From Chitinophagaceae bacterium (GTDB lineage: Bacteria > Bacteroidota > Bacteroidia > Chitinophagales > Chitinophagaceae): DNA of 64,000 nt. Positions 1-64,000 of this stretch are shown here, piece after piece; position 1 is the first letter of the stretch, and every line of letters starts with the position of its first letter. The DNA lies in contig JAQBNK010000164.1 in assembly GCA_028288595.1 (NCBI GenBank), forward strand, positions 1-64,000, read 5' to 3'. Below the pieces are notes generated by a model. It saw only the letters and a program-made list of their open reading frames with translations, had not been told where the DNA came from and did not search any database. The position numbers and the translations under genes were made by a program.

Positions 1-367
1 CTGTAAAAAATTTCCCCCAGCGTTCCCACCCGTTTTTTTCAAAAGGTTCCAGCGTAATAGCATCCAGTTCTTTTACCCGCTCTTTCAATAATATAGTAAT
101 GAAAGAGCTGTCAATAATTTTCTCTGCGGGAGTTACATAGGTTTCATACCCCACTGACGAAACAATGATATCATATTTACCGGGTGGTATTTTTAAACTA
201 AATGTTCCGTCTGCGCCGGTATTTTTTCCAATTGAAGTATTATTAAGGAAAATGCTTGCACTAACAGGTTGTTTGGATGCAGCATCTTTAATAATACCTG
301 TAATTATTTTTTGTGAGTGAAGATTAATCGAAATAAAAAGAAATAGAAAAGCTGCCCATCGTTTCAT
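1..367 (-). CDS. Secreted carboxypeptidase-regulatory-like domain protein, N-terminal part (cut by window edge)
   Basis: Reading the minus strand from the ATG at 367 gives an open frame that runs off the left edge (about 122 codons visible). It begins with a signal peptide (MKRWAAFLFLFISINLHSQ) and continues with a carboxypeptidase-regulatory-like beta-sandwich at about residues 20-95, with the typical pattern of a variable loop, GADGTFSLKIPPGKYDI and then SSVGYET. In Bacteroidota this domain sits at the N-terminus of TonB-dependent receptors and of other cell-surface proteins. The visible part cannot tell which. The text after the domain (KELDAITLEPFEKNGWERWG) looks more like an uncharacterised surface protein than a receptor plug. 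Confidence 0.75.
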   Translation of the reverse strand, partial: MKRWAAFLFLFISINLHSQKIITGIIKDAASKQPVSASIFLNNTSIGKNTGADGTFSLKIPPGKYDIIVSSVGYETYVTPAEKIIDSSFITILLKERVKELDAITLEPFEKNGWERWGKFFT

Positions 368-439
368 CCTGGCAATTTACAGAAGCTATACTGAATTGTG
401 AATGTTAATTGTTGAATGATAATTTTTCCTCAAAGGTTT

Positions 440-474
440 AGTATCAGCAATGCAGTATTCAGTATTCAGTATAA
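440..474. repeat. Degenerate heptamer repeat array (AGTATTC type)
   Basis: Five consecutive 7-base units lie just beyond the lysC stop codon: AGTATCA, GCAATGC, AGTATTC, AGTATTC, AGTATAA. On the other strand the unit reads GAATACT. A 16-base stretch of this array (CTGAATACTGAATACT on the minus strand) recurs exactly in the array at 60523-60634. The position downstream of lysC could mean a transcript-end function, but no GC-rich terminator stem is present. Confidence 0.6.
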
Positions 475-479
475 GTTTC

Positions 480-1799
480 TTACAAATTAAATATTCCCTT
501 GTTGAGCAGTTGCAGTGTTTGTTTTTTATACGCTGCCGGGACCAGTAATGATACGTTGTGTTTACTTGCGCCGTAACTGATCATTTGTACCGGAACCCCG
601 CTCAGCGTTTCAAATAATTTTTTTAATACATCAGGAGTTTGTGCAATTTCATTTCCAACAACCGAAACGATCGCCTGGTCTCGGTTTACTTCTACAGTAC
701 CAAACGGTTCGAGTTCCCGGGTAATATTTTCCAGAAATGTATCATTATCTATGGTAACAGAAACAGCTACTTCTGAAGTTGTTACCATATCGATAGGCGT
801 TCTGTATTTCTCAAAAACCTCGAATATTTTTCTCATGAAACCATAAGCAAGCAACATGCGGCTGCTCCTGATATTAATAGCGATAATGCCGTCTTTTGCG
901 GCCACTGCTTTTGCCCCTATACTTCCTGCTTTTTCTTCAATAGAAGTGCCTTTCGCTTCGGGCTGCATGGTATTTAATAATTTCACAGGTATTTTAAATT
1001 GCTGTGCCGGCCAGATAGATGCGGGATGAAGAATTTTGGCCCCGAAATAAGCAAGTTCTGCAGCTTCATCAAAGCTTAGTTGTTCTATAGGAAGCGTTTT
1101 GTCTACGATTCGCGGATCGTTGTTATGCATACCGTCGATGTCTGTCCATATTTCGCAAACACTAGCCTTAATTGCAGCGGCGACCAATGAAGCAGTATAA
1201 TCACTTCCGCCACGCTTTAAATTATCAACTTCTCCTTTTGCATTCTTGCAGATATATCCCTGTGTAATGAAAAGCGTTTTATCTGCATGCTTGGCTAATA
1301 CTTTTTTTAATGCCGATCTGATTTCTAAAACCTGCGGCTCATCATGGGAATCGATGCTCATATAATCCAGCGCAGGCAACCATGCATGATCTATATTTTG
1401 TTCTTCCAGGTAAATAGAAAATAATTTGGTGCTCATCAGTTCACCCTGTGCAAGTATGTCTTTACTCAAGGCTTCACTGAAAGAAATTTTAAGAATGATA
1501 TTCAGAAATTCGAAATGCTCATGTATTACATCCTGCGCTTTTTTCCTGTGTTCTTCTTTTTTAAGCAGCTCTTTAATAAACCGATCGTAATGTTCTTGTA
1601 AATTATTGATGAGTTGTTTGGCATCGTCACGCTTACCATTGGCAATAGCATCGCCAATAGACACCAGTACATTTGTTGTTCCGCTTAATGCACTTAACAC
1701 CACGATCTTCGGCTCATTATCTTTCGTAATTAACTCTGCAACCTGGTACATTCGCTCTGGTTTGCCTACACTGGTGCCACCAAACTTCATAACTTTCAT
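480..1799 (-). CDS. lysC: Aspartate kinase (aspartokinase)
   Basis: Phosphorylates L-aspartate with ATP, the first step to lysine, threonine, methionine and diaminopimelate; cytosolic. The 439-residue protein has the N-terminal kinase signature KFGGTSVGK (residues 5-13), RGGSDYTA (196-203), WTDIDGMHNNDPR (218-230) and FGAKILHP (252-259). A C-terminal regulatory region of about 140 residues contains the paired ACT-type segments that bind end-product amino acids. The length is that of a monofunctional aspartokinase without a fused homoserine dehydrogenase. The start MKVMKFGG is the usual one for the family. It stands alone on the minus strand, with heptamer arrays on both flanks. Feedback inhibition by lysine or threonine is expected from the family but cannot be read from sequence. 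Confidence 0.95.
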   Translation of the reverse strand: MKVMKFGGTSVGKPERMYQVAELITKDNEPKIVVLSALSGTTNVLVSIGDAIANGKRDDAKQLINNLQEHYDRFIKELLKKEEHRKKAQDVIHEHFEFLNIILKISFSEALSKDILAQGELMSTKLFSIYLEEQNIDHAWLPALDYMSIDSHDEPQVLEIRSALKKVLAKHADKTLFITQGYICKNAKGEVDNLKRGGSDYTASLVAAAIKASVCEIWTDIDGMHNNDPRIVDKTLPIEQLSFDEAAELAYFGAKILHPASIWPAQQFKIPVKLLNTMQPEAKGTSIEEKAGSIGAKAVAAKDGIIAINIRSSRMLLAYGFMRKIFEVFEKYRTPIDMVTTSEVAVSVTIDNDTFLENITRELEPFGTVEVNRDQAIVSVVGNEIAQTPDVLKKLFETLSGVPVQMISYGASKHNVSLLVPAAYKKQTLQLLNKGIFNL

Positions 1800-1910
1800 A
1801 ACACTTATTTTTTTCCGGGATCCTTAAGTAAAAATTTCGAGGTGCAAAAATACGTGCAGGAGCAATGTGCGGAAGAGATATTTTTATTTAAAATACTAAT
1901 GAGGATTAGG

Positions 1911-1994
1911 AATTTTAAAATTCTAATGTCTAAATTCTAAAAATGCCGCGACTCTTAGTGTTTAGTATTTAGACATTAGAATTTAGAACTTAGA
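1911..1994. repeat. Inverted heptamer repeat array (TCTAAAT / ATTTAGA), potential hairpin
   Basis: AT-rich 7-base units run through the gap between the sugar-acid operon end and the lysC start. The left half contains TCTAATG, TCTAAAT and TCTAAAA; the right half contains ATTTAGA, CATTAGA, ATTTAGA and ACTTAGA, their reverse complements. The two halves include a perfect 18-base inverted repeat, 1918-1935 (AAATTCTAATGTCTAAAT) and 1967-1984, separated by 31 bases. It lies just after the stop of the minus-strand dehydrogenase gene, where a transcript-end hairpin would be expected. Confidence 0.65.
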
Positions 1995-2001
1995 ATTTCC
2001 C

Positions 2002-3075
2002 TTACAGCTTTACTTTGAATTTCTCCCCCAGTTCTCCCAGTTCTTTCACAACTGAATCCACAATGGGTATTCCTTCCTTCATTCTGGTTACTTCCATTTC
2101 TCTTTCGGGGTCTCCCGGAATTAAAACTTTTTCATAACCTTCAGCTGGTTTTGCTTTTTTGAAACGGCTGATCCAGTTATCCATATGCTGTTTAAATTCT
2201 TCTGCTGGTCTGAACGCATCTATACGCATGGCCCCAAAAAAATGCCCTAATCCCTGCCCCGGCATATTCTCAGGCATGGGAATATAGGCCGGAAAGGGTG
2301 GTACCCACGGACCATAGCTGGCGCCGCTTAACACTGCAGAGAAAATATCTACAATAGCACCCAGAGCATATCCTTTATGACTGCCATGTTCCCGGTCGCT
2401 GCCGAGTGGTAATAGTGCACCGCCATTTTTTAATTCATTCGCATCGGTTGATGGTTCGCCATTTTTATTTTGTACCCAGCCGTAAGGGGCTTCTGCATTT
2501 TTCCGCTGTAATATTTCAAGCTTACCATTAGCAGCTGTGGTCGTTGCAAAATCGGCAACAAATGCGGGTTCATTTCCGGCTGGTATGGCAACTGCTATCG
2601 GATTTGTTCCCAGCATTTTTTCAATGGAAAATGTGGGCGCTACTAAAGCACTTGCGTTGGTCATCGCGATGCCTATCATATCGTGTTTTAATGCCTGCAT
2701 GGCATGATATCCTGCAATACCAAAATGATTGCTGTTTCTTACACTCACCCAACCGGTGCCGCATTGTTTGGCTTTATCAATTGCAACCTGCATAGCAAAT
2801 GGAGCGACCACCAGGCCTAACCCGCTGTCGCCATCAACAACTGCCGTAGACGGTGTTTCATGAACAATTTTTATTTGTGGAGATGCATTGATGCGTCCCG
2901 CATCTTTTAATCTTACATAGCCTGATAAGCGGGCTACACCGTGACTATCTATACCTCTTACATCTGCTGATAATAAGACTACCGCTGCAGTATTTGCATC
3001 TTCATCAGAACAACCGATGACTTTAAAAATATTGAAAGTGAATTGATATAACTGGTCGTAAGAAAAAGTTTGCAT
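2002..3075 (-). CDS. Malate/L-lactate dehydrogenase family oxidoreductase (Ldh_2)
   Basis: NAD(P)-dependent dehydrogenase of the Ldh_2 family, which includes malate, ureidoglycolate, sulfolactate and 2,3-diketogulonate enzymes. From the ATG at 3075 it is 357 residues, a normal family length. Family landmarks are RGIDSHGVARL near the N-terminus (active-site His region), the glycine-rich segment GTNPIAVAIP, and DREHGSHKGYALGAIVDIF near the C-terminus. An upstream ATG at 3201 would add 42 residues without family character and overlap the preceding gene, so 3075 was chosen. It is the last gene of a minus-strand operon after a dehydratase and a short-chain dehydrogenase, so its substrate is probably a 2-oxo or 2-hydroxy acid from sugar-acid breakdown. 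The exact substrate cannot be assigned. Confidence 0.88.
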   Translation of the reverse strand: MQTFSYDQLYQFTFNIFKVIGCSDEDANTAAVVLLSADVRGIDSHGVARLSGYVRLKDAGRINASPQIKIVHETPSTAVVDGDSGLGLVVAPFAMQVAIDKAKQCGTGWVSVRNSNHFGIAGYHAMQALKHDMIGIAMTNASALVAPTFSIEKMLGTNPIAVAIPAGNEPAFVADFATTTAANGKLEILQRKNAEAPYGWVQNKNGEPSTDANELKNGGALLPLGSDREHGSHKGYALGAIVDIFSAVLSGASYGPWVPPFPAYIPMPENMPGQGLGHFFGAMRIDAFRPAEEFKQHMDNWISRFKKAKPAEGYEKVLIPGDPEREMEVTRMKEGIPIVDSVVKELGELGEKFKVKL

Positions 3076-3157
3076 AAATGCAAGATAATTAATCGCAGTT
3101 AGTCTCCCGGTTCTTGATGTAGTGGCTGACCATCGGGAAAATAATACTTCCTGAATA

Positions 3158-3919
3158 TTAATATGGTGAAGGACTGATTGAGGTCCAGCCTCCATCAACA
3201 ATCAATGTTTGACCTGTTATATGTTTTGCATCATCAGATATAAGAAATAAAACCGCCTTGGCTATGTCTGATACAGAGGCAGGCCTACCCATCGGGGTAA
3301 TTTTCGACCAGGTAGCTTCATAATTGTTGTCCTCCGCAATTGTTCGTGAAGTAAGCGTTGCACCCGGTGCAATGGCATTCACATTAATTTTAAATTGAGA
3401 CAATTCAATTACAAGATTTTTCGCCAGCATTTCAAGCGCCGCTTTCGTCATGCCATATGCGGCCAGGTTTTTATGCGCCTGGTGCCCGGTAACAGAAGAC
3501 ATAAATAACAATGTTCCTCCTGGTGGCTGTTCTTTCATTTGTTTTGCTGCAGCCTGTGCAAGAAAAAAACTTCCTTCCAGGTTAACCTTCATCACTCTCG
3601 AAAAAGATTCGCGGCTGTAGGAAATAAAATCGCCATAAAGCGTTATGCCTGCATTGGCAATAACTACATCCAGTTTTCCAAAAACTTCGACAGCAGTTTT
3701 TACCATTGCTTCTATCACATCCTGGTTACTTGCATCACCAGCGACTGCCATGCAACTTCCGTTGTTATCATTTATTTCCTGGGAAGCTTTTTGAGCCAGC
3801 GTGTTATCAATGTCATTCAATATGATGTGCGCTCCTGATTTAGCCAGCATTTTGCATATCTCAAATCCTATACCCTGGCCCGCACCGGTTACAATAACAA
3901 CTTTATTTTTATGGATCAT
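3158..3919 (-). CDS. Short-chain dehydrogenase/reductase (SDR)
   Basis: Classical SDR of 253 residues: the NAD(P)-binding motif TGAGQGIG is at residues 11-18, NAG at 89-91, and the catalytic Ser142, Tyr155 and Lys159 (YGMTK) are all present. An Asp-rich strand end (LNDIDN) after the second beta strand suggests a preference for NAD(H). It begins 12 bases after the dehydratase stop, so the genes are co-transcribed. In comparable non-phosphorylative sugar pathways an SDR oxidises the sugar or a deoxy-keto acid intermediate. That role is inferred from the neighbours; the sugar is unknown. Confidence 0.9.
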   Translation of the reverse strand: MIHKNKVVIVTGAGQGIGFEICKMLAKSGAHIILNDIDNTLAQKASQEINDNNGSCMAVAGDASNQDVIEAMVKTAVEVFGKLDVVIANAGITLYGDFISYSRESFSRVMKVNLEGSFFLAQAAAKQMKEQPPGGTLLFMSSVTGHQAHKNLAAYGMTKAALEMLAKNLVIELSQFKINVNAIAPGATLTSRTIAEDNNYEATWSKITPMGRPASVSDIAKAVLFLISDDAKHITGQTLIVDGGWTSISPSPY

Positions 3920-3931
3920 GTTTAAAATCTG

Positions 3932-5648
3932 TTAATGTGAATCTTTCGTAACATCACTGCCAGAGCCGCCGTTTAAAAAATCGAGATCAGCACCCAGGTG
4001 TGCCTGCTGTACATGTTGCTGATATAATCGCACATAACCTCTATCCGCGACTTTTATATTAGGCTGCCATTTTGCTTTTCGTTTTGCAATTTCCTCATCA
4101 GGGACATTCAATGTTATTTTCCTGTTGGGAACATCAAGTGTAATTGAATCTCCATTCTTCACAATTGCAAAAGTTCCACTTACAGCAGCTTCGGGTGATA
4201 CATGAAGTACCACCGTTCCAAAACCGGTTCCACTCATCCGCCCATCAGAAATACGAATCATATCGGTAACTCCTTTCGCTAAAAGTTTTGCGGGTATTCC
4301 CATATTGCCAACTTCAGGCATACCCGGGTAGCCTTTCGGACCCACATTTTTCAAAACCAAAATACTGTTTTCATCTGCTCCAAGATCCGGATCATCAATT
4401 CGATGTTTATAATCTTCTATGTCTTCAAAGACGATTGCGCTTCCTGTATGTGTCAATAGATTTTTGCTCGCTGCAGAAGGTTTTAATACAGCACCATTCT
4501 CACAAAGATTTCCTGTTAACACCGCAATGCCGGATAGCTGATTAAAAGGTTTATCAACAGTTGCGATCACGTCGCGGTTATGGCATTCTTCTTTATAGAT
4601 AATTTTCGCTGAGCGTTTTTCCATTCACCGTTATGCAATCGTTATGAAGAAACTTTTCAAGTTCATTCATAACAGCAGGAATTCCTCCTGCATAATAAAG
4701 GTCTTCCATAAAATATTTTCCTGAAGGCTGCAGGTTGGCAACAAGCGGAATATTTCGTGATAGCGTATCGAAATCTTGCAGCGAAAGTTCAACCCCGATC
4801 CTTCCGGCAATCGCAAGCAAATGAATAACAAAATTGGTGGACCCGCCTATTGCCGCATTCACGATGATCGCATTTTCAAAACTTTTCCTGGTAAGAATAT
4901 GGGAAAGGCGAATATCCCTCTTCACCCTTTCAACAGCCTGCATTCCGGAGAGATGCGCTAAAACTTTTCGTCTCGCATCGGCAGCAGGGACCGCAGCATT
5001 ATGAGGCAACGATAATCCAAGAGACTCTACCATTGCAGCCATTGTAGAGGCGGTTCCCATTACCGCACAATGTCCGTGACTCCTGCACATACTGGCTTCC
5101 GCCATCACAAGCTGGTCCTGGTCCATAACTCCAGACCGTACGGCATCATCAAATCTCCAGAGGTCAGATGTACCGATATCTTTTCCGCGGAATTTACCAG
5201 TTAGCATCGGCCCGCCAGATACAACAATTGTTGGAATATCTACACTACATGCACCCATAAGGAGTGATGGAGTTGTTTTATCACAACCGCACAGCAGCAC
5301 TACTCCATCAACCGGGTTGGCACGAATGGACTCTTCAACATCCATGCTAACAAGATTTCTATACAGCATGGCCGTGGGCTTTATTAATGTCTCGCCTAAT
5401 GACATTACCGGGAACTCAACAGGAAAACCTCCGGCTTCATAAACACCGTGTTTAACTGATTCGGCAAGTTCCCTGAAATGCGAATTACATGGTGTAAGTT
5501 CCGACCATGTATTGCAAATGCCGATAACGGGTCGTCCATCGAATTCATGTGAGGGTATACCCTGGTTCTTCATCCATGCACGATAGATAAAACCGTCTTT
5601 ACCTTTTCTGCCAAACCAGTTTTGACTTCGAAGTTTTTGATCATTCAT
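3932..5648 (-). pseudogene. IlvD/Edd-family sugar-acid dehydratase, interrupted by a one-base frameshift
   Basis: Two overlapping reading frames together form one dehydratase of about 570 residues. The N-terminal part runs from 5648 (MNDQKLRSQNWFG; an ATG at 5660 is possible) to a stop at 4593; the C-terminal part continues in another frame to 3932. It resembles L-arabinonate-type dehydratases (GICNTWSELTPCN, GCDKTTPSLLMGA, SHGHCAVMGTAST), with the cysteines that would hold an Fe-S cluster. The C-terminal part has NRDVIATVDKPF and SDGRMSGTGFGTVVLHV. At 4599-4606 removing a single base restores a continuous family-like segment SENIYKEECHNRDVI, so one extra A (plus strand, about 4601-4602) explains the break. 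A genuine mutation, an assembly error or rare recoding are all possible. It is the first gene of an operon with an SDR and an Ldh_2 enzyme. Confidence 0.88.
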
Positions 5649-5944
5649 ACTGAACAACAACTTAATCTATCCTGAAGACTTTTCAAAGGCATAAACCCCG
5701 GGGAGATCTTTTTTAGAATTTGAACTTATAGCAAAGTATATGGATTACGTTCTCTTACGGATGGCTAAATTCTGTTGTTCGTTTTCCCAAAACTGTTGTC
5801 TGTTGACGGGGCTTTTACCGGCTGTGTTATTTAGGTATCCTTGTTGAACAAATCAAAACAACGTTTTGAAAGGTTAGTTGGTGATCTGAACTTTCAACAG
5901 CAAGGCTTTCATTCCTATTTGATCAATAATTAAAACCCAACCTT

Positions 5945-6694
5945 ATGGAAATTTTAATGCCTGCCGTACAACGTTCTAAAACAAAAGTTTACTGGCATCT
6001 TGCAGCGGACATTCTTTCCCAGGCCATCAATGGCGAAATTGCTGGCATGTCGAACTTCGCACTGCTCACAGCCACGATAGACGATGTACATGAAAAAATG
6101 GAATGCGTAGAACATGCTAATTGTGAGCGTAATCATGCAGAAGGATTTATGCAAATAGCAAAGAAATTCAACCTTCCCGTTGTTATTAATCCCAACGCAC
6201 ACTACTGGAAAAAAGTAAAAGAAGTATTTGCACGATGGGCCGAACGAAAAGATTTTATTGCCTGCATAATTATACAGGAAGTGGTACTGGAATGTTTTGC
6301 CGTTTCCATGTATAAGGATGTAGGTATGGCCCTCGCAGATAATGAAGTAGGGCAACTTTTTTTAGAAATATCTAAAGAAGAGGAAGAGCATATTGAACAT
6401 TCGATCGATCTTCTGAAAGCAGAACTTAAAAAAGATTACACCGGGTTTATTGAGAAGGTTGAGAAAGTGCATGATGATTGTATGAAGATCATGGCTGAAT
6501 GGACGGTGACGAGAAATTGCGACGATAGTTGTGGTGTATGCGATGGCGATTGTATGAAGACAAGACTTTACGCCGCCGACCTCGATATTAAAACACTCCG
6601 CGGCAATGCTATGAACCTGTATATGAAAACGCTGGATAGAATTGGCATACCGGGTATAAAAAGTCTTGAATGGGTAACCAATCTTCCAATATAG
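5945..6694 (+). CDS. ado: Aldehyde-deformylating oxygenase-like ferritin-fold diiron protein
   Basis: The 249-residue protein follows the pattern of cyanobacterial aldehyde-deformylating oxygenase, which turns fatty aldehydes into alkanes one carbon shorter plus formate. All six diiron ligands can be placed: Glu31 (NGEIAG), Glu61 and His64 (CERNHAEGFM), Glu116 (VLECFAV), and Glu146/His149 (EEEEH). Segments such as CIIIQEVVLECFA and the final helix before a GIPGIKSLEW tail also match by eye. A difference is a cysteine-rich insert, C192-x3-C196-x2-C199-x3-C203, which I do not recall from cyanobacterial enzymes and which could bind a metal or Fe-S cluster. The following reductase gene starts inside the 3' end (25-base overlap), so the pair is translated together. 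The 296-base divergent gap upstream separates it from the sugar-acid operon; no convincing promoter box was found there. A related ferritin-like oxygenase with another substrate is the main alternative. Confidence 0.82.
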   Translation: MEILMPAVQRSKTKVYWHLAADILSQAINGEIAGMSNFALLTATIDDVHEKMECVEHANCERNHAEGFMQIAKKFNLPVVINPNAHYWKKVKEVFARWAERKDFIACIIIQEVVLECFAVSMYKDVGMALADNEVGQLFLEISKEEEEHIEHSIDLLKAELKKDYTGFIEKVEKVHDDCMKIMAEWTVTRNCDDSCGVCDGDCMKTRLYAADLDIKTLRGNAMNLYMKTLDRIGIPGIKSLEWVTNLPI

Positions 6695-7743
6695 AATTTG
6701 CTTTGATCGGCCACCAGGACTGCTGGAAAAATATTACCCGTTTCGTTGATTTCCTTTCTGATGGAAAACGAAACCTGACTGCTGAACAGGTTGCAGAAGT
6801 ATATTCTTTTATTCCACCCCGAATGGTGTTCGATGTAGAAGTACGCTCTGTTACCGGCCAGGTAGCAAAGGGTTGCTACATTGAAACCTTTATTGCCCCG
6901 GATGAGTTAGGCATGAGGTACTGGAAAAAAAATGTAATCAAGGTTAAAGAAGCCGCTGAATGCGCAAGGAAAATGCACGCCGGAATTGCTGGATTGGGTG
7001 GTTTTACTTCTATTGTACTCGAAGGGAAAGATAATTCGTTGAATGAAACTTCGAGTACCAAATTCACTACCGGTAATTCGCTGACAGCTGCTTTTATTGT
7101 AAAAAATATAGAAAAAGCCTGCAGTCATTTTAATAAGGATCTGAGAGATCTTCAATTGCTGATTATCGGCGCTACGGGAGATATTGGCTCAGCCTGCGTT
7201 CAATACTTTTCAGGGAAGGTCAAAAAGTTTTTACTCTGTGCCCGGCAGCAAGTAACACTTGATGCGTTAACTAAAAGTCTTCACGACAGAAGAATAGGTG
7301 CAGAAGCGTCAACAGACATCAGGAAACTTTTACCGGAAGCAGATATCGTTATCGCTATCACGAGTTCAACGATTGAAAACTTCGATCCGCTCCTTTGCAA
7401 AAAAGATATAATTATTTGCGATGCGGGTTATCCGAAGAACCTTGTATTTGATCTTAAAGGTGCCTTTAGTGAACGTTTATTTTGCGGCGGTATGGGACAA
7501 ATAAAAGGCGGTTATTCTTTCACCCCGCAAATACATCATGAATTTTATGATTTTCCTGTTCAGAATGCAGGGCACGGCTGCATGCAGGAAGCAATAGTGC
7601 TGGCACTGGAAAAAAACTACCAGCCTTATTCAACAGGCAAGGGAAATATTACGCCTGAAAAAATAGAATGTATATATGAACTTGCCCGGAAACATGGAAT
7701 TACAGAAGCACCATTGTTTAATTCTTTGGGTATGTGGAGCTAA
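6670..7743 (+). CDS. aar: Long-chain acyl-ACP reductase-like protein (fatty aldehyde forming)
   Basis: The 357-residue protein carries the hallmarks of cyanobacterial acyl-ACP reductase, which reduces acyl-ACP with NADPH to a fatty aldehyde through a cysteine thioester. Visible matches are FALIGHQDCW at the N-terminus, SVTGQV (60-65), GLGGFTSIV, FTTGNS (132-137), the Rossmann motif GATGDIGSA (168-176), DAGYPKN (251-257) and GHGCMQEAIVLALE, whose Cys304 aligns with the catalytic cysteine. The start at 6670 overlaps the oxygenase gene by 25 bases; the next ATG would remove the conserved N-terminus. With its partner it would form a two-step acyl-ACP to aldehyde to hydrocarbon route. Use of another acyl donor, or fatty aldehyde or alcohol as end product, cannot be excluded. 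A weak stem with a T-run at about 7754-7781 may end the transcript. Confidence 0.85.
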   Translation: MGNQSSNIEFALIGHQDCWKNITRFVDFLSDGKRNLTAEQVAEVYSFIPPRMVFDVEVRSVTGQVAKGCYIETFIAPDELGMRYWKKNVIKVKEAAECARKMHAGIAGLGGFTSIVLEGKDNSLNETSSTKFTTGNSLTAAFIVKNIEKACSHFNKDLRDLQLLIIGATGDIGSACVQYFSGKVKKFLLCARQQVTLDALTKSLHDRRIGAEASTDIRKLLPEADIVIAITSSTIENFDPLLCKKDIIICDAGYPKNLVFDLKGAFSERLFCGGMGQIKGGYSFTPQIHHEFYDFPVQNAGHGCMQEAIVLALEKNYQPYSTGKGNITPEKIECIYELARKHGITEAPLFNSLGMWS

Positions 7744-7770
7744 GACACTGAGATGAAATGATCCCATTCC

Positions 7771-8163
7771 TTATTTTTTTAGGAAGCCCGGATTACGAAA
7801 AATAACCAACCCAAAAAGCACTGCAAAAATCGAATAGAGAAATGCGATTAACCATACCAATAATGGTTGGTTTTGATGATTTAAAATTTCTTTAAGCAGT
7901 GTAAGCGCCCCAATGGCGAAATGGGTAAAATTCCCTAACGCAACTGGCCGGCTGTAAATGCCCCCTATTAAATTGGCTTTTGCCATCCAGTTAAGCATAG
8001 CAAATGCAAAAAAAAGCGCTCCTGCAATTTTAAAAATAACAGGAAGAAATTTTATTGTACCTGCGCCGAGATAACTCAAAACCTCATCGGGTAAAAAAAT
8101 AAGAACCAGCCCCGCTGCTGCCAAAAAAATCGAACTGGAAATCATTAGCCCTTTGGTATTCAC
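7771..8163 (-). CDS. Small four-helix membrane protein of unknown function
   Basis: A 130-residue very hydrophobic protein with four predicted membrane spans at roughly residues 7-27, 38-60, 78-95 and 103-124, and a short basic tail (FRNPGFLKK). No family was recognised. The codon pattern and the clean start MNTKGLMISSS support a real gene. It converges with the acyl-ACP-reductase-like gene (27 bases between stops) and is separated by 59 bases from the start of the plasmid-free neighbour on its right, the M24-type gene, which runs in the same direction upstream of it. Co-transcription with that gene is possible. No functional link to either neighbour can be claimed. Confidence 0.7.
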   Translation of the reverse strand: MNTKGLMISSSIFLAAAGLVLIFLPDEVLSYLGAGTIKFLPVIFKIAGALFFAFAMLNWMAKANLIGGIYSRPVALGNFTHFAIGALTLLKEILNHQNQPLLVWLIAFLYSIFAVLFGLVIFRNPGFLKK

Positions 8164-8222
8164 TTTAAATAATTTATTGTTCGAAATTTAAATGGTGTCT
8201 TATACATGGCTTCTTTGCTCTT

Positions 8223-8897
8223 TCAGGTTAATAACTGCTCAAAGAAACCCCCTATCTTTTTTTGCCTGTCAACAAAATGTATTTCTAAAATCCATTCTCT
8301 TTTATTACCATTTGAATCCGGTGCAAATATATCATTATGGTTATCAGGATGAATATATAACTGGTTACTTCCATGCGCTACTCTTTCATGTGGGAACTCA
8401 CCAATAAGATGCCCTGCTATTTTTCCGCCGAAGGTCCAGCCATATTGTGATGCTTTTTGCACAGCATACAGATATAATTCAGCCCCCGTCAGCTTGATTT
8501 GGTAATTAAACCATTCTTTTGTTTCATACCATGCCTTTTCTACATCAGCTTTCAATTTATGTTTAATTGTATCCTCACCTATAACATAGGTTCTTCCCAG
8601 GTCTGCTTCCCATTCTTCGATAACGGGCCCGAAATCAAAAAATAAAATATCATCTTCCTGAATTACTAATTCTGGTGGGTTCTCATCATAGGGCAATAAA
8701 GTATTAGCACCACTTCTGACAATTCTTTTATGCCAATGCTTTTCTATACCAAAGAGGTCATGAGCCAACTTAAAAATTTCGGTATTTAGCTGCCGTTCTG
8801 ACTTTCCTGCCGCAATTAACTTTCGATCATCCACCGCTTTAAATAATTGAATGGCAATATTTTCAGCCCAGATTAATTTCGCTTTTACGCTTTCCAT
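8223..8897 (-). CDS. M24-family (aminopeptidase P / creatinase fold) metallopeptidase-like protein
   Basis: A 224-residue protein with only the pita-bread catalytic domain. The metal ligands of M24 enzymes can be placed: Asp in LFFDFGPV, Asp in EADLGRTYV, His in GGKIAGHLIGEFPHE, Glu in LEIHFVD; a fifth acidic ligand near the C-terminus is less clear. The usual N-terminal domain of Xaa-Pro aminopeptidases is missing, as is common in compact M24 homologues. The absence of a signal peptide predicts a cytosolic protein, probably cleaving small peptides or acting on a creatine-like compound. It lies alone between a small membrane protein and a sigma-factor operon on the same strand. Confidence 0.82.
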   Translation of the reverse strand: MESVKAKLIWAENIAIQLFKAVDDRKLIAAGKSERQLNTEIFKLAHDLFGIEKHWHKRIVRSGANTLLPYDENPPELVIQEDDILFFDFGPVIEEWEADLGRTYVIGEDTIKHKLKADVEKAWYETKEWFNYQIKLTGAELYLYAVQKASQYGWTFGGKIAGHLIGEFPHERVAHGSNQLYIHPDNHNDIFAPDSNGNKREWILEIHFVDRQKKIGGFFEQLLT

Positions 8898-9067
8898 TAT
8901 TCCTTTCTTTTCAAATTATTTTATAGTCTTCATAAATCGGAAAGATCTTGCAAAGAAGTCGGCTTTAATATCCGAGCGAAACCAGAACTAAACAAACAAG
9001 AATTGTAAATGCTTTTGATTTCAGTCAGCACCTTTCTGCCCCAACCGTTTGTAGGAGGTTTTATTAT

Positions 9068-9466
9068 TTATTCGATTATTTTATAACGAAAGTCATCAAT
9101 GATATTTACCAGTAAAGGATAATTGCCCGACGGTGCAAATACATAATTTGCAGTAATTGCAACTTTTTTACCTACTAGTTTTTTATACTTAACATTGGGA
9201 TTTACAAATTTGTTCAGGAGGCCATAAATGCGAATTTCTCTTGTAGTGGCCGTGTCTTCTTCCTGGCCTGCGGGAATAAATGTTACTGGTTGCGGCAAGA
9301 TTAAAACCATTGCATTTTTTATTGTTTTCCCGCTAACAGGATGTTTCAAGTCTTTTAATATCACCTTTCCTGTCAAAGTATTTCGGCCGTATTTATAAGT
9401 CCGTAAGTTTTGGGCAGAACACATAAACGAAAGGAAAAGAAAAAAAATAATTGCTGGATATTTCAT
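9068..9466 (-). CDS. Small secreted protein of unknown function, downstream of an ECF sigma factor
   Basis: A 132-residue protein with a clear signal peptide (MKYPAIIFFLFLSFMCSAQ, cleavage after AQ). The mature part is about 110 residues, basic and beta-rich, with a segment that reads like a small barrel (TGKVILKDLKHPVSGKTIKNAMVL ending before a Pro-rich turn). It starts 36 bases after the sigma-factor stop, so the two are probably one transcription unit. No anti-sigma transmembrane or FecR domain is seen. No family recognised. Confidence 0.72.
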   Translation of the reverse strand: MKYPAIIFFLFLSFMCSAQNLRTYKYGRNTLTGKVILKDLKHPVSGKTIKNAMVLILPQPVTFIPAGQEEDTATTREIRIYGLLNKFVNPNVKYKKLVGKKVAITANYVFAPSGNYPLLVNIIDDFRYKIIE

Positions 9467-9502
9467 ATGATGGTGTTTGCTTAATTTATCATTATTAATT
9501 TT

Positions 9503-10216
9503 CTATTTACCGAATAAAGCGATGCTCCATTGATTTCTTAATGAAAACCCATAATAACCAGTATGGATAAGGCCTTCGTCAAATAATTTATTCTTCACCT
9601 TCTCCCTTAGTTCTTCCGGTAAGTCAATATTTTTATAAGCTGACCTGAATATTTTAATTTCCGCATCGCCCCACTCCAGGTAGTGATCAGGTTTAGTGCT
9701 AAAAATTGCAGGCAATAATTGCCGCAAATCTTTGCGGGCATTAAATAGTTGGCTCCCGCTGATCCCTTCAGTTATTTGTAACAGTTCACTTATTTCTTTA
9801 TGCTTGTACCCATATATATCGTGCAGCACAAATACATGCCGGTAACCAACTGGCAACATGCTAAGCGCCTGTTCCGCATTCTCTGAAATTCCGCTTTCAG
9901 GTTTTTCACTGAAGTCATCATGAATTAACATGTAGTACTTGCGTTTGTGATAATACTCCCTGCTGCAATTAATTAAAGCCTGTTTTAGGGATGATTTAAG
10001 TTGTGAATTAGAAGAAAGACGTAATGAGTTTTCAAAAGTTATCATCCACGCTTTTTGAACAATGTCCCCTGCGACCGGCACATTACCAGCCGTAAGCTGC
10101 ATAGCAAGCCGAAAGATTGTCTTCGTGTGAAGGTTGTACAACTTTATGAATGCAAAGTCATTACGCCCGGATAAAAACTGCTTTACTAAAAATATTTCAG
10201 GGATATTGATGACCAT
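9503..10216 (-). CDS. RNA polymerase ECF-type sigma factor with C-terminal extension
   Basis: A 237-residue sigma-70-family protein. Residues about 12-75 form region 2 (FAFIKLYNLHTKTIFRLAMQL, then DIVQKAWMITFEN), and residues about 115-165 form region 4 (ALSMLPVGYRHVFVLHDIYG, then HKEISELLQITEGISGSQLF), with a helix-turn-helix that would read the -35 element. About 65 residues follow region 4, longer than in typical ECF factors; this tail (DHYLEWGDAEIKIF, then LPEELREKVKNKL) could hold a regulatory helix pair. No FecR-like anti-sigma gene is adjacent; the next gene encodes a small secreted protein. The target promoters are unknown. Confidence 0.82.
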   Translation of the reverse strand: MVINIPEIFLVKQFLSGRNDFAFIKLYNLHTKTIFRLAMQLTAGNVPVAGDIVQKAWMITFENSLRLSSNSQLKSSLKQALINCSREYYHKRKYYMLIHDDFSEKPESGISENAEQALSMLPVGYRHVFVLHDIYGYKHKEISELLQITEGISGSQLFNARKDLRQLLPAIFSTKPDHYLEWGDAEIKIFRSAYKNIDLPEELREKVKNKLFDEGLIHTGYYGFSLRNQWSIALFGK

Positions 10217-10405
10217 ATAAAGTACTTAGCACTTATTGATGCATTTACTTCAAGTTATTAAACCCGGAAATCTATTTTTTTTGAAACGGACTAATATAAA
10301 ATTTACAGTATAGAAACGTCTTTTCCGGGATAAACAACCTATTGGAAAAGGACGAAATTGGATTTTCAGGGACATATAGATTCAGGGGTAAAAATGTTTA
10401 ACGGC

Positions 10406-10413
10406 TATATTTG
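10406..10413 (+). promoter_or_regulatory. Bacteroidota -7 promoter box (TAnnTTTG) for the LytS/LytTR cluster
   Basis: TATATTTG is an exact match to the Bacteroidota -7 consensus TAnnTTTG. It ends 13 bases before the kinase start at 10427, so the leader would be very short. No good -33 TTTG box is visible at the expected distance, which lowers confidence. Confidence 0.4.
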
Positions 10414-10426
10414 AATAAACAAAAAA

Positions 10427-11491
10427 ATGCCGGGTTTTAGCATTACTTACTGGAAACAAAAAAACCTGTTACTGCACAGGCGATGGCCATGGCATTTATT
10501 ATTTTGGACGGGATATGGCTTGTTCCGGTTCTGGCTTTATTATATTACAATAAAATATTACCCGCGAATTTTCCTGGAGTACATGTTACTCTCAGAAATA
10601 ATCTTTGCAGGCTTTACCTATTTTACGGTGTGGTTATACAAGCGGTTGTTTGAATTTAAGAAGTACCTGATTTATTTTTCTGTTGGTTCTTTCAGTTGGT
10701 TACTATATCTGTATAGCAGAACTGTTTTTCAATTTTATTATTTAAAAAATGAACCCCGTTTCAGGGGTAATACTTTCCTGGATATTTTGGTCAATAACAT
10801 AACATTTGTAATTGCCTGCTTTTTATTTATAACAGCATGCAAATATTTTAAGGATGGATACATCAGGCAACAATTTGAAGCGGAAAAACAACAACAACAA
10901 TTAATGGCGGAAGTCAATAATTTAAAGTCGCAAATCGCTCCTCATTTTTTATTTAATACCCTTAATAATTTGTACGGTCTCGCAGTAGATAAATCTGATA
11001 AATTACCTGACCTGATGCTGCGCCTTTCTGATCTGCTCAGGCACTCCTTATACGAAACCCAAAAGCCATTCGTATCAATAAACGATGAAATCAATGTATT
11101 AAAAAGCTATATCAAACTTGAAAGTGTGCGACTGGAAGATAATCTTGAATTGGAATTTGATAACACCATTCCGGCAGATGCGCCCTATCAAATTGCGCCT
11201 TTAATATTAATTGTGTTTATGGAAAATGCTTTTAAGCACTCAAGGTTCGTTCAATCATCAGCAGTAAAAATTTACATTAATACAACGCTTGAAAACGATT
11301 GGTTTAGCTTAACTATAAAAAACAACTATAATAAAGAAAAGGCAACCTCGGAAAACGGAATTGGTTTAACCAATGTTAAACGAAGGCTGGAACTGCTCTA
11401 TCCAAATCACCAACATCAATTAACTATTACGGAGGATACCATTTTTTATACAATAGATCTGCAGATTCAATTAGTAAGGAAGTTTAAATGA
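10427..11491 (+). CDS. LytS-family sensor histidine kinase (His_kinase, 4 membrane spans)
   Basis: A 354-residue membrane kinase. The N-terminal about 150 residues hold four or so hydrophobic spans without a large periplasmic domain; a short coiled linker (QQFEAEKQQQQLMAEVNNL) leads to the LytS-type phosphoacceptor region IAPHFLFNTLNNLYG with the histidine near residue 173. The ATPase part has MENAFKHS (N-box) and ENGIGLTNVKRRLELLYP (G-box). It forms a pair with the LytTR regulator that starts 6 bases after its stop. Without a sensory domain outside the membrane, the signal is probably a membrane-borne or small diffusible molecule; this is inference. Confidence 0.92.
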   Translation: MPGFSITYWKQKNLLLHRRWPWHLLFWTGYGLFRFWLYYITIKYYPRIFLEYMLLSEIIFAGFTYFTVWLYKRLFEFKKYLIYFSVGSFSWLLYLYSRTVFQFYYLKNEPRFRGNTFLDILVNNITFVIACFLFITACKYFKDGYIRQQFEAEKQQQQLMAEVNNLKSQIAPHFLFNTLNNLYGLAVDKSDKLPDLMLRLSDLLRHSLYETQKPFVSINDEINVLKSYIKLESVRLEDNLELEFDNTIPADAPYQIAPLILIVFMENAFKHSRFVQSSAVKIYINTTLENDWFSLTIKNNYNKEKATSENGIGLTNVKRRLELLYPNHQHQLTITEDTIFYTIDLQIQLVRKFK

Positions 11492-11497
11492 CCCCAA

Positions 11498-12235
11498 ATG
11501 GAGATTGAAAAATATAATTGCCTGGTAGTGGATGATGAACCCATTGCCCGCAAGATCATGATTGGCTATATAGAACAAATGCCATTACTCCAACTTGGGG
11601 GAGAGTGTATAAATGCATTAAGTGCGATTGATCATTTAAGGACCCGGGGCAATATTCATATCATTTTTTTGGATATTAATATGCCTAATCTTTCCGGTTT
11701 ACAATTATTGAAAATAGTACAGCCACAACAACCCGTTATTTTCACAACGGCATATACCGAATATGCTGTTGAAAGTTATGATTTGAATGCTGTCGACTAT
11801 CTTCTAAAACCTTTTTCGTTTGAACGATTTACAAAAGCCGTGTATAAGGCCATAGACGCTATTACAAATTCTTCAAAAAACCATTTTGAACCTGCCAATG
11901 AAAAAAGGCCGGATATTTTTATAAAATCAGATGGCAAAAATTACCCGGTTTTTTTAGATGACATTTTGTATTGTGAGGCCATGAAAAACTACACCCTGGT
12001 AGTGTTAAAGAATGAGCAGAAATTAATGCCACTTATTCCACTATCAAAATTTGAAACATTGTTATCAGATGCCGGTGGAGAATTTATACAAATACATCGT
12101 TCCTATTTAATATCAAAAAAACACATTACTGCTATCACTCCAAATAATGTAACTATCAATAAATTCGAAATACCCATTGGTGTACAATTCAAAGAAAATT
12201 TTTTCAAGACAATAGGAATGAATGAGAAAGGATAG
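11498..12235 (+). CDS. LytTR-family response regulator
   Basis: A 245-residue regulator. Receiver domain, residues 7-120: acidic pocket VVDDEP, phosphoacceptor Asp59 (FLDINMP), Thr of FTTAYTEYAVES, and Lys of LLKPFSFE. LytTR DNA-binding domain, residues about 140-240: FIKSDGKNYPVFLDDILYCE and FIQIHRSYLISKKHITAI. It is activated by the kinase directly upstream and likely co-transcribed with the next kinase/regulator pair. LytTR proteins bind direct repeats near promoters; no such site was identified here. Confidence 0.93.
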   Translation: MEIEKYNCLVVDDEPIARKIMIGYIEQMPLLQLGGECINALSAIDHLRTRGNIHIIFLDINMPNLSGLQLLKIVQPQQPVIFTTAYTEYAVESYDLNAVDYLLKPFSFERFTKAVYKAIDAITNSSKNHFEPANEKRPDIFIKSDGKNYPVFLDDILYCEAMKNYTLVVLKNEQKLMPLIPLSKFETLLSDAGGEFIQIHRSYLISKKHITAITPNNVTINKFEIPIGVQFKENFFKTIGMNEKG

Positions 12236-12246
12236 AACTCTTAAGA

Positions 12247-13176
12247 TTGAAACACTATTTTAATAGTTTCTGTTTATTATTTCCAACAATTATAGTATTA
12301 CAATTGACCAGTGTGGCTGCCCATATCATAAATATTTTATTCGCCTTTGCGGGCTTTCTGTTCTATAATTCAGTTTCCGGGAAAAAAAGTCACCTATCCC
12401 ATAGTTCTTTAAAGTCTATCCGGCTCTTAACAGTTTCGCTTATAGTAATAGGAAATGTAATTGTATGCTACTTTCTTTTTCATGACAACATCGTTTTAAA
12501 ATCAGTTGAGTTAACGAGCATTTTTTTATTGGTTTACATCACCCTTCATTACTTAAAGCTTCGAAAAGAAAATAAGTTACAGGTGCTATATACTGAAAAC
12601 CTGCGGATCGCAAAAGACCACGCAGAAGTGGAAGCACTAAAACTTCAGCTTGATCCGCATTTTCTTTTCAACACACTAAATACATTGCATCATCTCATAA
12701 AGCCGGAAAATGAAGAAGCCAGGAAATATGTTCAGCTTTTGGCAGACGTATACAGGTATATTTTAAAAAATAAAACTAAAGAACTTGTTCTGCTGCGGGA
12801 CGAATTGAATTTCTCTCAACAATATTTTTATCTCTTAAGTATTCGTTATGGACAAGCCATTCATTTCGACGTTCAGATAGATTTACTTAAAGCCGAAGAT
12901 TACCTGGTAATACCTGTCTCCATACAAATTTTAATAGAAAATGGGATCAAACACAATCGCTTTACGGTAGAAGAGCCCTTGTGCCTGCTGATAAATATGG
13001 AAGGGGAATTTATTACTGTACAAAATAAAGTGAGGGGAATTAATAAAAGTGATTCGTTAAAAATAGGCCTGAAAAATTTATCAGAACGTAGTTTGATGAT
13101 TGTAAATAAACCTTTAGTTATCAAATCTTCCGATCTGGAGTTCACTGTTCATTTACCATTATTAAAATATAAGTGA
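12247..13176 (+). CDS. Second LytS-family sensor histidine kinase (TTG start)
   Basis: A 309-residue LytS-type kinase with three to four N-terminal membrane spans (residues 5-115), the phosphoacceptor segment LDPHFLFNTLNTLHHL (His near residue 138) and the ATPase N-box IENGIKHNR. The C-terminal G-box part (KIGLKNLSERSLMI) is short. The reading frame has no ATG near its beginning; TTG at 12247, with AAAGGA about 15 bases before it, is the best start, 11 bases after the previous stop. The stop codon overlaps the ATG of the next regulator, so both are translationally coupled. Confidence 0.88.
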   Translation: MKHYFNSFCLLFPTIIVLQLTSVAAHIINILFAFAGFLFYNSVSGKKSHLSHSSLKSIRLLTVSLIVIGNVIVCYFLFHDNIVLKSVELTSIFLLVYITLHYLKLRKENKLQVLYTENLRIAKDHAEVEALKLQLDPHFLFNTLNTLHHLIKPENEEARKYVQLLADVYRYILKNKTKELVLLRDELNFSQQYFYLLSIRYGQAIHFDVQIDLLKAEDYLVIPVSIQILIENGIKHNRFTVEEPLCLLINMEGEFITVQNKVRGINKSDSLKIGLKNLSERSLMIVNKPLVIKSSDLEFTVHLPLLKYK

Positions 13177-13952
13177 TGCGTATATTAATTATTGAAGACG
13201 AAATTCCTGCTGCTACTGAACTGATTAACATACTAAAACAATTAGACCCCCTTGTTGTTATTGAAGGTGTTTTACCTACGATGCTGGACGTAAAACAAAG
13301 CCTTGAAACTTATAACGGGAAAATTGATCTCATTTTTATGGATATTCAGTTACAGGGCGAAAATATTTTAGAGACTTTGCCCGAATTTGAAATTCCTGCA
13401 CCCATCATATTTGTTTCTGCATATGACGATTACCTCATTGATGCGTTGCAGCATACATCGCTTGATTATATACTGAAGCCTATTAACAAGGAAAAAATTC
13501 AAAAAGCCCTATCGAAGTATACCGATATCAAGAAACATTTTCTCCAGGGATATGATTATTTATTAAAACAACTTGCTGAGCGGACAAAGAAAACAAGGTC
13601 ACGCATATTGTATAAAAAAGGCACAGACTTTCACTTTTGCCGCATCGAAGATGTCGCTTACTTTTATTCTGAGTTCAGGCTGATCTTCCTGGTCGATTTT
13701 CGTGAACAAAAACACCTGACTGACATCAAAACATTAAATATTCTGGAAGAAGAATTAGACACCAGGATATTTTACAGGGCAAACAGGAAATTTATCATTA
13801 ACATCAACGCAATAAAAAAATTCAGGCTGCTTGATCGCGTTAAACTGGCAGTTGAATTAACCGTTAAAGTTCCTGAAGAAGTAATTATCAGCCAGGAAAA
13901 TGCACCCTATTTTAAAAATTGGATCGCTTCTAAGGGTGACCCGGATATTTAA
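13176..13952 (+). CDS. Second LytTR-family response regulator
   Basis: A 258-residue regulator that starts at the ATG overlapping the kinase stop codon (TGATG); a GTG one codon earlier (13173) is possible but less likely. Receiver domain: IIEDEIPAA, phosphoacceptor Asp56 (FMDIQLQ), VSAYDDYLIDAL and LKPINKEKI. LytTR domain: RILYKKGTDFHFCRIEDVAYFYSE and FYRANRKFIININAIKKF. It completes the second of two back-to-back kinase/regulator pairs that look like an old duplication. The similarity between the two regulators is modest, so different targets are likely. Confidence 0.92.
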   Translation: MRILIIEDEIPAATELINILKQLDPLVVIEGVLPTMLDVKQSLETYNGKIDLIFMDIQLQGENILETLPEFEIPAPIIFVSAYDDYLIDALQHTSLDYILKPINKEKIQKALSKYTDIKKHFLQGYDYLLKQLAERTKKTRSRILYKKGTDFHFCRIEDVAYFYSEFRLIFLVDFREQKHLTDIKTLNILEEELDTRIFYRANRKFIININAIKKFRLLDRVKLAVELTVKVPEEVIISQENAPYFKNWIASKGDPDI

Positions 13953-14025
13953 TTCTTTGTGTTAAACGTTCCTGTTACCCGGGAACACGGTACCCCCCTG
14001 CTATTCTTTTTTCTTAAAGCTGTAA

Positions 14026-14055
14026 TAAAAAGAGCGGGTGGTTGAAACCACCCGC
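14026..14055 (-). terminator. Intrinsic terminator of the second SusC/SusD operon
   Basis: A perfect 10-base-pair stem, GCGGGTGGTT at 14034-14043 and AACCACCCGC at 14046-14055, is followed in the minus direction by TCTTTTTATT (A-run 14026-14030 on the plus strand). It lies 113 bases beyond the stop of the DUF1735 lipoprotein gene. The plus direction has no T-run after the stem, so it serves the minus strand. Confidence 0.7.
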
Positions 14056-14168
14056 GTTGTGCTGTTAAATTATTCAGCACATGAGAAAATCTTTAATTTC
14101 ATCTGCCACCCTGCAGTTCGCATATACTAAAGCGCCTCATTAGGGCGCCTTATTACATAAATAAGTTT

Positions 14169-15134
14169 TTATCTCACGCCCGAAAAAACCCAGGTTTCAT
14201 CAAACGTTGTTCTGACTGTGGTACCAGGTTGTAACAAAAAATATTTAATGCGGAAAGTTTTTGTAGCAGGATCATAAGCATTTACACCGGTAGGATCTAA
14301 CGCTGCGGAACGGCCATTAGCAGAAGGTTGTCCAAATGAATTTACAATGCCTGTTACTTTATTTGTCGCAGGATCGATGGTGATATTCAAACCAAAAGTT
14401 CCATACTGGCTTGCTCCGCCACCGCTTAAAATAAGATGCGTTTGAGTGCCCTGGCTTTTATCAAATACGGCGAGTGTATTAGAACCTGTTGTTCTTAATT
14501 CAAATGTTAGCGGGTAATAGCCGGTAATAGTTGAAGCCGTCAGGTCAACCATAGTTCCGTTAACAGTATATACGCCATCCCATTTATTTTTAATTCCAAC
14601 TTCCACTACTACTTGTTTCTCACTTGCAGATATCTTTCCATTGTTATCTACAGAAGTGATCTTAAAACCAAGTGCATATTTTTTATTCGGATCCAGTGCC
14701 GTAGCATTCGGAACAGTGATCTTTAACTGTTTGTAAAATTCGCCCGGACCGAAAGTCAAACTATAATCATTACCTGATTTCGGATTTGAAGCATCTGGTG
14801 TAAAAGTAGTTGGAGGCAGCGGTATATAACTCGTTCCTCTTGCAGTGTTGTATGCAGTTATTACAGCCGGGTCCTCGGTGATAACAACTTTGGTTGTAGA
14901 ATTCAAAGCATCTTCTCCGGGTGCATCGCGATAAACATCTACAAGGCCAAATGTCTGCGAAGTCGTTACCAGATCTATAGCCGTTAATTTATACCCGCTC
15001 CCCGGTGGCATTCTTACAATTGTTGATCCCTTTCCATCAGCTTGCTCAGGAATAGCAGGCTTTTTGCACCCAAAAACCAGTGCTATTGTACTAACCGTTA
15101 GTAACGTTTTGAGTATAATATTTTTAAATTTCAT
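14169..15134 (-). CDS. DUF1735-domain surface lipoprotein of a SusC/SusD operon
   Basis: A 321-residue lipoprotein: signal peptide with lipobox ending in ALVFGC, then KK. Residues about 35-165 fit a DUF1735 (BT_3987-like N-terminal) beta-sandwich, with landmarks TTKVVITEDPAVITAYN and YKQLKITVPNATALDP followed by KKYALGFKITS. The rest (about 180-321) is a second beta-rich domain with TVNGTMVDL and a calycin-like ending, DETWVFSG. Such proteins sit on the outer membrane next to SusD and help bind glycans. It is the last gene after susC and susD, with a stem-loop between susD and this gene. Glycan specificity is unknown. Confidence 0.85.
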   Translation of the reverse strand: MKFKNIILKTLLTVSTIALVFGCKKPAIPEQADGKGSTIVRMPPGSGYKLTAIDLVTTSQTFGLVDVYRDAPGEDALNSTTKVVITEDPAVITAYNTARGTSYIPLPPTTFTPDASNPKSGNDYSLTFGPGEFYKQLKITVPNATALDPNKKYALGFKITSVDNNGKISASEKQVVVEVGIKNKWDGVYTVNGTMVDLTASTITGYYPLTFELRTTGSNTLAVFDKSQGTQTHLILSGGGASQYGTFGLNITIDPATNKVTGIVNSFGQPSANGRSAALDPTGVNAYDPATKTFRIKYFLLQPGTTVRTTFDETWVFSGVR

Positions 15135-15163
15135 ACTGTTCTTTGTTATAGAATTAAAATGAT

Positions 15164-15188
15164 CGGGGCAGTCAGATTTACTGCCCCG
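15164..15188 (-). other. Intercistronic stem-loop after susD
   Basis: CGGGGCAGT (15164-15172) and ACTGCCCCG (15180-15188) form a perfect 9-base-pair stem with a 7-base loop. It starts 10 bases beyond the susD stop and ends 29 bases before the next start. No T-run follows, so it is more likely an RNA-stabilising or partial-termination element than a full terminator. Confidence 0.65.
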
Positions 15189-15197
15189 TAATGTTGT

Positions 15198-16640
15198 TTA
15201 TTTATCCCACCATACTCTTGCTTCCGGTGTATCTCCTCCGCCCATTCTTGCAACAGCTTCCTTCACACTCGTACTATTCAAATTATATTCATTAGGTCCG
15301 TATGTAAAACGCCGGGGTATTTGTTTGCTCGAATTAATTGCATTAGAAGTTGGGGTTAATGCAGGTACGCCTGTTCTGCGCCAGTTAGCCCATGCCTGAA
15401 GACCATCAGGATAAAAAGAAATGTACTGTTGCAATTGTATCTTTTGAAGATCGGAAGCAGTCCCTGTAAGACCAACGGAAGTATTTGCGAGGTAACCGCT
15501 AAGATTTCCTGTTACACCCCATTCGGCCCAATTCTCTGAAATTCCATTCTGATAAAATGCAGCAACATTCGCGGTGATCCATCCACGTTGCGCGGCTTCT
15601 GCAATTGCAAGTAGCACATCTGATGCACCTATAATAACGAGGGGTGAAGATCTGTCTCTTTTGGCCGCGGCTAAAATCGTTGCATAACTGGTTCCAAAAA
15701 TAACAGCCTGATCTCTTGTTAAACCATAAGGAAAACCCGTAGTGGAAGATCCGAAAGCAGCTTGCCTGGGATCGCTGAGTGAAGCCGTAAGATCCGTCAT
15801 CAATTTAGACTCCGCATAATCGGTACGTCCATTATAGAGTGCCCACCACGGGCTGCTGAAAGCTGCTACGGTACCAGGATATTTAATAGTAAAATTATCA
15901 GCGTTTGATGCTATATAACCTTGTGCATCCTGGAAGGCTGCTTTAAATTCGGTAGCACCAAATTCATTTGCGCCGGGATAAACTTTACTGGTGCGAAGTG
16001 CAATTAACATTCTTAATGAATTGGCAAATTTTTGCCATTTTGTTACATCACCACCGTAAATAATATCTCCTTGTACCTTGGCGCCTGTGGGTTGAAATTG
16101 GGCAATAGATTCTTTTAACTCTTTAACCAGGTCTTTATAAATGGCTTCCTGTGTATCGTATTTAGGGGAAAGATTGGCTGAACCTTTTAATGATTCGAAA
16201 TAGGGTATATCACCCCACCTGTCTGTAATTGTCCAGAAAATGTAAGCCTTCATTATCCTTGCAGTAGCAACCTGGTTTGCATTTGCGCCAAACTTCGTAG
16301 CATTATCTTTTGTAGCAGGATCCGTATTAATATTGATAATATTCTGAAGGTCCATAAGGCCACCTGCAAAATTACCATCAAACTCTAATTGCGGAAGTGC
16401 ATAGAGAGATACTTCTGTGTATTGGGTTTCTGAAAACTGCTGTGCATACAGACCGGGTCTTGTTTGTGCAGCAAGACCACCCAAACCAGCCAGCACGTTA
16501 GTAAGCAATGCCGCTGTTGAAGGCACTGCGGTACCGTTTGGATTAACATTCGTATCGCCAAAATCATTGATCTTTTTACAACCGGCAGATAGCAGTATTG
16601 CTACCATCGCCAGCACATTGAACATTCTATTTATTCGCAT
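15198..16640 (-). CDS. SusD/RagB-family nutrient-binding lipoprotein (SusD-like_2 type)
   Basis: A 480-residue outer-membrane lipoprotein that caps a TonB-dependent SusC transporter. It has a signal peptide with lipobox LLSAGC followed by KK, then FGDTNVNPNGT, a very common opening in this SusD subgroup. Helical TPR-like segments such as ATARIMKAYIFWTITDRWGDIPY and SPLVIIGASDVLLAIAEAAQRG are typical. The C-terminus RRFTYGPNEYNLN and VWWDK is also characteristic. It follows susC by 26 bases. Ligand class cannot be told from sequence; this subgroup often serves peptides or glycans. Confidence 0.93.
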   Translation of the reverse strand: MRINRMFNVLAMVAILLSAGCKKINDFGDTNVNPNGTAVPSTAALLTNVLAGLGGLAAQTRPGLYAQQFSETQYTEVSLYALPQLEFDGNFAGGLMDLQNIININTDPATKDNATKFGANANQVATARIMKAYIFWTITDRWGDIPYFESLKGSANLSPKYDTQEAIYKDLVKELKESIAQFQPTGAKVQGDIIYGGDVTKWQKFANSLRMLIALRTSKVYPGANEFGATEFKAAFQDAQGYIASNADNFTIKYPGTVAAFSSPWWALYNGRTDYAESKLMTDLTASLSDPRQAAFGSSTTGFPYGLTRDQAVIFGTSYATILAAAKRDRSSPLVIIGASDVLLAIAEAAQRGWITANVAAFYQNGISENWAEWGVTGNLSGYLANTSVGLTGTASDLQKIQLQQYISFYPDGLQAWANWRRTGVPALTPTSNAINSSKQIPRRFTYGPNEYNLNSTSVKEAVARMGGGDTPEARVWWDK

Positions 16641-16666
16641 AATAATAGATTTAATAATTATTTTTT

Positions 16667-19600
16667 TTAGAATCCAAGTTTCACATTAAAGCCAATGGAA
16701 CGTGTGCCGGGAAACTGACCATTCTCTCCATAAGTGTTGCTTATTTCGGACGGATCAAAATCTCTTGTTGTAGCATAGATCAACCATGGATTTCGGGCAA
16801 CAAGTGAAATAGAAGCACTTTGTATATGCTTGCTTATGCTTCCCCATTTTTGTAAAGGCAGCTTATATCCTATACTTAATTCACGCAGCTTAACAAAAGT
16901 GAGATCGTAAACAAAGTCGTCATAGACGTTCGCACTTACCATTGAATGGTAATAGGTTTGCGCATCCATGTACAAGCTTACAGGAGTTTTATTCTCAGTG
17001 ATACCCACCACTTTTACACCACCTCCATCAGCTACCGCATCCCTGATCGGGTTTTCTTTATCATTAACACCTGCAGTACGTGCCAGTAAGCCGGAATAAG
17101 AACCCCACATGTCTGACAGTGAGAAGAATTTACCACCCTGCTGGTAGTCAATATTTACATTCAGTATAAATCCTTTATAAGAGATTGAGTTTTGTACACC
17201 ACCTGTAAAATCAGGAAGTACACTACCGAACTTTTTATTTTCTTCTTTTACAAAATTTCCCGATGCATCAACTACCGGCAAACCATCTATATATTTTTTG
17301 CCGCCGCCGATAAGCATCCCCCATTGTTGTCCTACCTGGTGCACAACTAAAGGCGTTGTAATTCCCGTAAAATTTGCACCGCCGGAGACTGCGATCTGGT
17401 CAATTCCCGGAGCCAGTTCTACAACTTTATTGTCTATTACTTTTGAAAAAGCAGCATTGATCGTATACTGGAAATTTTTCGATCTTACCGGTGTTGCATT
17501 TAACTGCAGATCAAAACCTTTTTGTGCGATCTTACCTGCATTAACCAATGAAGAAGTAAAACCGCTTGCACCGTTGATCTGTACCGTTACAGGTGCATTT
17601 GTAGTATTCGCATTATAGTATGTAGCACTTATTCCTAACCTGTTTTTTAGCACACGTAGTTCCAAGCCTATTTCAGCAGTTGTTCTGATGGCACCGCTTA
17701 TGTTTGGATTGATGATCTGGTTAGGAGTAGTCATCACAAAATTTCCAGTGAACTGATCTGCACCTACACCATAGGCCAACTCCAGCTGGTAGGGACTAAT
17801 AGCCTGTGGAACTTCACCCCAGCTGGCTCTGAGCTTTCCAAAACTTAACCATGGAACAGACTGTCTTATCAAATCACTAAAGACGAAACTTGCTCCGAAA
17901 GACTTAACAAAAATATTATTCTTCTCCGCCGGCAAAGCCGAAAACCAGTCGTTTCTTAATGTGACTTCTCCGAATAACATATTTCTCCATCCCAAACTGC
18001 CTCTTGTGAAGACAGCTTTTCTTTTTTCGAGTTGTCTTGAATTAGACTGCGCAATAGCATCAATAGAATTATTCAGAGAAAAATAATCAGGGATATACAA
18101 ACCATTACGCGTATTAGCATTTAATGAGCTTTGGGTGATCTTAGTTCCTTCACCGCCGACTAAAAAGTCAATATTAAAATCAGAAATTTTCTTTACATAT
18201 GTTGCAGTCAATTCTACCCGGTCATCATTAAAGAAACTTTGCCCCGTACTATAAGCTGCTTTCTGTCCTGTTTGTGTGGCACTTGATTCCAGCAAATAAT
18301 AAGTCTTGTTTTCACCTGTAGTGCTTACATAATTCTTGCGGAAAGCGCCCCTGATCTTAATTTGATCATTTAATTTGTACGTCACATTTACATCTCCGGA
18401 CAAACGATCGCGACGTGATAAATTTTCGACATTGTCGAAGTAACTATACATATTATACCAGTAGTTGCCTTTATAAAAAGATCCCGGATCAGAAGCACTG
18501 AAGCTCGTTGGATTTGCATGGTTCCAGCTTGCCAAAGTTCCCAACGGAGACCGCATATCCCTTAACTCTTCCATGATATTCATATCTAAATTTCTATGGA
18601 ACCATTGGTTAAATGATCCTGTAGACTGATTTGAATAAGCATCATTATTTTCTGCCTGGGACCTTTGTGTTACATACGTAAGATTGGTACCAATATTAAA
18701 ATGTTCACCCAGGTCTATAGAGGCATTAGTGGCCAGCGTGTTTTTCTTAAGCCACGAATTAGGTATCAATCCTTTTACGTCAACATTTGTATATGAAAAA
18801 CGGGTATTGTAATGTTCTCCCGCGGCTCCAACGCTAATATTATTATTAGCTGTAACTCCTGTATTGTAAAAGTCTCTGCCATTGTCTGGCTGTGGCAATA
18901 ACTTAGTCGTAGTTCCGGTATATTTTGTACCGGGATACCATGAATACCATGGAATATATTCCTGTCCCACCATGCGGGGACCCCAGCTTGCATCATCCGT
19001 ATAATCATGATAGAATTTTCCGTCTAATGTTTTCCATTCATCGGGCATTCCCGCCTTCCAGGTAAACTGTATTAAATTACCAACACCACCACCGGCGTAA
19101 ACATTCTGATAGTTTGGCAGAATATAAAGCTTATCCCATTGCATGCCGGAATTCACTTCAATCCCCAATCCTTTCTGTCCTTTCTTTGCTCTTCGTGTTG
19201 TTATTACCATTACCCCGCTTGCAGCCTGTGGTCCATAAATAGCTGCTCCACTTGGGCCATTTAAAACAGTAAGATCTTCGATATCATCAGGGTTGATGTC
19301 TACCGAATTTGTTACGGTGCCATCTACTACATATAAAAGAGATGAACCTCCTAAAGCAGCTTCACCACGCAGACGAATATTCGCATCGCGGCCAAGTGCA
19401 GCAGTAGATTGTCCGCGTACCTGTATGCCTGCAACTTTACCTGCTAAAGCACTATTCAGGTTCGTCTGCCGGATCGTTGTTAATTGTTCATTGGTAACTA
19501 CCTGTGCATTTGATACCGTACTTCTTTGCGTTCGCCTTGTATTATAACCGGCAGAAACAACAACTTCGGTTAAATCTGCAACCTGGCTGGTCAACGAAAC

Positions 19601-19873
19601 GTTCACAACAGAACCTGTTCCCACACTAACTTCTTTCCTTCCATAACCCTGGCTGCTGATAACCAGTACATCACCGGATTTTGCACTGATCCGAAAATTA
19701 CCATCCTGGTTAGCGGCGGTACCGGTGTTTGTGCCCTTTAAAGTGATGGAAGCAAAAGGAACCGGAGTTCCGGCTTCGCTTGTAACTTTACCTGTTACAA
19801 CTCTCGTTTGTGAAAAGGCTAACGCAGCGCATAACATTAGCCATGTAAACATTAGAATTTTTCTCATCTGCAT
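16667..19873 (-). CDS. SusC/RagA-family TonB-linked outer-membrane transporter
   Basis: A 1068-residue TonB-dependent receptor. It starts with a signal peptide (MQMRKILMFTWLMLC, cleaved after FSQ), a carboxypeptidase-regulatory-like domain (VVTGKVTSEAGTPVPFAS, to about residue 105), a plug domain (ALAGKVAGIQVRGQST, then LYVVDGTV, DDIEDLTVLNGPSGAAIYG), and a long 22-strand-type barrel ending RSIGFNVKLGF. An ATG two codons later (19867) is equally possible as start. It heads the minus-strand unit susC-susD-DUF1735. Upstream, at 20008-20045, is a 38-base element shared with the DUF2911 gene. The substrate is unknown. Confidence 0.95.
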   Translation of the reverse strand: MQMRKILMFTWLMLCAALAFSQTRVVTGKVTSEAGTPVPFASITLKGTNTGTAANQDGNFRISAKSGDVLVISSQGYGRKEVSVGTGSVVNVSLTSQVADLTEVVVSAGYNTRRTQRSTVSNAQVVTNEQLTTIRQTNLNSALAGKVAGIQVRGQSTAALGRDANIRLRGEAALGGSSLLYVVDGTVTNSVDINPDDIEDLTVLNGPSGAAIYGPQAASGVMVITTRRAKKGQKGLGIEVNSGMQWDKLYILPNYQNVYAGGGVGNLIQFTWKAGMPDEWKTLDGKFYHDYTDDASWGPRMVGQEYIPWYSWYPGTKYTGTTTKLLPQPDNGRDFYNTGVTANNNISVGAAGEHYNTRFSYTNVDVKGLIPNSWLKKNTLATNASIDLGEHFNIGTNLTYVTQRSQAENNDAYSNQSTGSFNQWFHRNLDMNIMEELRDMRSPLGTLASWNHANPTSFSASDPGSFYKGNYWYNMYSYFDNVENLSRRDRLSGDVNVTYKLNDQIKIRGAFRKNYVSTTGENKTYYLLESSATQTGQKAAYSTGQSFFNDDRVELTATYVKKISDFNIDFLVGGEGTKITQSSLNANTRNGLYIPDYFSLNNSIDAIAQSNSRQLEKRKAVFTRGSLGWRNMLFGEVTLRNDWFSALPAEKNNIFVKSFGASFVFSDLIRQSVPWLSFGKLRASWGEVPQAISPYQLELAYGVGADQFTGNFVMTTPNQIINPNISGAIRTTAEIGLELRVLKNRLGISATYYNANTTNAPVTVQINGASGFTSSLVNAGKIAQKGFDLQLNATPVRSKNFQYTINAAFSKVIDNKVVELAPGIDQIAVSGGANFTGITTPLVVHQVGQQWGMLIGGGKKYIDGLPVVDASGNFVKEENKKFGSVLPDFTGGVQNSISYKGFILNVNIDYQQGGKFFSLSDMWGSYSGLLARTAGVNDKENPIRDAVADGGGVKVVGITENKTPVSLYMDAQTYYHSMVSANVYDDFVYDLTFVKLRELSIGYKLPLQKWGSISKHIQSASISLVARNPWLIYATTRDFDPSEISNTYGENGQFPGTRSIGFNVKLGF

Positions 19874-20007
19874 TTTTTTTAAAAGTCAATTTGGAGATTG
19901 AAGCCGCTATTTTAAACATAGCAGGCTCCGGATTATACTTAGACAACGAAGATGTTTTCCTAATAAGCGAAGACCCGTTCAGAAACAGATAAAGCATGTT
20001 TTCGCTT

Positions 20008-20045
20008 TCCTGAAACATGATAAATCAACCATGAAAAAAGCAGCA
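20008..20045. promoter_or_regulatory. Shared 38-base upstream element, copy A
   Basis: This stretch and 22722-22759 agree at 30 of 38 positions without gaps. The two conserved blocks are TCCTGAANCATGAT and ATGAAAAAAGCAGCA, separated by a variable 9-base spacer. Copy A lies about 135 bases upstream of susC. Equal block spacing in both copies suggests a protein-binding or RNA element rather than chance. Confidence 0.45.
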
Positions 20046-20061
20046 TGTTTTTAGGATAGAT

Positions 20062-20098
20062 AAAAAACAGGAAGGGAATATTGGAGTTGATATATCCC
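20062..20098 (-). terminator. Probable terminator of the TlpA-like gene
   Basis: In the minus direction an imperfect stem (GGGATAT paired with ATATTCCC, 20074-20098, with one bulge) is followed by TTTTTT (plus-strand A-run 20062-20067). It lies about 55 bases after the stop of the thioredoxin-like gene and upstream of susC. Confidence 0.45.
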
Positions 20099-20153
20099 TG
20101 TAGTAAGATTGATTAAAGGCAGATGTTATGGAAGGAGAGTTATTCGGGATTAA

Positions 20154-21314
20154 TTACTGGTGCAGCTCAGCACCAGGACTTTCTGAAAACAATTTTTCAA
20201 TCATTGCTTTAAGATCGTCGTCATGCAGATTTTTAGCGATCACTTTCCCCGAACTGTTAATTAAAACGTTTGCCGGCAGTGCCGTAACAGCATAATCAAA
20301 ACTGGCTGGCGTTTCAAATTCCCGGAAGGTTGAAACATTTATCCAGGTTCTTTTATCCCTTTCGATTGCCTGCATCCAGTAGTTTTTTTCTGAGTCAAAA
20401 CCAACCGCATATATTTCGAAACCATTTGGTTTAAACTTTTGATATAGTTCGCTAAGGAGACCGCTTTCCCTGCGACACGGGACGCACCAGCTTGCCCAGA
20501 AATCAATCAAAATATATTTTGCTTTGATTGAAGATAATGACACGATCTTTCCATTTTTATCAGGCATCTGGATCTCTGCTACTTTTCCACCAATACTATT
20601 TGACTTTAAAACTTTTACTTTTTCATTGATCTTTGCAGCAATCTGTGTATTGGGATGAGCGCTTTCGAATCGCTTAGCCAGTTGAATTAGAAAAGGAATA
20701 TTTTTTTCTCCACCCCAGCGAATCGATGTTGGGTAGATCGCCAATGAAGTGCCCATTTCATTTTTAATAAATTCGATCAGCTCATCTCTGTGTTGTTCGT
20801 AATTTTCGACCTCCAATTTTGTAAGCGCTACCAATTGCGGGTTGTTTTCAGGCAGCCCTTTTGCTTTCAACATTTTGATCTGGTTGCGTACAGAATTGAC
20901 CAGCCTGTTAAGAGATTCCTTTCTGAATTTTTCGTACGCGGAAAGTTTTTCACTATCCTCAGAGCCCGTTACCTGCAAGGGATCCGGACCATCAGCATCA
21001 CCCATAATAAAGATATCCTGGCCTTTATCAATTGCAAGCATAACCGACTTCCGATCATTTATTTTTAGCGTGTAAACATAGGGCGTTAGTTTTTTTTCAA
21101 ACTTAAAACCTCCTTTTTCATCCACAGGAATTTTCGCAATAATTCTGCTTTTTTTTCTGTTGATATCCTCTTCAAGGATAAGTTGTATTAAACCTTTCGG
21201 CAGATTTTTAATTTCACCTGAAATAATATTTTTCTGAGTTTCTTTTGCACTACACGTGATACTCAATGAAGAAAACAAAAAGATCAGCCAAATAAAAATT
21301 TTAGTTTTTGTCAT
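20154..21314 (-). CDS. TlpA-like thioredoxin-fold lipoprotein or periplasmic protein with N-terminal DUF4369
   Basis: A 386-residue secreted protein: signal peptide (MTKTKIFIWLIFLFSSLSIT, next residue Cys, so possibly a lipoprotein), a DUF4369-like beta domain (residues 28-120), a helical linker (120-240) and a thioredoxin domain (245-386) with WASWCVPC, active-site cysteines 277 and 280, and the cis-proline segment TALPANVLI. Family members reduce disulfides or carry electrons in the periplasm. It stands 93 bases downstream of the DUF2911 gene on the same strand; an operon is likely. A link to glycan uptake is only suggested by location. Confidence 0.88.
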   Translation of the reverse strand: MTKTKIFIWLIFLFSSLSITCSAKETQKNIISGEIKNLPKGLIQLILEEDINRKKSRIIAKIPVDEKGGFKFEKKLTPYVYTLKINDRKSVMLAIDKGQDIFIMGDADGPDPLQVTGSEDSEKLSAYEKFRKESLNRLVNSVRNQIKMLKAKGLPENNPQLVALTKLEVENYEQHRDELIEFIKNEMGTSLAIYPTSIRWGGEKNIPFLIQLAKRFESAHPNTQIAAKINEKVKVLKSNSIGGKVAEIQMPDKNGKIVSLSSIKAKYILIDFWASWCVPCRRESGLLSELYQKFKPNGFEIYAVGFDSEKNYWMQAIERDKRTWINVSTFREFETPASFDYAVTALPANVLINSSGKVIAKNLHDDDLKAMIEKLFSESPGAELHQ

Positions 21315-21407
21315 TATACCTGGGAATAATAAAGATAAAGGGGCCTATAATTAAAGCATGGCCCGTAGCTTTCAATAGCTATTCAGAAAGATATTTTTCC
21401 TGGAAAT

Positions 21408-22523
21408 TTAATTGATGTCTTTACCAGCTTTCAGTTTATCGATCATCGCCTGAACTGCTTGTTTGTTTGCATCGTTCGGTGCCAAGGGCAAAGCCTTATT
21501 CGCAAAATCAAGGGCTTTAGTGTAATCACCATTTGCAGATAAACCCCTCGCCATTCCCGTTAACGTTATAAATTGATTCGGATTTTTATTATAATTAAAT
21601 TCAAAAACTTCTAATGCTGCCTTTTGTTTTTTGGCATTTAAAAGTTGTCTCCCCAATTGTTGAAGCTGGCTAACATTTCCCAAAGGCAAAGCCGTTTTAA
21701 TAGCCGCCGCAGCTTCATCAGACTTACCGAGTTTATCAAGAATAGCGGCTTTAGTTGATATTGCTGCAAACGAAGTTGGATCACCCGGAAAATTCTGACC
21801 TGATGCTACCGTTGACCATTCAAGTGCTTTTTCAAGCTGATAATTATTTTGCAGCGCCCAGTTAGCAGCGATGTTTAATCCTTGTGATGTAAAGCCTGGT
21901 GGCTTTTGCGACTCGGCAACCAATGCATCAAATTGTTGTTTCAAATAATCAACTTCCACCTTGAAAGGTATCGAGAGTTTTTCCCACAAAAGCGCAACGA
22001 TAGCAGAATTAGGTGTTTGATTTAAAAACTCGTATTTGAGGTTTTCTACACTTTTTTCTATTGGCTGAGGTTTAACTTTTACACGCAGAACGTCATCTTT
22101 TTCATCATAAAAAAATGAACCCCACGCATAATATTTTCTTTAAAAAATGACCCTACTCTCCAACGGATCGTAAGCGATATATAAACCATATTTTCCTTTT
22201 GGAAGTGTCTGCCCTTCCACTTTTACATCATTATCAAATTCAATGGTAGTGGTTTCATTCGCTCCTGCACGCCATGGCGCCAGCTTATTATTTCCAAAAC
22301 CCTGGTCAATAAAACCTTTGTGCACCACCTGTCCCCATATCTTTCCTTCACGTCCATTTACTGCAGGACGATGATAGGTAATGGAAACCTGTGTAAGACC
22401 TACTTGTTCAGCCACAATTGCTTTTTTTGTGTAGCCATTAGGAACAGCTGAGTTATAAGGCAATTGTGCAAATGATGGAATGGCATACAAAATAGCTGCC
22501 AGCAGAATTAAATTAATTTTCAT
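21408..22523 (-). pseudogene. DUF2911 protein with TPR tail, interrupted by an in-frame TAA
   Basis: One continuous frame of about 371 codons has a single stop, TAA at 22142-22140, after the segment DPLESRVIF; beyond it the frame continues with RKYYAWGSFFYDEKDD, which is the expected DUF2911 sequence. Both halves are in the same phase, so this is a nonsense change and not a frameshift; a Ser codon (TCA) one base away would fit the family. The start was set at 22523, where MKINLILLAAILYAIPSFAQ forms a signal peptide; 22568 would prefix it with a non-signal stretch. The C-terminal about 170 residues have TPR-like helices (YNKNPNQFITLTGMARGL). DUF2911 function is unknown. A sequencing error remains possible. 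Confidence 0.82.
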
Positions 22524-22906
22524 GTTTCTAACCTGTTCTTTTACGATTCGATAATGTGTGAATGTCATAATTTAGGAAATCTTGTTATACCAACAAGTAT
22601 TAAGTTCGATTTTGTGTTATCAAAACACCGAAAAAAAACCTGAGCATTTGGTAATAGACAAGTAAGAAATTCCTTTTAAGAATGAAGAACGTATAGTGCT
22701 GCTTAAAACAAGCTTTTCCCCTCCTGAACCATGATTATTATGTGATGAAAAAAGCAGCAGGTATTAGAAGTGGGAATGCGTAGGTCTTAGATTTAAAACG
22801 CGGAACAGACCTGACACTGGCTGCCTAAATCAAACTACAGAAATTATTTTTGAGAGATGTATTTCAACCCAATAAATAAAGGCCCGGTATCGTCATTTAG
22901 GTATTG
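22524..22906. other. Gene-free stretch upstream of the DUF2911 gene, with shared element copy B
   Basis: No convincing gene lies in these 383 bases. They contain copy B of the 38-base element at 22722-22759 (blocks TCCTGAANCATGAT and ATGAAAAAAGCAGCA), about 200 bases before the DUF2911 start. The rest is AT-rich without clear terminator stems. Confidence 0.45.
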
Positions 22907-24220
22907 TTATTTTTTTTCTTTTGTAAACCCAAGCTTATCTAAACCGGCTTTTATTTCAGGACAGCTCATGAATAATTTCCATAACAATCCTGTGCGATAA
23001 TTTTCAATCATCACCACTATGGGACCCTGGTCTATGGCTAAATAATTTTTATTATACCAGTTTTCAGTTTCATCGTAGGCGTCGCCAAAACCGTATTCAC
23101 CCCAAAGCTGATCTTTCTTATTATTATATAAATGCCTCAGCATTTGCATAGAATATTTTGGCGTATAAGGAAATGCTGATAAAGCCGCGGTCGGACTGAT
23201 AACACCAAGATCACGGGTGGGTGAATGAGCAGCATAACCTTTAATACTATAACTGGCTGTTAATCCCCAACTGTTTTCGCCATAACCTTTATATTTTTTT
23301 GGATTATCAATACAGTATGCCCGGTTGATAAGCGTATGATTTACATTTTGCTGCCAGTAATCTGCATACTTATCTGAAAGATGGCGTGGATCTAATCCCA
23401 TGAAAGAATAATGAGTGAAGAAAAGTGGCCCACCATATTCATTGCCCAGAGTCAGTTTTATATCATAGTATGTTTTCCCGTTTACAAAGGTTTTGCCCTG
23501 GGCATATCCTTCATGATAAACTGCCGGCGCTACCGCATGTGTTGGCGAAGAAGCGGCAAGCACATAGGTAACAAGGCACTCGTTCCAGCCATGTATCTGG
23601 TGATTCATTGCCCAGCCATTATCAGGACTCCAGTGCCAGTACAAAACATTTTGTCCCTGTGTATACCAGTTCCAGTCAACATCATTCCAAAGATTATTTA
23701 TTTGTTTACGAAGTTGTTTTTCGGCTGATGAATTTTTATTAAAATATTGTCTTGCACAAAGCAATCCTTCAAAAAGAAAAGAAGTTTCAACAATATCACC
23801 GCCATTATCTTTTGCACTGAATGGAATTACCTTACCGGTTGTACCGTTTATCCAATGAGAAAAAGCCCCATGAAATCTGTCTGTTGTATCTAAAAAACTG
23901 GTGATCTTTAACAACCTCGTTACTGCATCCTTTCTTGTGATCCATTTTCTGTCTGCTGCTACAATGATCGCCATTATACCAAACCCGCTTCCGCCGGATG
24001 TTACTACTTCATCCCCGAATTTATGGGTTTGACCATCGCTTCGTTCTCTTGCTAAACCACTTACGGGATGTCCAAAATCCCAGAAGTATTTGAAGGTTTG
24101 TTTCTGAACAATATTGAGCAGGTCATTGTCAGATAAATTAGATGATGCAACTGCTCTATCCTGGCAGGTTGCACTTGCAACAAAACATAAACTAAGAAAG
24201 TAAAGGAGCGTTTTTTTCAT
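22907..24220 (-). CDS. GH144-like glucanase (glucoamylase-domain family, PF10091 type), copy 1
   Basis: A 437-residue secreted (alpha/alpha)6-type enzyme: signal peptide MKKTLLYFLSLCFVASATCQ, then IVQKQTFKYFWDFGHPVSGLARERS, TSGGSGFGIMAIIVAADR, GGDIVETSFLFEGLLCARQYF, WNECLVTYVLAASSPTHAV and a conserved tail QGPIVVMIENYRTGLLWKLF. This pattern belongs to the glucoamylase-domain family that includes the GH144 endo-beta-1,2-glucanase of Chitinophaga pinensis and exo-acting sophorohydrolases. The protein is therefore predicted to cut beta-1,2-glucan or a related beta-glucan in the periplasm. It lies 55 bases downstream of a paralogue on the same strand, within a polysaccharide-utilisation locus. 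Confidence 0.85.
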   Translation of the reverse strand: MKKTLLYFLSLCFVASATCQDRAVASSNLSDNDLLNIVQKQTFKYFWDFGHPVSGLARERSDGQTHKFGDEVVTSGGSGFGIMAIIVAADRKWITRKDAVTRLLKITSFLDTTDRFHGAFSHWINGTTGKVIPFSAKDNGGDIVETSFLFEGLLCARQYFNKNSSAEKQLRKQINNLWNDVDWNWYTQGQNVLYWHWSPDNGWAMNHQIHGWNECLVTYVLAASSPTHAVAPAVYHEGYAQGKTFVNGKTYYDIKLTLGNEYGGPLFFTHYSFMGLDPRHLSDKYADYWQQNVNHTLINRAYCIDNPKKYKGYGENSWGLTASYSIKGYAAHSPTRDLGVISPTAALSAFPYTPKYSMQMLRHLYNNKKDQLWGEYGFGDAYDETENWYNKNYLAIDQGPIVVMIENYRTGLLWKLFMSCPEIKAGLDKLGFTKEKK

Positions 24221-24275
24221 AAGTCAATTACTAAAAGGTTAATCACCCACAAGAAAAAAGTGAACTGTAATGAGG

Positions 24276-25664
24276 CTATTGCTTGTCCTTAGTAAAGCCG
24301 ATCTTGTTTAATCCAGCCTGCACTTCAGGACAACTCATAAATAATTTCCATAATAAACCCGTACGATAATTCTCTATCATAGGCGCAATGGTGCATTGAT
24401 TATTGGCGAGATAATTTCTCATCACCATATGTTCTGTTTCACTGAATCCATCATAGAAACCGTATTTACCCCATAAGCTATCACCCATATCATAATAATA
24501 ATGTTTAAGCGCTTTCATAGACTCAACAGGTGTATATGGAAAACTGCCCAACGCTGCTGAAGGAGAAATAACACCTTTATCATTTTTAAGATTGTGGGCC
24601 GAATATCCTTTTACAGAATAGCCTGCGGTAAAGCCCCAGGAATTATCGCCGTATCCTTTAAAACCTTTCGGATTTTCAACACAATAAGCGTGTTGAATTT
24701 TAGCCTGGCTCACATTTACGTTCCAGTAATTAATTCCAAATTCATCTTTAATTCCTCTCGGATCAAAACCCACATAAGAAAAGAATGTCCAGAACATCGG
24801 GCCCACATATGCTTCTCCGGTATTATGTTTTACTACCAGTGGAAATCCATAGAGTGAATTTTTATTCACGATCTCACCGCCGCGGCCAAAGCCATTATAA
24901 TATGCAGATTTAGGAATTGAATGCGTAGGGGAAGAAGCACCAAGGATATATGCCATTAAACTTTCATTATAACCTTTTAAAGGAAAGTTTTTTTCCCACC
25001 CATAATTAGGCGACCAATGCCAGAAAATAAAATCGTTATTGTTTCTATACCAGTCCCAATCCATCTCCCTCCACAACTGGTCTATTTGTTTTGCTATTGC
25101 TTTTTCCTGTTTGTTGCCATCCTTCAAAAATTGTCTTACGCATAACAATGATTCCATCATGAATGCACTTTCAACTATATCACCCCCGTCGTCCTTACTT
25201 GTCGCATTTGCGAACGGTACGGTTTCGCCGGTAACGGCACGTATCCAATGCGGCCACATACCATGATGCCTTTGTGCTTTAGTAAGAAAAGTTACGATCC
25301 TGTCGAGACGGTCAACGCCATCTTTTCTTGTAACAAAGCCTCTTTGTATTCCTACAAGAATACCAGCCACACCAAATCCTGATCCGCCAACAGTAATGAT
25401 GTCATGATCCTTTTCGGGGTTATCAAATAACAATCGTACACGTGCAAGACCGGAAGAAGGCTCAGCGCCGTTCCACATGTAATCAAAATGATGTTGCTGA
25501 ATATAGCTTAGCAGTTCATCATCATTTTTAAACTTCATTTTTCTTGCTTTCCCGGGCGCATTAATATCGGTTGAATCTTTCACAACCAATTTTACCTGGC
25601 TTTCCCCGAAGCTGGCTATCAGTAAAAAAACAAGCAGCATTGAAACTCTCATTGGTGTATTCAT
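24276..25664 (-). CDS. GH144-like glucanase (PF10091 type), copy 2
   Basis: A 462-residue paralogue of the next gene downstream, with signal peptide (MNTPMRVSMLLVFLLIASFG) and the same landmarks: YIQQHHFDYMWNGAEPSSGLAR, VGGSGFGVAGILVGIQRG, DDGGDIVESAFMMESLLCVRQF, YNESLMAYILGASSPTHSI and MIENYRTGLLWKLFMSCPEV. The two probably have complementary action (endo and exo, or different chain lengths), which sequence alone cannot assign. The start codon overlaps the stop of the preceding DNRLRE-type gene by four bases (ATGA), so translation is coupled. Confidence 0.86.
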   Translation of the reverse strand: MNTPMRVSMLLVFLLIASFGESQVKLVVKDSTDINAPGKARKMKFKNDDELLSYIQQHHFDYMWNGAEPSSGLARVRLLFDNPEKDHDIITVGGSGFGVAGILVGIQRGFVTRKDGVDRLDRIVTFLTKAQRHHGMWPHWIRAVTGETVPFANATSKDDGGDIVESAFMMESLLCVRQFLKDGNKQEKAIAKQIDQLWREMDWDWYRNNNDFIFWHWSPNYGWEKNFPLKGYNESLMAYILGASSPTHSIPKSAYYNGFGRGGEIVNKNSLYGFPLVVKHNTGEAYVGPMFWTFFSYVGFDPRGIKDEFGINYWNVNVSQAKIQHAYCVENPKGFKGYGDNSWGFTAGYSVKGYSAHNLKNDKGVISPSAALGSFPYTPVESMKALKHYYYDMGDSLWGKYGFYDGFSETEHMVMRNYLANNQCTIAPMIENYRTGLLWKLFMSCPEVQAGLNKIGFTKDKQ

Positions 25665-27334
25665 TTAGATTGAGTGGAAACGTTGATGAATTTAATTGGA
25701 GGCATAATTATGCCCGCGGTTGTTGGCCAGTAATGCTCGCAGACTTCTGCTCTTTTCTGAATGCGGTCCATGCGGTATTCGCCGTATTTAAGTTTTACCC
25801 AACTGCTGGCAATTTCAACAGGATCGCCGCCAGCTTCATATCTTAACTTCAATCTTGGAAGACCAAATATGGACTGAAAGAAAAGCATCCTGTCGTGATA
25901 CACACCCATGCGGCACATGGCATCAAATAATGCATGTGAATCTTTTCCTGCATCGAGCAGTTTATAAATTTCATCAAGCGCAGTTTTTACAGAATCCATT
26001 GCCTGGTTCTCTAAAAGAATATAATTGCGCAAACGTGATTCAACTTTTTTAAATCCCGCAGCTGTGATGCCAGACATGCTGGTAAATTTTTCAACCTGTG
26101 CCTTCACAATTTTCTCGAGTGTTTCGGGAGTTTTTCGGTCCCAGTTTCCGTTGCGGTCGTACACACTCCAGATACCGCTGTAATCGCCATTCTTTTTCTT
26201 AATACGGTTGGCGAATAAAAATGCCATTTGATAAGGCGTGAAAATATCATCCACTACATTACCTGCTTCATACCAGTTTTGTTCTTTTACATACTCCCAG
26301 ATATGCCACGCGGTTTGATTTTCCATCATCACTCTTTTACATGCTTCCGCATCATGATCCGCTACATATTTATTCAGCATCGTCATGTTATTCGTGAGCG
26401 TAACATAACTATACGGAATGATGAACTCACCATCTATCATCACATCCCACAGGTAAGGAAATATTTTATTTTTTTCTGAAAGTTGAAGATTCACTGAGTC
26501 GCGGCTCCAGTCTGCATACCTGAAAGTTTCTTCTTTCAGCCATCTTTGATAACCCGGATCATTCAGCGCCGGAAGCTGGTAACGTTTGTTTGATGAAATG
26601 GCTCCGCGGCTTGCCTGCGATATTAATGCACCATCAACAACCAGTTGCGGACCTTTGCCGCTGTAATGCTCGGAAGAAAAAAATTGCACATGCTCACCAA
26701 AAGAAACGTCTTCCTTCGTTTTTAATAATAGCCCTGCATTTGTTTCGGGATGTTCTATCCAGCGTTGCAGCAGTTTTGCAGGCAATTCAAATTCGAGCCA
26801 CTCCCCTTTCTCACGATCTGCGATTGCTGTTCCAATAGATGTTGCTGCATAATCAACTCCTGCTTTAGAACAACCCTCTGCACCTGCCCATGGTTTACCA
26901 TTGATTTTATATTGCCAGCTTGAAGATTCTTTTTGTGGTTGAGATTCCATTTGTCCTTCCCGCCAGTCTGCATTTGCTGCATTTATTTCATAGAGATAAA
27001 CAGGAATTTGCTGCGTTATCTGTGTAATGCATTTTGGTTTATATACACGGAATTTTACTGTGCCGATTTTACGGGGGTCAATACCTTTTACATTGAATCT
27101 AATTAACAAGGCTCCATAATATTCGTTCCACACACTGGTAGCATAACCAATATCCAGCACCTGTGATTTTCCGAAGTTCCACCCTGACCAATATGTATAG
27201 CTGCCCCAGGTTTCTTTGCTTTTGTACAACGCAACATCTTCAACATCTTTCACATTGGAGATAACGATTGTTTCAGCTTTGAGATAAGAAGCAATCAAAG
27301 TGAACATCGCTATCGCCGCCAGTTTACAATTCAT
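25661..27334 (-). CDS. Secreted DNRLRE-domain protein of a polysaccharide-utilisation locus
   Basis: From the ATG at 27334 the protein has 557 residues: signal peptide (MNCKLAAIAMFTLIASYLKA), then a DNRLRE-like beta-sandwich at about residues 22-215 (DVEDVALYKSKETWGSY, GALLIRFNVKGIDPRKIG, LLKTKEDVSFGEHVQFFSSE), and a helical C-terminal half of unknown type (YQRWLKEETFRYADWSRDS, and NWYEAGNVVDDIFTPYQMAF). The N-terminal domain is a carbohydrate-binding-like module; the helical half is reminiscent of alginate-lyase-like or other (alpha/alpha) folds, but no catalytic motif was recognised. A longer start at 27403 would overlap the GH2 gene. Its stop overlaps the GH144-like start (ATGA). Confidence 0.72.
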   Translation of the reverse strand: MNCKLAAIAMFTLIASYLKAETIVISNVKDVEDVALYKSKETWGSYTYWSGWNFGKSQVLDIGYATSVWNEYYGALLIRFNVKGIDPRKIGTVKFRVYKPKCITQITQQIPVYLYEINAANADWREGQMESQPQKESSSWQYKINGKPWAGAEGCSKAGVDYAATSIGTAIADREKGEWLEFELPAKLLQRWIEHPETNAGLLLKTKEDVSFGEHVQFFSSEHYSGKGPQLVVDGALISQASRGAISSNKRYQLPALNDPGYQRWLKEETFRYADWSRDSVNLQLSEKNKIFPYLWDVMIDGEFIIPYSYVTLTNNMTMLNKYVADHDAEACKRVMMENQTAWHIWEYVKEQNWYEAGNVVDDIFTPYQMAFLFANRIKKKNGDYSGIWSVYDRNGNWDRKTPETLEKIVKAQVEKFTSMSGITAAGFKKVESRLRNYILLENQAMDSVKTALDEIYKLLDAGKDSHALFDAMCRMGVYHDRMLFFQSIFGLPRLKLRYEAGGDPVEIASSWVKLKYGEYRMDRIQKRAEVCEHYWPTTAGIIMPPIKFINVSTQSK

Positions 27335-27344
27335 ACCAGGTGTT

Positions 27345-30017
27345 TTAGTTTGTCTTTTTAATTCGTATCCCGCACAAAACAGGTTTGCCGGAAAGAGCAT
27401 CAAATTTCACTTCGATACCTGCATGATTATTTGCTGTAGTATTAATATTAAAAGTCACTGCACGGTGTGCACCATAATCACGAGCCAGGTTAAGATTGTC
27501 AATAACATTTTTTCCGTTGACCAATACGTTAAACACACGTCCTTCTTTTTGTACAGCGGTATCTTTTGCATTCGAGAAATTGTAGATCACATCTGTCGCG
27601 GGCATTTTTGAATCGGGTTCCATAAAGCATAACATCAGGGTATATTTTCCGTCCTGCACATCAAAGCGATAAGCCTGTATACCTTCATCAAAAGTCTGGA
27701 ACAGCGGTTCGCTCTTTGAGTCTAAAATATTATTTGCAATTCCCACCTTTACCTGGCGGTCGGTTTTCATATTGGGTGAGCCACCTATATAACCATAGGA
27801 ACCTTTTTTGTATGGCTGATCAGGTACCCATAAAACATGCGTTTCATCTTCAAGAAAATATTGAAATGAGCCTGCATTCACTGCAAGATCATTGCATTCT
27901 TTATCACTTAAGATGGTGGGAATAATATTAAAACTGGCTGGCACTTTATCAGAATGACCTTGCTTGTCAGTTGCTTCCAATAAATTAATTCCCTGCTGAA
28001 AAGGAACATTAAAACTTACCTGGTGATCTTTTACTTCCTGTAGTCCTAAAGATTTTCCGTTCAGTAACAATTCAATCTTATTTAGGTTAGTAAAAATACT
28101 CAGGGGCTGAATGCTTAAACCTGAACCTCTTGTGTTTTCTGTTCCGCTACGCTTTGTATTATTATGTGTGGCTAAATAAACGACAGGTTGTTTAGTAAAA
28201 TAAGCACGGTAAAGACTCGCTGCATCTTTCTCCTTTCGGTCATAAGTAACAAGGCCTTTTTGATTGATAAAAGGAATCGTATTCGTTCTGTTCTCGGCAC
28301 CAAAATCAGCGAAGTTCCAGGCCGCAAAACCAGATAAATATTTCAACGCCAGCATTTGTTTGATATAGGAAGCATGCATGATATTCTCGTAATCTTCAGA
28401 GTAATCCCAGGGACGCGGAATTAATGTATGATTCCGAATATCAGCATCTGCCCCAAATTCTGAAACGATCAAAGGACGGGAAGGATATTTTTGATGCTGA
28501 TCATTTAAAAAAGTAGTCAGGTCTTCCAGGTTACCATAGTACCAACCGAAATAAAGATTCCATCCTATTACATCTGGTATAAATGCAATGCCATATTTAT
28601 TGTAACCCGTATCGCCATGCAGTGCCATTACTGTTGAGATGGCGGGTGCTTCTTTTTTAGTAAGGTCATTTAATTTTTTGGCCAGCGCAGCAGTTGAATC
28701 GCCAATCTTGCGGCGCTCCGCTTCAGCCATATCCTTGCTTGATAGCATTCTTATTAAAACTTCATTCATATAACCATAAAGAATGATCGAAGGATGATTG
28801 CGTGTCTGGCGCACATGCTCACGCTGCATGTTCAGGCAGTTGTTGGTAAACTCCTGCGTTTGCGTGATCTCATTTACAATTGGAATTTCTGACCAAACAA
28901 GAAGACCTAATTCATCACAGGTTCTATACACTTCCTGTGCCTGCGGGTAATGGGCTAGCCGTACAAAATTAAATCCCAGTTCTTTGATCTTAGTATAATC
29001 GTTACTGTGATAATCATCTGTTAACGCATTTCCTTTCCCGCTAAAATCCTGGTGCCGGTTCGTACCAATTAATTTGAACGCTTCACCGTTAAGCATAAAA
29101 CCTTTTTCACCGGTAAAAGAATACCAGCGTAAACCAACAGGGAGTGTGATCTCATCATAGACATTATTATTGTTATCGTCCACAACACGGCTAACAGCAT
29201 GATACAGGTATGGATTAACAGGTGACCAGAGTTTTGGATTGATGACTTCAATATCATCCTGTTGAAAATCTAATGCAGAATTTGAGGGAATAATTACGTT
29301 TGAAATTTTCCTGGCGACAACATGCTGATCTTTATCGAAAATGGAAGTTTGTATTTGCAATTTCTTATCAACAGAACTATTATTGGCCAGCTTACCTGAA
29401 ATGCGGACACTCGCTTTTTGTTTTGAAACTGAAGGCGTCTCTACAAATACGCCGTCTGAAGCATTGTTACTAATATCGAAATGAATAGCATCAGAAATAA
29501 TAATATGAACGTTGCGATAGATACCACCATAGAAAGTAAAATCAGCATTAAGTGGTGGTATATTTTTATCATGCTTGTTATCAGCCTTAACAGTGATTAA
29601 ATTCTTTTGCCCATAATTAACAAGATTACTAATCTCAAAATTAAAAGCTGTGTAACCACCTTTATGATTGCCCGCGTATTTCCCATTGATAAAAACATCT
29701 GTTTCCTGGTTGACACCTTCAAATTGAATGAAAATATTTTTTCCTTTCCACTGAGAAGGAACGCTTAATTCTTTAGCATACCATCCAACACCGCGGTAAT
29801 AACCAGGCTGATCATCAAAGGCATCTTTATCGTTCCATGTATGCGGTATATTAACAACCTCCCAGTTTTGAACTGATTCAGCATTAACAGTTCCGGTAAC
29901 ATCTCCCTTATGAAACTTCCAACCGGAGTTAATGGTATAAATAATTCTTTGCGACCGTGCAGTAAGAACACCTAAAAGAATAACGCATATGCATAAAATC
30001 AATTTTCTCATTCGCAT
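27345..30017 (-). CDS. GH2 glycoside hydrolase (beta-galactosidase-like) with malectin-like C-terminal domain
   Basis: An 890-residue secreted GH2 enzyme. After the signal peptide (MRMRKLILCICVILLGVLTARSQ minus the last residues) come the jelly-roll domain (GWKFHKGDV, VNIPHTWND, GVGWYAKELSVP), an immunoglobulin-like domain, and the TIM barrel with GTNRHQDF, the acid/base segment SIILYGYMNEV (Glu near residue 417) and the nucleophile segment PLIVSEFGADAD (Glu near 519). A C-terminal malectin-like domain (VLVNGKNVIDNLNLARDYG) may bind glycan. It retains configuration by family mechanism. GH2 covers beta-galactosidase, beta-mannosidase, beta-glucuronidase and beta-glucosidase activities; the specific sugar is open. 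It follows susD after a strong stem-loop. Confidence 0.9.
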   Translation of the reverse strand: MRMRKLILCICVILLGVLTARSQRIIYTINSGWKFHKGDVTGTVNAESVQNWEVVNIPHTWNDKDAFDDQPGYYRGVGWYAKELSVPSQWKGKNIFIQFEGVNQETDVFINGKYAGNHKGGYTAFNFEISNLVNYGQKNLITVKADNKHDKNIPPLNADFTFYGGIYRNVHIIISDAIHFDISNNASDGVFVETPSVSKQKASVRISGKLANNSSVDKKLQIQTSIFDKDQHVVARKISNVIIPSNSALDFQQDDIEVINPKLWSPVNPYLYHAVSRVVDDNNNNVYDEITLPVGLRWYSFTGEKGFMLNGEAFKLIGTNRHQDFSGKGNALTDDYHSNDYTKIKELGFNFVRLAHYPQAQEVYRTCDELGLLVWSEIPIVNEITQTQEFTNNCLNMQREHVRQTRNHPSIILYGYMNEVLIRMLSSKDMAEAERRKIGDSTAALAKKLNDLTKKEAPAISTVMALHGDTGYNKYGIAFIPDVIGWNLYFGWYYGNLEDLTTFLNDQHQKYPSRPLIVSEFGADADIRNHTLIPRPWDYSEDYENIMHASYIKQMLALKYLSGFAAWNFADFGAENRTNTIPFINQKGLVTYDRKEKDAASLYRAYFTKQPVVYLATHNNTKRSGTENTRGSGLSIQPLSIFTNLNKIELLLNGKSLGLQEVKDHQVSFNVPFQQGINLLEATDKQGHSDKVPASFNIIPTILSDKECNDLAVNAGSFQYFLEDETHVLWVPDQPYKKGSYGYIGGSPNMKTDRQVKVGIANNILDSKSEPLFQTFDEGIQAYRFDVQDGKYTLMLCFMEPDSKMPATDVIYNFSNAKDTAVQKEGRVFNVLVNGKNVIDNLNLARDYGAHRAVTFNINTTANNHAGIEVKFDALSGKPVLCGIRIKKTN

Positions 30018-30042
30018 TCCTTATTTGAAATATTATTTATTT

Positions 30043-30075
30043 CGCAGCCGTTATATTTTTAAAATAACGGCTGCG
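30043..30075 (-). other. Intercistronic stem-loop between susD and the hydrolase genes
   Basis: CGCAGCCGTTAT (30043-30054) and ATAACGGCTGCG (30064-30075) form a perfect 12-base-pair stem with a 9-base AT-rich loop that can pair further. No T-run follows in the minus direction. It sits 70 bases after the susD stop and 25 bases before the GH2 start, the same arrangement as the stem-loop at 15164-15188. Confidence 0.7.
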
Positions 30076-30145
30076 GACCCTTTGAAAAATTAAAGGTGTT
30101 AATGATGTGTTGATGAATAAAAAGCGCAGTTGCTTTTAAATCTCA

Positions 30146-31891
30146 TTAGTTATCTATAGGAGCAACATTTTTATCAGCACCTACATAGCCAATATTTTGA
30201 TTCAACCTGTAAAGTGTATTATCCTGGATGGCGCTTTCAGGCACTGGCCAATAAATATGATATGGTTCCATATGATATTGCTTACCGTTATAGAGATACA
30301 GTGTTCTGTAGAACTGGTTTTTTAACATCATGCGGTCGTAATAGTAATTTTTTTCTGAAATAGTTTTCAGCGCATAACCGTTTTTGTTCAGCATTGCCAT
30401 TGTATAGGAAATTCTTGTCAGCTCTATTTTGCGAAACTCTTCGATGAACAATTCTCTCGCACGCTCATCCAGTACATCATCCAGGGTTACGCTTGCAGTA
30501 CCTATCGGGCTTGCACCTGCTCTTATTCTTATTTTATTGATATCATCTGCAGCTTCTTTGTCGTGGCCGCCTAACCAAACATACGCTTCTGCACGAAGCA
30601 GGTAAGTTTCTGCTAACCGGTACACATACCAGTCCATTGTTCCACCAAGGATATTATTTCCCTGCAGCTTTGGTTTAAATTCATCGTCTACTACAATTTT
30701 ATTAAAAGCGATATCGTCATAACCACGCATCGTGTCTGTGCATTGTGAGCGAATTAAAGGCTGACCATAATTTGCGGTGCCCACTTTATTGTATAACAAA
30801 GCTTCTACTGGTAACCAGTTTGGTGCTTTGTGGCGCAGATCATTCTTATCGGCCCAGATAGAATAGCCGAAATATTCGGTCTTTTTATTTTTACCGATGC
30901 CACGCCCGGTAAAACTAATCTGGGGTTCTCCGGCTAAACCATCGATAGTACCGGGCTTCCCTAGTTTATCATTGTTGCTCTTGTACCATTCTGTTAAGAA
31001 TTCACGCATACGTTCTGATCCCGAAGTACCGCCGGGGATACCAGGATAATCCTGAACCACCATTATTTTTTCTGTATTATCAGCCGCAGAAGCATTGTAT
31101 TTATGAAAAAGATCCCACAGCACATTTTTGGTTGCATCAGTTTTATCACTGCCAAACCGTTTTGTCATCAATACATATTTCGAATTTGAAATTACTTTTG
31201 TTGCCATATTAACCGCATCCTGGAAGCGTCCCGCCTGCAGGTAATACTTCGTTAATAAATGTTCTGCGGCAGCAAGGTTGGCAGATCCGTTAGGTGCACT
31301 TTCAGGAAGATACTGCACCGCGAACTCCAGGTTTTTTATCATCGTTTCAATGATCTTCCTTTTTGTATAGGTCTTGAAGTCCAGCTTGGGAGCAGTTACT
31401 TCTTCAGTGATCAGTGGCACATCTCCCCAGGTATTAATCATTTTATAATACCAGTAAGCCGAGTAAAAATATCCCTCTGATAAAAGTTCATTTTTTACCC
31501 CATCTGGTTCAGTAAGTAATTGTGAACGGGAAATAACCACATTGGCATAATTCAATTCTGTAAACTGGTCATCCCACAATGTTTTTACTTTTCCAGTAGA
31601 GGGAAGTAACTCTGTTACATAATCTCGCGGGCTTCCATTAACCAATACTCCCATATCGGACGCCATATAATCAATTGCAACGCGGCATTCTCTTCCCATG
31701 AATTCCATTCTTAACCCCTGGCCGCAACGAACCAGTAAAGATTGAATTCCTTCTTTTGTATTGTAGGAATTCTCGGGGGTAAGGAATGATAAAGGTTTAG
31801 GATCCAGCCAGTTTTTTTTACAGGCTACAGCTGCCATCACGATTACCGCGAGGCAACTTAAAAAATAGATTTTTACTCTTATGTGTTTCAT
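30146..31891 (-). CDS. SusD/RagB-family nutrient-binding lipoprotein
   Basis: A 581-residue lipoprotein: signal peptide with lipobox MAAVAC followed by KKNWLDPKPLSFLTPENSY, a typical SusD opening. TPR-like helices include GYFYSAYWYYKMINTWGDVPL and LAAAEHLLTKYYLQAGRFQDA; the C-terminal part has YRLAETYLLRAEAYVWLG, INKIRIRAGASPI and a DERARELFIEEFRKIELTR signature. These are all classic SusD features. It binds the glycan on the cell surface and hands it to the SusC gene product encoded 21 bases upstream. Confidence 0.95.
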   Translation of the reverse strand: MKHIRVKIYFLSCLAVIVMAAVACKKNWLDPKPLSFLTPENSYNTKEGIQSLLVRCGQGLRMEFMGRECRVAIDYMASDMGVLVNGSPRDYVTELLPSTGKVKTLWDDQFTELNYANVVISRSQLLTEPDGVKNELLSEGYFYSAYWYYKMINTWGDVPLITEEVTAPKLDFKTYTKRKIIETMIKNLEFAVQYLPESAPNGSANLAAAEHLLTKYYLQAGRFQDAVNMATKVISNSKYVLMTKRFGSDKTDATKNVLWDLFHKYNASAADNTEKIMVVQDYPGIPGGTSGSERMREFLTEWYKSNNDKLGKPGTIDGLAGEPQISFTGRGIGKNKKTEYFGYSIWADKNDLRHKAPNWLPVEALLYNKVGTANYGQPLIRSQCTDTMRGYDDIAFNKIVVDDEFKPKLQGNNILGGTMDWYVYRLAETYLLRAEAYVWLGGHDKEAADDINKIRIRAGASPIGTASVTLDDVLDERARELFIEEFRKIELTRISYTMAMLNKNGYALKTISEKNYYYDRMMLKNQFYRTLYLYNGKQYHMEPYHIYWPVPESAIQDNTLYRLNQNIGYVGADKNVAPIDN

Positions 31892-31912
31892 TTCAATATG
31901 GTTTAAAAGTAT

Positions 31913-34900
31913 TTATAAGCTTATGCTAATACCGGTAGTGAATGTTGTGGGTGTGGGTGCACCTGTTTCAATATCCCAGTATAAAGATTTATCCAAGCTC
32001 CAGACATTATCAATGTTCAGGTATATCCTTGCGCTGCGTATTTTAAGTTTGCTTAAAAGCTGCTGGCTGAAACGATACCCTATCGAGAAATCATCTATGC
32101 GAAGAAAAGAGGCATTGGTATAAATATTACCCGTTTTTCCAAAACCTAACCTCGCCCATGTATTAGATTGATTTACGGGTGTCCAGTAAGGATAAACGGC
32201 CTGGCTAACCCGATCTGCATAACCCGAGCTTATCGCGTTATTGTCCAGCACTTTTTTGTAGCCAATATTCGCTCTCGCCAGGAAAGAAATATCCAGCGAG
32301 TTATTTATAGTAAAACTGTTTCGCATACTGAAACGGAAACGCGGTTTTGTATATCCCTGCCACATATAATCAAGCGGTTCCAGCTTGCCATCATTATTAG
32401 GATCATTTGTTTTGTAATCTCCCGGCACCCTGCCATACTTGGCTGCCAAAACTTTTTCTGAAGTTTGCCAAACACCTATCACCTGGTATCCATAAATTTC
32501 ATCCAGGGCATGTCCTATATATCTTCCGTTAGTAGGATCGTCCACTTCACGGGTCCCAATGATCTTTCCTGTACTGTCAGTGACATTTATCATATCTCCA
32601 TATAGATGCATGATCTTATTTCTGTTCAGTGAAAAGTTGAAATCAATGTTCCATTTAAGCATCGCGTTCTGTACAGGTACAGCATTGATCGTTAACTCCG
32701 CCCCTTTGTTATCGAGTTGACCAAGGTTAGACATCACGCTTGTAAATCCTGTAAGGGTGGGAAGCGTTCTTGCCAGTAACATGTTTTTTGTAGTCATTGA
32801 ATACAGATCAATCGTAGCATTGATCCTGTTGTTAAACATGCTGATATCCAGCCCTGCATTTAATGAAGATGTTTCCTCCCATTTTAGATCTTTATTAGAT
32901 AAGCTTGTAGGATAAAGTGAGATAATGGTCTGGCCATCCCTTACATAATTACCATTAGTAAGCTGCGATAATGCAGTATAGCGGCCGATACCGCTGTTTC
33001 CGCTTACACCATAAGAAAGCCTGAGTTTCATATCGTTTATCACTCGGGCCGATTTCATGAATCTTTCCCTGCTCATTCTCCATGCGATGGCAACCGATGG
33101 AAAGTCTGCCCATGGATTAGCCTGGCCGAAAGCCGAATAACCATCACGGCGAAAAGAAGCTGTTAAAAGATATTTGTCATCATAGGCATAATTAATCCGT
33201 GCCAAAGCCGATGCTCTTGTATCCTGCTGGTCATCTGAATTTACACTTGGCGTAGCACCTAAGCTAAGGTTATGAAAGTTGAGCGCCTCAGACAATGTAA
33301 AGTTTGTAGCATTCGCATTGGTCTGCTGGGATTTGAACCTTGATGAATTATAAAGCAGCAGGACATTAATCCTGTGCCTGGCTGCAAAAGTTTTATCCCA
33401 TCGTAAAATATTATCTAATGACCAGTCATACTGCCTGAAATCCTGCCGGGAAGCAGAACCATTTGTAAGCAGCGCATCTATAGTGTATGAAGGTTTATAA
33501 ACATAAATTAAAGATGATCCCCAACGATTATTAAAATCCAATTCATAATTTATATTGAATGGCAGTTTAATTTTCGTGAAGAGTGAACCGATAATATCCA
33601 TGTTCCTGTTCTGCCCGATATATTGCGTTTTATCAAAAGGATTTTGCCCCATGATATCAGTATTAGGATAAGTTCTGTAATGGCCCTTATCATCATAGAG
33701 ATCACCTAAAGGACTTACCTGGTAAGCGTTTCTATAGTTAGCTGCTGTATTATCCTGTGTTGTAGAAGATAAATTAATTCTCATTCCTGTTTGCAGGTAG
33801 CTGGTAATATCTGATGTGATATTAACACGTGTACGAATGTTGCGATAATCATCATTAGTAATAATTCCTTTATTATCGAGCATTCCCAGCGACCAGTAAT
33901 AGTTAAGGTTGGAAGTCTTACCAGAAATGCTTGCATTGTAATCCTGCATGGTACCAGGCCGAAAGACACTGTTTACCCAATCAACGGATTTACCTGCCTT
34001 ATAGTTTGCAATTTCACCGGGATAAAGATTTAAACGCAATAACCAATACTCCATAGGATCGGCATTTGCCGGAACGCCGGCACCATCATATTTCAACCAT
34101 GTTTGAACATCTACACTTTGAAGTGTTCTTGGATCTTTATAATATTCAGGTTGATTGGCATGGCTTGTATAAAGAGATGCCATCGCATCGCTTCGCATAT
34201 TAAAGTATCCATTTACATCGTAAGCTTTTTCCTTTTTTAAAAGCGATGATACGCCATACCGTTCATCGAAGTTAATAACAGGCTTTTCCGTTTTGCCCTG
34301 TTTAGTAGTTAAAAGAATAACACCGGCTGCAGCTCTCGAACCATAGATAGCAGTTGAACTTGCATCTTTTAATACGTCAATAGCTTCAATATCAGAGGGA
34401 TTAATATCATTTAACAAGCCGCTAAAGATCATTCCATCAACAACGATTAATGGTTGTGTGCTGGCGCCGATAGATGTGGCTCCTCTTATTTCAAAAGATT
34501 GCGCACCGGTAACAGATGAGCTCCTGGAGATGTTAAGTCCTGCAACGCTGCCTCGTAAATAATCAGCAATCGAAACAGCTTCTTTATTCTGCATATCAGA
34601 CATCTTCACATGCGAAACAGAACCCGTAACATCTTTTTTTCTCATTGTACCATAACCAACAACCAATACTTCATTAAGTGTGGCTGTAACAGGTTTCATC
34701 TTTACCACTAAAGAAAGAAGAATGTCTTCTTTAATAGTGTATCCGGATAAAGTCTGGCTCTCATAACCAACTGCAGAAAAAGTAAAACTGTATGGCCCGC
34801 CTGAAGGAATGCGGGAGAAACTAAAAATGCCGGAGCTGTCTGCATTAACACCGGAACTAAAATTATTTTTCGTATTCCTGATGATAACAGAAACACCGCT

Positions 34901-35044
34901 TACGGGATTGTTATTATAATCCTGGACCAAACCTTTTACAAGACTTGTTCTTTCCTGCGCATGTAAGCAGGTTGATGACAGGATTAGCATAAGGAACGAA
35001 ACGGCATAGCAGCGGACCTTTGATCGGGGTTGATCAACTTTCAT
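31913..35044 (-). CDS. SusC/RagA-family TonB-linked outer-membrane transporter
   Basis: A 1043-residue TonB-dependent transporter: signal peptide ending CLHAQ, carboxypeptidase-regulatory-like domain (VKGLVQDYNNNPVSGVSV), TonB-box-like LNEVLVVGYGT, the SusC signature KKDVTGSVSHV, plug landmarks YLRGSVAGLNISRSS and IEAIDVLKDASSTAIYGSRA, and a long beta barrel ending TFTTGISISL. It imports oligosaccharides across the outer membrane with energy from TonB-ExbBD. It is followed by susD (21 bases) and preceded by the fecR-like gene (89 bases), whose product probably controls it. Confidence 0.96.
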   Translation of the reverse strand: MKVDQPRSKVRCYAVSFLMLILSSTCLHAQERTSLVKGLVQDYNNNPVSGVSVIIRNTKNNFSSGVNADSSGIFSFSRIPSGGPYSFTFSAVGYESQTLSGYTIKEDILLSLVVKMKPVTATLNEVLVVGYGTMRKKDVTGSVSHVKMSDMQNKEAVSIADYLRGSVAGLNISRSSSVTGAQSFEIRGATSIGASTQPLIVVDGMIFSGLLNDINPSDIEAIDVLKDASSTAIYGSRAAAGVILLTTKQGKTEKPVINFDERYGVSSLLKKEKAYDVNGYFNMRSDAMASLYTSHANQPEYYKDPRTLQSVDVQTWLKYDGAGVPANADPMEYWLLRLNLYPGEIANYKAGKSVDWVNSVFRPGTMQDYNASISGKTSNLNYYWSLGMLDNKGIITNDDYRNIRTRVNITSDITSYLQTGMRINLSSTTQDNTAANYRNAYQVSPLGDLYDDKGHYRTYPNTDIMGQNPFDKTQYIGQNRNMDIIGSLFTKIKLPFNINYELDFNNRWGSSLIYVYKPSYTIDALLTNGSASRQDFRQYDWSLDNILRWDKTFAARHRINVLLLYNSSRFKSQQTNANATNFTLSEALNFHNLSLGATPSVNSDDQQDTRASALARINYAYDDKYLLTASFRRDGYSAFGQANPWADFPSVAIAWRMSRERFMKSARVINDMKLRLSYGVSGNSGIGRYTALSQLTNGNYVRDGQTIISLYPTSLSNKDLKWEETSSLNAGLDISMFNNRINATIDLYSMTTKNMLLARTLPTLTGFTSVMSNLGQLDNKGAELTINAVPVQNAMLKWNIDFNFSLNRNKIMHLYGDMINVTDSTGKIIGTREVDDPTNGRYIGHALDEIYGYQVIGVWQTSEKVLAAKYGRVPGDYKTNDPNNDGKLEPLDYMWQGYTKPRFRFSMRNSFTINNSLDISFLARANIGYKKVLDNNAISSGYADRVSQAVYPYWTPVNQSNTWARLGFGKTGNIYTNASFLRIDDFSIGYRFSQQLLSKLKIRSARIYLNIDNVWSLDKSLYWDIETGAPTPTTFTTGISISL

Positions 35045-35133
35045 ATAGCAGGGAGTTTTATAATAATTAAGAATTTGTCTTTCTGTCGAATTTGTAGCCG
35101 TCTTTAAAGTGACAGCAACTATGATGTGTATTG

Positions 35134-36312
35134 TTACTTTATTTTTTTAATAAAAAACTTATTATCCACTCTTGTCACTTTTAGATTATTCAATGCACTT
35201 ATTTGTTTCAATATCGCCTCTACAGAATCAGATTTATTGAATTTTCCGATGAAATACATGTTCCGTACGTCTTTTTTCGCATACACAATATCTACCTGGT
35301 ACATTTCTTTCAACTGTTCTAATACCATAGGTAAAGCCTGGTTATTGAACATATACCATGGCGTTTTATCCGAATTAAAAATGACCGGATTATCAGCAAT
35401 CGAATTATCCTCACTAAGATTTTTATTTTCGGTTAAATTATTGTCACGTTTAACTCTAAAAGAACTAACACTAGCCACGCCCATCAGCCTATTATATACG
35501 AGTTGCTCTCCTGGCATTAAGTAAACATCTTTCGCCATCTTTTTTTCAGCTTCATTTACAGACTTTACTACTACTTTCCCTTCATATAATTTTATCGTGA
35601 TACTATTCGAAGCCAGGTAAGAAGTAACTGTAAACCGGGTACCCAACGCAGTAGTAGAAATATCCTTGCTAAATACAGTAAAAGGTTTTGTTTTATCTTT
35701 TGCCACTTTAAAATCTGCCTGGCCAGTTAAAATAATATCTCTTTTGTTACCTGTAAAAGGATCCTGGAAGCTAACTGTGCTTTGTGGCGCCAGTATAATT
35801 TCTGATCCGTCTTCCAGCTTTAATATTCTGGGTTGTTTAGTTCTATTTGTTTCATTCCGTATTAACGTACCCTGTATGGCTTTGGGAATAATAATTTTAG
35901 CTTTCGCAAACCCGGGGCCATCCTGTTTTTTTACGGCCAGGAATTGCCAGCCAATGCCGGCTAGTAAGACTAAACAGGCCGCGGCACTCAAAGCAATTAA
36001 AATCTTCCGTAGCCTTCCTTTACCTTCTATAGTTTCTTCAATATCAGTTTCTTGTTCCGAAGGATATAAAGCTGTAATTGCCGGGCGCAAACCGAGATTT
36101 ACTCCTGCCTCCTTCCATTCCTGTTCAACATCTACGGTATCTATTGTTTGCTTTATAGCAACCAGTTTTAAAACATTGCTTAAATCCGTGAAGTATTGCC
36201 TGTTCTCTTCGCTCTCTTCCACCCAATTTTCTACGAATATTTTTTCCTGAATATCTGATTCATTCAATAAATATTTCACTAATAGCTCGTGATGTTGGTT
36301 TCTGTTCTCCAT
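35134..36312 (-). CDS. FecR-family anti-sigma factor with C-terminal DUF4974/secretin-like domain
   Basis: A 392-residue inner-membrane protein. The cytosolic N-terminus (residues 1-85) would bind the sigma factor; a membrane span is at about residues 87-107 (LIALSAAACLVLLAGIGWQF); the periplasmic FecR domain spans about 150-255 (LEDGSEIILAPQSTVSFQ, TALGTRFTVTSY, LYEGKVVVKS); the last about 70 residues (YQVDIVYAKKDVRNMYFIG) are a STN-like domain that contacts the SusC signalling part. It lies 58 bases after the sigma-factor gene. A small stem with CCCC/GGGG at about 36343-36363 lies in that gap. Confidence 0.95.
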   Translation of the reverse strand: MENRNQHHELLVKYLLNESDIQEKIFVENWVEESEENRQYFTDLSNVLKLVAIKQTIDTVDVEQEWKEAGVNLGLRPAITALYPSEQETDIEETIEGKGRLRKILIALSAAACLVLLAGIGWQFLAVKKQDGPGFAKAKIIIPKAIQGTLIRNETNRTKQPRILKLEDGSEIILAPQSTVSFQDPFTGNKRDIILTGQADFKVAKDKTKPFTVFSKDISTTALGTRFTVTSYLASNSITIKLYEGKVVVKSVNEAEKKMAKDVYLMPGEQLVYNRLMGVASVSSFRVKRDNNLTENKNLSEDNSIADNPVIFNSDKTPWYMFNNQALPMVLEQLKEMYQVDIVYAKKDVRNMYFIGKFNKSDSVEAILKQISALNNLKVTRVDNKFFIKKIK

Positions 36313-36370
36313 TACTTAATAGTTAATACGAGTCAAAAAGGTTTTACCCCTACAACGGGGAAATATTTTT

Positions 36371-36946
36371 TTATAGCCAGGGAAGGGCAACAATAAAAAC
36401 TAAATATAAATAGTCTGATAACCTTTCTCTTAACCTGGCCAGGGCCCGGCTCATTTGAGTTTCCACTGTCTTTACGGATATGTTCAGGTGCGCGGCGATT
36501 GCTGCATACTTTAACCCTTCATACCTGCTTAATTCAAATATTTTTCGCATTTGATCTGGCAATTCGCTTACAGCCTCATCTATTTTTGCTGCTAATTCTT
36601 TAGTATCGATCTGATCAAATTCAATTGCTGCTTCTTCAGAAAAAGAATTATGTATATGAACCCGGTATTTTTGTTTTACCTGTTCATGCTTCAGAATGTC
36701 GAGACAATTATTAGTTATGATCTTATACAGGTACGCCTTTACCGATAAACCCGGTGATAATGCTGAACGGTTTTCCCAAAGTTTAATAAAGGCTGAATGG
36801 ACTACTTCTTTTGAAAGATCAAGGGTAAAATCAAACTTATACCCGCAATAAGCACAAAGGGCAGCAAAATTTTGTTTGAAAAACATTTCAAATGCCTCTT
36901 CATCATTAAGCTGAGAATTATTAAAGGCACTTTCGCTGATACTCAT
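36371..36946 (-). CDS. ECF RNA polymerase sigma factor partnered with FecR
   Basis: A 191-residue ECF sigma factor of the large Bacteroidota group that controls SusC/SusD operons. Region 2 is at residues 20-90 (FEMFFKQNFAALCAYCGYKF, VVHSAFIKLWENR), region 4 at residues 125-180 (AVSELPDQMRKIFELSRYEG, YAAIAAHLNISVKTVETQMS) with the helix-turn-helix. It begins the operon sigma-FecR-SusC-SusD-hydrolases. The gene probably autoregulates the set when FecR releases it after SusC binds its ligand. A near-match to TAnnTTTG (TACCTTTTG) upstream is not exact. Confidence 0.95.
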   Translation of the reverse strand: MSISESAFNNSQLNDEEAFEMFFKQNFAALCAYCGYKFDFTLDLSKEVVHSAFIKLWENRSALSPGLSVKAYLYKIITNNCLDILKHEQVKQKYRVHIHNSFSEEAAIEFDQIDTKELAAKIDEAVSELPDQMRKIFELSRYEGLKYAAIAAHLNISVKTVETQMSRALARLRERLSDYLYLVFIVALPWL

Positions 36947-37058
36947 TTCAACCGACTATTTGAGCGCAAAAGGTAAATAATTATATACCAGTATACTTAT
37001 TTTAAGCAATCCTTAAGTCGCTCTCATGACTCTATGGCAAAGTGCGTGATACAATAAA

Positions 37059-37475
37059 TTAAAGACCAATTCTCGTTGTCATTTCGGAACTTATAAATTC
37101 TCCTGCAGCATTTTGTGTTTCTAATGTCCAGCCATCGGTAACAGAAACCAGGTTCCAAATGTTTCCGGACTTTCTTGATACCTGTGCCATTATGCCCAGG
37201 ACAATTTCAAAATCATGAGAAATTTCAGCGACGGTTCTATAGTTATTGATATCTATTTTTCGGACAATGCGCAGGTTGGCTAATTGTTTTAAGGAGGTTG
37301 ACGGGTCGATCATTATGCTTCTCAAATTTCTGGCCTCTGTATCTGTTTTCAAAAATTCAATTTTAAGAAAGGGATAACCAAGATTAAATTCTTCCTGGAT
37401 GTCACTTAACAGGCTCTCATTAGTTAACCAGATTTCTTTTGTTCCCGTTTTCATAAGTGATGATTTTAAATTCAT
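37059..37475 (-). CDS. Conserved-looking cytosolic protein of unknown function
   Basis: A 138-residue protein without signal peptide or membrane span. No family was recognised. It is rich in alternating short helices and strands (IWLTNESLLSDIQEEFNLG, FLKIEFLKTDTEARNLRS). A second possible start is the ATG at 37454 (MKTGTKEIWL), which removes seven residues and may be preferable. Its midpoint says DINNYRTVAEISHDFEIVLG and the C-terminal segment NLVSVTDGWTLETQNAAGEF. It stands alone between the sigma-factor operon and the divergent YceI cluster; the 212-base gap toward that cluster holds the promoter for the latter. Confidence 0.65.
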   Translation of the reverse strand: MNLKSSLMKTGTKEIWLTNESLLSDIQEEFNLGYPFLKIEFLKTDTEARNLRSIMIDPSTSLKQLANLRIVRKIDINNYRTVAEISHDFEIVLGIMAQVSRKSGNIWNLVSVTDGWTLETQNAAGEFISSEMTTRIGL

Positions 37476-37651
37476 TTGAGTTATATGTTAATCTTTAAAA
37501 TTAACCGCTCTCCATGCAGCACTCCCTTACACTCATCAGGAGTAATTATGATTTTGGTCATGATTTTCATTTAACAGTCCTGGTCTTTCATTGCTGATAA
37601 CAATCATGTTCTATCTCTCCTGCCGTCATGTATTATGGATTAACACAAGGA

Positions 37652-37659
37652 TAGTTTTG
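37652..37659 (+). promoter_or_regulatory. Bacteroidota -7 promoter box for the YceI cluster
   Basis: TAGTTTTG matches TAnnTTTG exactly and lies 28 bases before the YceI start at 37688. A clear -33 TTTG was not found, so the box is only a candidate. Confidence 0.4.
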
Positions 37660-37687
37660 TGATGAAATAAAAATAAAACAAGCAATC

Positions 37688-38287
37688 ATGAAAAATTCAT
37701 TTACCAACAAAATCGCCTCGTTCTTCATACTGGTACTATCAGGTCTCAGTTTCTCCGCTGCTGTTTCAGGGCAAACAGCTTACCAGTCGGAAACCATGGA
37801 TATAAGATTAAACGGAACTTCTAATGTGCATGACTGGGAAATGAAAGCAGTGAAAGGCACCAGCCAGGTATCGTTTGTTATTGACAATAAAAATAACATT
37901 ACCGGCGTGTCGAAATTAAGTTTCATCCTTCCTGCTAAAAGCCTGAAGAGCGATCACACCGGCATGGATAACAATACTTATAAAGCCTTGAAGACGGATA
38001 ACAACCCCAACTTAAGCTTTCTGCTTTCTTCTGCAACTGTAACGCCGGCCAGCGGAAACTCTTACCAGTTAAATTGTACAGGCAGGTTAACTATAGCAGG
38101 TACAACCAAAGAAATATCGCTTGTTGCCATTGCAAAATATAATGCTTCTGATAAAAGCTATATCATAACAGGTGTGAAGAAAATGAAAATGACCGATTAC
38201 AACGTGAGCCCTCCCAAAGCACTTTTTGGAACTATAAAAACAGGGGACGATATCAGTATTTCTTACACGATGAAATACAGCAAATAA
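37688..38287 (+). CDS. YceI-family periplasmic lipid-binding-like protein, copy 1
   Basis: A 199-residue secreted protein: signal peptide (MKNSFTNKIASFFILVLSGL, cleaved near VSGQ), then a lipocalin-like YceI barrel with MDIRLNGTSNVHDWEMKA, KLSFILPAKSLKSDHTGMDN, TYKALKTDNNPNLSFLLSSA and CTGRLTIAGTTKEISLVAIA. YceI proteins bind polyisoprenoid or other lipids in the periplasm; for this copy no ligand can be assigned. It starts a plus-strand unit with an outer-membrane protein (33 bases later) and a second YceI. Confidence 0.9.
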   Translation: MKNSFTNKIASFFILVLSGLSFSAAVSGQTAYQSETMDIRLNGTSNVHDWEMKAVKGTSQVSFVIDNKNNITGVSKLSFILPAKSLKSDHTGMDNNTYKALKTDNNPNLSFLLSSATVTPASGNSYQLNCTGRLTIAGTTKEISLVAIAKYNASDKSYIITGVKKMKMTDYNVSPPKALFGTIKTGDDISISYTMKYSK

Positions 38288-38319
38288 CCAAACAAATTAT
38301 AACCATTAAAAATCTCAAA

Positions 38320-39684
38320 ATGAAAAAGACTTTATATACAACCGTAATTAAAATAACATTTGTTCTTGCACTCATCCTGCCGGTTGCAGTAATGGCGCAG
38401 ACAGAATACTATGGCCGCCCTTCTTACTGGAGACCTTATGATAAACGCGGCATCAATGTTTTTGAGACAAGCAAAACTGCGGATTCACTTCCGTTCCAGG
38501 GGCCGCGTTTAAGAATAGGCGCCGGTTTTACGCAGCAGTTTCAAAATCTTAAAGTACAGAGCACTGCTACTAATAACCAGGGCGTTAATAAACTCTATCC
38601 CGTGGCTCCCGGCTTTATGACGTCTATGGCCAATCTTTTTACAGATATACAACTTGCTGATGGTATTCGTTTAAATGTGACAACTTATTTATCAACCCGT
38701 CACCACAATGAGGCATGGGTAAAAGGAGGGTATATACAATTTGATAAACTTCCTTTCAAAGCTCCTTTCTGGACCAAGCTAATGGAAGTTACCACCATCA
38801 AAGTGGGGCATATGGAAGTTAACTATGGTGATGCGCATTTCCGCAGATCAGATGCAGGACAAACTTTATACAATCCATTTATGGAAAGTTATATCATGGA
38901 TGCTTATGCAACTGAAATTGGTGGTGAAGTAATGGTACAGAAGAACGGCCTGTTTGGAATGTTAGCTATGACAAATGGTATGATAAAAGGAAGTGTTGAT
39001 GAAGGAACAAAAGGGCTGGTGAATGGCGATGTGGTAGATAATAATAATAAACGTAATCCTTCAGTTATATTAAAAGGCGGAATAGACAAACAGGTTACAG
39101 ACAATATTCGTGTGCGTTTATCCGGTAGCTTTTATCATAACTCAAGCAGTGCAGGCAGCGGGCTCACACTTTATGGAGGAGACCGCGGTGGTTCTAATTA
39201 CCAGAATGTAATTGAAAAGTGGAAAGATGCATCAGGTGTTGTCCAAGCTTCAACTGCCATTGCGTTCTCTGGCAGGTTAAATCCTGGCTTCACAAAAAGA
39301 ATTGATGCATTAATGCTGAATGGTTTTTTAAAAGTTGGAGGGTTAGAACTTTTCGGTACCTATGAAACAGCGAAAGGCAGAACTAAAACTGAAACGAATC
39401 TTAGAAAAGCAAATCAGCTGGCAGGAGATATGATCTACAGGTTTGGACCCGCTGAAAACCTGTTCGCAGGTATAAGATACAATACGGCAAAAGCACAATT
39501 AGCCGGTATAGCCGACCCGGTAAAAGTTAATCGTCTTGCACTTGCCGGCGGATGGTTCATGACAAAAAATGTTCTTCTGAAAGGTGAATACGTGGTACAG
39601 AACTATAAAGATTTTCCAGTTGCAGATTATCGCAATGGCGGCAAATTCAATGGTTATGTAATTGAAGCAGTAATAGGATTCTGA
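38320..39684 (+). CDS. Outer-membrane beta-barrel (porin-like) protein of unknown substrate
   Basis: A 454-residue protein with signal peptide (MKKTLYTTVIKITFVLALIL, cleaved after VMAQ) followed by amphipathic beta-strands throughout and a C-terminal aromatic residue (YVIEAVIGF), as in outer-membrane barrels. Segments GPRLRIGAGFTQQFQNLKVQ and FTDIQLADGIRLNVTTYLST, then TIKVGHMEVNYGDAHFRRSD, resemble phosphate-selective-porin-like proteins, but no named family is certain. It lies between two YceI genes and ends in a strong terminator. Confidence 0.8.
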   Translation: MKKTLYTTVIKITFVLALILPVAVMAQTEYYGRPSYWRPYDKRGINVFETSKTADSLPFQGPRLRIGAGFTQQFQNLKVQSTATNNQGVNKLYPVAPGFMTSMANLFTDIQLADGIRLNVTTYLSTRHHNEAWVKGGYIQFDKLPFKAPFWTKLMEVTTIKVGHMEVNYGDAHFRRSDAGQTLYNPFMESYIMDAYATEIGGEVMVQKNGLFGMLAMTNGMIKGSVDEGTKGLVNGDVVDNNNKRNPSVILKGGIDKQVTDNIRVRLSGSFYHNSSSAGSGLTLYGGDRGGSNYQNVIEKWKDASGVVQASTAIAFSGRLNPGFTKRIDALMLNGFLKVGGLELFGTYETAKGRTKTETNLRKANQLAGDMIYRFGPAENLFAGIRYNTAKAQLAGIADPVKVNRLALAGGWFMTKNVLLKGEYVVQNYKDFPVADYRNGGKFNGYVIEAVIGF

Positions 39685-39716
39685 TAGCTCGCTTGTTTTG
39701 ATTTGTGTTATTGGTT

Positions 39717-39745
39717 AAGAATGGGCCGAAAGGCTCATTCTTTTT
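39717..39745 (+). terminator. Intrinsic terminator after the outer-membrane protein gene
   Basis: GAATGGGCC (39719-39727) pairs with GGCTCATTC (39732-39740) around a GAAA tetraloop, with one G-U pair; flanking AA/TT extends the stem, and TTTTT follows at 39741-39745. It is 32 bases after the stop and 20 bases before the next start, so it separates the second YceI gene from the first unit. Confidence 0.85.
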
Positions 39746-39765
39746 AAAGAAATAAAATCCAGGTT

Positions 39766-40374
39766 ATGTTTTACAAAAAAATTTTCTCTTTTATAATCGG
39801 GTTTGTATTCTTCACAGTTAATATCCAGACAGTTTTTTCGCAATCAGTTCCATACATAGTAAAATGGAGTGTTGAAAAGAACAGTTCGCTTAGTGTGAAG
39901 GGAAAATCGAACGTCAACAATTTTACTTGTAACATCAAGGAATACGGCAAAAGGGATACGATTATTTGTGTGAATGATCCGGCGCAACCGGTAAAGTTAA
40001 TTGGCGCAATAGAAATGGAGATACTCAGTTTTAACTGTCACAGTAATTTGATCACAAAAGATCTTCGTAAAACATTAAAGGCAGATGAATATCCAACGAT
40101 GATCATTCACTTTCTTTCGCTTGCCAATATGCCAGTGCTGAAAGACAAGACTGAATCCATAGATGGCTGGGTGGAAGTAGAACTGGCGGGTGTGGTGAAG
40201 CGTTTTATGCTCCATTATTCATTTGTAAAATCTGAAGCAGGAATATTACTGGATGGGGGAAGAACATTTTGTTTTTCAGATTTCAAATTATCACCACCAA
40301 AAAAACTGGCGGGCATGGTTAAGATAAAAGATGAGTTTGATGTAAACTTCAGGCTCATTTTAAGAGCGATATAG
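39766..40374 (+). CDS. YceI-family periplasmic protein, copy 2 (divergent)
   Basis: A 202-residue secreted protein with signal peptide (MFYKKIFSFIIGFVFFTVNI, cleaved near VFSQ) and a more divergent YceI-like barrel: WSVEKNSSLSVKGKSNVNNF, LIGAIEMEILSFNCHSNLIT, KDLRKTLKADEYPTMIIHFL, FKLSPPKKLAGMVKIKDEFD. It is shorter of typical residues than copy 1 and has unpaired Cys. The gene lies behind the terminator at 39717-39745, so either read-through or a promoter inside the short gap would express it. The ligand is unknown. Confidence 0.82.
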   Translation: MFYKKIFSFIIGFVFFTVNIQTVFSQSVPYIVKWSVEKNSSLSVKGKSNVNNFTCNIKEYGKRDTIICVNDPAQPVKLIGAIEMEILSFNCHSNLITKDLRKTLKADEYPTMIIHFLSLANMPVLKDKTESIDGWVEVELAGVVKRFMLHYSFVKSEAGILLDGGRTFCFSDFKLSPPKKLAGMVKIKDEFDVNFRLILRAI

Positions 40375-40380
40375 AAAAAA

Positions 40381-40443
40381 GTTTAACGTTCAAGGTTTAA
40401 TGTTCCATGATGAAACTTTAAACTTGAAACATGAAACTTCAAA
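40381..40443. repeat. Inverted heptamer repeat array (GTTTAAC / ATGAAAC type), potential long hairpin
   Basis: Nine 7-base units start six bases after the YceI stop: GTTTAAC, GTTCAAG, GTTTAAT, GTTCCAT, then one G and ATGAAAC, TTTAAAC, TTGAAAC, ATGAAAC, TTCAAAC. The left half is close to the reverse complement of the right half, so the RNA can fold into an imperfect stem of about 28 pairs with almost no loop. No GC-rich terminator is present here, so this could end the upstream transcript. Confidence 0.7.
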
Positions 40444-40580
40444 CAAAAATGTATTGACATTTCTTCACAATAAAATTAAAAAAAATGAAAACAATAATGA
40501 AAGACCCCGTATATAGTGTGCCGGGTAAAATAATATCACCCCAAATACCAGGTCAGCAAGTTTTAAAAAATAAAACCACC

Positions 40581-41621
40581 ATGAAGGGCTTGGTATATAA
40601 CGGCCCCGGTAAAATAGCGTTAACAGAGATACCCATTCCCATTATTATAAAGCAAACAGATGCAGTGGTGAAAGTGATAAAAACTACCATCTGCGGAACA
40701 GATCTCGGGATACTTAAAGGCAAAACACCATCGGTAAAACCGGGTACCACCCTGGGTCATGAAGGTATCGGGATAGTTGAGTCCGTGGGAGATTCAGTAA
40801 GAAATTTTAAAAAAGGGGATCATGTGATCATTTCCTGTATTACTTCAGACGGCACTTGCGAATACTGTAAAAAACAAATGTATTCGCATTGCGAAGATGG
40901 TGGCTGGATACTTGGCAATCTCATTAACGGCACACAAGCCGAGTATGTTCGTATTCCACATGCAGATAACAGCCTGCATCTTACGCCTGCCGGTGCAGAT
41001 GAAGATGGTCTCGTGATGTTAAGTGATATTCTTCCCACGGGTCATGAGATTGGCGTGATCAACGGATGTGTGAAACCTGGTGACACCATCGCCATTGTTG
41101 GAGCGGGACCGGTTGGTATGTCTGCTTTATTAACGGCGCAATTTTATTCGCCTGCAAAAATTTATATGATCGACCTGGATGATAACCGTTTAAAACTGGC
41201 CAAAGAATTTGGTGCTACCGATGTAATCAATTCCGGCGCTGAAGATGCAGTGAAAAGGATTATGTCTGAAACAAAAGATGGCGTGGATGTATCAATAGAA
41301 GCTGTTGGCAGCGGCCCTACTTTCGATATCTGCCAGAACATAGTAAGACCCGGCGGACACATTGCTAACATTGGCGTGCATGGGCATAGTGTAGATCTGC
41401 AGCTTCAAAATCTGTGGATACAAAATATCACGCTCACTGCCGGACTGGTAAATACAAACACCACTCCAATGCTTTTAAAAACAGTTGTCTCAGGAAAAAT
41501 AGATCCCAAAAAATTAGTGACACATCATTTTAAACTGGACGATATCATGCATGCATACGAAGTGTTTGGTAATGCATCAAAAGAAAAAGCAATGAAAGTA
41601 ATTATCGAGATGAATAACTAA
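40581..41621 (+). CDS. Zinc-dependent alcohol dehydrogenase (MDR family)
   Basis: From the ATG at 40581 the protein has 346 residues, the usual family length. Catalytic zinc ligands Cys38 (TTICGTD), His60 and Glu61 (LGHEGIG) are present; the Rossmann motif GAGPVG leads to IDLDDNR, which prefers NAD(H). The structural-zinc lobe reads C86, D90, C93, C96, C104; Asp replaces the first of the four usual Cys. Family members oxidise short alcohols or reduce aldehydes. The frame is open upstream to an ATG at 40485, and the extra 32 codons (VYSVPGKI, then IPG) look like a diverged copy of the true N-terminus (VYNGPGKI), 84 bases apart; an alternative start at 40485 or 40497 cannot be excluded. Confidence 0.88.
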   Translation: MKGLVYNGPGKIALTEIPIPIIIKQTDAVVKVIKTTICGTDLGILKGKTPSVKPGTTLGHEGIGIVESVGDSVRNFKKGDHVIISCITSDGTCEYCKKQMYSHCEDGGWILGNLINGTQAEYVRIPHADNSLHLTPAGADEDGLVMLSDILPTGHEIGVINGCVKPGDTIAIVGAGPVGMSALLTAQFYSPAKIYMIDLDDNRLKLAKEFGATDVINSGAEDAVKRIMSETKDGVDVSIEAVGSGPTFDICQNIVRPGGHIANIGVHGHSVDLQLQNLWIQNITLTAGLVNTNTTPMLLKTVVSGKIDPKKLVTHHFKLDDIMHAYEVFGNASKEKAMKVIIEMNN

Positions 41622-41955
41622 CTAAATGCAACATGTCTTAAATGGCGTCACTAAAGAACGTAAGGCCTCCCGAATATTTTTACCTGGATATTACAGCAGT
41701 AGTATTGTTAAAAATCAAGCGCCTTACGTTCTTTCTTCATTTTATACAGGGTAAACATCTTGCCTGGCAGACATTACCAACTTAATAGACTATCTTTCCA
41801 GCATCAGGAACGTGTCAATTGTTCCTTTTCAACCCTTTCCTAATCATCTTACACTTTCCCCTGTAACCTGGTTCAAAAAAACAAGATTCAAGAGCTTAGC
41901 ATCACTGCTATTCAGTCAGGTATTTTGTTATTTCATCATTTAAAACCGGGTAATT
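41622..41955. other. Gene-free stretch with a 14-base perfect inverted repeat (41653-41734)
   Basis: No gene is visible in 334 bases. AAAGAACGTAAGGC at 41653-41666 and its exact reverse complement at 41721-41734 bracket 54 bases; the inner flanks ATTTTTA and TTAAAAAT can pair too. The element is about 82 bases long and may be a processing stem, a terminator-like end of the dehydrogenase transcript, or a miniature-element remnant. The rest is AT-rich leader of the glycosyltransferase gene. Confidence 0.55.
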
Positions 41956-43155
41956 ATGGTAAATGATCGCACATCTAAAATTTTGTTTCTTAGCACTTAT
42001 CCCCCTGTAAAATGTGGTATTGCCAGTTTTACCCAGGACCTTGTAAATGCGATTGACACAGAAACAAACCATTTTTTGTCAATAAAGATTTGCGCACTGG
42101 ATAAAAACGGCAGCAATATATCTTACGGCCTTCCTGTGAGCATGACAATGGATAGCTATAAACTGGATTCATGTATCGCTACTGCTGAAAAAATTAACCG
42201 CGATGCTTCTATTAAACTCGTTTGCATTGAACATGAGTTTGGCCTTTACGGCGGAGATTTCGGTGAATATATTTTGGGATTTCTTGCATTACTTGAAAAG
42301 CCATTTGTTATCCGCTTTCACACAGTCTTACCATCTCCGGAGCCTAAGCGATTGAAGATCGTTCAGTCAATTTCATTACTCGCAGAAAGAGTAATTGTGA
42401 TGACCCACAACTCGGAGAGACTATTGAAAGAAAATTATCATATAGACGAAGAAAAAATTATAATTATCCCCCACGGAACCCATAACAGCAGTCCTGTAAG
42501 TGCTTCTGATCTGAAACAGAAATATGATTTTCAAAACCGTCTCGTGCTTACCACTTTCGGCTTATTGAGTCCCAACAAGGGAATTGAAAAGGGAATACTG
42601 GCGATGAAGGAAGTGAGCAAAAAATTCCCGGAAGCACTTTACGTAGTACTCGGACAAACACACCCAAACCTGATTAAAGAAGAAGGTGAAAAATACAGGA
42701 ATTTTTTACAGGAATTAATTGATGCTAATGGTTTGCAGGAAAGCGTCTTGCTGGTGAATGAATATGCTTCCACAAAGAAGCTAATGGAATATTTAACGCT
42801 CACAGACATTTATCTTTTTACTTCCAAAGATCCTAACCAGGCAGTGAGCGGCACTTTCTTATATGCGATGAGTGCAGGTTGCCCGATCATTTCTAATTCA
42901 TTTGTTCTTGCAAAAGAAATGCTGGATGAAACCAGCGGTATCATTATAGATCCACTGAAAGAAAATGAACTCGCTGATAATATTATGATGCTTTTGCAAA
43001 ATGATATATTAAGAAAACAAATGGGACACAACGCTTTTGCAAAAATGAAAAATTCCAAATGGCACCGGGTGGCACAGAAACATAGCGGGTTATTTTATGA
43101 TATCATAGGTAAGCCTGTACGCTCCACAGACCTGGTTCCACAGTTAATGAATTAA
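41956..43155 (+). CDS. GT4-family glycosyltransferase, first of cluster
   Basis: A 399-residue cytosolic glycosyltransferase of the GT-B fold. The N-terminal domain has KILFLSTYPPVKCGIASFTQ, and the C-terminal nucleotide-sugar domain has VLTTFGLLSPNKGIEKGILA, VVLGQTHPN and LFTSKDPNQAVSGTFLYAMS followed by AGCPIIS. The usual E-x7-E pair of GT4 enzymes is altered to DPNQ...SGT in a subgroup-typical way. It begins a set with an (alpha/alpha)6 protein (10 bases later) and another GT4; the donor sugar is unknown. No signal peptide. Confidence 0.9.
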   Translation: MVNDRTSKILFLSTYPPVKCGIASFTQDLVNAIDTETNHFLSIKICALDKNGSNISYGLPVSMTMDSYKLDSCIATAEKINRDASIKLVCIEHEFGLYGGDFGEYILGFLALLEKPFVIRFHTVLPSPEPKRLKIVQSISLLAERVIVMTHNSERLLKENYHIDEEKIIIIPHGTHNSSPVSASDLKQKYDFQNRLVLTTFGLLSPNKGIEKGILAMKEVSKKFPEALYVVLGQTHPNLIKEEGEKYRNFLQELIDANGLQESVLLVNEYASTKKLMEYLTLTDIYLFTSKDPNQAVSGTFLYAMSAGCPIISNSFVLAKEMLDETSGIIIDPLKENELADNIMMLLQNDILRKQMGHNAFAKMKNSKWHRVAQKHSGLFYDIIGKPVRSTDLVPQLMN

Positions 43156-43165
43156 TAACTAAATT

Positions 43166-44266
43166 ATGATAGCAGGTAAAGTTTTACTACCCCCTGTAAA
43201 GGGCGTTCTTACGGCCAAACAAATGCCTGAAATAGATTTTCAGCATATCAATAATCTTACAGACGATACCGGCATGATACAACATGCACTATTCTCTACA
43301 CCCAACAGGAAGGAAGGTTATTGCATTGATGATAATGCCCGTGCATTACTATTAAGCGTGTGGGCCTGCAAGGATAAAAAAAATACAACAGCAATAAGAG
43401 TACTGCCCATTTACCTGAGTTTCATTCATTATATGCAAACAGAAGACGGGTACTTCAGGAATTTTATGAACTATACTAAATCGATTGACGAGGTACGCGG
43501 TTCAGAAGATTCTTTTGGCAGAACAATGATGGCACTGGGTTACCTTATTAACGAGGGAAATCCTCATCTGATGGTGAAGACCGGCATCCAGATATTTGCA
43601 AAAGCTTTTCCGCACGTTGAACAACTTGTGTCGCCGAGAGCGATCGCGAATTCTATCATCGGCCTTTGCCAGTTTGTTAAATACAATTATCCCGATGATG
43701 TGAAGAGCAGAACCATCTCTGTGCTTTCGGACAAACTTGTCGCGATGTATGAGCAGAACAACGCTAAAGACTGGCATTGGTTTGAATCTGTGCTTACTTA
43801 TGATAATGCGATCCTTCCGCTTGCCTTGTTAAGCGCATGGGAAATTACACAGGATGAAAACTGTTTGAACATTGCATTTGAAGCTCTTGAATTTCTTGAA
43901 TCAAAAACATTTCACAAAGAAATATTCCGCCCGATTGGAAACCTGGGCTGGCACACTAAAGACGGCCCTTCAGCGCAATTCGATCAGCAGGGAATTGATG
44001 TGATGGCGATGGTGCTTTGTTACCAGCAGGCTTACCGTAATACACGGGAATCTAAATACCTGGACCGCATGTATAAAACCTATCAGTGGTTTCTCGGGGC
44101 AAATGATTTAGGCGTTGCGTTATATGATCGCTCCACAGGCGGCTGTGCCGACGGATTGCATTCGAAAGGAATTAATTTAAACCAGGGTGCAGAGAGCACA
44201 CTTGCCTATTGGATATCTCATGTTGTAGTAGCAGCAGAACTCGCCGGGTTAAAAAAAGCATGGTAA
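43166..44266 (+). CDS. (alpha/alpha)6-barrel glycosidase-like protein between two GT4 genes
   Basis: A 366-residue cytosolic protein with repeated helical pairs. Conserved-looking landmarks are TDDTGMIQHALFSTPNRKEG, YCIDDNARALLLSVWACKDK, GSEDSFGRTMMALGYLINEG, WHWFESVLTYDNAILPLALL and GWHTKDGPSAQFDQQGIDVM. Proteins of this type often accompany GT4 and GH130 genes in Bacteroidota and are annotated as glycosyltransferase or glycosidase-like; no activity has been assigned that I can name safely. The acidic pairs DD (YCIDDNAR) and D-Q (AQFDQQGID) are candidate active-site residues. The start lies 10 bases after the previous stop. Confidence 0.75.
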   Translation: MIAGKVLLPPVKGVLTAKQMPEIDFQHINNLTDDTGMIQHALFSTPNRKEGYCIDDNARALLLSVWACKDKKNTTAIRVLPIYLSFIHYMQTEDGYFRNFMNYTKSIDEVRGSEDSFGRTMMALGYLINEGNPHLMVKTGIQIFAKAFPHVEQLVSPRAIANSIIGLCQFVKYNYPDDVKSRTISVLSDKLVAMYEQNNAKDWHWFESVLTYDNAILPLALLSAWEITQDENCLNIAFEALEFLESKTFHKEIFRPIGNLGWHTKDGPSAQFDQQGIDVMAMVLCYQQAYRNTRESKYLDRMYKTYQWFLGANDLGVALYDRSTGGCADGLHSKGINLNQGAESTLAYWISHVVVAAELAGLKKAW

Positions 44267-44272
44267 GCTGTC

Positions 44273-45301
44273 ATGAAAATAGCCATGCTTGCACCAGTTA
44301 CATGGCGCACACCACCGCGTAACTACGGCCCCTGGGAACAGGTAGCATCCGTACTGACAGAGGCATTGGTAAAAAACGGAGTAGATGTTACTTTATTTGC
44401 AACAGGCGATTCAATTACCAGTGGAACACTAAGATCAGTTCGTGAAAGTCCAGTGGGTGAATTTCCCGGTGATGCGAAAGTCTGGGAATGTTTACACATC
44501 GCTCATCTCATGGAATCTGCGAATGATTTCGATATCATTCATAATCATTTTGATTTTCTTCCTCTCACTTATTCAAAGCTCATACGCACCCCGGTAATTA
44601 CAACCATACATGGTTTCTCTTCTGAAGAAATTATACCGGTTTATAAAAAATATAATGACAACACGCATTACGTTTCCATAAGTAATAGCGACAGGCATCC
44701 GGAGCTGGAATACCTGGATACAGTATACAATGGAATAGATGAAAACTTGTTTCAACCAGGAAAAGGAAATGGCGGTTACCTTTTATATTTTGGAAGAATA
44801 CATCCTCATAAAGGAACACTGGAAGCAATCCGCATTGCAGAAAAATGTAATCTTCCTTTACTCATTTGCGGACTGATACAGGATCAAAGTTATTTTGATG
44901 AATTGATAAAGCCACATGTAAATACAACGTCTGTCATTTACATGGGTAATGTGGGGCCTGAAAAAAGAAATGAAATAATGGGTGACGCAATTGCTTTATT
45001 GCACCCGATCAATTTTGAAGAACCATTTGGACTCAGTGTGGCCGAAGCTATGTTTTGCGGAACACCGGTTATCGCATTTAATAAAGGTTCAATGAAAGAA
45101 CTGATCGTTGATGGTAAAACAGGATTCCTGGTAGATGATATTTCGCAGGCAATTGAAGCCGTGAAAAATATTCATATGATCAGCAGGGATGAATGCAGGA
45201 TACATGCCGTCTCCAAATTCAGCAGCCAGGTAATGGCACAGCATTATATGAAACTTTATGAAAAGGTGCTGAATAAACCAGGTGGCGGCTTTTCTATTTA
45301 G
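44273..45301 (+). CDS. GT4-family glycosyltransferase, second of cluster
   Basis: A 342-residue GT-B enzyme. It opens with KIAMLAPVTWRTPPRNYGPW followed by EQVASVLTEALVKNGVDVTL, a form common among GT4 enzymes that transfer hexoses from nucleotide sugars. The C-terminal domain has LLYFGRIHPHKGTLEAIRIA, YMGNVGPEKRNEIMGDAIAL and HPINFEEPFGLSVAEAMFCG followed by TPVIAF, with both Glu of E-x7-E in place. It starts 6 bases after the (alpha/alpha)6 gene. Its stop overlaps the stop of the convergent GH130 gene by four bases (45298-45301). Confidence 0.9.
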   Translation: MKIAMLAPVTWRTPPRNYGPWEQVASVLTEALVKNGVDVTLFATGDSITSGTLRSVRESPVGEFPGDAKVWECLHIAHLMESANDFDIIHNHFDFLPLTYSKLIRTPVITTIHGFSSEEIIPVYKKYNDNTHYVSISNSDRHPELEYLDTVYNGIDENLFQPGKGNGGYLLYFGRIHPHKGTLEAIRIAEKCNLPLLICGLIQDQSYFDELIKPHVNTTSVIYMGNVGPEKRNEIMGDAIALLHPINFEEPFGLSVAEAMFCGTPVIAFNKGSMKELIVDGKTGFLVDDISQAIEAVKNIHMISRDECRIHAVSKFSSQVMAQHYMKLYEKVLNKPGGGFSI

Positions 45302-46758
45302 GCAGGGTTCAATATTTCCTCAAGCAGATCATTCAAAGGCACCGTTGCAAAAGAGGTTGCCTGGTCAGACACTGCATAAGGAATAAATAATTTATCCTGG
45401 TGAATGATCGACCCGCAGGAGTAAACAACGTTCGGCACATAACCATGTCTTTCATCTTCATTTGGCAGTAATAGCGGCTGGCTCAAACGGCCTATTTCTA
45501 TGCCGGGATCATTAATATCAAACAAACTTGCGCCAAGACAATATTTACGCATGGGCCCAACACCGTGAGTAATCAGTAACCAGCCTTTTGCTGTTTCAAT
45601 GGGTGCGCCACAATTGCCTATTTGTATATATTCCCATGGATATTTTGGTTGTTGCAGTAATTGCGCCGTGTCCCAGGTATAGAGATCGTCGGAGAACATA
45701 ATGTAATTATTCACTGCATCAATCCTGGAAACCATTGCATACATGCCATTGATTTTCCTTGGAAAAAGCGCCAGGTTTTTATTGATAGCAGCAGTTCCGT
45801 GAAGTGGTGACATTCTGAAGCGGCAAAAGTCTTTTGTCTCTATCAGCTGAGGCATAATAAAATTTCCATCGTAAGCGGTATAGGTTGCGATATAAGAAAC
45901 AGCACCATCATCATTTATAAACTTTACAAACCTTGCATCCTCAATACCGTTTTTTTCTGTAAAGGTTACCGGGAAAATAACCCGTTCAGAAAGTAATGAT
46001 CCGGTAGGAAAATCCAGTTGGTAATTAATATTTACCATGCTGAGAATATCGTACTTTATTTTCTGCTTTTCCGTTGCAGAGCTAATGGTCTTTAAGGCAT
46101 TTTTTAAAACCCGTTCAATTTCTTTATAAGAAAAAGTATCGGGCAAACGCGTTAGTATTCTTGATGAAACATTTTCAGGCAAATTCATCGATAAGAGCAA
46201 CTCAGCAAACTCCGCTTTCTTATCTTTTTTCGGCTGACTCACGGTTCCTGTTGTCATAAAATTCCCGTCAGGCTCGAAAGTAATAACTGCATTCTCATCC
46301 AGTTTCGCTGCTTTAAACACAAGCGAGGAGATATGACTCTCGCCGGTGGCCCTGAAACTTACTATCACATTTTTTTGTCCTTCCGTCGCACCAATCTGAT
46401 CGGGCGCCTCAACAATAGAAGGATTAAAAAGTGCCGCTGCTTCATTAGAATATTCCATGGTGAAGTACGACCCTACCAGCAGTTTTTTATTATTGGATAA
46501 AGTAGTTTCTACTTCAGCGGTCATTAGGTGCTTTACGAGATCGTAATGTTTTAAGAAGATGGCCTGTATACTTTTATACCGGGAAGCAAATTCATCCTGT
46601 ACCTGCTGTAATAAAACATCCGCCACATCTTCGGGCATCAGTAATATTTTTGCGATTAATTCCTTTGACCTGGTGTCTCCTGTATTAAAAAATCTTGGGA
46701 TCACTTTGCGGGAATCAGGATTTATCCTGAGCTTGATCCTTGTCACATCTAATTTCAT
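45298..46758 (-). CDS. GH130-family mannosidase/phosphorylase-like protein
   Basis: A 486-residue cytosolic protein of the five-bladed beta-propeller GH130 family: the conserved GIEDARFVKF, ATYTAYDGNFIMPQL, HGTAAINKNLALFPRKINGM followed by YAMVSRID, YIQIGNCGAPIETAKGWLLI and GHGYVPNVVYSCG-like segments. The first about 170 residues before the propeller are long and less typical. GH130 enzymes hydrolyse or phosphorolyse beta-mannosides. Convergent to two GT4 genes, it may make or recycle the same mannoside polymer or oligosaccharide. It lacks a signal peptide. Subfamily and mode of action (phosphorylase versus hydrolase) are not decidable here. Confidence 0.88.
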   Translation of the reverse strand: MKLDVTRIKLRINPDSRKVIPRFFNTGDTRSKELIAKILLMPEDVADVLLQQVQDEFASRYKSIQAIFLKHYDLVKHLMTAEVETTLSNNKKLLVGSYFTMEYSNEAAALFNPSIVEAPDQIGATEGQKNVIVSFRATGESHISSLVFKAAKLDENAVITFEPDGNFMTTGTVSQPKKDKKAEFAELLLSMNLPENVSSRILTRLPDTFSYKEIERVLKNALKTISSATEKQKIKYDILSMVNINYQLDFPTGSLLSERVIFPVTFTEKNGIEDARFVKFINDDGAVSYIATYTAYDGNFIMPQLIETKDFCRFRMSPLHGTAAINKNLALFPRKINGMYAMVSRIDAVNNYIMFSDDLYTWDTAQLLQQPKYPWEYIQIGNCGAPIETAKGWLLITHGVGPMRKYCLGASLFDINDPGIEIGRLSQPLLLPNEDERHGYVPNVVYSCGSIIHQDKLFIPYAVSDQATSFATVPLNDLLEEILNPA

Positions 46759-46918
46759 CTATACGAATTATATTATGTCAGCGTTCAGCGACACAGGTGA
46801 AAATAGACTTTTGGAAGTGATAAATAATCTTTACTGCACAGAAGATGAACAATTGTAACAGTTTGAATGAAGTGAGACGGAATTTAACACAGCTTTGAAG
46901 GCATCTGGTGCAATCCTC

Positions 46919-47974
46919 TTAATAGCGCAGGTTTCTTAATTTATTTTCATTGATAATAATCACCTTCCCCGCTTGTATATCAATCAGCTTTTCATCTTTA
47001 AAATCGCCGAGCGTTCTTATTAAAGACTCTGTAGCTACGCCGATTGATTGGGCCATGTTTTCACGTGATAAACTTAATACTGGCGATGTATTTTGTTCCT
47101 CCTGGTATTTTTCCATCAATTGGATAAGTCCGTAAGCAACTTTTTTCCTCAAAGAGTTATAAGCAAGATTCAGCAGGTCGTCTTCCTTCTCGGAAATATT
47201 ATGGGTCATAATTTTAATAAATGTGCGTGCCACTTCAAGATCAGTTGTCACAAGCTGCAAAAAGATTTCACGTGACACAAGCATCACACTGCTCTCCTCT
47301 AAGGCCTGGGCATCGTCTTTATAATTTACGTCTTCCAGCATAGCTGTATAGCCAAAATATTCTCCCGCTCCGTGTATGCTGATAATTAATTCTTTCCCTT
47401 CATCCGTGGTTCTTGAAACTTTAATCTTTCCCGAGACCACCACGTATACTGCACGTGGTCGCTGGCCCTCTTTATATATGTATATTTTCTTTGGGTAATT
47501 AACTATTTCCCGCTCTGCAGATTCAATCTTAACCTTGCCGGTTTCACGTACATCTTTCAAAAAATTATCGAATGCCCCGGGTTCGGGGTAATGCTGTTTT
47601 AAAGATTCATTTTTATTCAACCTAACTTCAATTGCATGTAACAGGTCAGTGCCATCAAATGGCTTAGTGATGTAATCGTCAGCCCCCATTTCCATCCCTT
47701 TTCTAAAATCAGCTTTCTCCGATTTCGCTGTAAGAAAAATGAATGGAGTTAATGCCGTCTCTTTATGCTTGCTTAATAAATGATAAACGCCATAGCCATC
47801 AAGAACGGGCATCATAATATCACAAATGATCAGGTCGGGGTTTTCTTTCAAAGCCATTTCCACACCAATCTTACCATTCTCTGCTGTGAACACTTCATAA
47901 TTTGACAGTTCAATTATTTCAGCGGTATTCTCACGCACCTGTGTGTTGTCTTCTATTATCAATATTTTTTTCAT
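46919..47974 (-). CDS. Response regulator fused to a CRP-type cyclic-nucleotide-binding and HTH module
   Basis: A 351-residue transcription regulator. The receiver domain (1-125) has IIEDN, phosphoacceptor Asp52 (IICDIMMPVLDG), FLTAKSE and ITKPFDG; the cNMP-binding beta-roll (about 160-270) has SGKIKVSRTTDEGKELIISI and GAGEYFGYTAMLEDV; the C-terminal Crp-type helix-turn-helix (about 290-345) has SLSRENMAQSIGVATESLIR. No Fe-S cysteine set of FNR is visible. It starts 4 bases after the sensor kinase upstream on the same strand, so the kinase is its likely partner. The architecture joins two-component and CRP/FNR control. Confidence 0.92.
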   Translation of the reverse strand: MKKILIIEDNTQVRENTAEIIELSNYEVFTAENGKIGVEMALKENPDLIICDIMMPVLDGYGVYHLLSKHKETALTPFIFLTAKSEKADFRKGMEMGADDYITKPFDGTDLLHAIEVRLNKNESLKQHYPEPGAFDNFLKDVRETGKVKIESAEREIVNYPKKIYIYKEGQRPRAVYVVVSGKIKVSRTTDEGKELIISIHGAGEYFGYTAMLEDVNYKDDAQALEESSVMLVSREIFLQLVTTDLEVARTFIKIMTHNISEKEDDLLNLAYNSLRKKVAYGLIQLMEKYQEEQNTSPVLSLSRENMAQSIGVATESLIRTLGDFKDEKLIDIQAGKVIIINENKLRNLRY

Positions 47975-47978
47975 AATG

Positions 47979-49259
47979 TTACTCTGCTGTTAACTGTGGA
48001 ATATAAATGGAAACTGTTGTACCATGATCTAATGTGCTCTTCATTTTAACGCTCCCCTGCATCAGCTCACAATATTTGGATACAATGTGCAGCCCTAAAC
48101 CCGTTCCTTCAATATTGCTTGCATTCTTTGCCCTGAAGAAACGCTCAAATGAATGCTGCTGATCTTCTTCGGAGATACCGATTCCGTTATCTTCCACTGA
48201 GAGAATAAAATCATTGTTATCAATTGTGGAACTGATCTTAATCACGCCGCTTTCATCCGTAAATTTTATGGAATTCGAAACGAGGTTAATCACAATATTT
48301 TTCAGGAAATGCCTGTCGATCCAAACAGCCTTATTAACTAAGAATGTAAATTCAATGCGCTGACCATCCTTTAGTAAGCCATCCAATTCTTCAAGCAGCT
48401 CTTTTAAGATGGCATTTAGTGAGGACGTACCGATCAGTTCCATATTAGCTTTCACCAATCCTTCTTCCAGTTTGCCTAATGAAAGGAAGTCTTCCAGCAT
48501 GTTTTTCATTCCTTCAACAGCACCTTTTATGCGGTGAATATGTTTTTCAACCTTACCATCGGCGCTGGGCTGATTATATCTTTCTAATAAAAATGCAGAT
48601 GAAAGAATTGTGCTTAACGGTGTTCTGAATTCATGTGATGCCATTGTAGAAAAACGTGATTTCAATTCGCTCAACTCTTTTTCATTTTCAAAAGCAAGAT
48701 TCAGCTCTTCTTTAGATTTTTCCAGTTCCGTTAATGCTTCACGAAGCATCTTTGTTCTGTCTTCCACTTTCTGCTCCAATTCCTGGTTCATAGATTTTAT
48801 CTCCGCTGTTACACGCTCCAGTTCATAGGTTTGTTCCATGGCTTTTGCTTCATGACTCTTACGAACGGTGATATCTATTACGAAAGCAATAACGAAAGTC
48901 TGTTCTTTTATCTCGTAATGACTGAGACTCACCTCGACAGGGAAAGTACTGCCATCTTTATTTTGCGCAAACAGATCCCGGCCATGACCCATAATACGGG
49001 GTTCGGGGTGTTTGTAATATTGTTCGCGGTATTGCACATGCCTTGCGTGGGCGGAAGTAGGCAACAGCACATCCACTACTTTTCCAATGATCTCATCTTT
49101 CGAAAAACCGAATTGTGTCTCCGCGTATTTATTGAAGTTGATAATAAGGCCATGTTTATCTGTTACGATGATGCCAATAGTTGCAAAGTCAAACAGCGCC
49201 TTAAACTGGTGAATGTTATCGATGTTATTTAATGGGAAATAGTTTTCGTTTTTATACAT
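47979..49259 (-). CDS. PAS-domain sensor histidine kinase
   Basis: A 426-residue soluble kinase without membrane spans. PAS domain at residues 15-130 (ATIGIIVTDKHGLIINFNKY), a coiled-coil at 140-200 (TAEIKSMNQELEQKVEDRTK), a HisKA domain with His209 (FSTMASHEFRTPLSTILSSA), and an HATPase domain (LVSNSIKFTDESG, SVEDNGIGISEEDQQHSFER, GTGLGLHIVSKYCELM). PAS often senses redox, oxygen or small ligands; no heme or flavin signature was recognised. It stands upstream of the CRP-fused regulator and is likely co-transcribed. Confidence 0.94.
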   Translation of the reverse strand: MYKNENYFPLNNIDNIHQFKALFDFATIGIIVTDKHGLIINFNKYAETQFGFSKDEIIGKVVDVLLPTSAHARHVQYREQYYKHPEPRIMGHGRDLFAQNKDGSTFPVEVSLSHYEIKEQTFVIAFVIDITVRKSHEAKAMEQTYELERVTAEIKSMNQELEQKVEDRTKMLREALTELEKSKEELNLAFENEKELSELKSRFSTMASHEFRTPLSTILSSAFLLERYNQPSADGKVEKHIHRIKGAVEGMKNMLEDFLSLGKLEEGLVKANMELIGTSSLNAILKELLEELDGLLKDGQRIEFTFLVNKAVWIDRHFLKNIVINLVSNSIKFTDESGVIKISSTIDNNDFILSVEDNGIGISEEDQQHSFERFFRAKNASNIEGTGLGLHIVSKYCELMQGSVKMKSTLDHGTTVSIYIPQLTAE

Positions 49260-49476
49260 AAAAGTTTTTCAGGAAGCCCCGGCCTTAATAAATAGCCCCT
49301 TATAAAATTTTGTTCATTCAAAGATGAGTAAAAAAGCAGTCGGCATTGTTACACCTTAACCCCGAATTGTTATATATATCTCACATAAGTCGTGGGTGGG
49401 GAAATCAACCCCGGATAATGAACGGAGCGATATCTCGAAAGCGACGCTGTTCCAAAAATCACAATGAATCCCCAAT

Positions 49477-49510
49477 AAAGAAGCCAAAACAAATTTGCTT
49501 TGGCTTCTTT
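49477..49510 (-). terminator. Hairpin terminator after the repeat adhesin gene
   Basis: AAAGAAGCCAAA (49477-49488) and TTTGGCTTCTTT (49499-49510) form a perfect 12-base-pair stem with a 10-base loop, 25 bases beyond the stop at 49536. The T-rich 3' arm (GGCTTCTTTATT) gives a partial U-run in the minus direction; a plus-strand T-run (TTTTTT) at about 49515-49520 could also make it work in the other direction. Confidence 0.6.
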
Positions 49511-49535
49511 AGCTATTTTTTATATCAGAAGTTTA

Positions 49536-52500
49536 TCATTCTCCCCTGATCAATTTACCCTGCTCCACTCCTTTAGCTGTAGTCAATTTATAGATCATGT
49601 TAACTCTATCATATAAAGCAACCTTGTAGCTCAGGTTCAGTGGCTGGTGAGCCGTAACATTTCCTTCATATACTACTGCCCTTCTTCTTCCCGAAAGATC
49701 AAATATTTCCAGTCTTGCTTTTCCTGTTTCTGCAGGTACAATGCTAAAATTGATCACTGAACTATAAGGATTAGGATAAGCGTGAATAAGCGTATTAATG
49801 TTGGACTGTGTTTTCATGTTTGTCACTTGCTGCGGTAACGAAGACACGGCTACCGGTGCGGCCTGCTTAGCCGAGGCTGTTGGAGCGCCAATAGACATGC
49901 TGCTTAATACACGGCAACCATCGAAGGATTTATTGATTGCGTCACATGCTGCTGTCATATCAGATAAGGTAGCGGTGCATCCAGCCGGCGTCGCATTACC
50001 AAGTACCTTGTTGGCAAGCGCAAGAAGGTCAGACACTTTATTGTTAGCACCAAGATAACTTAACACAGACTGTGGTATTGTATATGTCTGCATGGTACCT
50101 GGTACCGCGATGCCTTTTGTGCACGATGAGGCTGCGTATGTATTTATGTTACCCGCTGTAAGACTAAGTGACCGGAGGTTTGTATCAAGACGTACATTCA
50201 GGCTCAACGCAAGAACCTGTCCGTATAGCGCACTTTGGAACTTACTCTTATCCGTTAACCATGCTGTGCCTGTAGCAGTAGCACAATAAGCAGTGCCCGG
50301 TAATACGGCAGGCGTTGTTCCCGCAGGAAGTTTAGACTGGAGGCAGGATCCTTCTGTTGTTTTTATTGTTAGCGTACGTGCACCGTAACCAGCAACCAGG
50401 TTTCCACCAAAAGGTATTGACAGTGCTCTATTGATAAGAGTGATCGCAGTATTACCAAAACAATCGGTACCTGTACCCGAATAGAATCCCTGTGTTCTAC
50501 CGCAGTATACAGCGCAGTTGCTGACCGTAACCAGGGTTGCCGCAGAAACACCTGTACATCCATTTGTAGTTCCTGTTACCGAATAGGATCCTGAACCCGT
50601 AACCGTTATTGTTGAACCTGTGGCTCCATTACTCCAGACATAACTGGTTGCTCCCTGTGCAGAAAGCTTTACAGATAATCCGTTACACAATGTTGTAGGT
50701 CCGCTGGCGGTAACTGTAACAACAGGGGTAGGTTTCACCGTTAAAGAAAGCGTTACGGTATTAGGACAACCACTTGCATTTGTAGTAACGTAAGTATAGG
50801 TTCCCGACTGCGTATAGGTTTGTCCGTTAACCGTATAACTGCCACAGGCTACCACTGCTACCGCAGAAGTTGTGCTCTTGTTGATAGTTAAAGTTAAAGT
50901 TGCAGTATTAGTACATTCTGCAGCATTTGTGCTTAGATAGGTATAGGTTCCTGATGCCGTGTAAGCGGTACCATGCCATATATAACTGTTACATGCCGAA
51001 ACTGATTCTGCAGTAGCTGTGCTCCTGTTAATAGTCAGGCTTAATGTCGCAGTGTTACTGCAACCGGCAGCATTCATACTCTGATAAGTATACATGCCCG
51101 ATGCAGTATAGGTTTTGTTGTGCCATATATAACTATCACATGCTGTCGCAGACTCAGCAGTTTTTGTACTGTGATTGATAGTCAGATTTAATGTTGCAGT
51201 GTTTGTACAATGATCAGCATTTGGACTTTCAAAACTATATATTCCAGACGCTGTGTATGCTTTTCCATTCGCAGGCCATATATAACTGTCGCATGCAGTT
51301 ACTGTGTCAGTAGCAGATCTTGTACTGTAATTGATCGTAAGATTTAATGTTGCAGTGTTTGTACAATGATCAGCATTTATGCTTAGATAAGTATATGTGC
51401 CAGACTTAGTGTATGTGGTTCCGTTCCATAACAAACTATCACAAGCCGTTACTTTTTCAACAGGAGTTGTTGAACTGTGATGGATCGTAAGATCTAATGT
51501 CGCGGTGTTAATACATCCTGCAGCATTTGGACTTTCAAAACTATATGTGCCCGACTCAGTGTAAGTTTTTCCGTTCCAGGTATAACTGTCGCATGCACTT
51601 ACTGTCTCAGCAGCAGTTCTTGTACTGTAATTAATTGTCAGGTTTAATGTTGCTGTGTTTGTACAACCAGCAGCATTCATACTTTGATAAGTATATGTTC
51701 CGGATTCTCTGTATGTTTTTCCGTTCCAGGTATAACTGTCGCATGCAGTTACTGTTTCTGCGGCAGTTCGTGTACTGTAATTGATCGTCAGGTTTAATGT
51801 TGCTGTATTTGTGCAACCAGCAGCATTCATGCTTAGATAAGTATATGTTCCGGATTCCGTATAGGTTCTTCCGTTCCAGGTATAACTGTCGCATGCAGTT
51901 GCTGATTCAACAGCAGTTGTCGTACTGCGGTTGATCGTCAGATTTAATGTGGCAGTGTTTGTGCAACCCGCAGCGTTTGTACTGATATAAGTATATGTTC
52001 CCGATGCAGTATATCTCTGACCATTAGCAAGCCATGTATATGTGTCACAGGCAACTTGTGTTTCAGTCGTAGTTGTGCTATGATTGATCGTCAGGTTCAG
52101 CGTTGCCGTATTTGTACAACCAGCAGCGTTTCTGCTACTATAAGTATATGTTCCGGATGTGGTGTAAGTCTGATTATTCGCAAGCCATATATAAGAGTCA
52201 CACGCAATCTTTGTTTCAGTTGTACTTGTGCTCTGATTGATCGTCAGGTTCAGCGTTGCCGTATTCCTGCAACCTGCAGCGTTCGTGTTAATATAGGTAT
52301 AGGTTCCCGATGCATTATAGGTCTGACCATTCGCAGGCCATATATAAGAGTCACATGCAGTTTTTGTTTCAGAAGTAGTTGTGCTGCGATTGATCGTCAG
52401 GTTCAATGTTGCCGTGTTTGTACAACCGGAGGCATTGAGACTTACGAAAGTGTATGTTCCTGACTGAGTATAAGTCTGGCCATTTGCGGGCCATGTATAA

Positions 52501-53996
52501 GAATCACAAGCAACCTGTGTATCAGTTGAAGTTGTTAAAGGGTTTACAGTTAATGTTTTGCTGCACCCGCTCCTGCAACCATTGGAATTTAAAATCTTCA
52601 GATCATATGTTCCTGCAACGCTTACCTCTATGCATTTTGCAGAGGAAGTAAAGCCGTTGGGACCTGTCCAGAAATAAGTATTCGTGCCTGTTAGCGGATC
52701 TGCGGCACACCACTGCGTCGAGCTGCCTGCGCACACTGCATCCGCACCCGTTATATTGCATACAGGAATGGTATTAACCGTTAATACTACATCATCAAAG
52801 ACCGTACATCCTGCACTGGTAACAACAGTTAATCTTATTGTTGCCGGTGATTGAGTTACATGAACAACCGGATTTAAAATATTAGATGTCGCAGCATTAC
52901 CTGCATCAAATGTAGCTGCGCCTGAAACTACGCTCCAGGTTGCAGAAGTAACTGTACCAGTAGCTGAAGTAACACCACCATTCAGGAAGAAATCTGTTGA
53001 ATTATTGGGACCGGGGCAAAGCGCCTGGTCTGGACCAGCATCTGCATTTCCTATTGCTAATGATACGGCTTGCGGAGCTATAAAATCAACAATAGTTGCA
53101 GTAGGAGATTGTGATTCTTTTGATTTGATCATGATGGAACTGATATTAAGTTCCAGGCAAGGATCAACTGCACCCAGCAACGCTGTAAGGTCAACAGATC
53201 CTTCAGCAAATGTATTTATATCATAAGTGCTGCCCCCGAATGCAGAATAGGTTACACCACTGATAGGCGCAGCATTTACAGCTGCATATACCGACCCTGC
53301 AGGAACAGCGGCTGTTCGGTCAACATAATCGAAACCGCCTGCTATAGGCTGCCACCGGTTAAAAGCAAAACCCGCCGACGTACCACCGTTGGTAAATGAA
53401 AGCGTCAATACAAAATCATTGACTGTGCGTCCACCATCGGTTCCCTGCGAAACAAAATTGCCTCCGGTCGTTCCATTAACGGTTAATCCCTTTTGTAAAA
53501 ATTCAAAATCAATATAGGCATCCCCGTTATTGCTGTGGCGATCAACAGCAAAGGTCACCCATTGATGACCCCGTATATCTCTGCTAAAGTGCAGCAGACC
53601 ATTGTTGAAATCCTGTTTATCATTAACGGGGTTAGTTACCCAGCTCCAGCTATTAGGATTATCATTAAACTTTAAACCGCCTGCAAAATTATTATCAGAG
53701 TTACTATTAAACTTATCAATTAAATGGAAGGTTGTATTTCCGTTAAGCGGCGATCCTAAAGATGTGCCATCTAAAACAAACCCTCCTGTTCCTCCTGCTC
53801 CTGCTAACCAGTCTCCTATGCCAGCTATCTTATTCGCTTTAAGTGTACCATCAATATTAAACCCTCCGGACGGTGGATTTACCGGAACTATTCCGGGTCC
53901 TATTTGTGCAGAGAGATTAACAGATGAAAGAAATAAAAGAAAAAACATGGCGAGGTAAATCTTATACCATGGCGCATGACAGGTTGCTGTTTTCAT
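49536..53996 (-). CDS. Giant secreted repeat adhesin-like protein with T9SS C-terminal sorting domain
   Basis: A 1486-residue surface protein. It has a signal peptide (SP region YKIYLAMFFLLFLSSVNLSA), an N-terminal beta-domain of about 300 residues, Ig-like segments (about 320-480, NADAGPDQALCPG), 12 tandem repeats of about 45-50 residues (about 489-1089, consensus ACDSYxW followed by GTYTYxSxNAAGCTNTATL), another Ig-like part, a Cys-rich domain (YCGRTQGFYSGTGTDCFG), and a C-terminal type A sorting domain (HAYPNPYSSVINFSIVPAET). The sorting domain marks export by the type IX system and attachment to the surface. It lies beside a second giant T9SS protein on the same strand. Role in adhesion is inferred. 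Confidence 0.88.
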   Translation of the reverse strand: MKTATCHAPWYKIYLAMFFLLFLSSVNLSAQIGPGIVPVNPPSGGFNIDGTLKANKIAGIGDWLAGAGGTGGFVLDGTSLGSPLNGNTTFHLIDKFNSNSDNNFAGGLKFNDNPNSWSWVTNPVNDKQDFNNGLLHFSRDIRGHQWVTFAVDRHSNNGDAYIDFEFLQKGLTVNGTTGGNFVSQGTDGGRTVNDFVLTLSFTNGGTSAGFAFNRWQPIAGGFDYVDRTAAVPAGSVYAAVNAAPISGVTYSAFGGSTYDINTFAEGSVDLTALLGAVDPCLELNISSIMIKSKESQSPTATIVDFIAPQAVSLAIGNADAGPDQALCPGPNNSTDFFLNGGVTSATGTVTSATWSVVSGAATFDAGNAATSNILNPVVHVTQSPATIRLTVVTSAGCTVFDDVVLTVNTIPVCNITGADAVCAGSSTQWCAADPLTGTNTYFWTGPNGFTSSAKCIEVSVAGTYDLKILNSNGCRSGCSKTLTVNPLTTSTDTQVACDSYTWPANGQTYTQSGTYTFVSLNASGCTNTATLNLTINRSTTTSETKTACDSYIWPANGQTYNASGTYTYINTNAAGCRNTATLNLTINQSTSTTETKIACDSYIWLANNQTYTTSGTYTYSSRNAAGCTNTATLNLTINHSTTTTETQVACDTYTWLANGQRYTASGTYTYISTNAAGCTNTATLNLTINRSTTTAVESATACDSYTWNGRTYTESGTYTYLSMNAAGCTNTATLNLTINYSTRTAAETVTACDSYTWNGKTYRESGTYTYQSMNAAGCTNTATLNLTINYSTRTAAETVSACDSYTWNGKTYTESGTYSFESPNAAGCINTATLDLTIHHSSTTPVEKVTACDSLLWNGTTYTKSGTYTYLSINADHCTNTATLNLTINYSTRSATDTVTACDSYIWPANGKAYTASGIYSFESPNADHCTNTATLNLTINHSTKTAESATACDSYIWHNKTYTASGMYTYQSMNAAGCSNTATLSLTINRSTATAESVSACNSYIWHGTAYTASGTYTYLSTNAAECTNTATLTLTINKSTTSAVAVVACGSYTVNGQTYTQSGTYTYVTTNASGCPNTVTLSLTVKPTPVVTVTASGPTTLCNGLSVKLSAQGATSYVWSNGATGSTITVTGSGSYSVTGTTNGCTGVSAATLVTVSNCAVYCGRTQGFYSGTGTDCFGNTAITLINRALSIPFGGNLVAGYGARTLTIKTTEGSCLQSKLPAGTTPAVLPGTAYCATATGTAWLTDKSKFQSALYGQVLALSLNVRLDTNLRSLSLTAGNINTYAASSCTKGIAVPGTMQTYTIPQSVLSYLGANNKVSDLLALANKVLGNATPAGCTATLSDMTAACDAINKSFDGCRVLSSMSIGAPTASAKQAAPVAVSSLPQQVTNMKTQSNINTLIHAYPNPYSSVINFSIVPAETGKARLEIFDLSGRRRAVVYEGNVTAHQPLNLSYKVALYDRVNMIYKLTTAKGVEQGKLIRGE
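50730..52530 (-). repeat. 12 tandem repeats of about 140-150 bases inside the adhesin gene
   Basis: Each unit encodes a segment of about 45-50 residues with ACDSYxW near its start, TYTxSGTYTY, NAAGCTN and TATLNLTIN. Copies 1-4 have the longer PANGQ-type loop, copies 5-8 the short NGKTY loop; copies near the 3' end vary most (NADHCTN, NASGCPN). DNA similarity between copies is high, so the array is a likely site of copy-number change and of assembly collapse. The repeat also creates long shadow reading frames in other frames. Confidence 0.85.
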
Positions 53997-54430
53997 TGAG
54001 CAGGGTTTGGGTTAAAACGGACGGTTATGTTATAAAAAGGGTATACTCTTTAATTAGTGGCTCGTCGGGGAATCTTGGATTTTGGGGATATGTCACACGT
54101 CCTGCTTCTGCCAGTTATAATAGCAGCCACAAAAAATTTGCTTAATCAATCCTGTTCAGGATCTGGTGGTAATTTTTAGGAAGGGATCTTAAGAAATTTG
54201 CAAAGGTGTAATTAAAAACGGAGGCTTTCGTTTAGATGAAATAGTTAGGGTTACGGAAATTTGTGCCTTCAAACATACACAAATTTTATTACGAAGTAAT
54301 ATTTTTTAAATAGATGTCAATCCCGGGTAATAAGCTGAATATTTTTCAATCTCACTTTAGGCCTGAGCTGAGACCTGCACATAAAAAAGCCGGCCTGCTA
54401 TGGCCGGCTCTTATTAGTTATTCATCACGC
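53997..54430. other. Gene-free stretch between two giant genes, with two small palindromes
   Basis: No gene is visible in 434 bases. AAATTTGTG (54257-54265) and CACAAATTT (54278-54286) form a 9-base inverted repeat with a 12-base loop; ATTAC GAA GTAAT follows at about 54289-54301 and then a T-run. A full intrinsic terminator for the right-hand gene lies at the far right (54383-54409). The left part is the leader of the adhesin gene. Confidence 0.4.
54383..54409 (-). terminator. Intrinsic terminator of the LamG/HYR giant gene
   Basis: AGCCGGCC (54388-54395) and GGCCGGCT (54402-54409) form a perfect GC-rich stem with loop TGCTAT. In the minus direction it is followed by a run of T (plus-strand A-run 54383-54388). 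It starts 22 bases after the gene's stop. Confidence 0.85.
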
Positions 54431-57400
54431 CTATCGTTGTATAATCACTTTACCCGACAACACACTCTCCTGTCCCATTACTGTAATAAAGTAAGTACCC
54501 GCAGCTTTATTAGCAAGATTAAAATTGAAAGTATTCACTTTACCAATTTCAACACTTCTCACCGCTATGATCTTACTATTCATGTCCATGATCCGGATCT
54601 CTGCTTTTCCTGCAGGATAATTTAACAACTGAACATTGAATACGCCATTGTTAGGAACAGGTGTGATGCGCATGGATGGTACAGTGCCTTTTAACTCGCG
54701 GGCAAACAATTCCGGTGTTTGTGACGTTGCAGCTATACCCGTCGTAGCAGGCTTAGGTACAACCAGAGTCTTTTCCTTAGGCTCGTCATTATTAACACGT
54801 ACCACAGGTGCTGTTCCACAAGCCTGGTCGCACATACCGAGTTTATCATTGTGGTTTGCCAGATGCGAAGCCACCGCATTTATACTGATAGATAAAACAT
54901 TCGGGGTGCTGCCACCTTGCTGGTGACAGATATATACTTTAGATCCATTGGTACCTGCTACCCTGATGTCTTTTACACATAGTGTGATCGATGCAACAGT
55001 TGTACATCCATATTTATTCGTCGTTACAACAGTGAAAGTATATACTCCCGCTACTGCTGGCGTAAATACAGGCGATCCGCTCGTGTTATTGCTCAGCATC
55101 GCAAGGGCAGCTGAACTGTTGGCAGTCCAGGAATAAGTATATGGTGCCCCGTTAGAAGCTGGTGTTACTTTAAGTGTAGTGCTTTGCGCTCCGTAACCTA
55201 AGTAAATATTCAGCGGGTTACCACCGGTATAAGTATTATTTGTTGGTACGGATGTAATCGTACTGGTTGGAATCTCTCCTGTCACAGTTACTATTGCTGT
55301 GCACGTTGATTCATTACCATGAATATCCTTTACGGTTAACGTTACTTCATTAGCTCCAATATTTGCACAGGTGAATGAAGACTTGCTGATCGTTACAGAT
55401 TCTATACCGCAGTTATCAGTGCTGTGATTATTTACATCGCCAGCTGTTATGCTTGCAGCACCATTCACTAATGTAATAGTTACAGGTTGGCAATTAGCTT
55501 TCGGTGCTTCATTATCTGTTACAATAATTGTTTGTGTTGATGTACTCGTGTTATTATGAATATCGGTTACTGTCCACGTGATCGTTGTTGTTCCGACAGG
55601 ATATGGATCAGTCAATAGCTTGCCATCATTTCTTACTCCTGACGGAGCGCCTACACCACAATTATCTGTTGCACTGGCAGATGCCTGCACTGCTGCACTG
55701 CAATTACCTGCATCTGAATGCGTATTCACATCACCGCTATGAGTGATCACCGGTGCTTCATTATCTGTTACAATAATTGTTTGTGTTGATGTAGTTGTGT
55801 TACTATGAATATCAGTTACTGTCCAGGTAATAGTTGTTGTTCCGACAGGATAATTATCTGTCAGTGATAATTCATCGTTTCTCACGCCGATGATGGATGC
55901 AACGTCGCAATTATCTGTTGCTGTTGGAGGCGTCACATTTACTGCTGCTCCGCATCTGCTCCGATCATTATTCACTGATATATTGGCAACCCGGTTAATT
56001 ACAGGTACTTCATTGTCTGCAACTGTTACATAGAAAGTACAGGATGAAGATCCTATGGCATTGGTTGCTTTAGCAGTTACAGCCGTTGTGCCCACTGCAA
56101 ATAAACTGCCCGGCGCTATTGAATAGGTTATCACAGAAGCAGGGATAGCGGTGGTTTCGGAAGCACTGAAGTTAACAGCGGCCCCGCATTGACCCGGGGC
56201 ATTGGTAACGGTGATGTTTTCAGGACAGCTAATTACAGGTGCTACTCCTGTAACGGTAACCGTAAATGAACAATCGGTATAATTACCTGATGGATCCGTT
56301 GCCCTGTAGGTTACAGTAGTAACACCTATCGGGAAGATTGAACCGCTTTCTTTACCGGCAATCATTTCAGTGGTGACACTGCAATTATCAGTTGCAACAG
56401 GTGCGGAATAATTTACTACTGCACCATTTGCAGCAGACGCAATCACGGCGATATTACCCGGGCAATTGATCACCGGTGGTTGATTATCTACTACAGTTAC
56501 CGTAAAACTGCAGGTACTTGAATTACCAGATTCGTCTGTAGCCGTGAATGTATTGGTTGTTACACCAACAGGGAAAGTAGAACCAGATGCTAAACCAGCG
56601 GTCTGCGTAATAGTGATCTGACCCGCTCCAAGTTTGGTTCCATCAACCCATTTCCATCCGCCAAAATTTTGTGTGGCATCACCCGGTTCCACATAAGATG
56701 GATCAGTGTGATCATGGAAAGCGCCTACCCATACATTGCCGCCATGCGGCGCAAGGAAATTATCTTCTGCAAGGGTGTTGATAGAAGCGAGATCACCGCC
56801 AATAGCCTGCGCCGCGGTACGTGAATTGTTCCATGAAGCAGTTCCCGTAGAAATATAATATGTATGACCACCGAATGTGCCTATCAAATTATAATTAGCA
56901 AAAACAGTTGAAATAATTGAATTGAACTCAACGATAGAACGGTTGAGATTAGCTTGGGGAAGATCATTCCAGGTTCCATTAGTGAATAATTGCAGGTAAT
57001 CTTCATGAGCTGCATTGGCATCATTAGGTTCGCCGCCATTAAAGAAATTAAATGCTGAACCACTGCAATTATCGGTTGCCGTTGGTCTTGTATAGATTAC
57101 TGCCGTTCCACAAAGATTGGTAGTGTTATTCCGCGTAACAGATACAGGACAATTAATAACAGGTGCAGTAACATCTTTCTTATCTACCGTTATGGTACAG
57201 CTACTGGTGTTATTAGAAGCATCTGTAACGGTGAAGGTGACGATCAACGCACCTTTCGTACTTACAACAGTTCCTGCTGCAGGACTTTGGCTAATTACCA
57301 AAGCATCGGATGCAGTGCAATTCTCACTAACTCTTAACAGGCTCCTGTAATCCGGCAGTGTTGCATTGCAATTTTTATCGAGATCGAGTATTTGATTAGC

Positions 57401-60250
57401 CGGACAAAGAATAACCGGTGCCGTAACATCTTTCTTATTTACTGTTATTGTGCAGGTACTGCTATTAGCAGAAGCATCAGTAACTATAAAAGTGACGGTC
57501 ATTGTCCCTGTCGAACTTACAATGGTCCCTGCTGCAGGATTCTGGGTAATTACTAAAGCGTTCGATGCAGTGCAATTATCACTGGCTGTTACGAAGTTCC
57601 TGTAATCCGGCAGTGTGGCGTTGCAATCTGCATCCAGGTTTAGTACCTGGTTAGACGGACAACTAATTGCTGGACGTATATTATCGACCACGGTTACTGT
57701 TGCATCTGCTGTACTCACATTGCCCTGGTTATCTGTAACAGTTAATATAACAGGGTTTACTCCAAGATCGCTGCAATTAAAGCTGGTTTTCGAAACGACC
57801 ATACTTGCAATTGCACAATTATCAGTTGATCCATTATTTATTTGTGCTGCGGTAATAGTTGCATTTCCAGCGGCAGTGAGATTAACAGTTATATTTTTTG
57901 CTATGGCAACAGGATTCGTTTCATCGAGGCCCGGCTGACAGAAACAATTCACAACAAAATTCTCGCTGGTGCCAATACCCTGCCCTGTACCGGCAAGTAA
58001 TGGAATACCATGGCTGTCTACTCCTCCTGTTAATCGTCCGTTACTGGTCTGGCTCATTGAGAAGCTCATACTTCCTTCTATCGCATCAGGACAGCCATCA
58101 TTATCACTGTCGGTATCCAGGTAATCAGGAATTCCATCGCCATCTGTATCACCCTGGAAATCTGCACCAAATGCGAAGTTGCAATAATTTTCTGCGGTCA
58201 GGTAATGGAAGCTGATACTGCTGAAAGTTCCCATCATTCGAACAATAACATATCCTTCTGTACCCGTGATCTGCGTTGGTGAATTTTGCACCACAGCTTG
58301 TGAAAACACAATTTGTACCGGTGCACTAAATGTAATAGGAACCGGTAATCCGCCCTGGCCTATGGAAGCAAATACCAATACAGGATTGGTCATCGGGCTT
58401 GCAAACGTGAGCGTATTATCTGTAACAGCAGTATTTTGAATCGTAGGATTTGCATTTGGCACACCATACGAAGCAGGGAATGTGCTATGCGAGAACATAT
58501 TGCCTGTGGTCAATACATTTGAAGATGAAGTATAAGTATAACCAATGCCATTGATGGTACCGGTGGCTGTTTTACCACTGACAGTCGGCGTACTTGACCA
58601 AAAGAAATTTGACTTGTTCGTTTCCAAAACGTTCAGAATTCCGTCATTATCCGCATCATCATCACATGCATCAGGAATACCATCTCCGTCTGAATCAAGT
58701 GTGTTAATACTTACTACAACTGATGCATCATTTCTGCAACCATTTGCGCCGGTTCCTTTTACAGTATAGGTTCCTGCTGCCGCAGCTGTAACATTATTTA
58801 AAGAAGGATTTGCTGTAATTGAACTGAAACTATTGGGACCTGTCCAAACATAAGAAACGCCGCCACTCGAAGTAAGATTTAATGTGAAGCCCTGGCAAAC
58901 GGGGCTATTGCTACCCGCGGAAATAAGCGGAAGTGGATTAACGGCAACAGTGGTAGTTGCACTGGCAGAACAGCCATTGCTGTTGGTGACTGTAACTGTA
59001 TACACACCTGCATTAGCTGCAGTTCCATTTAGAATAATTGGGTTTTGCTCAGTTGAGTGAAAGCTATTAGGACCTGTCCATGCATAACTAACACCCGGGC
59101 TAGAATACAATTCGATCTGATCGCCTGCGCAACCAGCGCCTGCATCGCTTGCCGTAACAACAGGCAATGCATTAACTGTAAATGTTACGGTTGATACTGC
59201 ATTACATTCAGCTATCTTATATGAAATCTTTGCTGTTCCCGCGGCATGAGCGGTAACGACACCTGTTGTGGAATTGATCGTTGCAACCGCTCCATTATCA
59301 CTTGACCAGGTTCCACCTGTATTTGCATTCGATAATGTTCTGGAACCACCGATACAGGCAGATGTTGTTCCCGTGATTGGCGCACTTGGCGGAATATATG
59401 GAGAGCAGGTTCCCGTATTGGTTGAACCGGAAGCTACCCAGTTGGAAGCGCTCCCGCTAAGTGTAAAATTATTCAGCACTCCATGCCTGCCATGACCACT
59501 TGCATCTGTTAATGTATTCACAGCGGGCACACCTGGCCCACCGGCATTATTTCCCTCTGCAATACCCTGGTTAAAATGATACAACCCCTCTAACCCGGTT
59601 TGTGCAACTGCCTCACAGTTCATCGTTTTTTGGATCTCATCCTGGCAAAGGGCTCTGCTCCAGATACGCACTTCATCCATAGTCATTGTGGCATACCTGT
59701 TAAAGGGATCATTATTACCTTCAAAAAAAGTAGCGAATCGTACATCTTTCCCGATATGAATCACTGAAGAAGGATTCTCTAAGATGGAAGTGGAAATACC
59801 AGGTCCGGTGGCCATTAAAGCGCCATCAACATAAAACTTTGTACTGGTGGCATTAGCTACACCTGCATAATGATGCCATGAACCCGCAATAATATTAATC
59901 GTTGCGCTTCTTAAAGTAATGTTCCCGTCATTCACAAAAAACGTCATGGTTCCATCGGTATTCGGATGCATCAGCCACACAGTATTTGTGCCATCGTTAT
60001 TAGTTGACTGGCCCATTACCGAACCAAATGGCAGCTTTGCATTGGGCACATACATCCAATACTCTACGGTGATCTCTTTTTGAAATACTCTCAAAGGATG
60101 ATCGATACTCACATAATTCAACCTGCTATTATCACCTGGTGCCAGGCTCGGATCAAACTTCAAAGCACCAGCGCTTTGCGCCTGCAAATTGCCATTAAAC
60201 AAAGTGATCAACAGCAATAAAAAAAAGGTAAGAGTAAAGTTCTTTTTCAT
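54431..60250 (-). CDS. Giant secreted LamG, Ig-like, HYR and C-type-lectin-like protein with T9SS sorting domain
   Basis: From the ATG at 60250 the protein has 1939 residues; an upstream ATG at 60352 adds 34 residues with no signal-peptide character, so 60250 (MKKNFTLTFFLLLLITLFNG) was chosen. Domains in order: LamG/concanavalin-like (about 30-250, VEYWMYVPN, YHFNQGIAEG), Ig-like repeats (270-500), a type-3 thrombospondin-like calcium stretch (about 515-535, DSDGDGIPDACDDDADNDGI), several HYR beta modules (780-1640), one C-type-lectin-like module (about 1063-1203, SWNNSRTAAQAIGGDLAS, NVWVGAFHD), and a T9SS type A sorting domain (last 75 residues). It is probably displayed on the cell surface and binds carbohydrate or protein; no enzyme motif is visible. 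Confidence 0.88.
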   Translation of the reverse strand: MKKNFTLTFFLLLLITLFNGNLQAQSAGALKFDPSLAPGDNSRLNYVSIDHPLRVFQKEITVEYWMYVPNAKLPFGSVMGQSTNNDGTNTVWLMHPNTDGTMTFFVNDGNITLRSATINIIAGSWHHYAGVANATSTKFYVDGALMATGPGISTSILENPSSVIHIGKDVRFATFFEGNNDPFNRYATMTMDEVRIWSRALCQDEIQKTMNCEAVAQTGLEGLYHFNQGIAEGNNAGGPGVPAVNTLTDASGHGRHGVLNNFTLSGSASNWVASGSTNTGTCSPYIPPSAPITGTTSACIGGSRTLSNANTGGTWSSDNGAVATINSTTGVVTAHAAGTAKISYKIAECNAVSTVTFTVNALPVVTASDAGAGCAGDQIELYSSPGVSYAWTGPNSFHSTEQNPIILNGTAANAGVYTVTVTNSNGCSASATTTVAVNPLPLISAGSNSPVCQGFTLNLTSSGGVSYVWTGPNSFSSITANPSLNNVTAAAAGTYTVKGTGANGCRNDASVVVSINTLDSDGDGIPDACDDDADNDGILNVLETNKSNFFWSSTPTVSGKTATGTINGIGYTYTSSSNVLTTGNMFSHSTFPASYGVPNANPTIQNTAVTDNTLTFASPMTNPVLVFASIGQGGLPVPITFSAPVQIVFSQAVVQNSPTQITGTEGYVIVRMMGTFSSISFHYLTAENYCNFAFGADFQGDTDGDGIPDYLDTDSDNDGCPDAIEGSMSFSMSQTSNGRLTGGVDSHGIPLLAGTGQGIGTSENFVVNCFCQPGLDETNPVAIAKNITVNLTAAGNATITAAQINNGSTDNCAIASMVVSKTSFNCSDLGVNPVILTVTDNQGNVSTADATVTVVDNIRPAISCPSNQVLNLDADCNATLPDYRNFVTASDNCTASNALVITQNPAAGTIVSSTGTMTVTFIVTDASANSSTCTITVNKKDVTAPVILCPANQILDLDKNCNATLPDYRSLLRVSENCTASDALVISQSPAAGTVVSTKGALIVTFTVTDASNNTSSCTITVDKKDVTAPVINCPVSVTRNNTTNLCGTAVIYTRPTATDNCSGSAFNFFNGGEPNDANAAHEDYLQLFTNGTWNDLPQANLNRSIVEFNSIISTVFANYNLIGTFGGHTYYISTGTASWNNSRTAAQAIGGDLASINTLAEDNFLAPHGGNVWVGAFHDHTDPSYVEPGDATQNFGGWKWVDGTKLGAGQITITQTAGLASGSTFPVGVTTNTFTATDESGNSSTCSFTVTVVDNQPPVINCPGNIAVIASAANGAVVNYSAPVATDNCSVTTEMIAGKESGSIFPIGVTTVTYRATDPSGNYTDCSFTVTVTGVAPVISCPENITVTNAPGQCGAAVNFSASETTAIPASVITYSIAPGSLFAVGTTAVTAKATNAIGSSSCTFYVTVADNEVPVINRVANISVNNDRSRCGAAVNVTPPTATDNCDVASIIGVRNDELSLTDNYPVGTTTITWTVTDIHSNTTTSTQTIIVTDNEAPVITHSGDVNTHSDAGNCSAAVQASASATDNCGVGAPSGVRNDGKLLTDPYPVGTTTITWTVTDIHNNTSTSTQTIIVTDNEAPKANCQPVTITLVNGAASITAGDVNNHSTDNCGIESVTISKSSFTCANIGANEVTLTVKDIHGNESTCTAIVTVTGEIPTSTITSVPTNNTYTGGNPLNIYLGYGAQSTTLKVTPASNGAPYTYSWTANSSAALAMLSNNTSGSPVFTPAVAGVYTFTVVTTNKYGCTTVASITLCVKDIRVAGTNGSKVYICHQQGGSTPNVLSISINAVASHLANHNDKLGMCDQACGTAPVVRVNNDEPKEKTLVVPKPATTGIAATSQTPELFARELKGTVPSMRITPVPNNGVFNVQLLNYPAGKAEIRIMDMNSKIIAVRSVEIGKVNTFNFNLANKAAGTYFITVMGQESVLSGKVIIQR

Positions 60251-60522
60251 GGGGTCGAGTTTGTAGGGTAATTGATGTATATCGTTTGAGTTTTTTATTT
60301 TCTTAAATAATAATCCAGCCATATGCACACATGCACAGCACACGCAATTCAATAAACACTTCGGATAAATTTGGATTTTGAAAAAAGCAAACAGGGCACG
60401 GGTCGGGAGTCACAAAGAGATACTAAACTATACGGCAGCTCACACATCTGATAGTTTCTTCAAAAGAATGTTGCAGACGGCAGTAATTGAGGTGCGAACT
60501 GCATAACAAGCGAGATGGTTAT

Positions 60523-60634
60523 GGATACAGGATGCAGGATACCAGATACAGGATACCAGATACAGGATACCAGATATTAAATACTCGACACTGTTACCGG
60601 ATACTGAATTCTGAATACTGAATACTAGATACTC
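60523..60634. repeat. Degenerate heptamer repeat array, 16 units (GGATACA to AATACTG type)
   Basis: Sixteen consecutive 7-base units without gaps: GGATACA, GGATGCA, GGATACC, AGATACA, GGATACC, AGATACA, GGATACC, AGATATT, AAATACT, CGACACT, GTTACCG, GATACTG, AATTCTG, AATACTG, AATACTA, GATACTC. A 14-base period (AGGATACCAGATAC) is visible within it. CTGAATACTGAATACT is shared with the array at 440-474. The array lies in the 470-base divergent gap between a giant surface-protein gene and a sensor kinase; the remaining bases of the gap show no gene. Confidence 0.75.
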
Positions 60635-60720
60635 CCTTCCTGCCTGTTCACATACAAATTCGTGTCATTGGCACTAAAGATTTAAAAAAAATATTTTAAT
60701 CACTACTTTAGAAGCGAGCC

Positions 60721-63700
60721 ATGCGCTATCCCTCCCTTATACTATTTGCACTCGTTTTTTGTACCAATGCAAAAAGCCAGCAGATGCAGCCATTGTACCT
60801 GGGTGAAACATCGTGGCATAAAACAGCGCAACAACAGGGCATAGAACGCTTGCCTGCATCCGCTACTGTGTACCCGGTAACAAAAACGGTGGTACACAAT
60901 AATCAGCCTGGTATTTACCAGCGACGCGTTGATCCCGGAACGGTTACGTTGCATAATGGCCCCACGGTCCCGGTGGTGCAGCAGATCACGATCACCGGAA
61001 AAAAACTTCCTGCACCACAGGTTTTATCGGCGCCGCCATTACAGACAAGAGATAACGTGTCTTTCAACATATCCTATTCAGATAAAAAACATGGCTTTCC
61101 AGCTAACGCTGTTATGGATTTTGCTGAAGACGATGAACATAATATCTGGATCGCATCTGAAAAAGGACTGATCCGGTATGATGGATATCATTATTACCTG
61201 TACAAGCAAGAACTGACTATACCCGATATTTCCGATTGCTCACTGGCATTTGATCAACAGAAAAGATTATGGATGGCATCGGAGAACGGTATTTTTTTTA
61301 TCAGGAACGATTCTATATTCTCCCTGCATAGTAATGAGACCGATCTCTCGGCCATTGCCTGCAAAAGTGTAATGATCGATCGCTTTCAGCGGGCATGGAT
61401 ATCTACCAAGAACAACGGTGTGTTATGTATTGAAGGATCTTCCATGAAAGTTTATGACAGGCGGTGCGGCTTACCGAATAATTATTTTGAATCTGTTTAT
61501 CTCGATAAAAAAGGCAACCTGTATATGGCGTGCCGTTCATTTGGCATTGTGCTGATTGAGCCAAACAGGATGCGAATGTTCTTCGGACGAAACAAAACGA
61601 TGAAGTATCCTATTTTTCTTTCATTTTATGAAGATGAAGATGGGATATGGGCAGGCAGTTTTTTATCAGGTATCATGCGGCTGGGAACGAAAGACACTGT
61701 GCAATATTCACCCGGCGGACATTTCAGCGAAGCCGTTTACGATATCAAAAAAGCGCCGGAGGGCATCTGGTTTTCCTGTTATGGAAGTGGACTGGCCTAT
61801 TTCAACAAAAAAGATTTCACTGTTTTAAATGACCGCAACGGACTGCTCAATAATTTTCCTTACAAACTTTTTGAAGATAATTTTCAAAACTTATGGGTTG
61901 GCAACATATCAGGCTTTTCAAGAGTGAACGAGAATTGTTTTTACCTGCGGGATTTTTCTAACCCCGCAGTTGGGAGCACAACAACTATTTTACCCGACAA
62001 GAAAAAAGGCGGTAACTGGATGACCACATTTGGTCAAAATCTCATCTATCAAAAAGGAAATGAAGCAACCGTTTATTCTTACAAAACACCAGCCGGCATC
62101 CCGCTTTTCAACTATATCAACGCTGGAGTGCTGGACAACGATGGCACAATATGGATGGGAAGTTATGGCGAAGGAATAGCTCACGTAAATGAGCAGTCAT
62201 TCACTTTGTTTAGATATTCAAACTTTACTGATCATGGTATAATCCAGTCCATAAAGATGGATGGTAAAAACAGGATATGGTTTTGTCCAACCCGCTTCGG
62301 TGCGATTGTTTATGACAAGCATCAATTCTGGCACTACACAAAAAATTCGGGCCTGCTTTCGAATGATGTCATCAGGCTTTTTCTCGACGCGGATAAAAAC
62401 GTACAATGCAGTTTTGCAGATGGCTTTCAGCGCTTCACTGATGCAGGTATTGAAACGCTGCATGTTGGAAACAAAGCTTTCAATGACCAGGTGAATGATG
62501 TGTTGAATCTTGACGATGGCACTTCTCTTTGGGCAACCAATTCAAGCGGGCTCTTGATCCTAAAAAATGGAAAGGTTTACCAGTTAAATACAAAAATGGG
62601 ACTTGGCTCAGACAACATCAGGTCTGTGATCCGTGATTCCACCGGCAGGATATGGCTGAGCACCGAAAGAACCATTGAATCTTTCGTACTAAAAGATTTG
62701 TCTGTAGCGGGCCACACTGTTTTTGATGAAGCCAATGGCTCCTATATTCTTGATGCAGGAAATGTTTTCCTGGATTCTACCGGTCTTCCTTATTGGGTTG
62801 ACGGCGCAAAAAAATTGGTTTTCAACAATAATATGCTTCATTATAAAAATAACAGGCCCCTGTTTTCTTTTAAAGAAGTATCACTAAACGACAATATCCT
62901 TTCACCTGCACATAAAATTTCCATGTACCCGGATGAGAAAATAAAACTCGACTACAAAACAATTTACTGGGGCAGGGAAAATAATTTGAGGTTAACCTAT
63001 CTGCTTATCTCCAACCGCAACGACACCACTGAACGGCCTGCTCAAAATACCGGAAGCATTATTATCAGTGATGTATTGCCGGGAAACTATCGGCTGCTGC
63101 TGAAAGGAACTGACACCCGCGGCGTTTATTATTCTGGCGCAGTGAATATCGCTGTCAATAATTTCTGGTATAACACCTGGCTGTTCCGCATATTGATGGC
63201 GGCATTCATCCTATCAGGTATTGTGTATTACTTCAGGCAGAAATCGAGACAACAGCTGCTGATCAATGAAACGCTGAAAAGAAAAGTGAGTGAACAAACT
63301 GCCATCATCGAAAACGAAAAAAACACATTATTACTCAGCTACCAGACCATTGAATCGCAAAACAGGGAAAAGGATGTGCTGATCGATGAAATTAATCACC
63401 GTGTAAAAAACAACCTCGAATTTATTGCGGCCATGATGGAAATGCAAATGAATAACCAGCATTCCACTGAGGCCATCCAGGCACTACTGGGAACCAACAG
63501 AAGAATTAAAGCGATGTCGCTCGTTCACGAATTGCTTTATAATAAAAAGGACCAGCAAGGTTTGTCTATGCGGGCCTATATCCATGAACTGGTCAATAGT
63601 CTGAAAGAGATGGCCATTGATGAATCCAGCCCCGTAGATATAGAAATGGAAGTGGATGATGTGGTGGTAGATTCCAAAACTGCGCTTTCACTGGGAATGA

Positions 63701-63981
63701 TCATTTCAGAGTTAGTAAGCAACTCCTTTAAACATGCGTTTTCAAATGTTCCCGAACCGCGTGTTTCGATATTATTAAAGAACGATCAGCAAACAGGCCT
63801 CTTTCACCTGGTAGTTAGCGACAACGGGAACGGCTACCGGCAACATCAGCAGCAGGCATCATCCGGCGGACTCGGAACAAGACTGGTAGATATTTTCAGC
63901 AGGCAACTCGAAGGAAAATCCACCATACAAACGACGGGGCAATTCATTTATCAACTTGAATTTAAAACCAGTGAAACATGA
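60721..63981 (+). CDS. Beta-propeller sensor histidine kinase (Reg_prop, Y_Y_Y, HisKA_2/HATPase)
   Basis: A 1086-residue membrane sensor: signal peptide (MRYPSLILFALVFCTNAKSQ), about 600 residues of WD-like beta-propeller repeats with the Reg_prop rhythm (DDEHNIWIASEKGLIRYDG, DQQKRLWMASENGIFF, DKKGNLYMACRSFGI, DADKNVQCSF), a Y_Y_Y-like domain (about 730-800), a membrane span (about 820-840, LFRILMAAFILSGIVYYF), then the kinase core with LIDEINHRVKNNLEFIAAMM (His near 893) of the HisKA_2 type and an ATPase (LGMIISELVSNSFKHAFSN, SDNGNGY). It senses a periplasmic ligand, often a glycan in Bacteroidota. Unlike hybrid two-component sensors it has no fused receiver or HTH. The stop overlaps the next ATG. 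Confidence 0.9.
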   Translation: MRYPSLILFALVFCTNAKSQQMQPLYLGETSWHKTAQQQGIERLPASATVYPVTKTVVHNNQPGIYQRRVDPGTVTLHNGPTVPVVQQITITGKKLPAPQVLSAPPLQTRDNVSFNISYSDKKHGFPANAVMDFAEDDEHNIWIASEKGLIRYDGYHYYLYKQELTIPDISDCSLAFDQQKRLWMASENGIFFIRNDSIFSLHSNETDLSAIACKSVMIDRFQRAWISTKNNGVLCIEGSSMKVYDRRCGLPNNYFESVYLDKKGNLYMACRSFGIVLIEPNRMRMFFGRNKTMKYPIFLSFYEDEDGIWAGSFLSGIMRLGTKDTVQYSPGGHFSEAVYDIKKAPEGIWFSCYGSGLAYFNKKDFTVLNDRNGLLNNFPYKLFEDNFQNLWVGNISGFSRVNENCFYLRDFSNPAVGSTTTILPDKKKGGNWMTTFGQNLIYQKGNEATVYSYKTPAGIPLFNYINAGVLDNDGTIWMGSYGEGIAHVNEQSFTLFRYSNFTDHGIIQSIKMDGKNRIWFCPTRFGAIVYDKHQFWHYTKNSGLLSNDVIRLFLDADKNVQCSFADGFQRFTDAGIETLHVGNKAFNDQVNDVLNLDDGTSLWATNSSGLLILKNGKVYQLNTKMGLGSDNIRSVIRDSTGRIWLSTERTIESFVLKDLSVAGHTVFDEANGSYILDAGNVFLDSTGLPYWVDGAKKLVFNNNMLHYKNNRPLFSFKEVSLNDNILSPAHKISMYPDEKIKLDYKTIYWGRENNLRLTYLLISNRNDTTERPAQNTGSIIISDVLPGNYRLLLKGTDTRGVYYSGAVNIAVNNFWYNTWLFRILMAAFILSGIVYYFRQKSRQQLLINETLKRKVSEQTAIIENEKNTLLLSYQTIESQNREKDVLIDEINHRVKNNLEFIAAMMEMQMNNQHSTEAIQALLGTNRRIKAMSLVHELLYNKKDQQGLSMRAYIHELVNSLKEMAIDESSPVDIEMEVDDVVVDSKTALSLGMIISELVSNSFKHAFSNVPEPRVSILLKNDQQTGLFHLVVSDNGNGYRQHQQQASSGGLGTRLVDIFSRQLEGKSTIQTTGQFIYQLEFKTSET

Positions 63982-64000
63982 GTGCCGTAAAAATTCTCAT
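63978..64000 (+). CDS. Start of the next gene, probable response regulator (cut by window edge)
   Basis: An ATG at 63978 overlaps the kinase stop (ATGA); only seven full codons are visible (MSAVKIL, then an incomplete Ile/Met codon). The start MSAVKIL fits a receiver domain (commonly followed by IVEDE), and the overlap with a kinase lacking its own receiver supports a partner regulator. The identity is inferred from context. Confidence 0.45.

Follow-up and report, generated by a model that had tools for sequence, protein, structure and literature searches.

Hydrocarbon synthesis by an acyl-ACP reductase (AAR) and an aldehyde-deformylating oxygenase (ADO) is known mainly from cyanobacteria, where FAAR/ADO is found in 122 of 139 genomes (PMC3903477). 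Two overlapping genes on a Chitinophagaceae contig, of which a stretch of 64,000 nt was analysed here (the window), had been described from their sequence as a cyanobacteria-like hydrocarbon pathway, which raises the question of whether a member of the Bacteroidota carries that pathway or a related system of another kind. The products of both genes are distantly related to the cyanobacterial enzyme pair that converts fatty acids into alkanes, and the features on which this assignment rests are as follows.

5945–6694, + strand: ADO-like diiron oxygenase gene, 249 aa (PF11266 above cut-off, six aligned ligands, AF2 model)
6670–7743, + strand: AAR-like acyl-ACP/thioester reductase gene, 357 aa (TIGR04058 over full length, PDB 6jzq)
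6670–6694, + strand: 25-base overlap of the two genes (sequence; relatives share the offset of the ATG)
6035–6391, + strand: diiron ligand codons E31 (6035–6037), E61 (6125–6127), H64 (6134–6136), E116 (6290–6292), E146 (6380–6382) and H149 (6389–6391)
7168–7194, + strand: nucleotide-binding motif GATGDIGSA, residues 167–175 (aligned with GATGDIGSA of 6jzq)
7579–7581, + strand: Cys304, counterpart of the catalytic Cys294 in S. elongatus AAR (alignment; invariant in 27 rows)

A gene pair related to ADO and AAR

The two open reading frames lie in the order oxygenase, then reductase, and share 25 bases, which bears out the coupled pair of the original prediction, and the window genome has one copy of each gene. 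Together with 27 related loci the window makes up a set of 28, and an AAR-like gene was found in all 28 loci that have the ADO-like gene (window included). The two genes are neighbours in the same order in 24/28 loci, again counting the window, and a single gene intervenes in the remaining four; the overlap measures 25 bases in 23/27 loci, which is likely to reflect translational coupling. Measured against the nearest relative (L009), the two genes gave pS values of 0.78/0.85 and pN values of 0.13/0.17, which places both under strong purifying selection; the gene pair is not a chance pattern.

The ADO-like protein scored 50.7 bits against Pfam family PF11266 (Ald_deCOase), above the gathering cut-off of 28, and missed the equivalog cut-off of NCBIfam TIGR04059 (222.65) with 51.2 bits. 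Residue-for-residue alignment placed E31, E61, H64, E116, E146 and H149 on the positions of S. elongatus ADO (PDB 4rc7) that we take to be its diiron ligands, and these six columns were invariant in a 27-row alignment of ADO-like proteins, in agreement with the earlier claim that the oxygenase keeps all six. When the AlphaFold (AF2) model of the protein (pLDDT 92) was compared with the PDB using Foldseek, the 26 best matches were all ADO (TM 0.71–0.77), with the next class at least two orders of magnitude worse in E-value, and an ADO fold is predicted from this model. The features shared with cyanobacterial ADO (PF11266, TIGR04059; PDB 4rc7, 2oc5, 6jzu) are the fold, the six diiron ligands, the C-terminal helix and the AAR partner gene, whereas the differences are the low identity to solved ADOs in structural alignment (14–19%), the profile score (51 vs 223 bits) and an insertion of ~18 residues with an HCCC/CCCC motif.

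The AAR-like protein matched TIGR04058 with 169 bits over residues 10–345, missing the equivalog cut-off of 449.7, and aligned over nearly its whole length with the solved cyanobacterial AAR (PDB 6jzq, E = 8e-38). The profile search that had been proposed for the pair thus recovered the oxygenase above the PF11266 cut-off and the reductase at full length, below equivalog level. All four motifs originally listed for the reductase (SVTGQV, FTTGNS, GATGDIGSA and DAGYPKN) were read in the translation, and Cys304, claimed as the catalytic residue, falls on Cys294 of S. elongatus AAR, the residue mutated in PDB entry 6jzz ('AAR-C294S'). Cyanobacterial AAR (TIGR04058; PDB 6jzq) therefore aligns with the protein over nearly its full length and shares its nucleotide motif, catalytic Cys and DxGYPKN motif, but the scores are far apart (169 vs 450 bits) and acyl-ACP reduction is here a prediction from sequence. 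The reductase domain of PigE-type reductase-aminotransferases is likewise homologous (NF053554, 87 bits; plasmid homologues 23–30% identical), but the aminotransferase domain is missing here and the partner is a diiron protein.

The cysteine-rich insertion of the ADO-like proteins

The ADO-like proteins contain a motif that resembles a metal site, positioned in the window as follows.

6518–6553, + strand: C192-x3-C196-x2-C199-x3-C203, metal-site-like motif in an insertion of ~18 residues that is lacking from cyanobacterial ADO

The motif cysteines lie in a loop that separates the sixth main helix from the helices at the C terminus, and the length of the insertion follows from the 43 positions of this region as compared with 25 in S. 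elongatus ADO (profile-to-PDB alignment). C196, C199 and C203 were invariant in 27/27 aligned ADO-like proteins and also present in L050, and the fourth candidate ligand is His195 in 24/28 ADO-like proteins (window included; 23 of the 27 aligned rows), with the other four (window, L009, L020 and L023) having Ser at position 195 and Cys at position 192. On a tree built without the motif columns the CCCC-form proteins needed three changes, and an origin of these four proteins in a single clade was rejected (p = 3e-6). Such repeated exchange between His and a nearby Cys would be the pattern expected from a four-ligand metal site, for which the motif is a candidate, and a metal with a structural or redox role, either Zn or Fe-S, is probably bound in the insertion.

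The Cys form was restricted to genomes lacking DUF3419, a family encoded beside the pair in most relatives, as it occurred in 4/5 genomes without DUF3419 versus 0/22 with it (Fisher p = 0.0003, uncorrected for phylogeny and based on few independent events). An absolute link of DUF3419 with His195 was rejected, as L050 combines His with the absence of DUF3419. The association hints that the chemistry of DUF3419 and the added site are linked.

Operon context and proposed function

The genes are arranged in the order acyltransferase, ADO, AAR, DUF3419 in 20 loci, and the same order is seen in L033 with a desaturase placed between ADO and AAR, while ADO-AAR-DUF3419 of L013 is located at a contig end. 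A fatty-acid desaturase lies downstream in many loci. The DUF3419 proteins, presumably members of the BtaA family, gave full-length Pfam matches of 237–247 bits, and a search by sequence found no solved relatives of DUF3419. The acyltransferase is a two-domain GNAT protein, the model of which matches N-myristoyltransferases (NMT) with TM 0.6–0.65. In L006:3301-6769 (same genome as L014), genes for a cytochrome P450, an NAD-dependent epimerase/3-beta-HSD and a glyoxalase-fold protein extend the operon, suggesting a larger biosynthetic cluster.

Several genomes have less than this set. The nearest relative, L009, has the acyltransferase and lacks DUF3419 genome-wide, DUF3419 was found nowhere in the genomes of L020, L023 and L050, and a search of the window genome (98.6% complete) found neither DUF3419 nor the acyltransferase. 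The window genome is thus the minimal form, in which the central pair alone is retained, and since its two genes are under purifying selection although the other operon genes are missing genome-wide, the ADO/AAR pair constitutes the functional core, with the other genes as accessories. AhpC/TSA genes related to SelL are inserted between ADO and AAR in L020:10760-11455, L023:10695-11414 and L050:6933-7688, and such insertions were seen only at loci without DUF3419; the inserted gene of L050 overlaps ADO, again by 25 bases. Cyanobacterial ADO is inhibited by peroxide, and AhpC/TSA-type genes at these three loci would suit an enzyme with the same sensitivity.

We favour the reading that the AAR-like enzyme forms an aldehyde which is processed by its diiron partner, with a probability of about 0.7. 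Cys304 of the AAR-like enzyme would accept a long-chain acyl group carried by ACP (or CoA), and a nicotinamide cofactor would serve to reduce this group to a fatty aldehyde, which the translationally coupled ADO-like oxygenase would take into its helical bundle and process oxidatively, in the simplest case by deformylation to a Cn-1 alkane or alkene and formate. Known ADO turns over slowly and depends on an external electron donor. By homology to ADO, an alkane would be the simplest product, and we give it about even odds. In most relatives, where genes for a BtaA-like 3-amino-3-carboxypropyl transferase and an NMT-fold acyltransferase accompany this module, it would probably feed a lipid pathway, and the window genome has retained the aldehyde-making and aldehyde-consuming core alone. 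Weighing against the favoured reading, both proteins fall far under the equivalog cut-offs and the oxygenase has what appears from the alignments to be a novel Cys motif, while the NMT-fold acyltransferase, DUF3419, desaturase and P450 are foreign to the cyanobacterial route. The description of the locus as a cyanobacteria-like hydrocarbon pathway therefore stood as regards homology, ligands, catalytic Cys and coupled pair, but its wording was too strong, because of the missed equivalog cut-offs, the Cys-rich insertion and the acyltransferase, BtaA-like and desaturase neighbours.

Lipid tailoring agrees with the operon context no less well than simple alkane production does, and the conservation of the operon makes a pathway with a non-hydrocarbon product a serious rival. 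In such a pathway the ADO-like enzyme might oxidise or couple the aldehyde from AAR, and attachment of aminocarboxypropyl (via DUF3419/BtaA-like protein) and N-acyl groups (via the NMT-fold acyltransferase) would yield an unusual amino lipid, of which the window genome would make a precursor or simpler form. The 20 complete loci, together with L033 and the partial L013, the adjoining desaturases, the resemblance of the acyltransferase model to N-myristoyltransferases and the full-length DUF3419 matches all speak for such a pathway. The genomes of the window, L009, L020, L023 and L050 nevertheless keep the pair without DUF3419, in the window genome without the acyltransferase as well, so that the pair is useful even in their absence, and we regard lipid tailoring as possible rather than probable. 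Still somewhat more tentative is the extended proposal that the family represents a second type of ADO that carries an additional HCCC/CCCC metal site and acts, together with the NMT-fold acyltransferase and the BtaA-like aminocarboxypropyl transferase, in a dedicated Bacteroidota lipid operon that makes an undescribed lipid class.

Deformylation would be absent altogether if the ADO-like protein were a redox, protective or scaffold protein of the ferritin-like type, and the AAR-like protein a general thioester reductase producing aldehydes or alcohols. Cross-matches of the ADO-like protein to rubrerythrin and encapsulin ferritins, its extra Cys motif and the use of the AAR fold in other pathways, as in the PigE-type reductase domains, are consistent with this, but the exclusive ranking of ADO in the Foldseek comparison, together with the constant pairing and translational coupling with AAR, makes it improbable.

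Distribution and descent within the Bacteroidota

Scanning 84,980 species genomes yielded 26 loci, every one from Bacteroidota, although the scan relied on two short peptide patterns and remote members may be missed. Sampling of genomes showed the family in 4/296 from the window's own family, 4/397 and 4/391 from two other families, and 2/395 across the phylum (window genome counted), and these draws added one further member, L050. The ADO/AAR family is therefore rare (~1% of genomes in the sampled families) and patchy in Bacteroidota. The gene tree conflicts with taxonomy, as two Algoriphagus species are in different main clades and Cyclobacteriaceae as one clade was rejected (p = 7e-56), which indicates that the genes moved horizontally within the phylum.

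The Bacteroidota relatives are 47–79% identical to the window protein, and a profile of the 27 relatives matched solved cyanobacterial ADOs with 43–61 bits, which suggests that the family is about equally distant from all of them and represents a separate deep branch rather than a recent cyanobacterial import. Recent transfer of the cyanobacterial pathway into the window genome, for which the patchy distribution could be cited, is highly improbable given these exclusively Bacteroidota relatives, the similar distances, and a GC content of the pair equal to the window average. The locus had been proposed to be either transferred or ancient; horizontal movement within the phylum stands, whereas a recent gift from cyanobacteria does not agree with the similar distance to the solved ADOs.

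Viral carriage was rejected, as a scan of viral contigs with both protein alignments found none, and plasmid carriage of the ADO-like gene was looked for and not found. The only match in a phage collection was 26% identical over part of AAR, on an unannotated faecal contig filed as phage, which holds a stretch of AAR/PigE-like reductase (L057:2501-3178; MT835709.1:14604-15281).

A 2023 metagenome study of Lake A (PMC10176705) reported a long-chain fatty aldehyde decarbonylase gene of Flavobacteriaceae and proposed alkane production, and this gene probably belongs to the same family as the window's ADO-like gene. The accessible part of the paper does not describe an AAR partner, an operon or a Cys motif, and our search of the open-licence literature, covering ADO in Bacteroidetes and the combination of DUF3419 and AAR, turned up no account of the operon. 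The expectation that the pair would be a new lineage is thus upheld for a separate, rare and patchy Bacteroidota family, and is qualified by the earlier Flavobacteriaceae gene. A deep separate branch in heterotrophic Bacteroidota would supply new ADO variants and a new biogenic hydrocarbon source or a new lipid class, and would offer a comparison for the evolution of the ADO/AAR pair. The family is testable because its carriers include named isolates (Algoriphagus, Robiginitalea, Tamlana and Aestuariibaculum).

Elsewhere in the window, an IlvD/EDD-type dehydratase (3932–5660, − strand) is encoded in two overlapping ORFs, of which one has a complete N-terminal and the other a complete C-terminal domain; this split is a frameshift or an assembly error.
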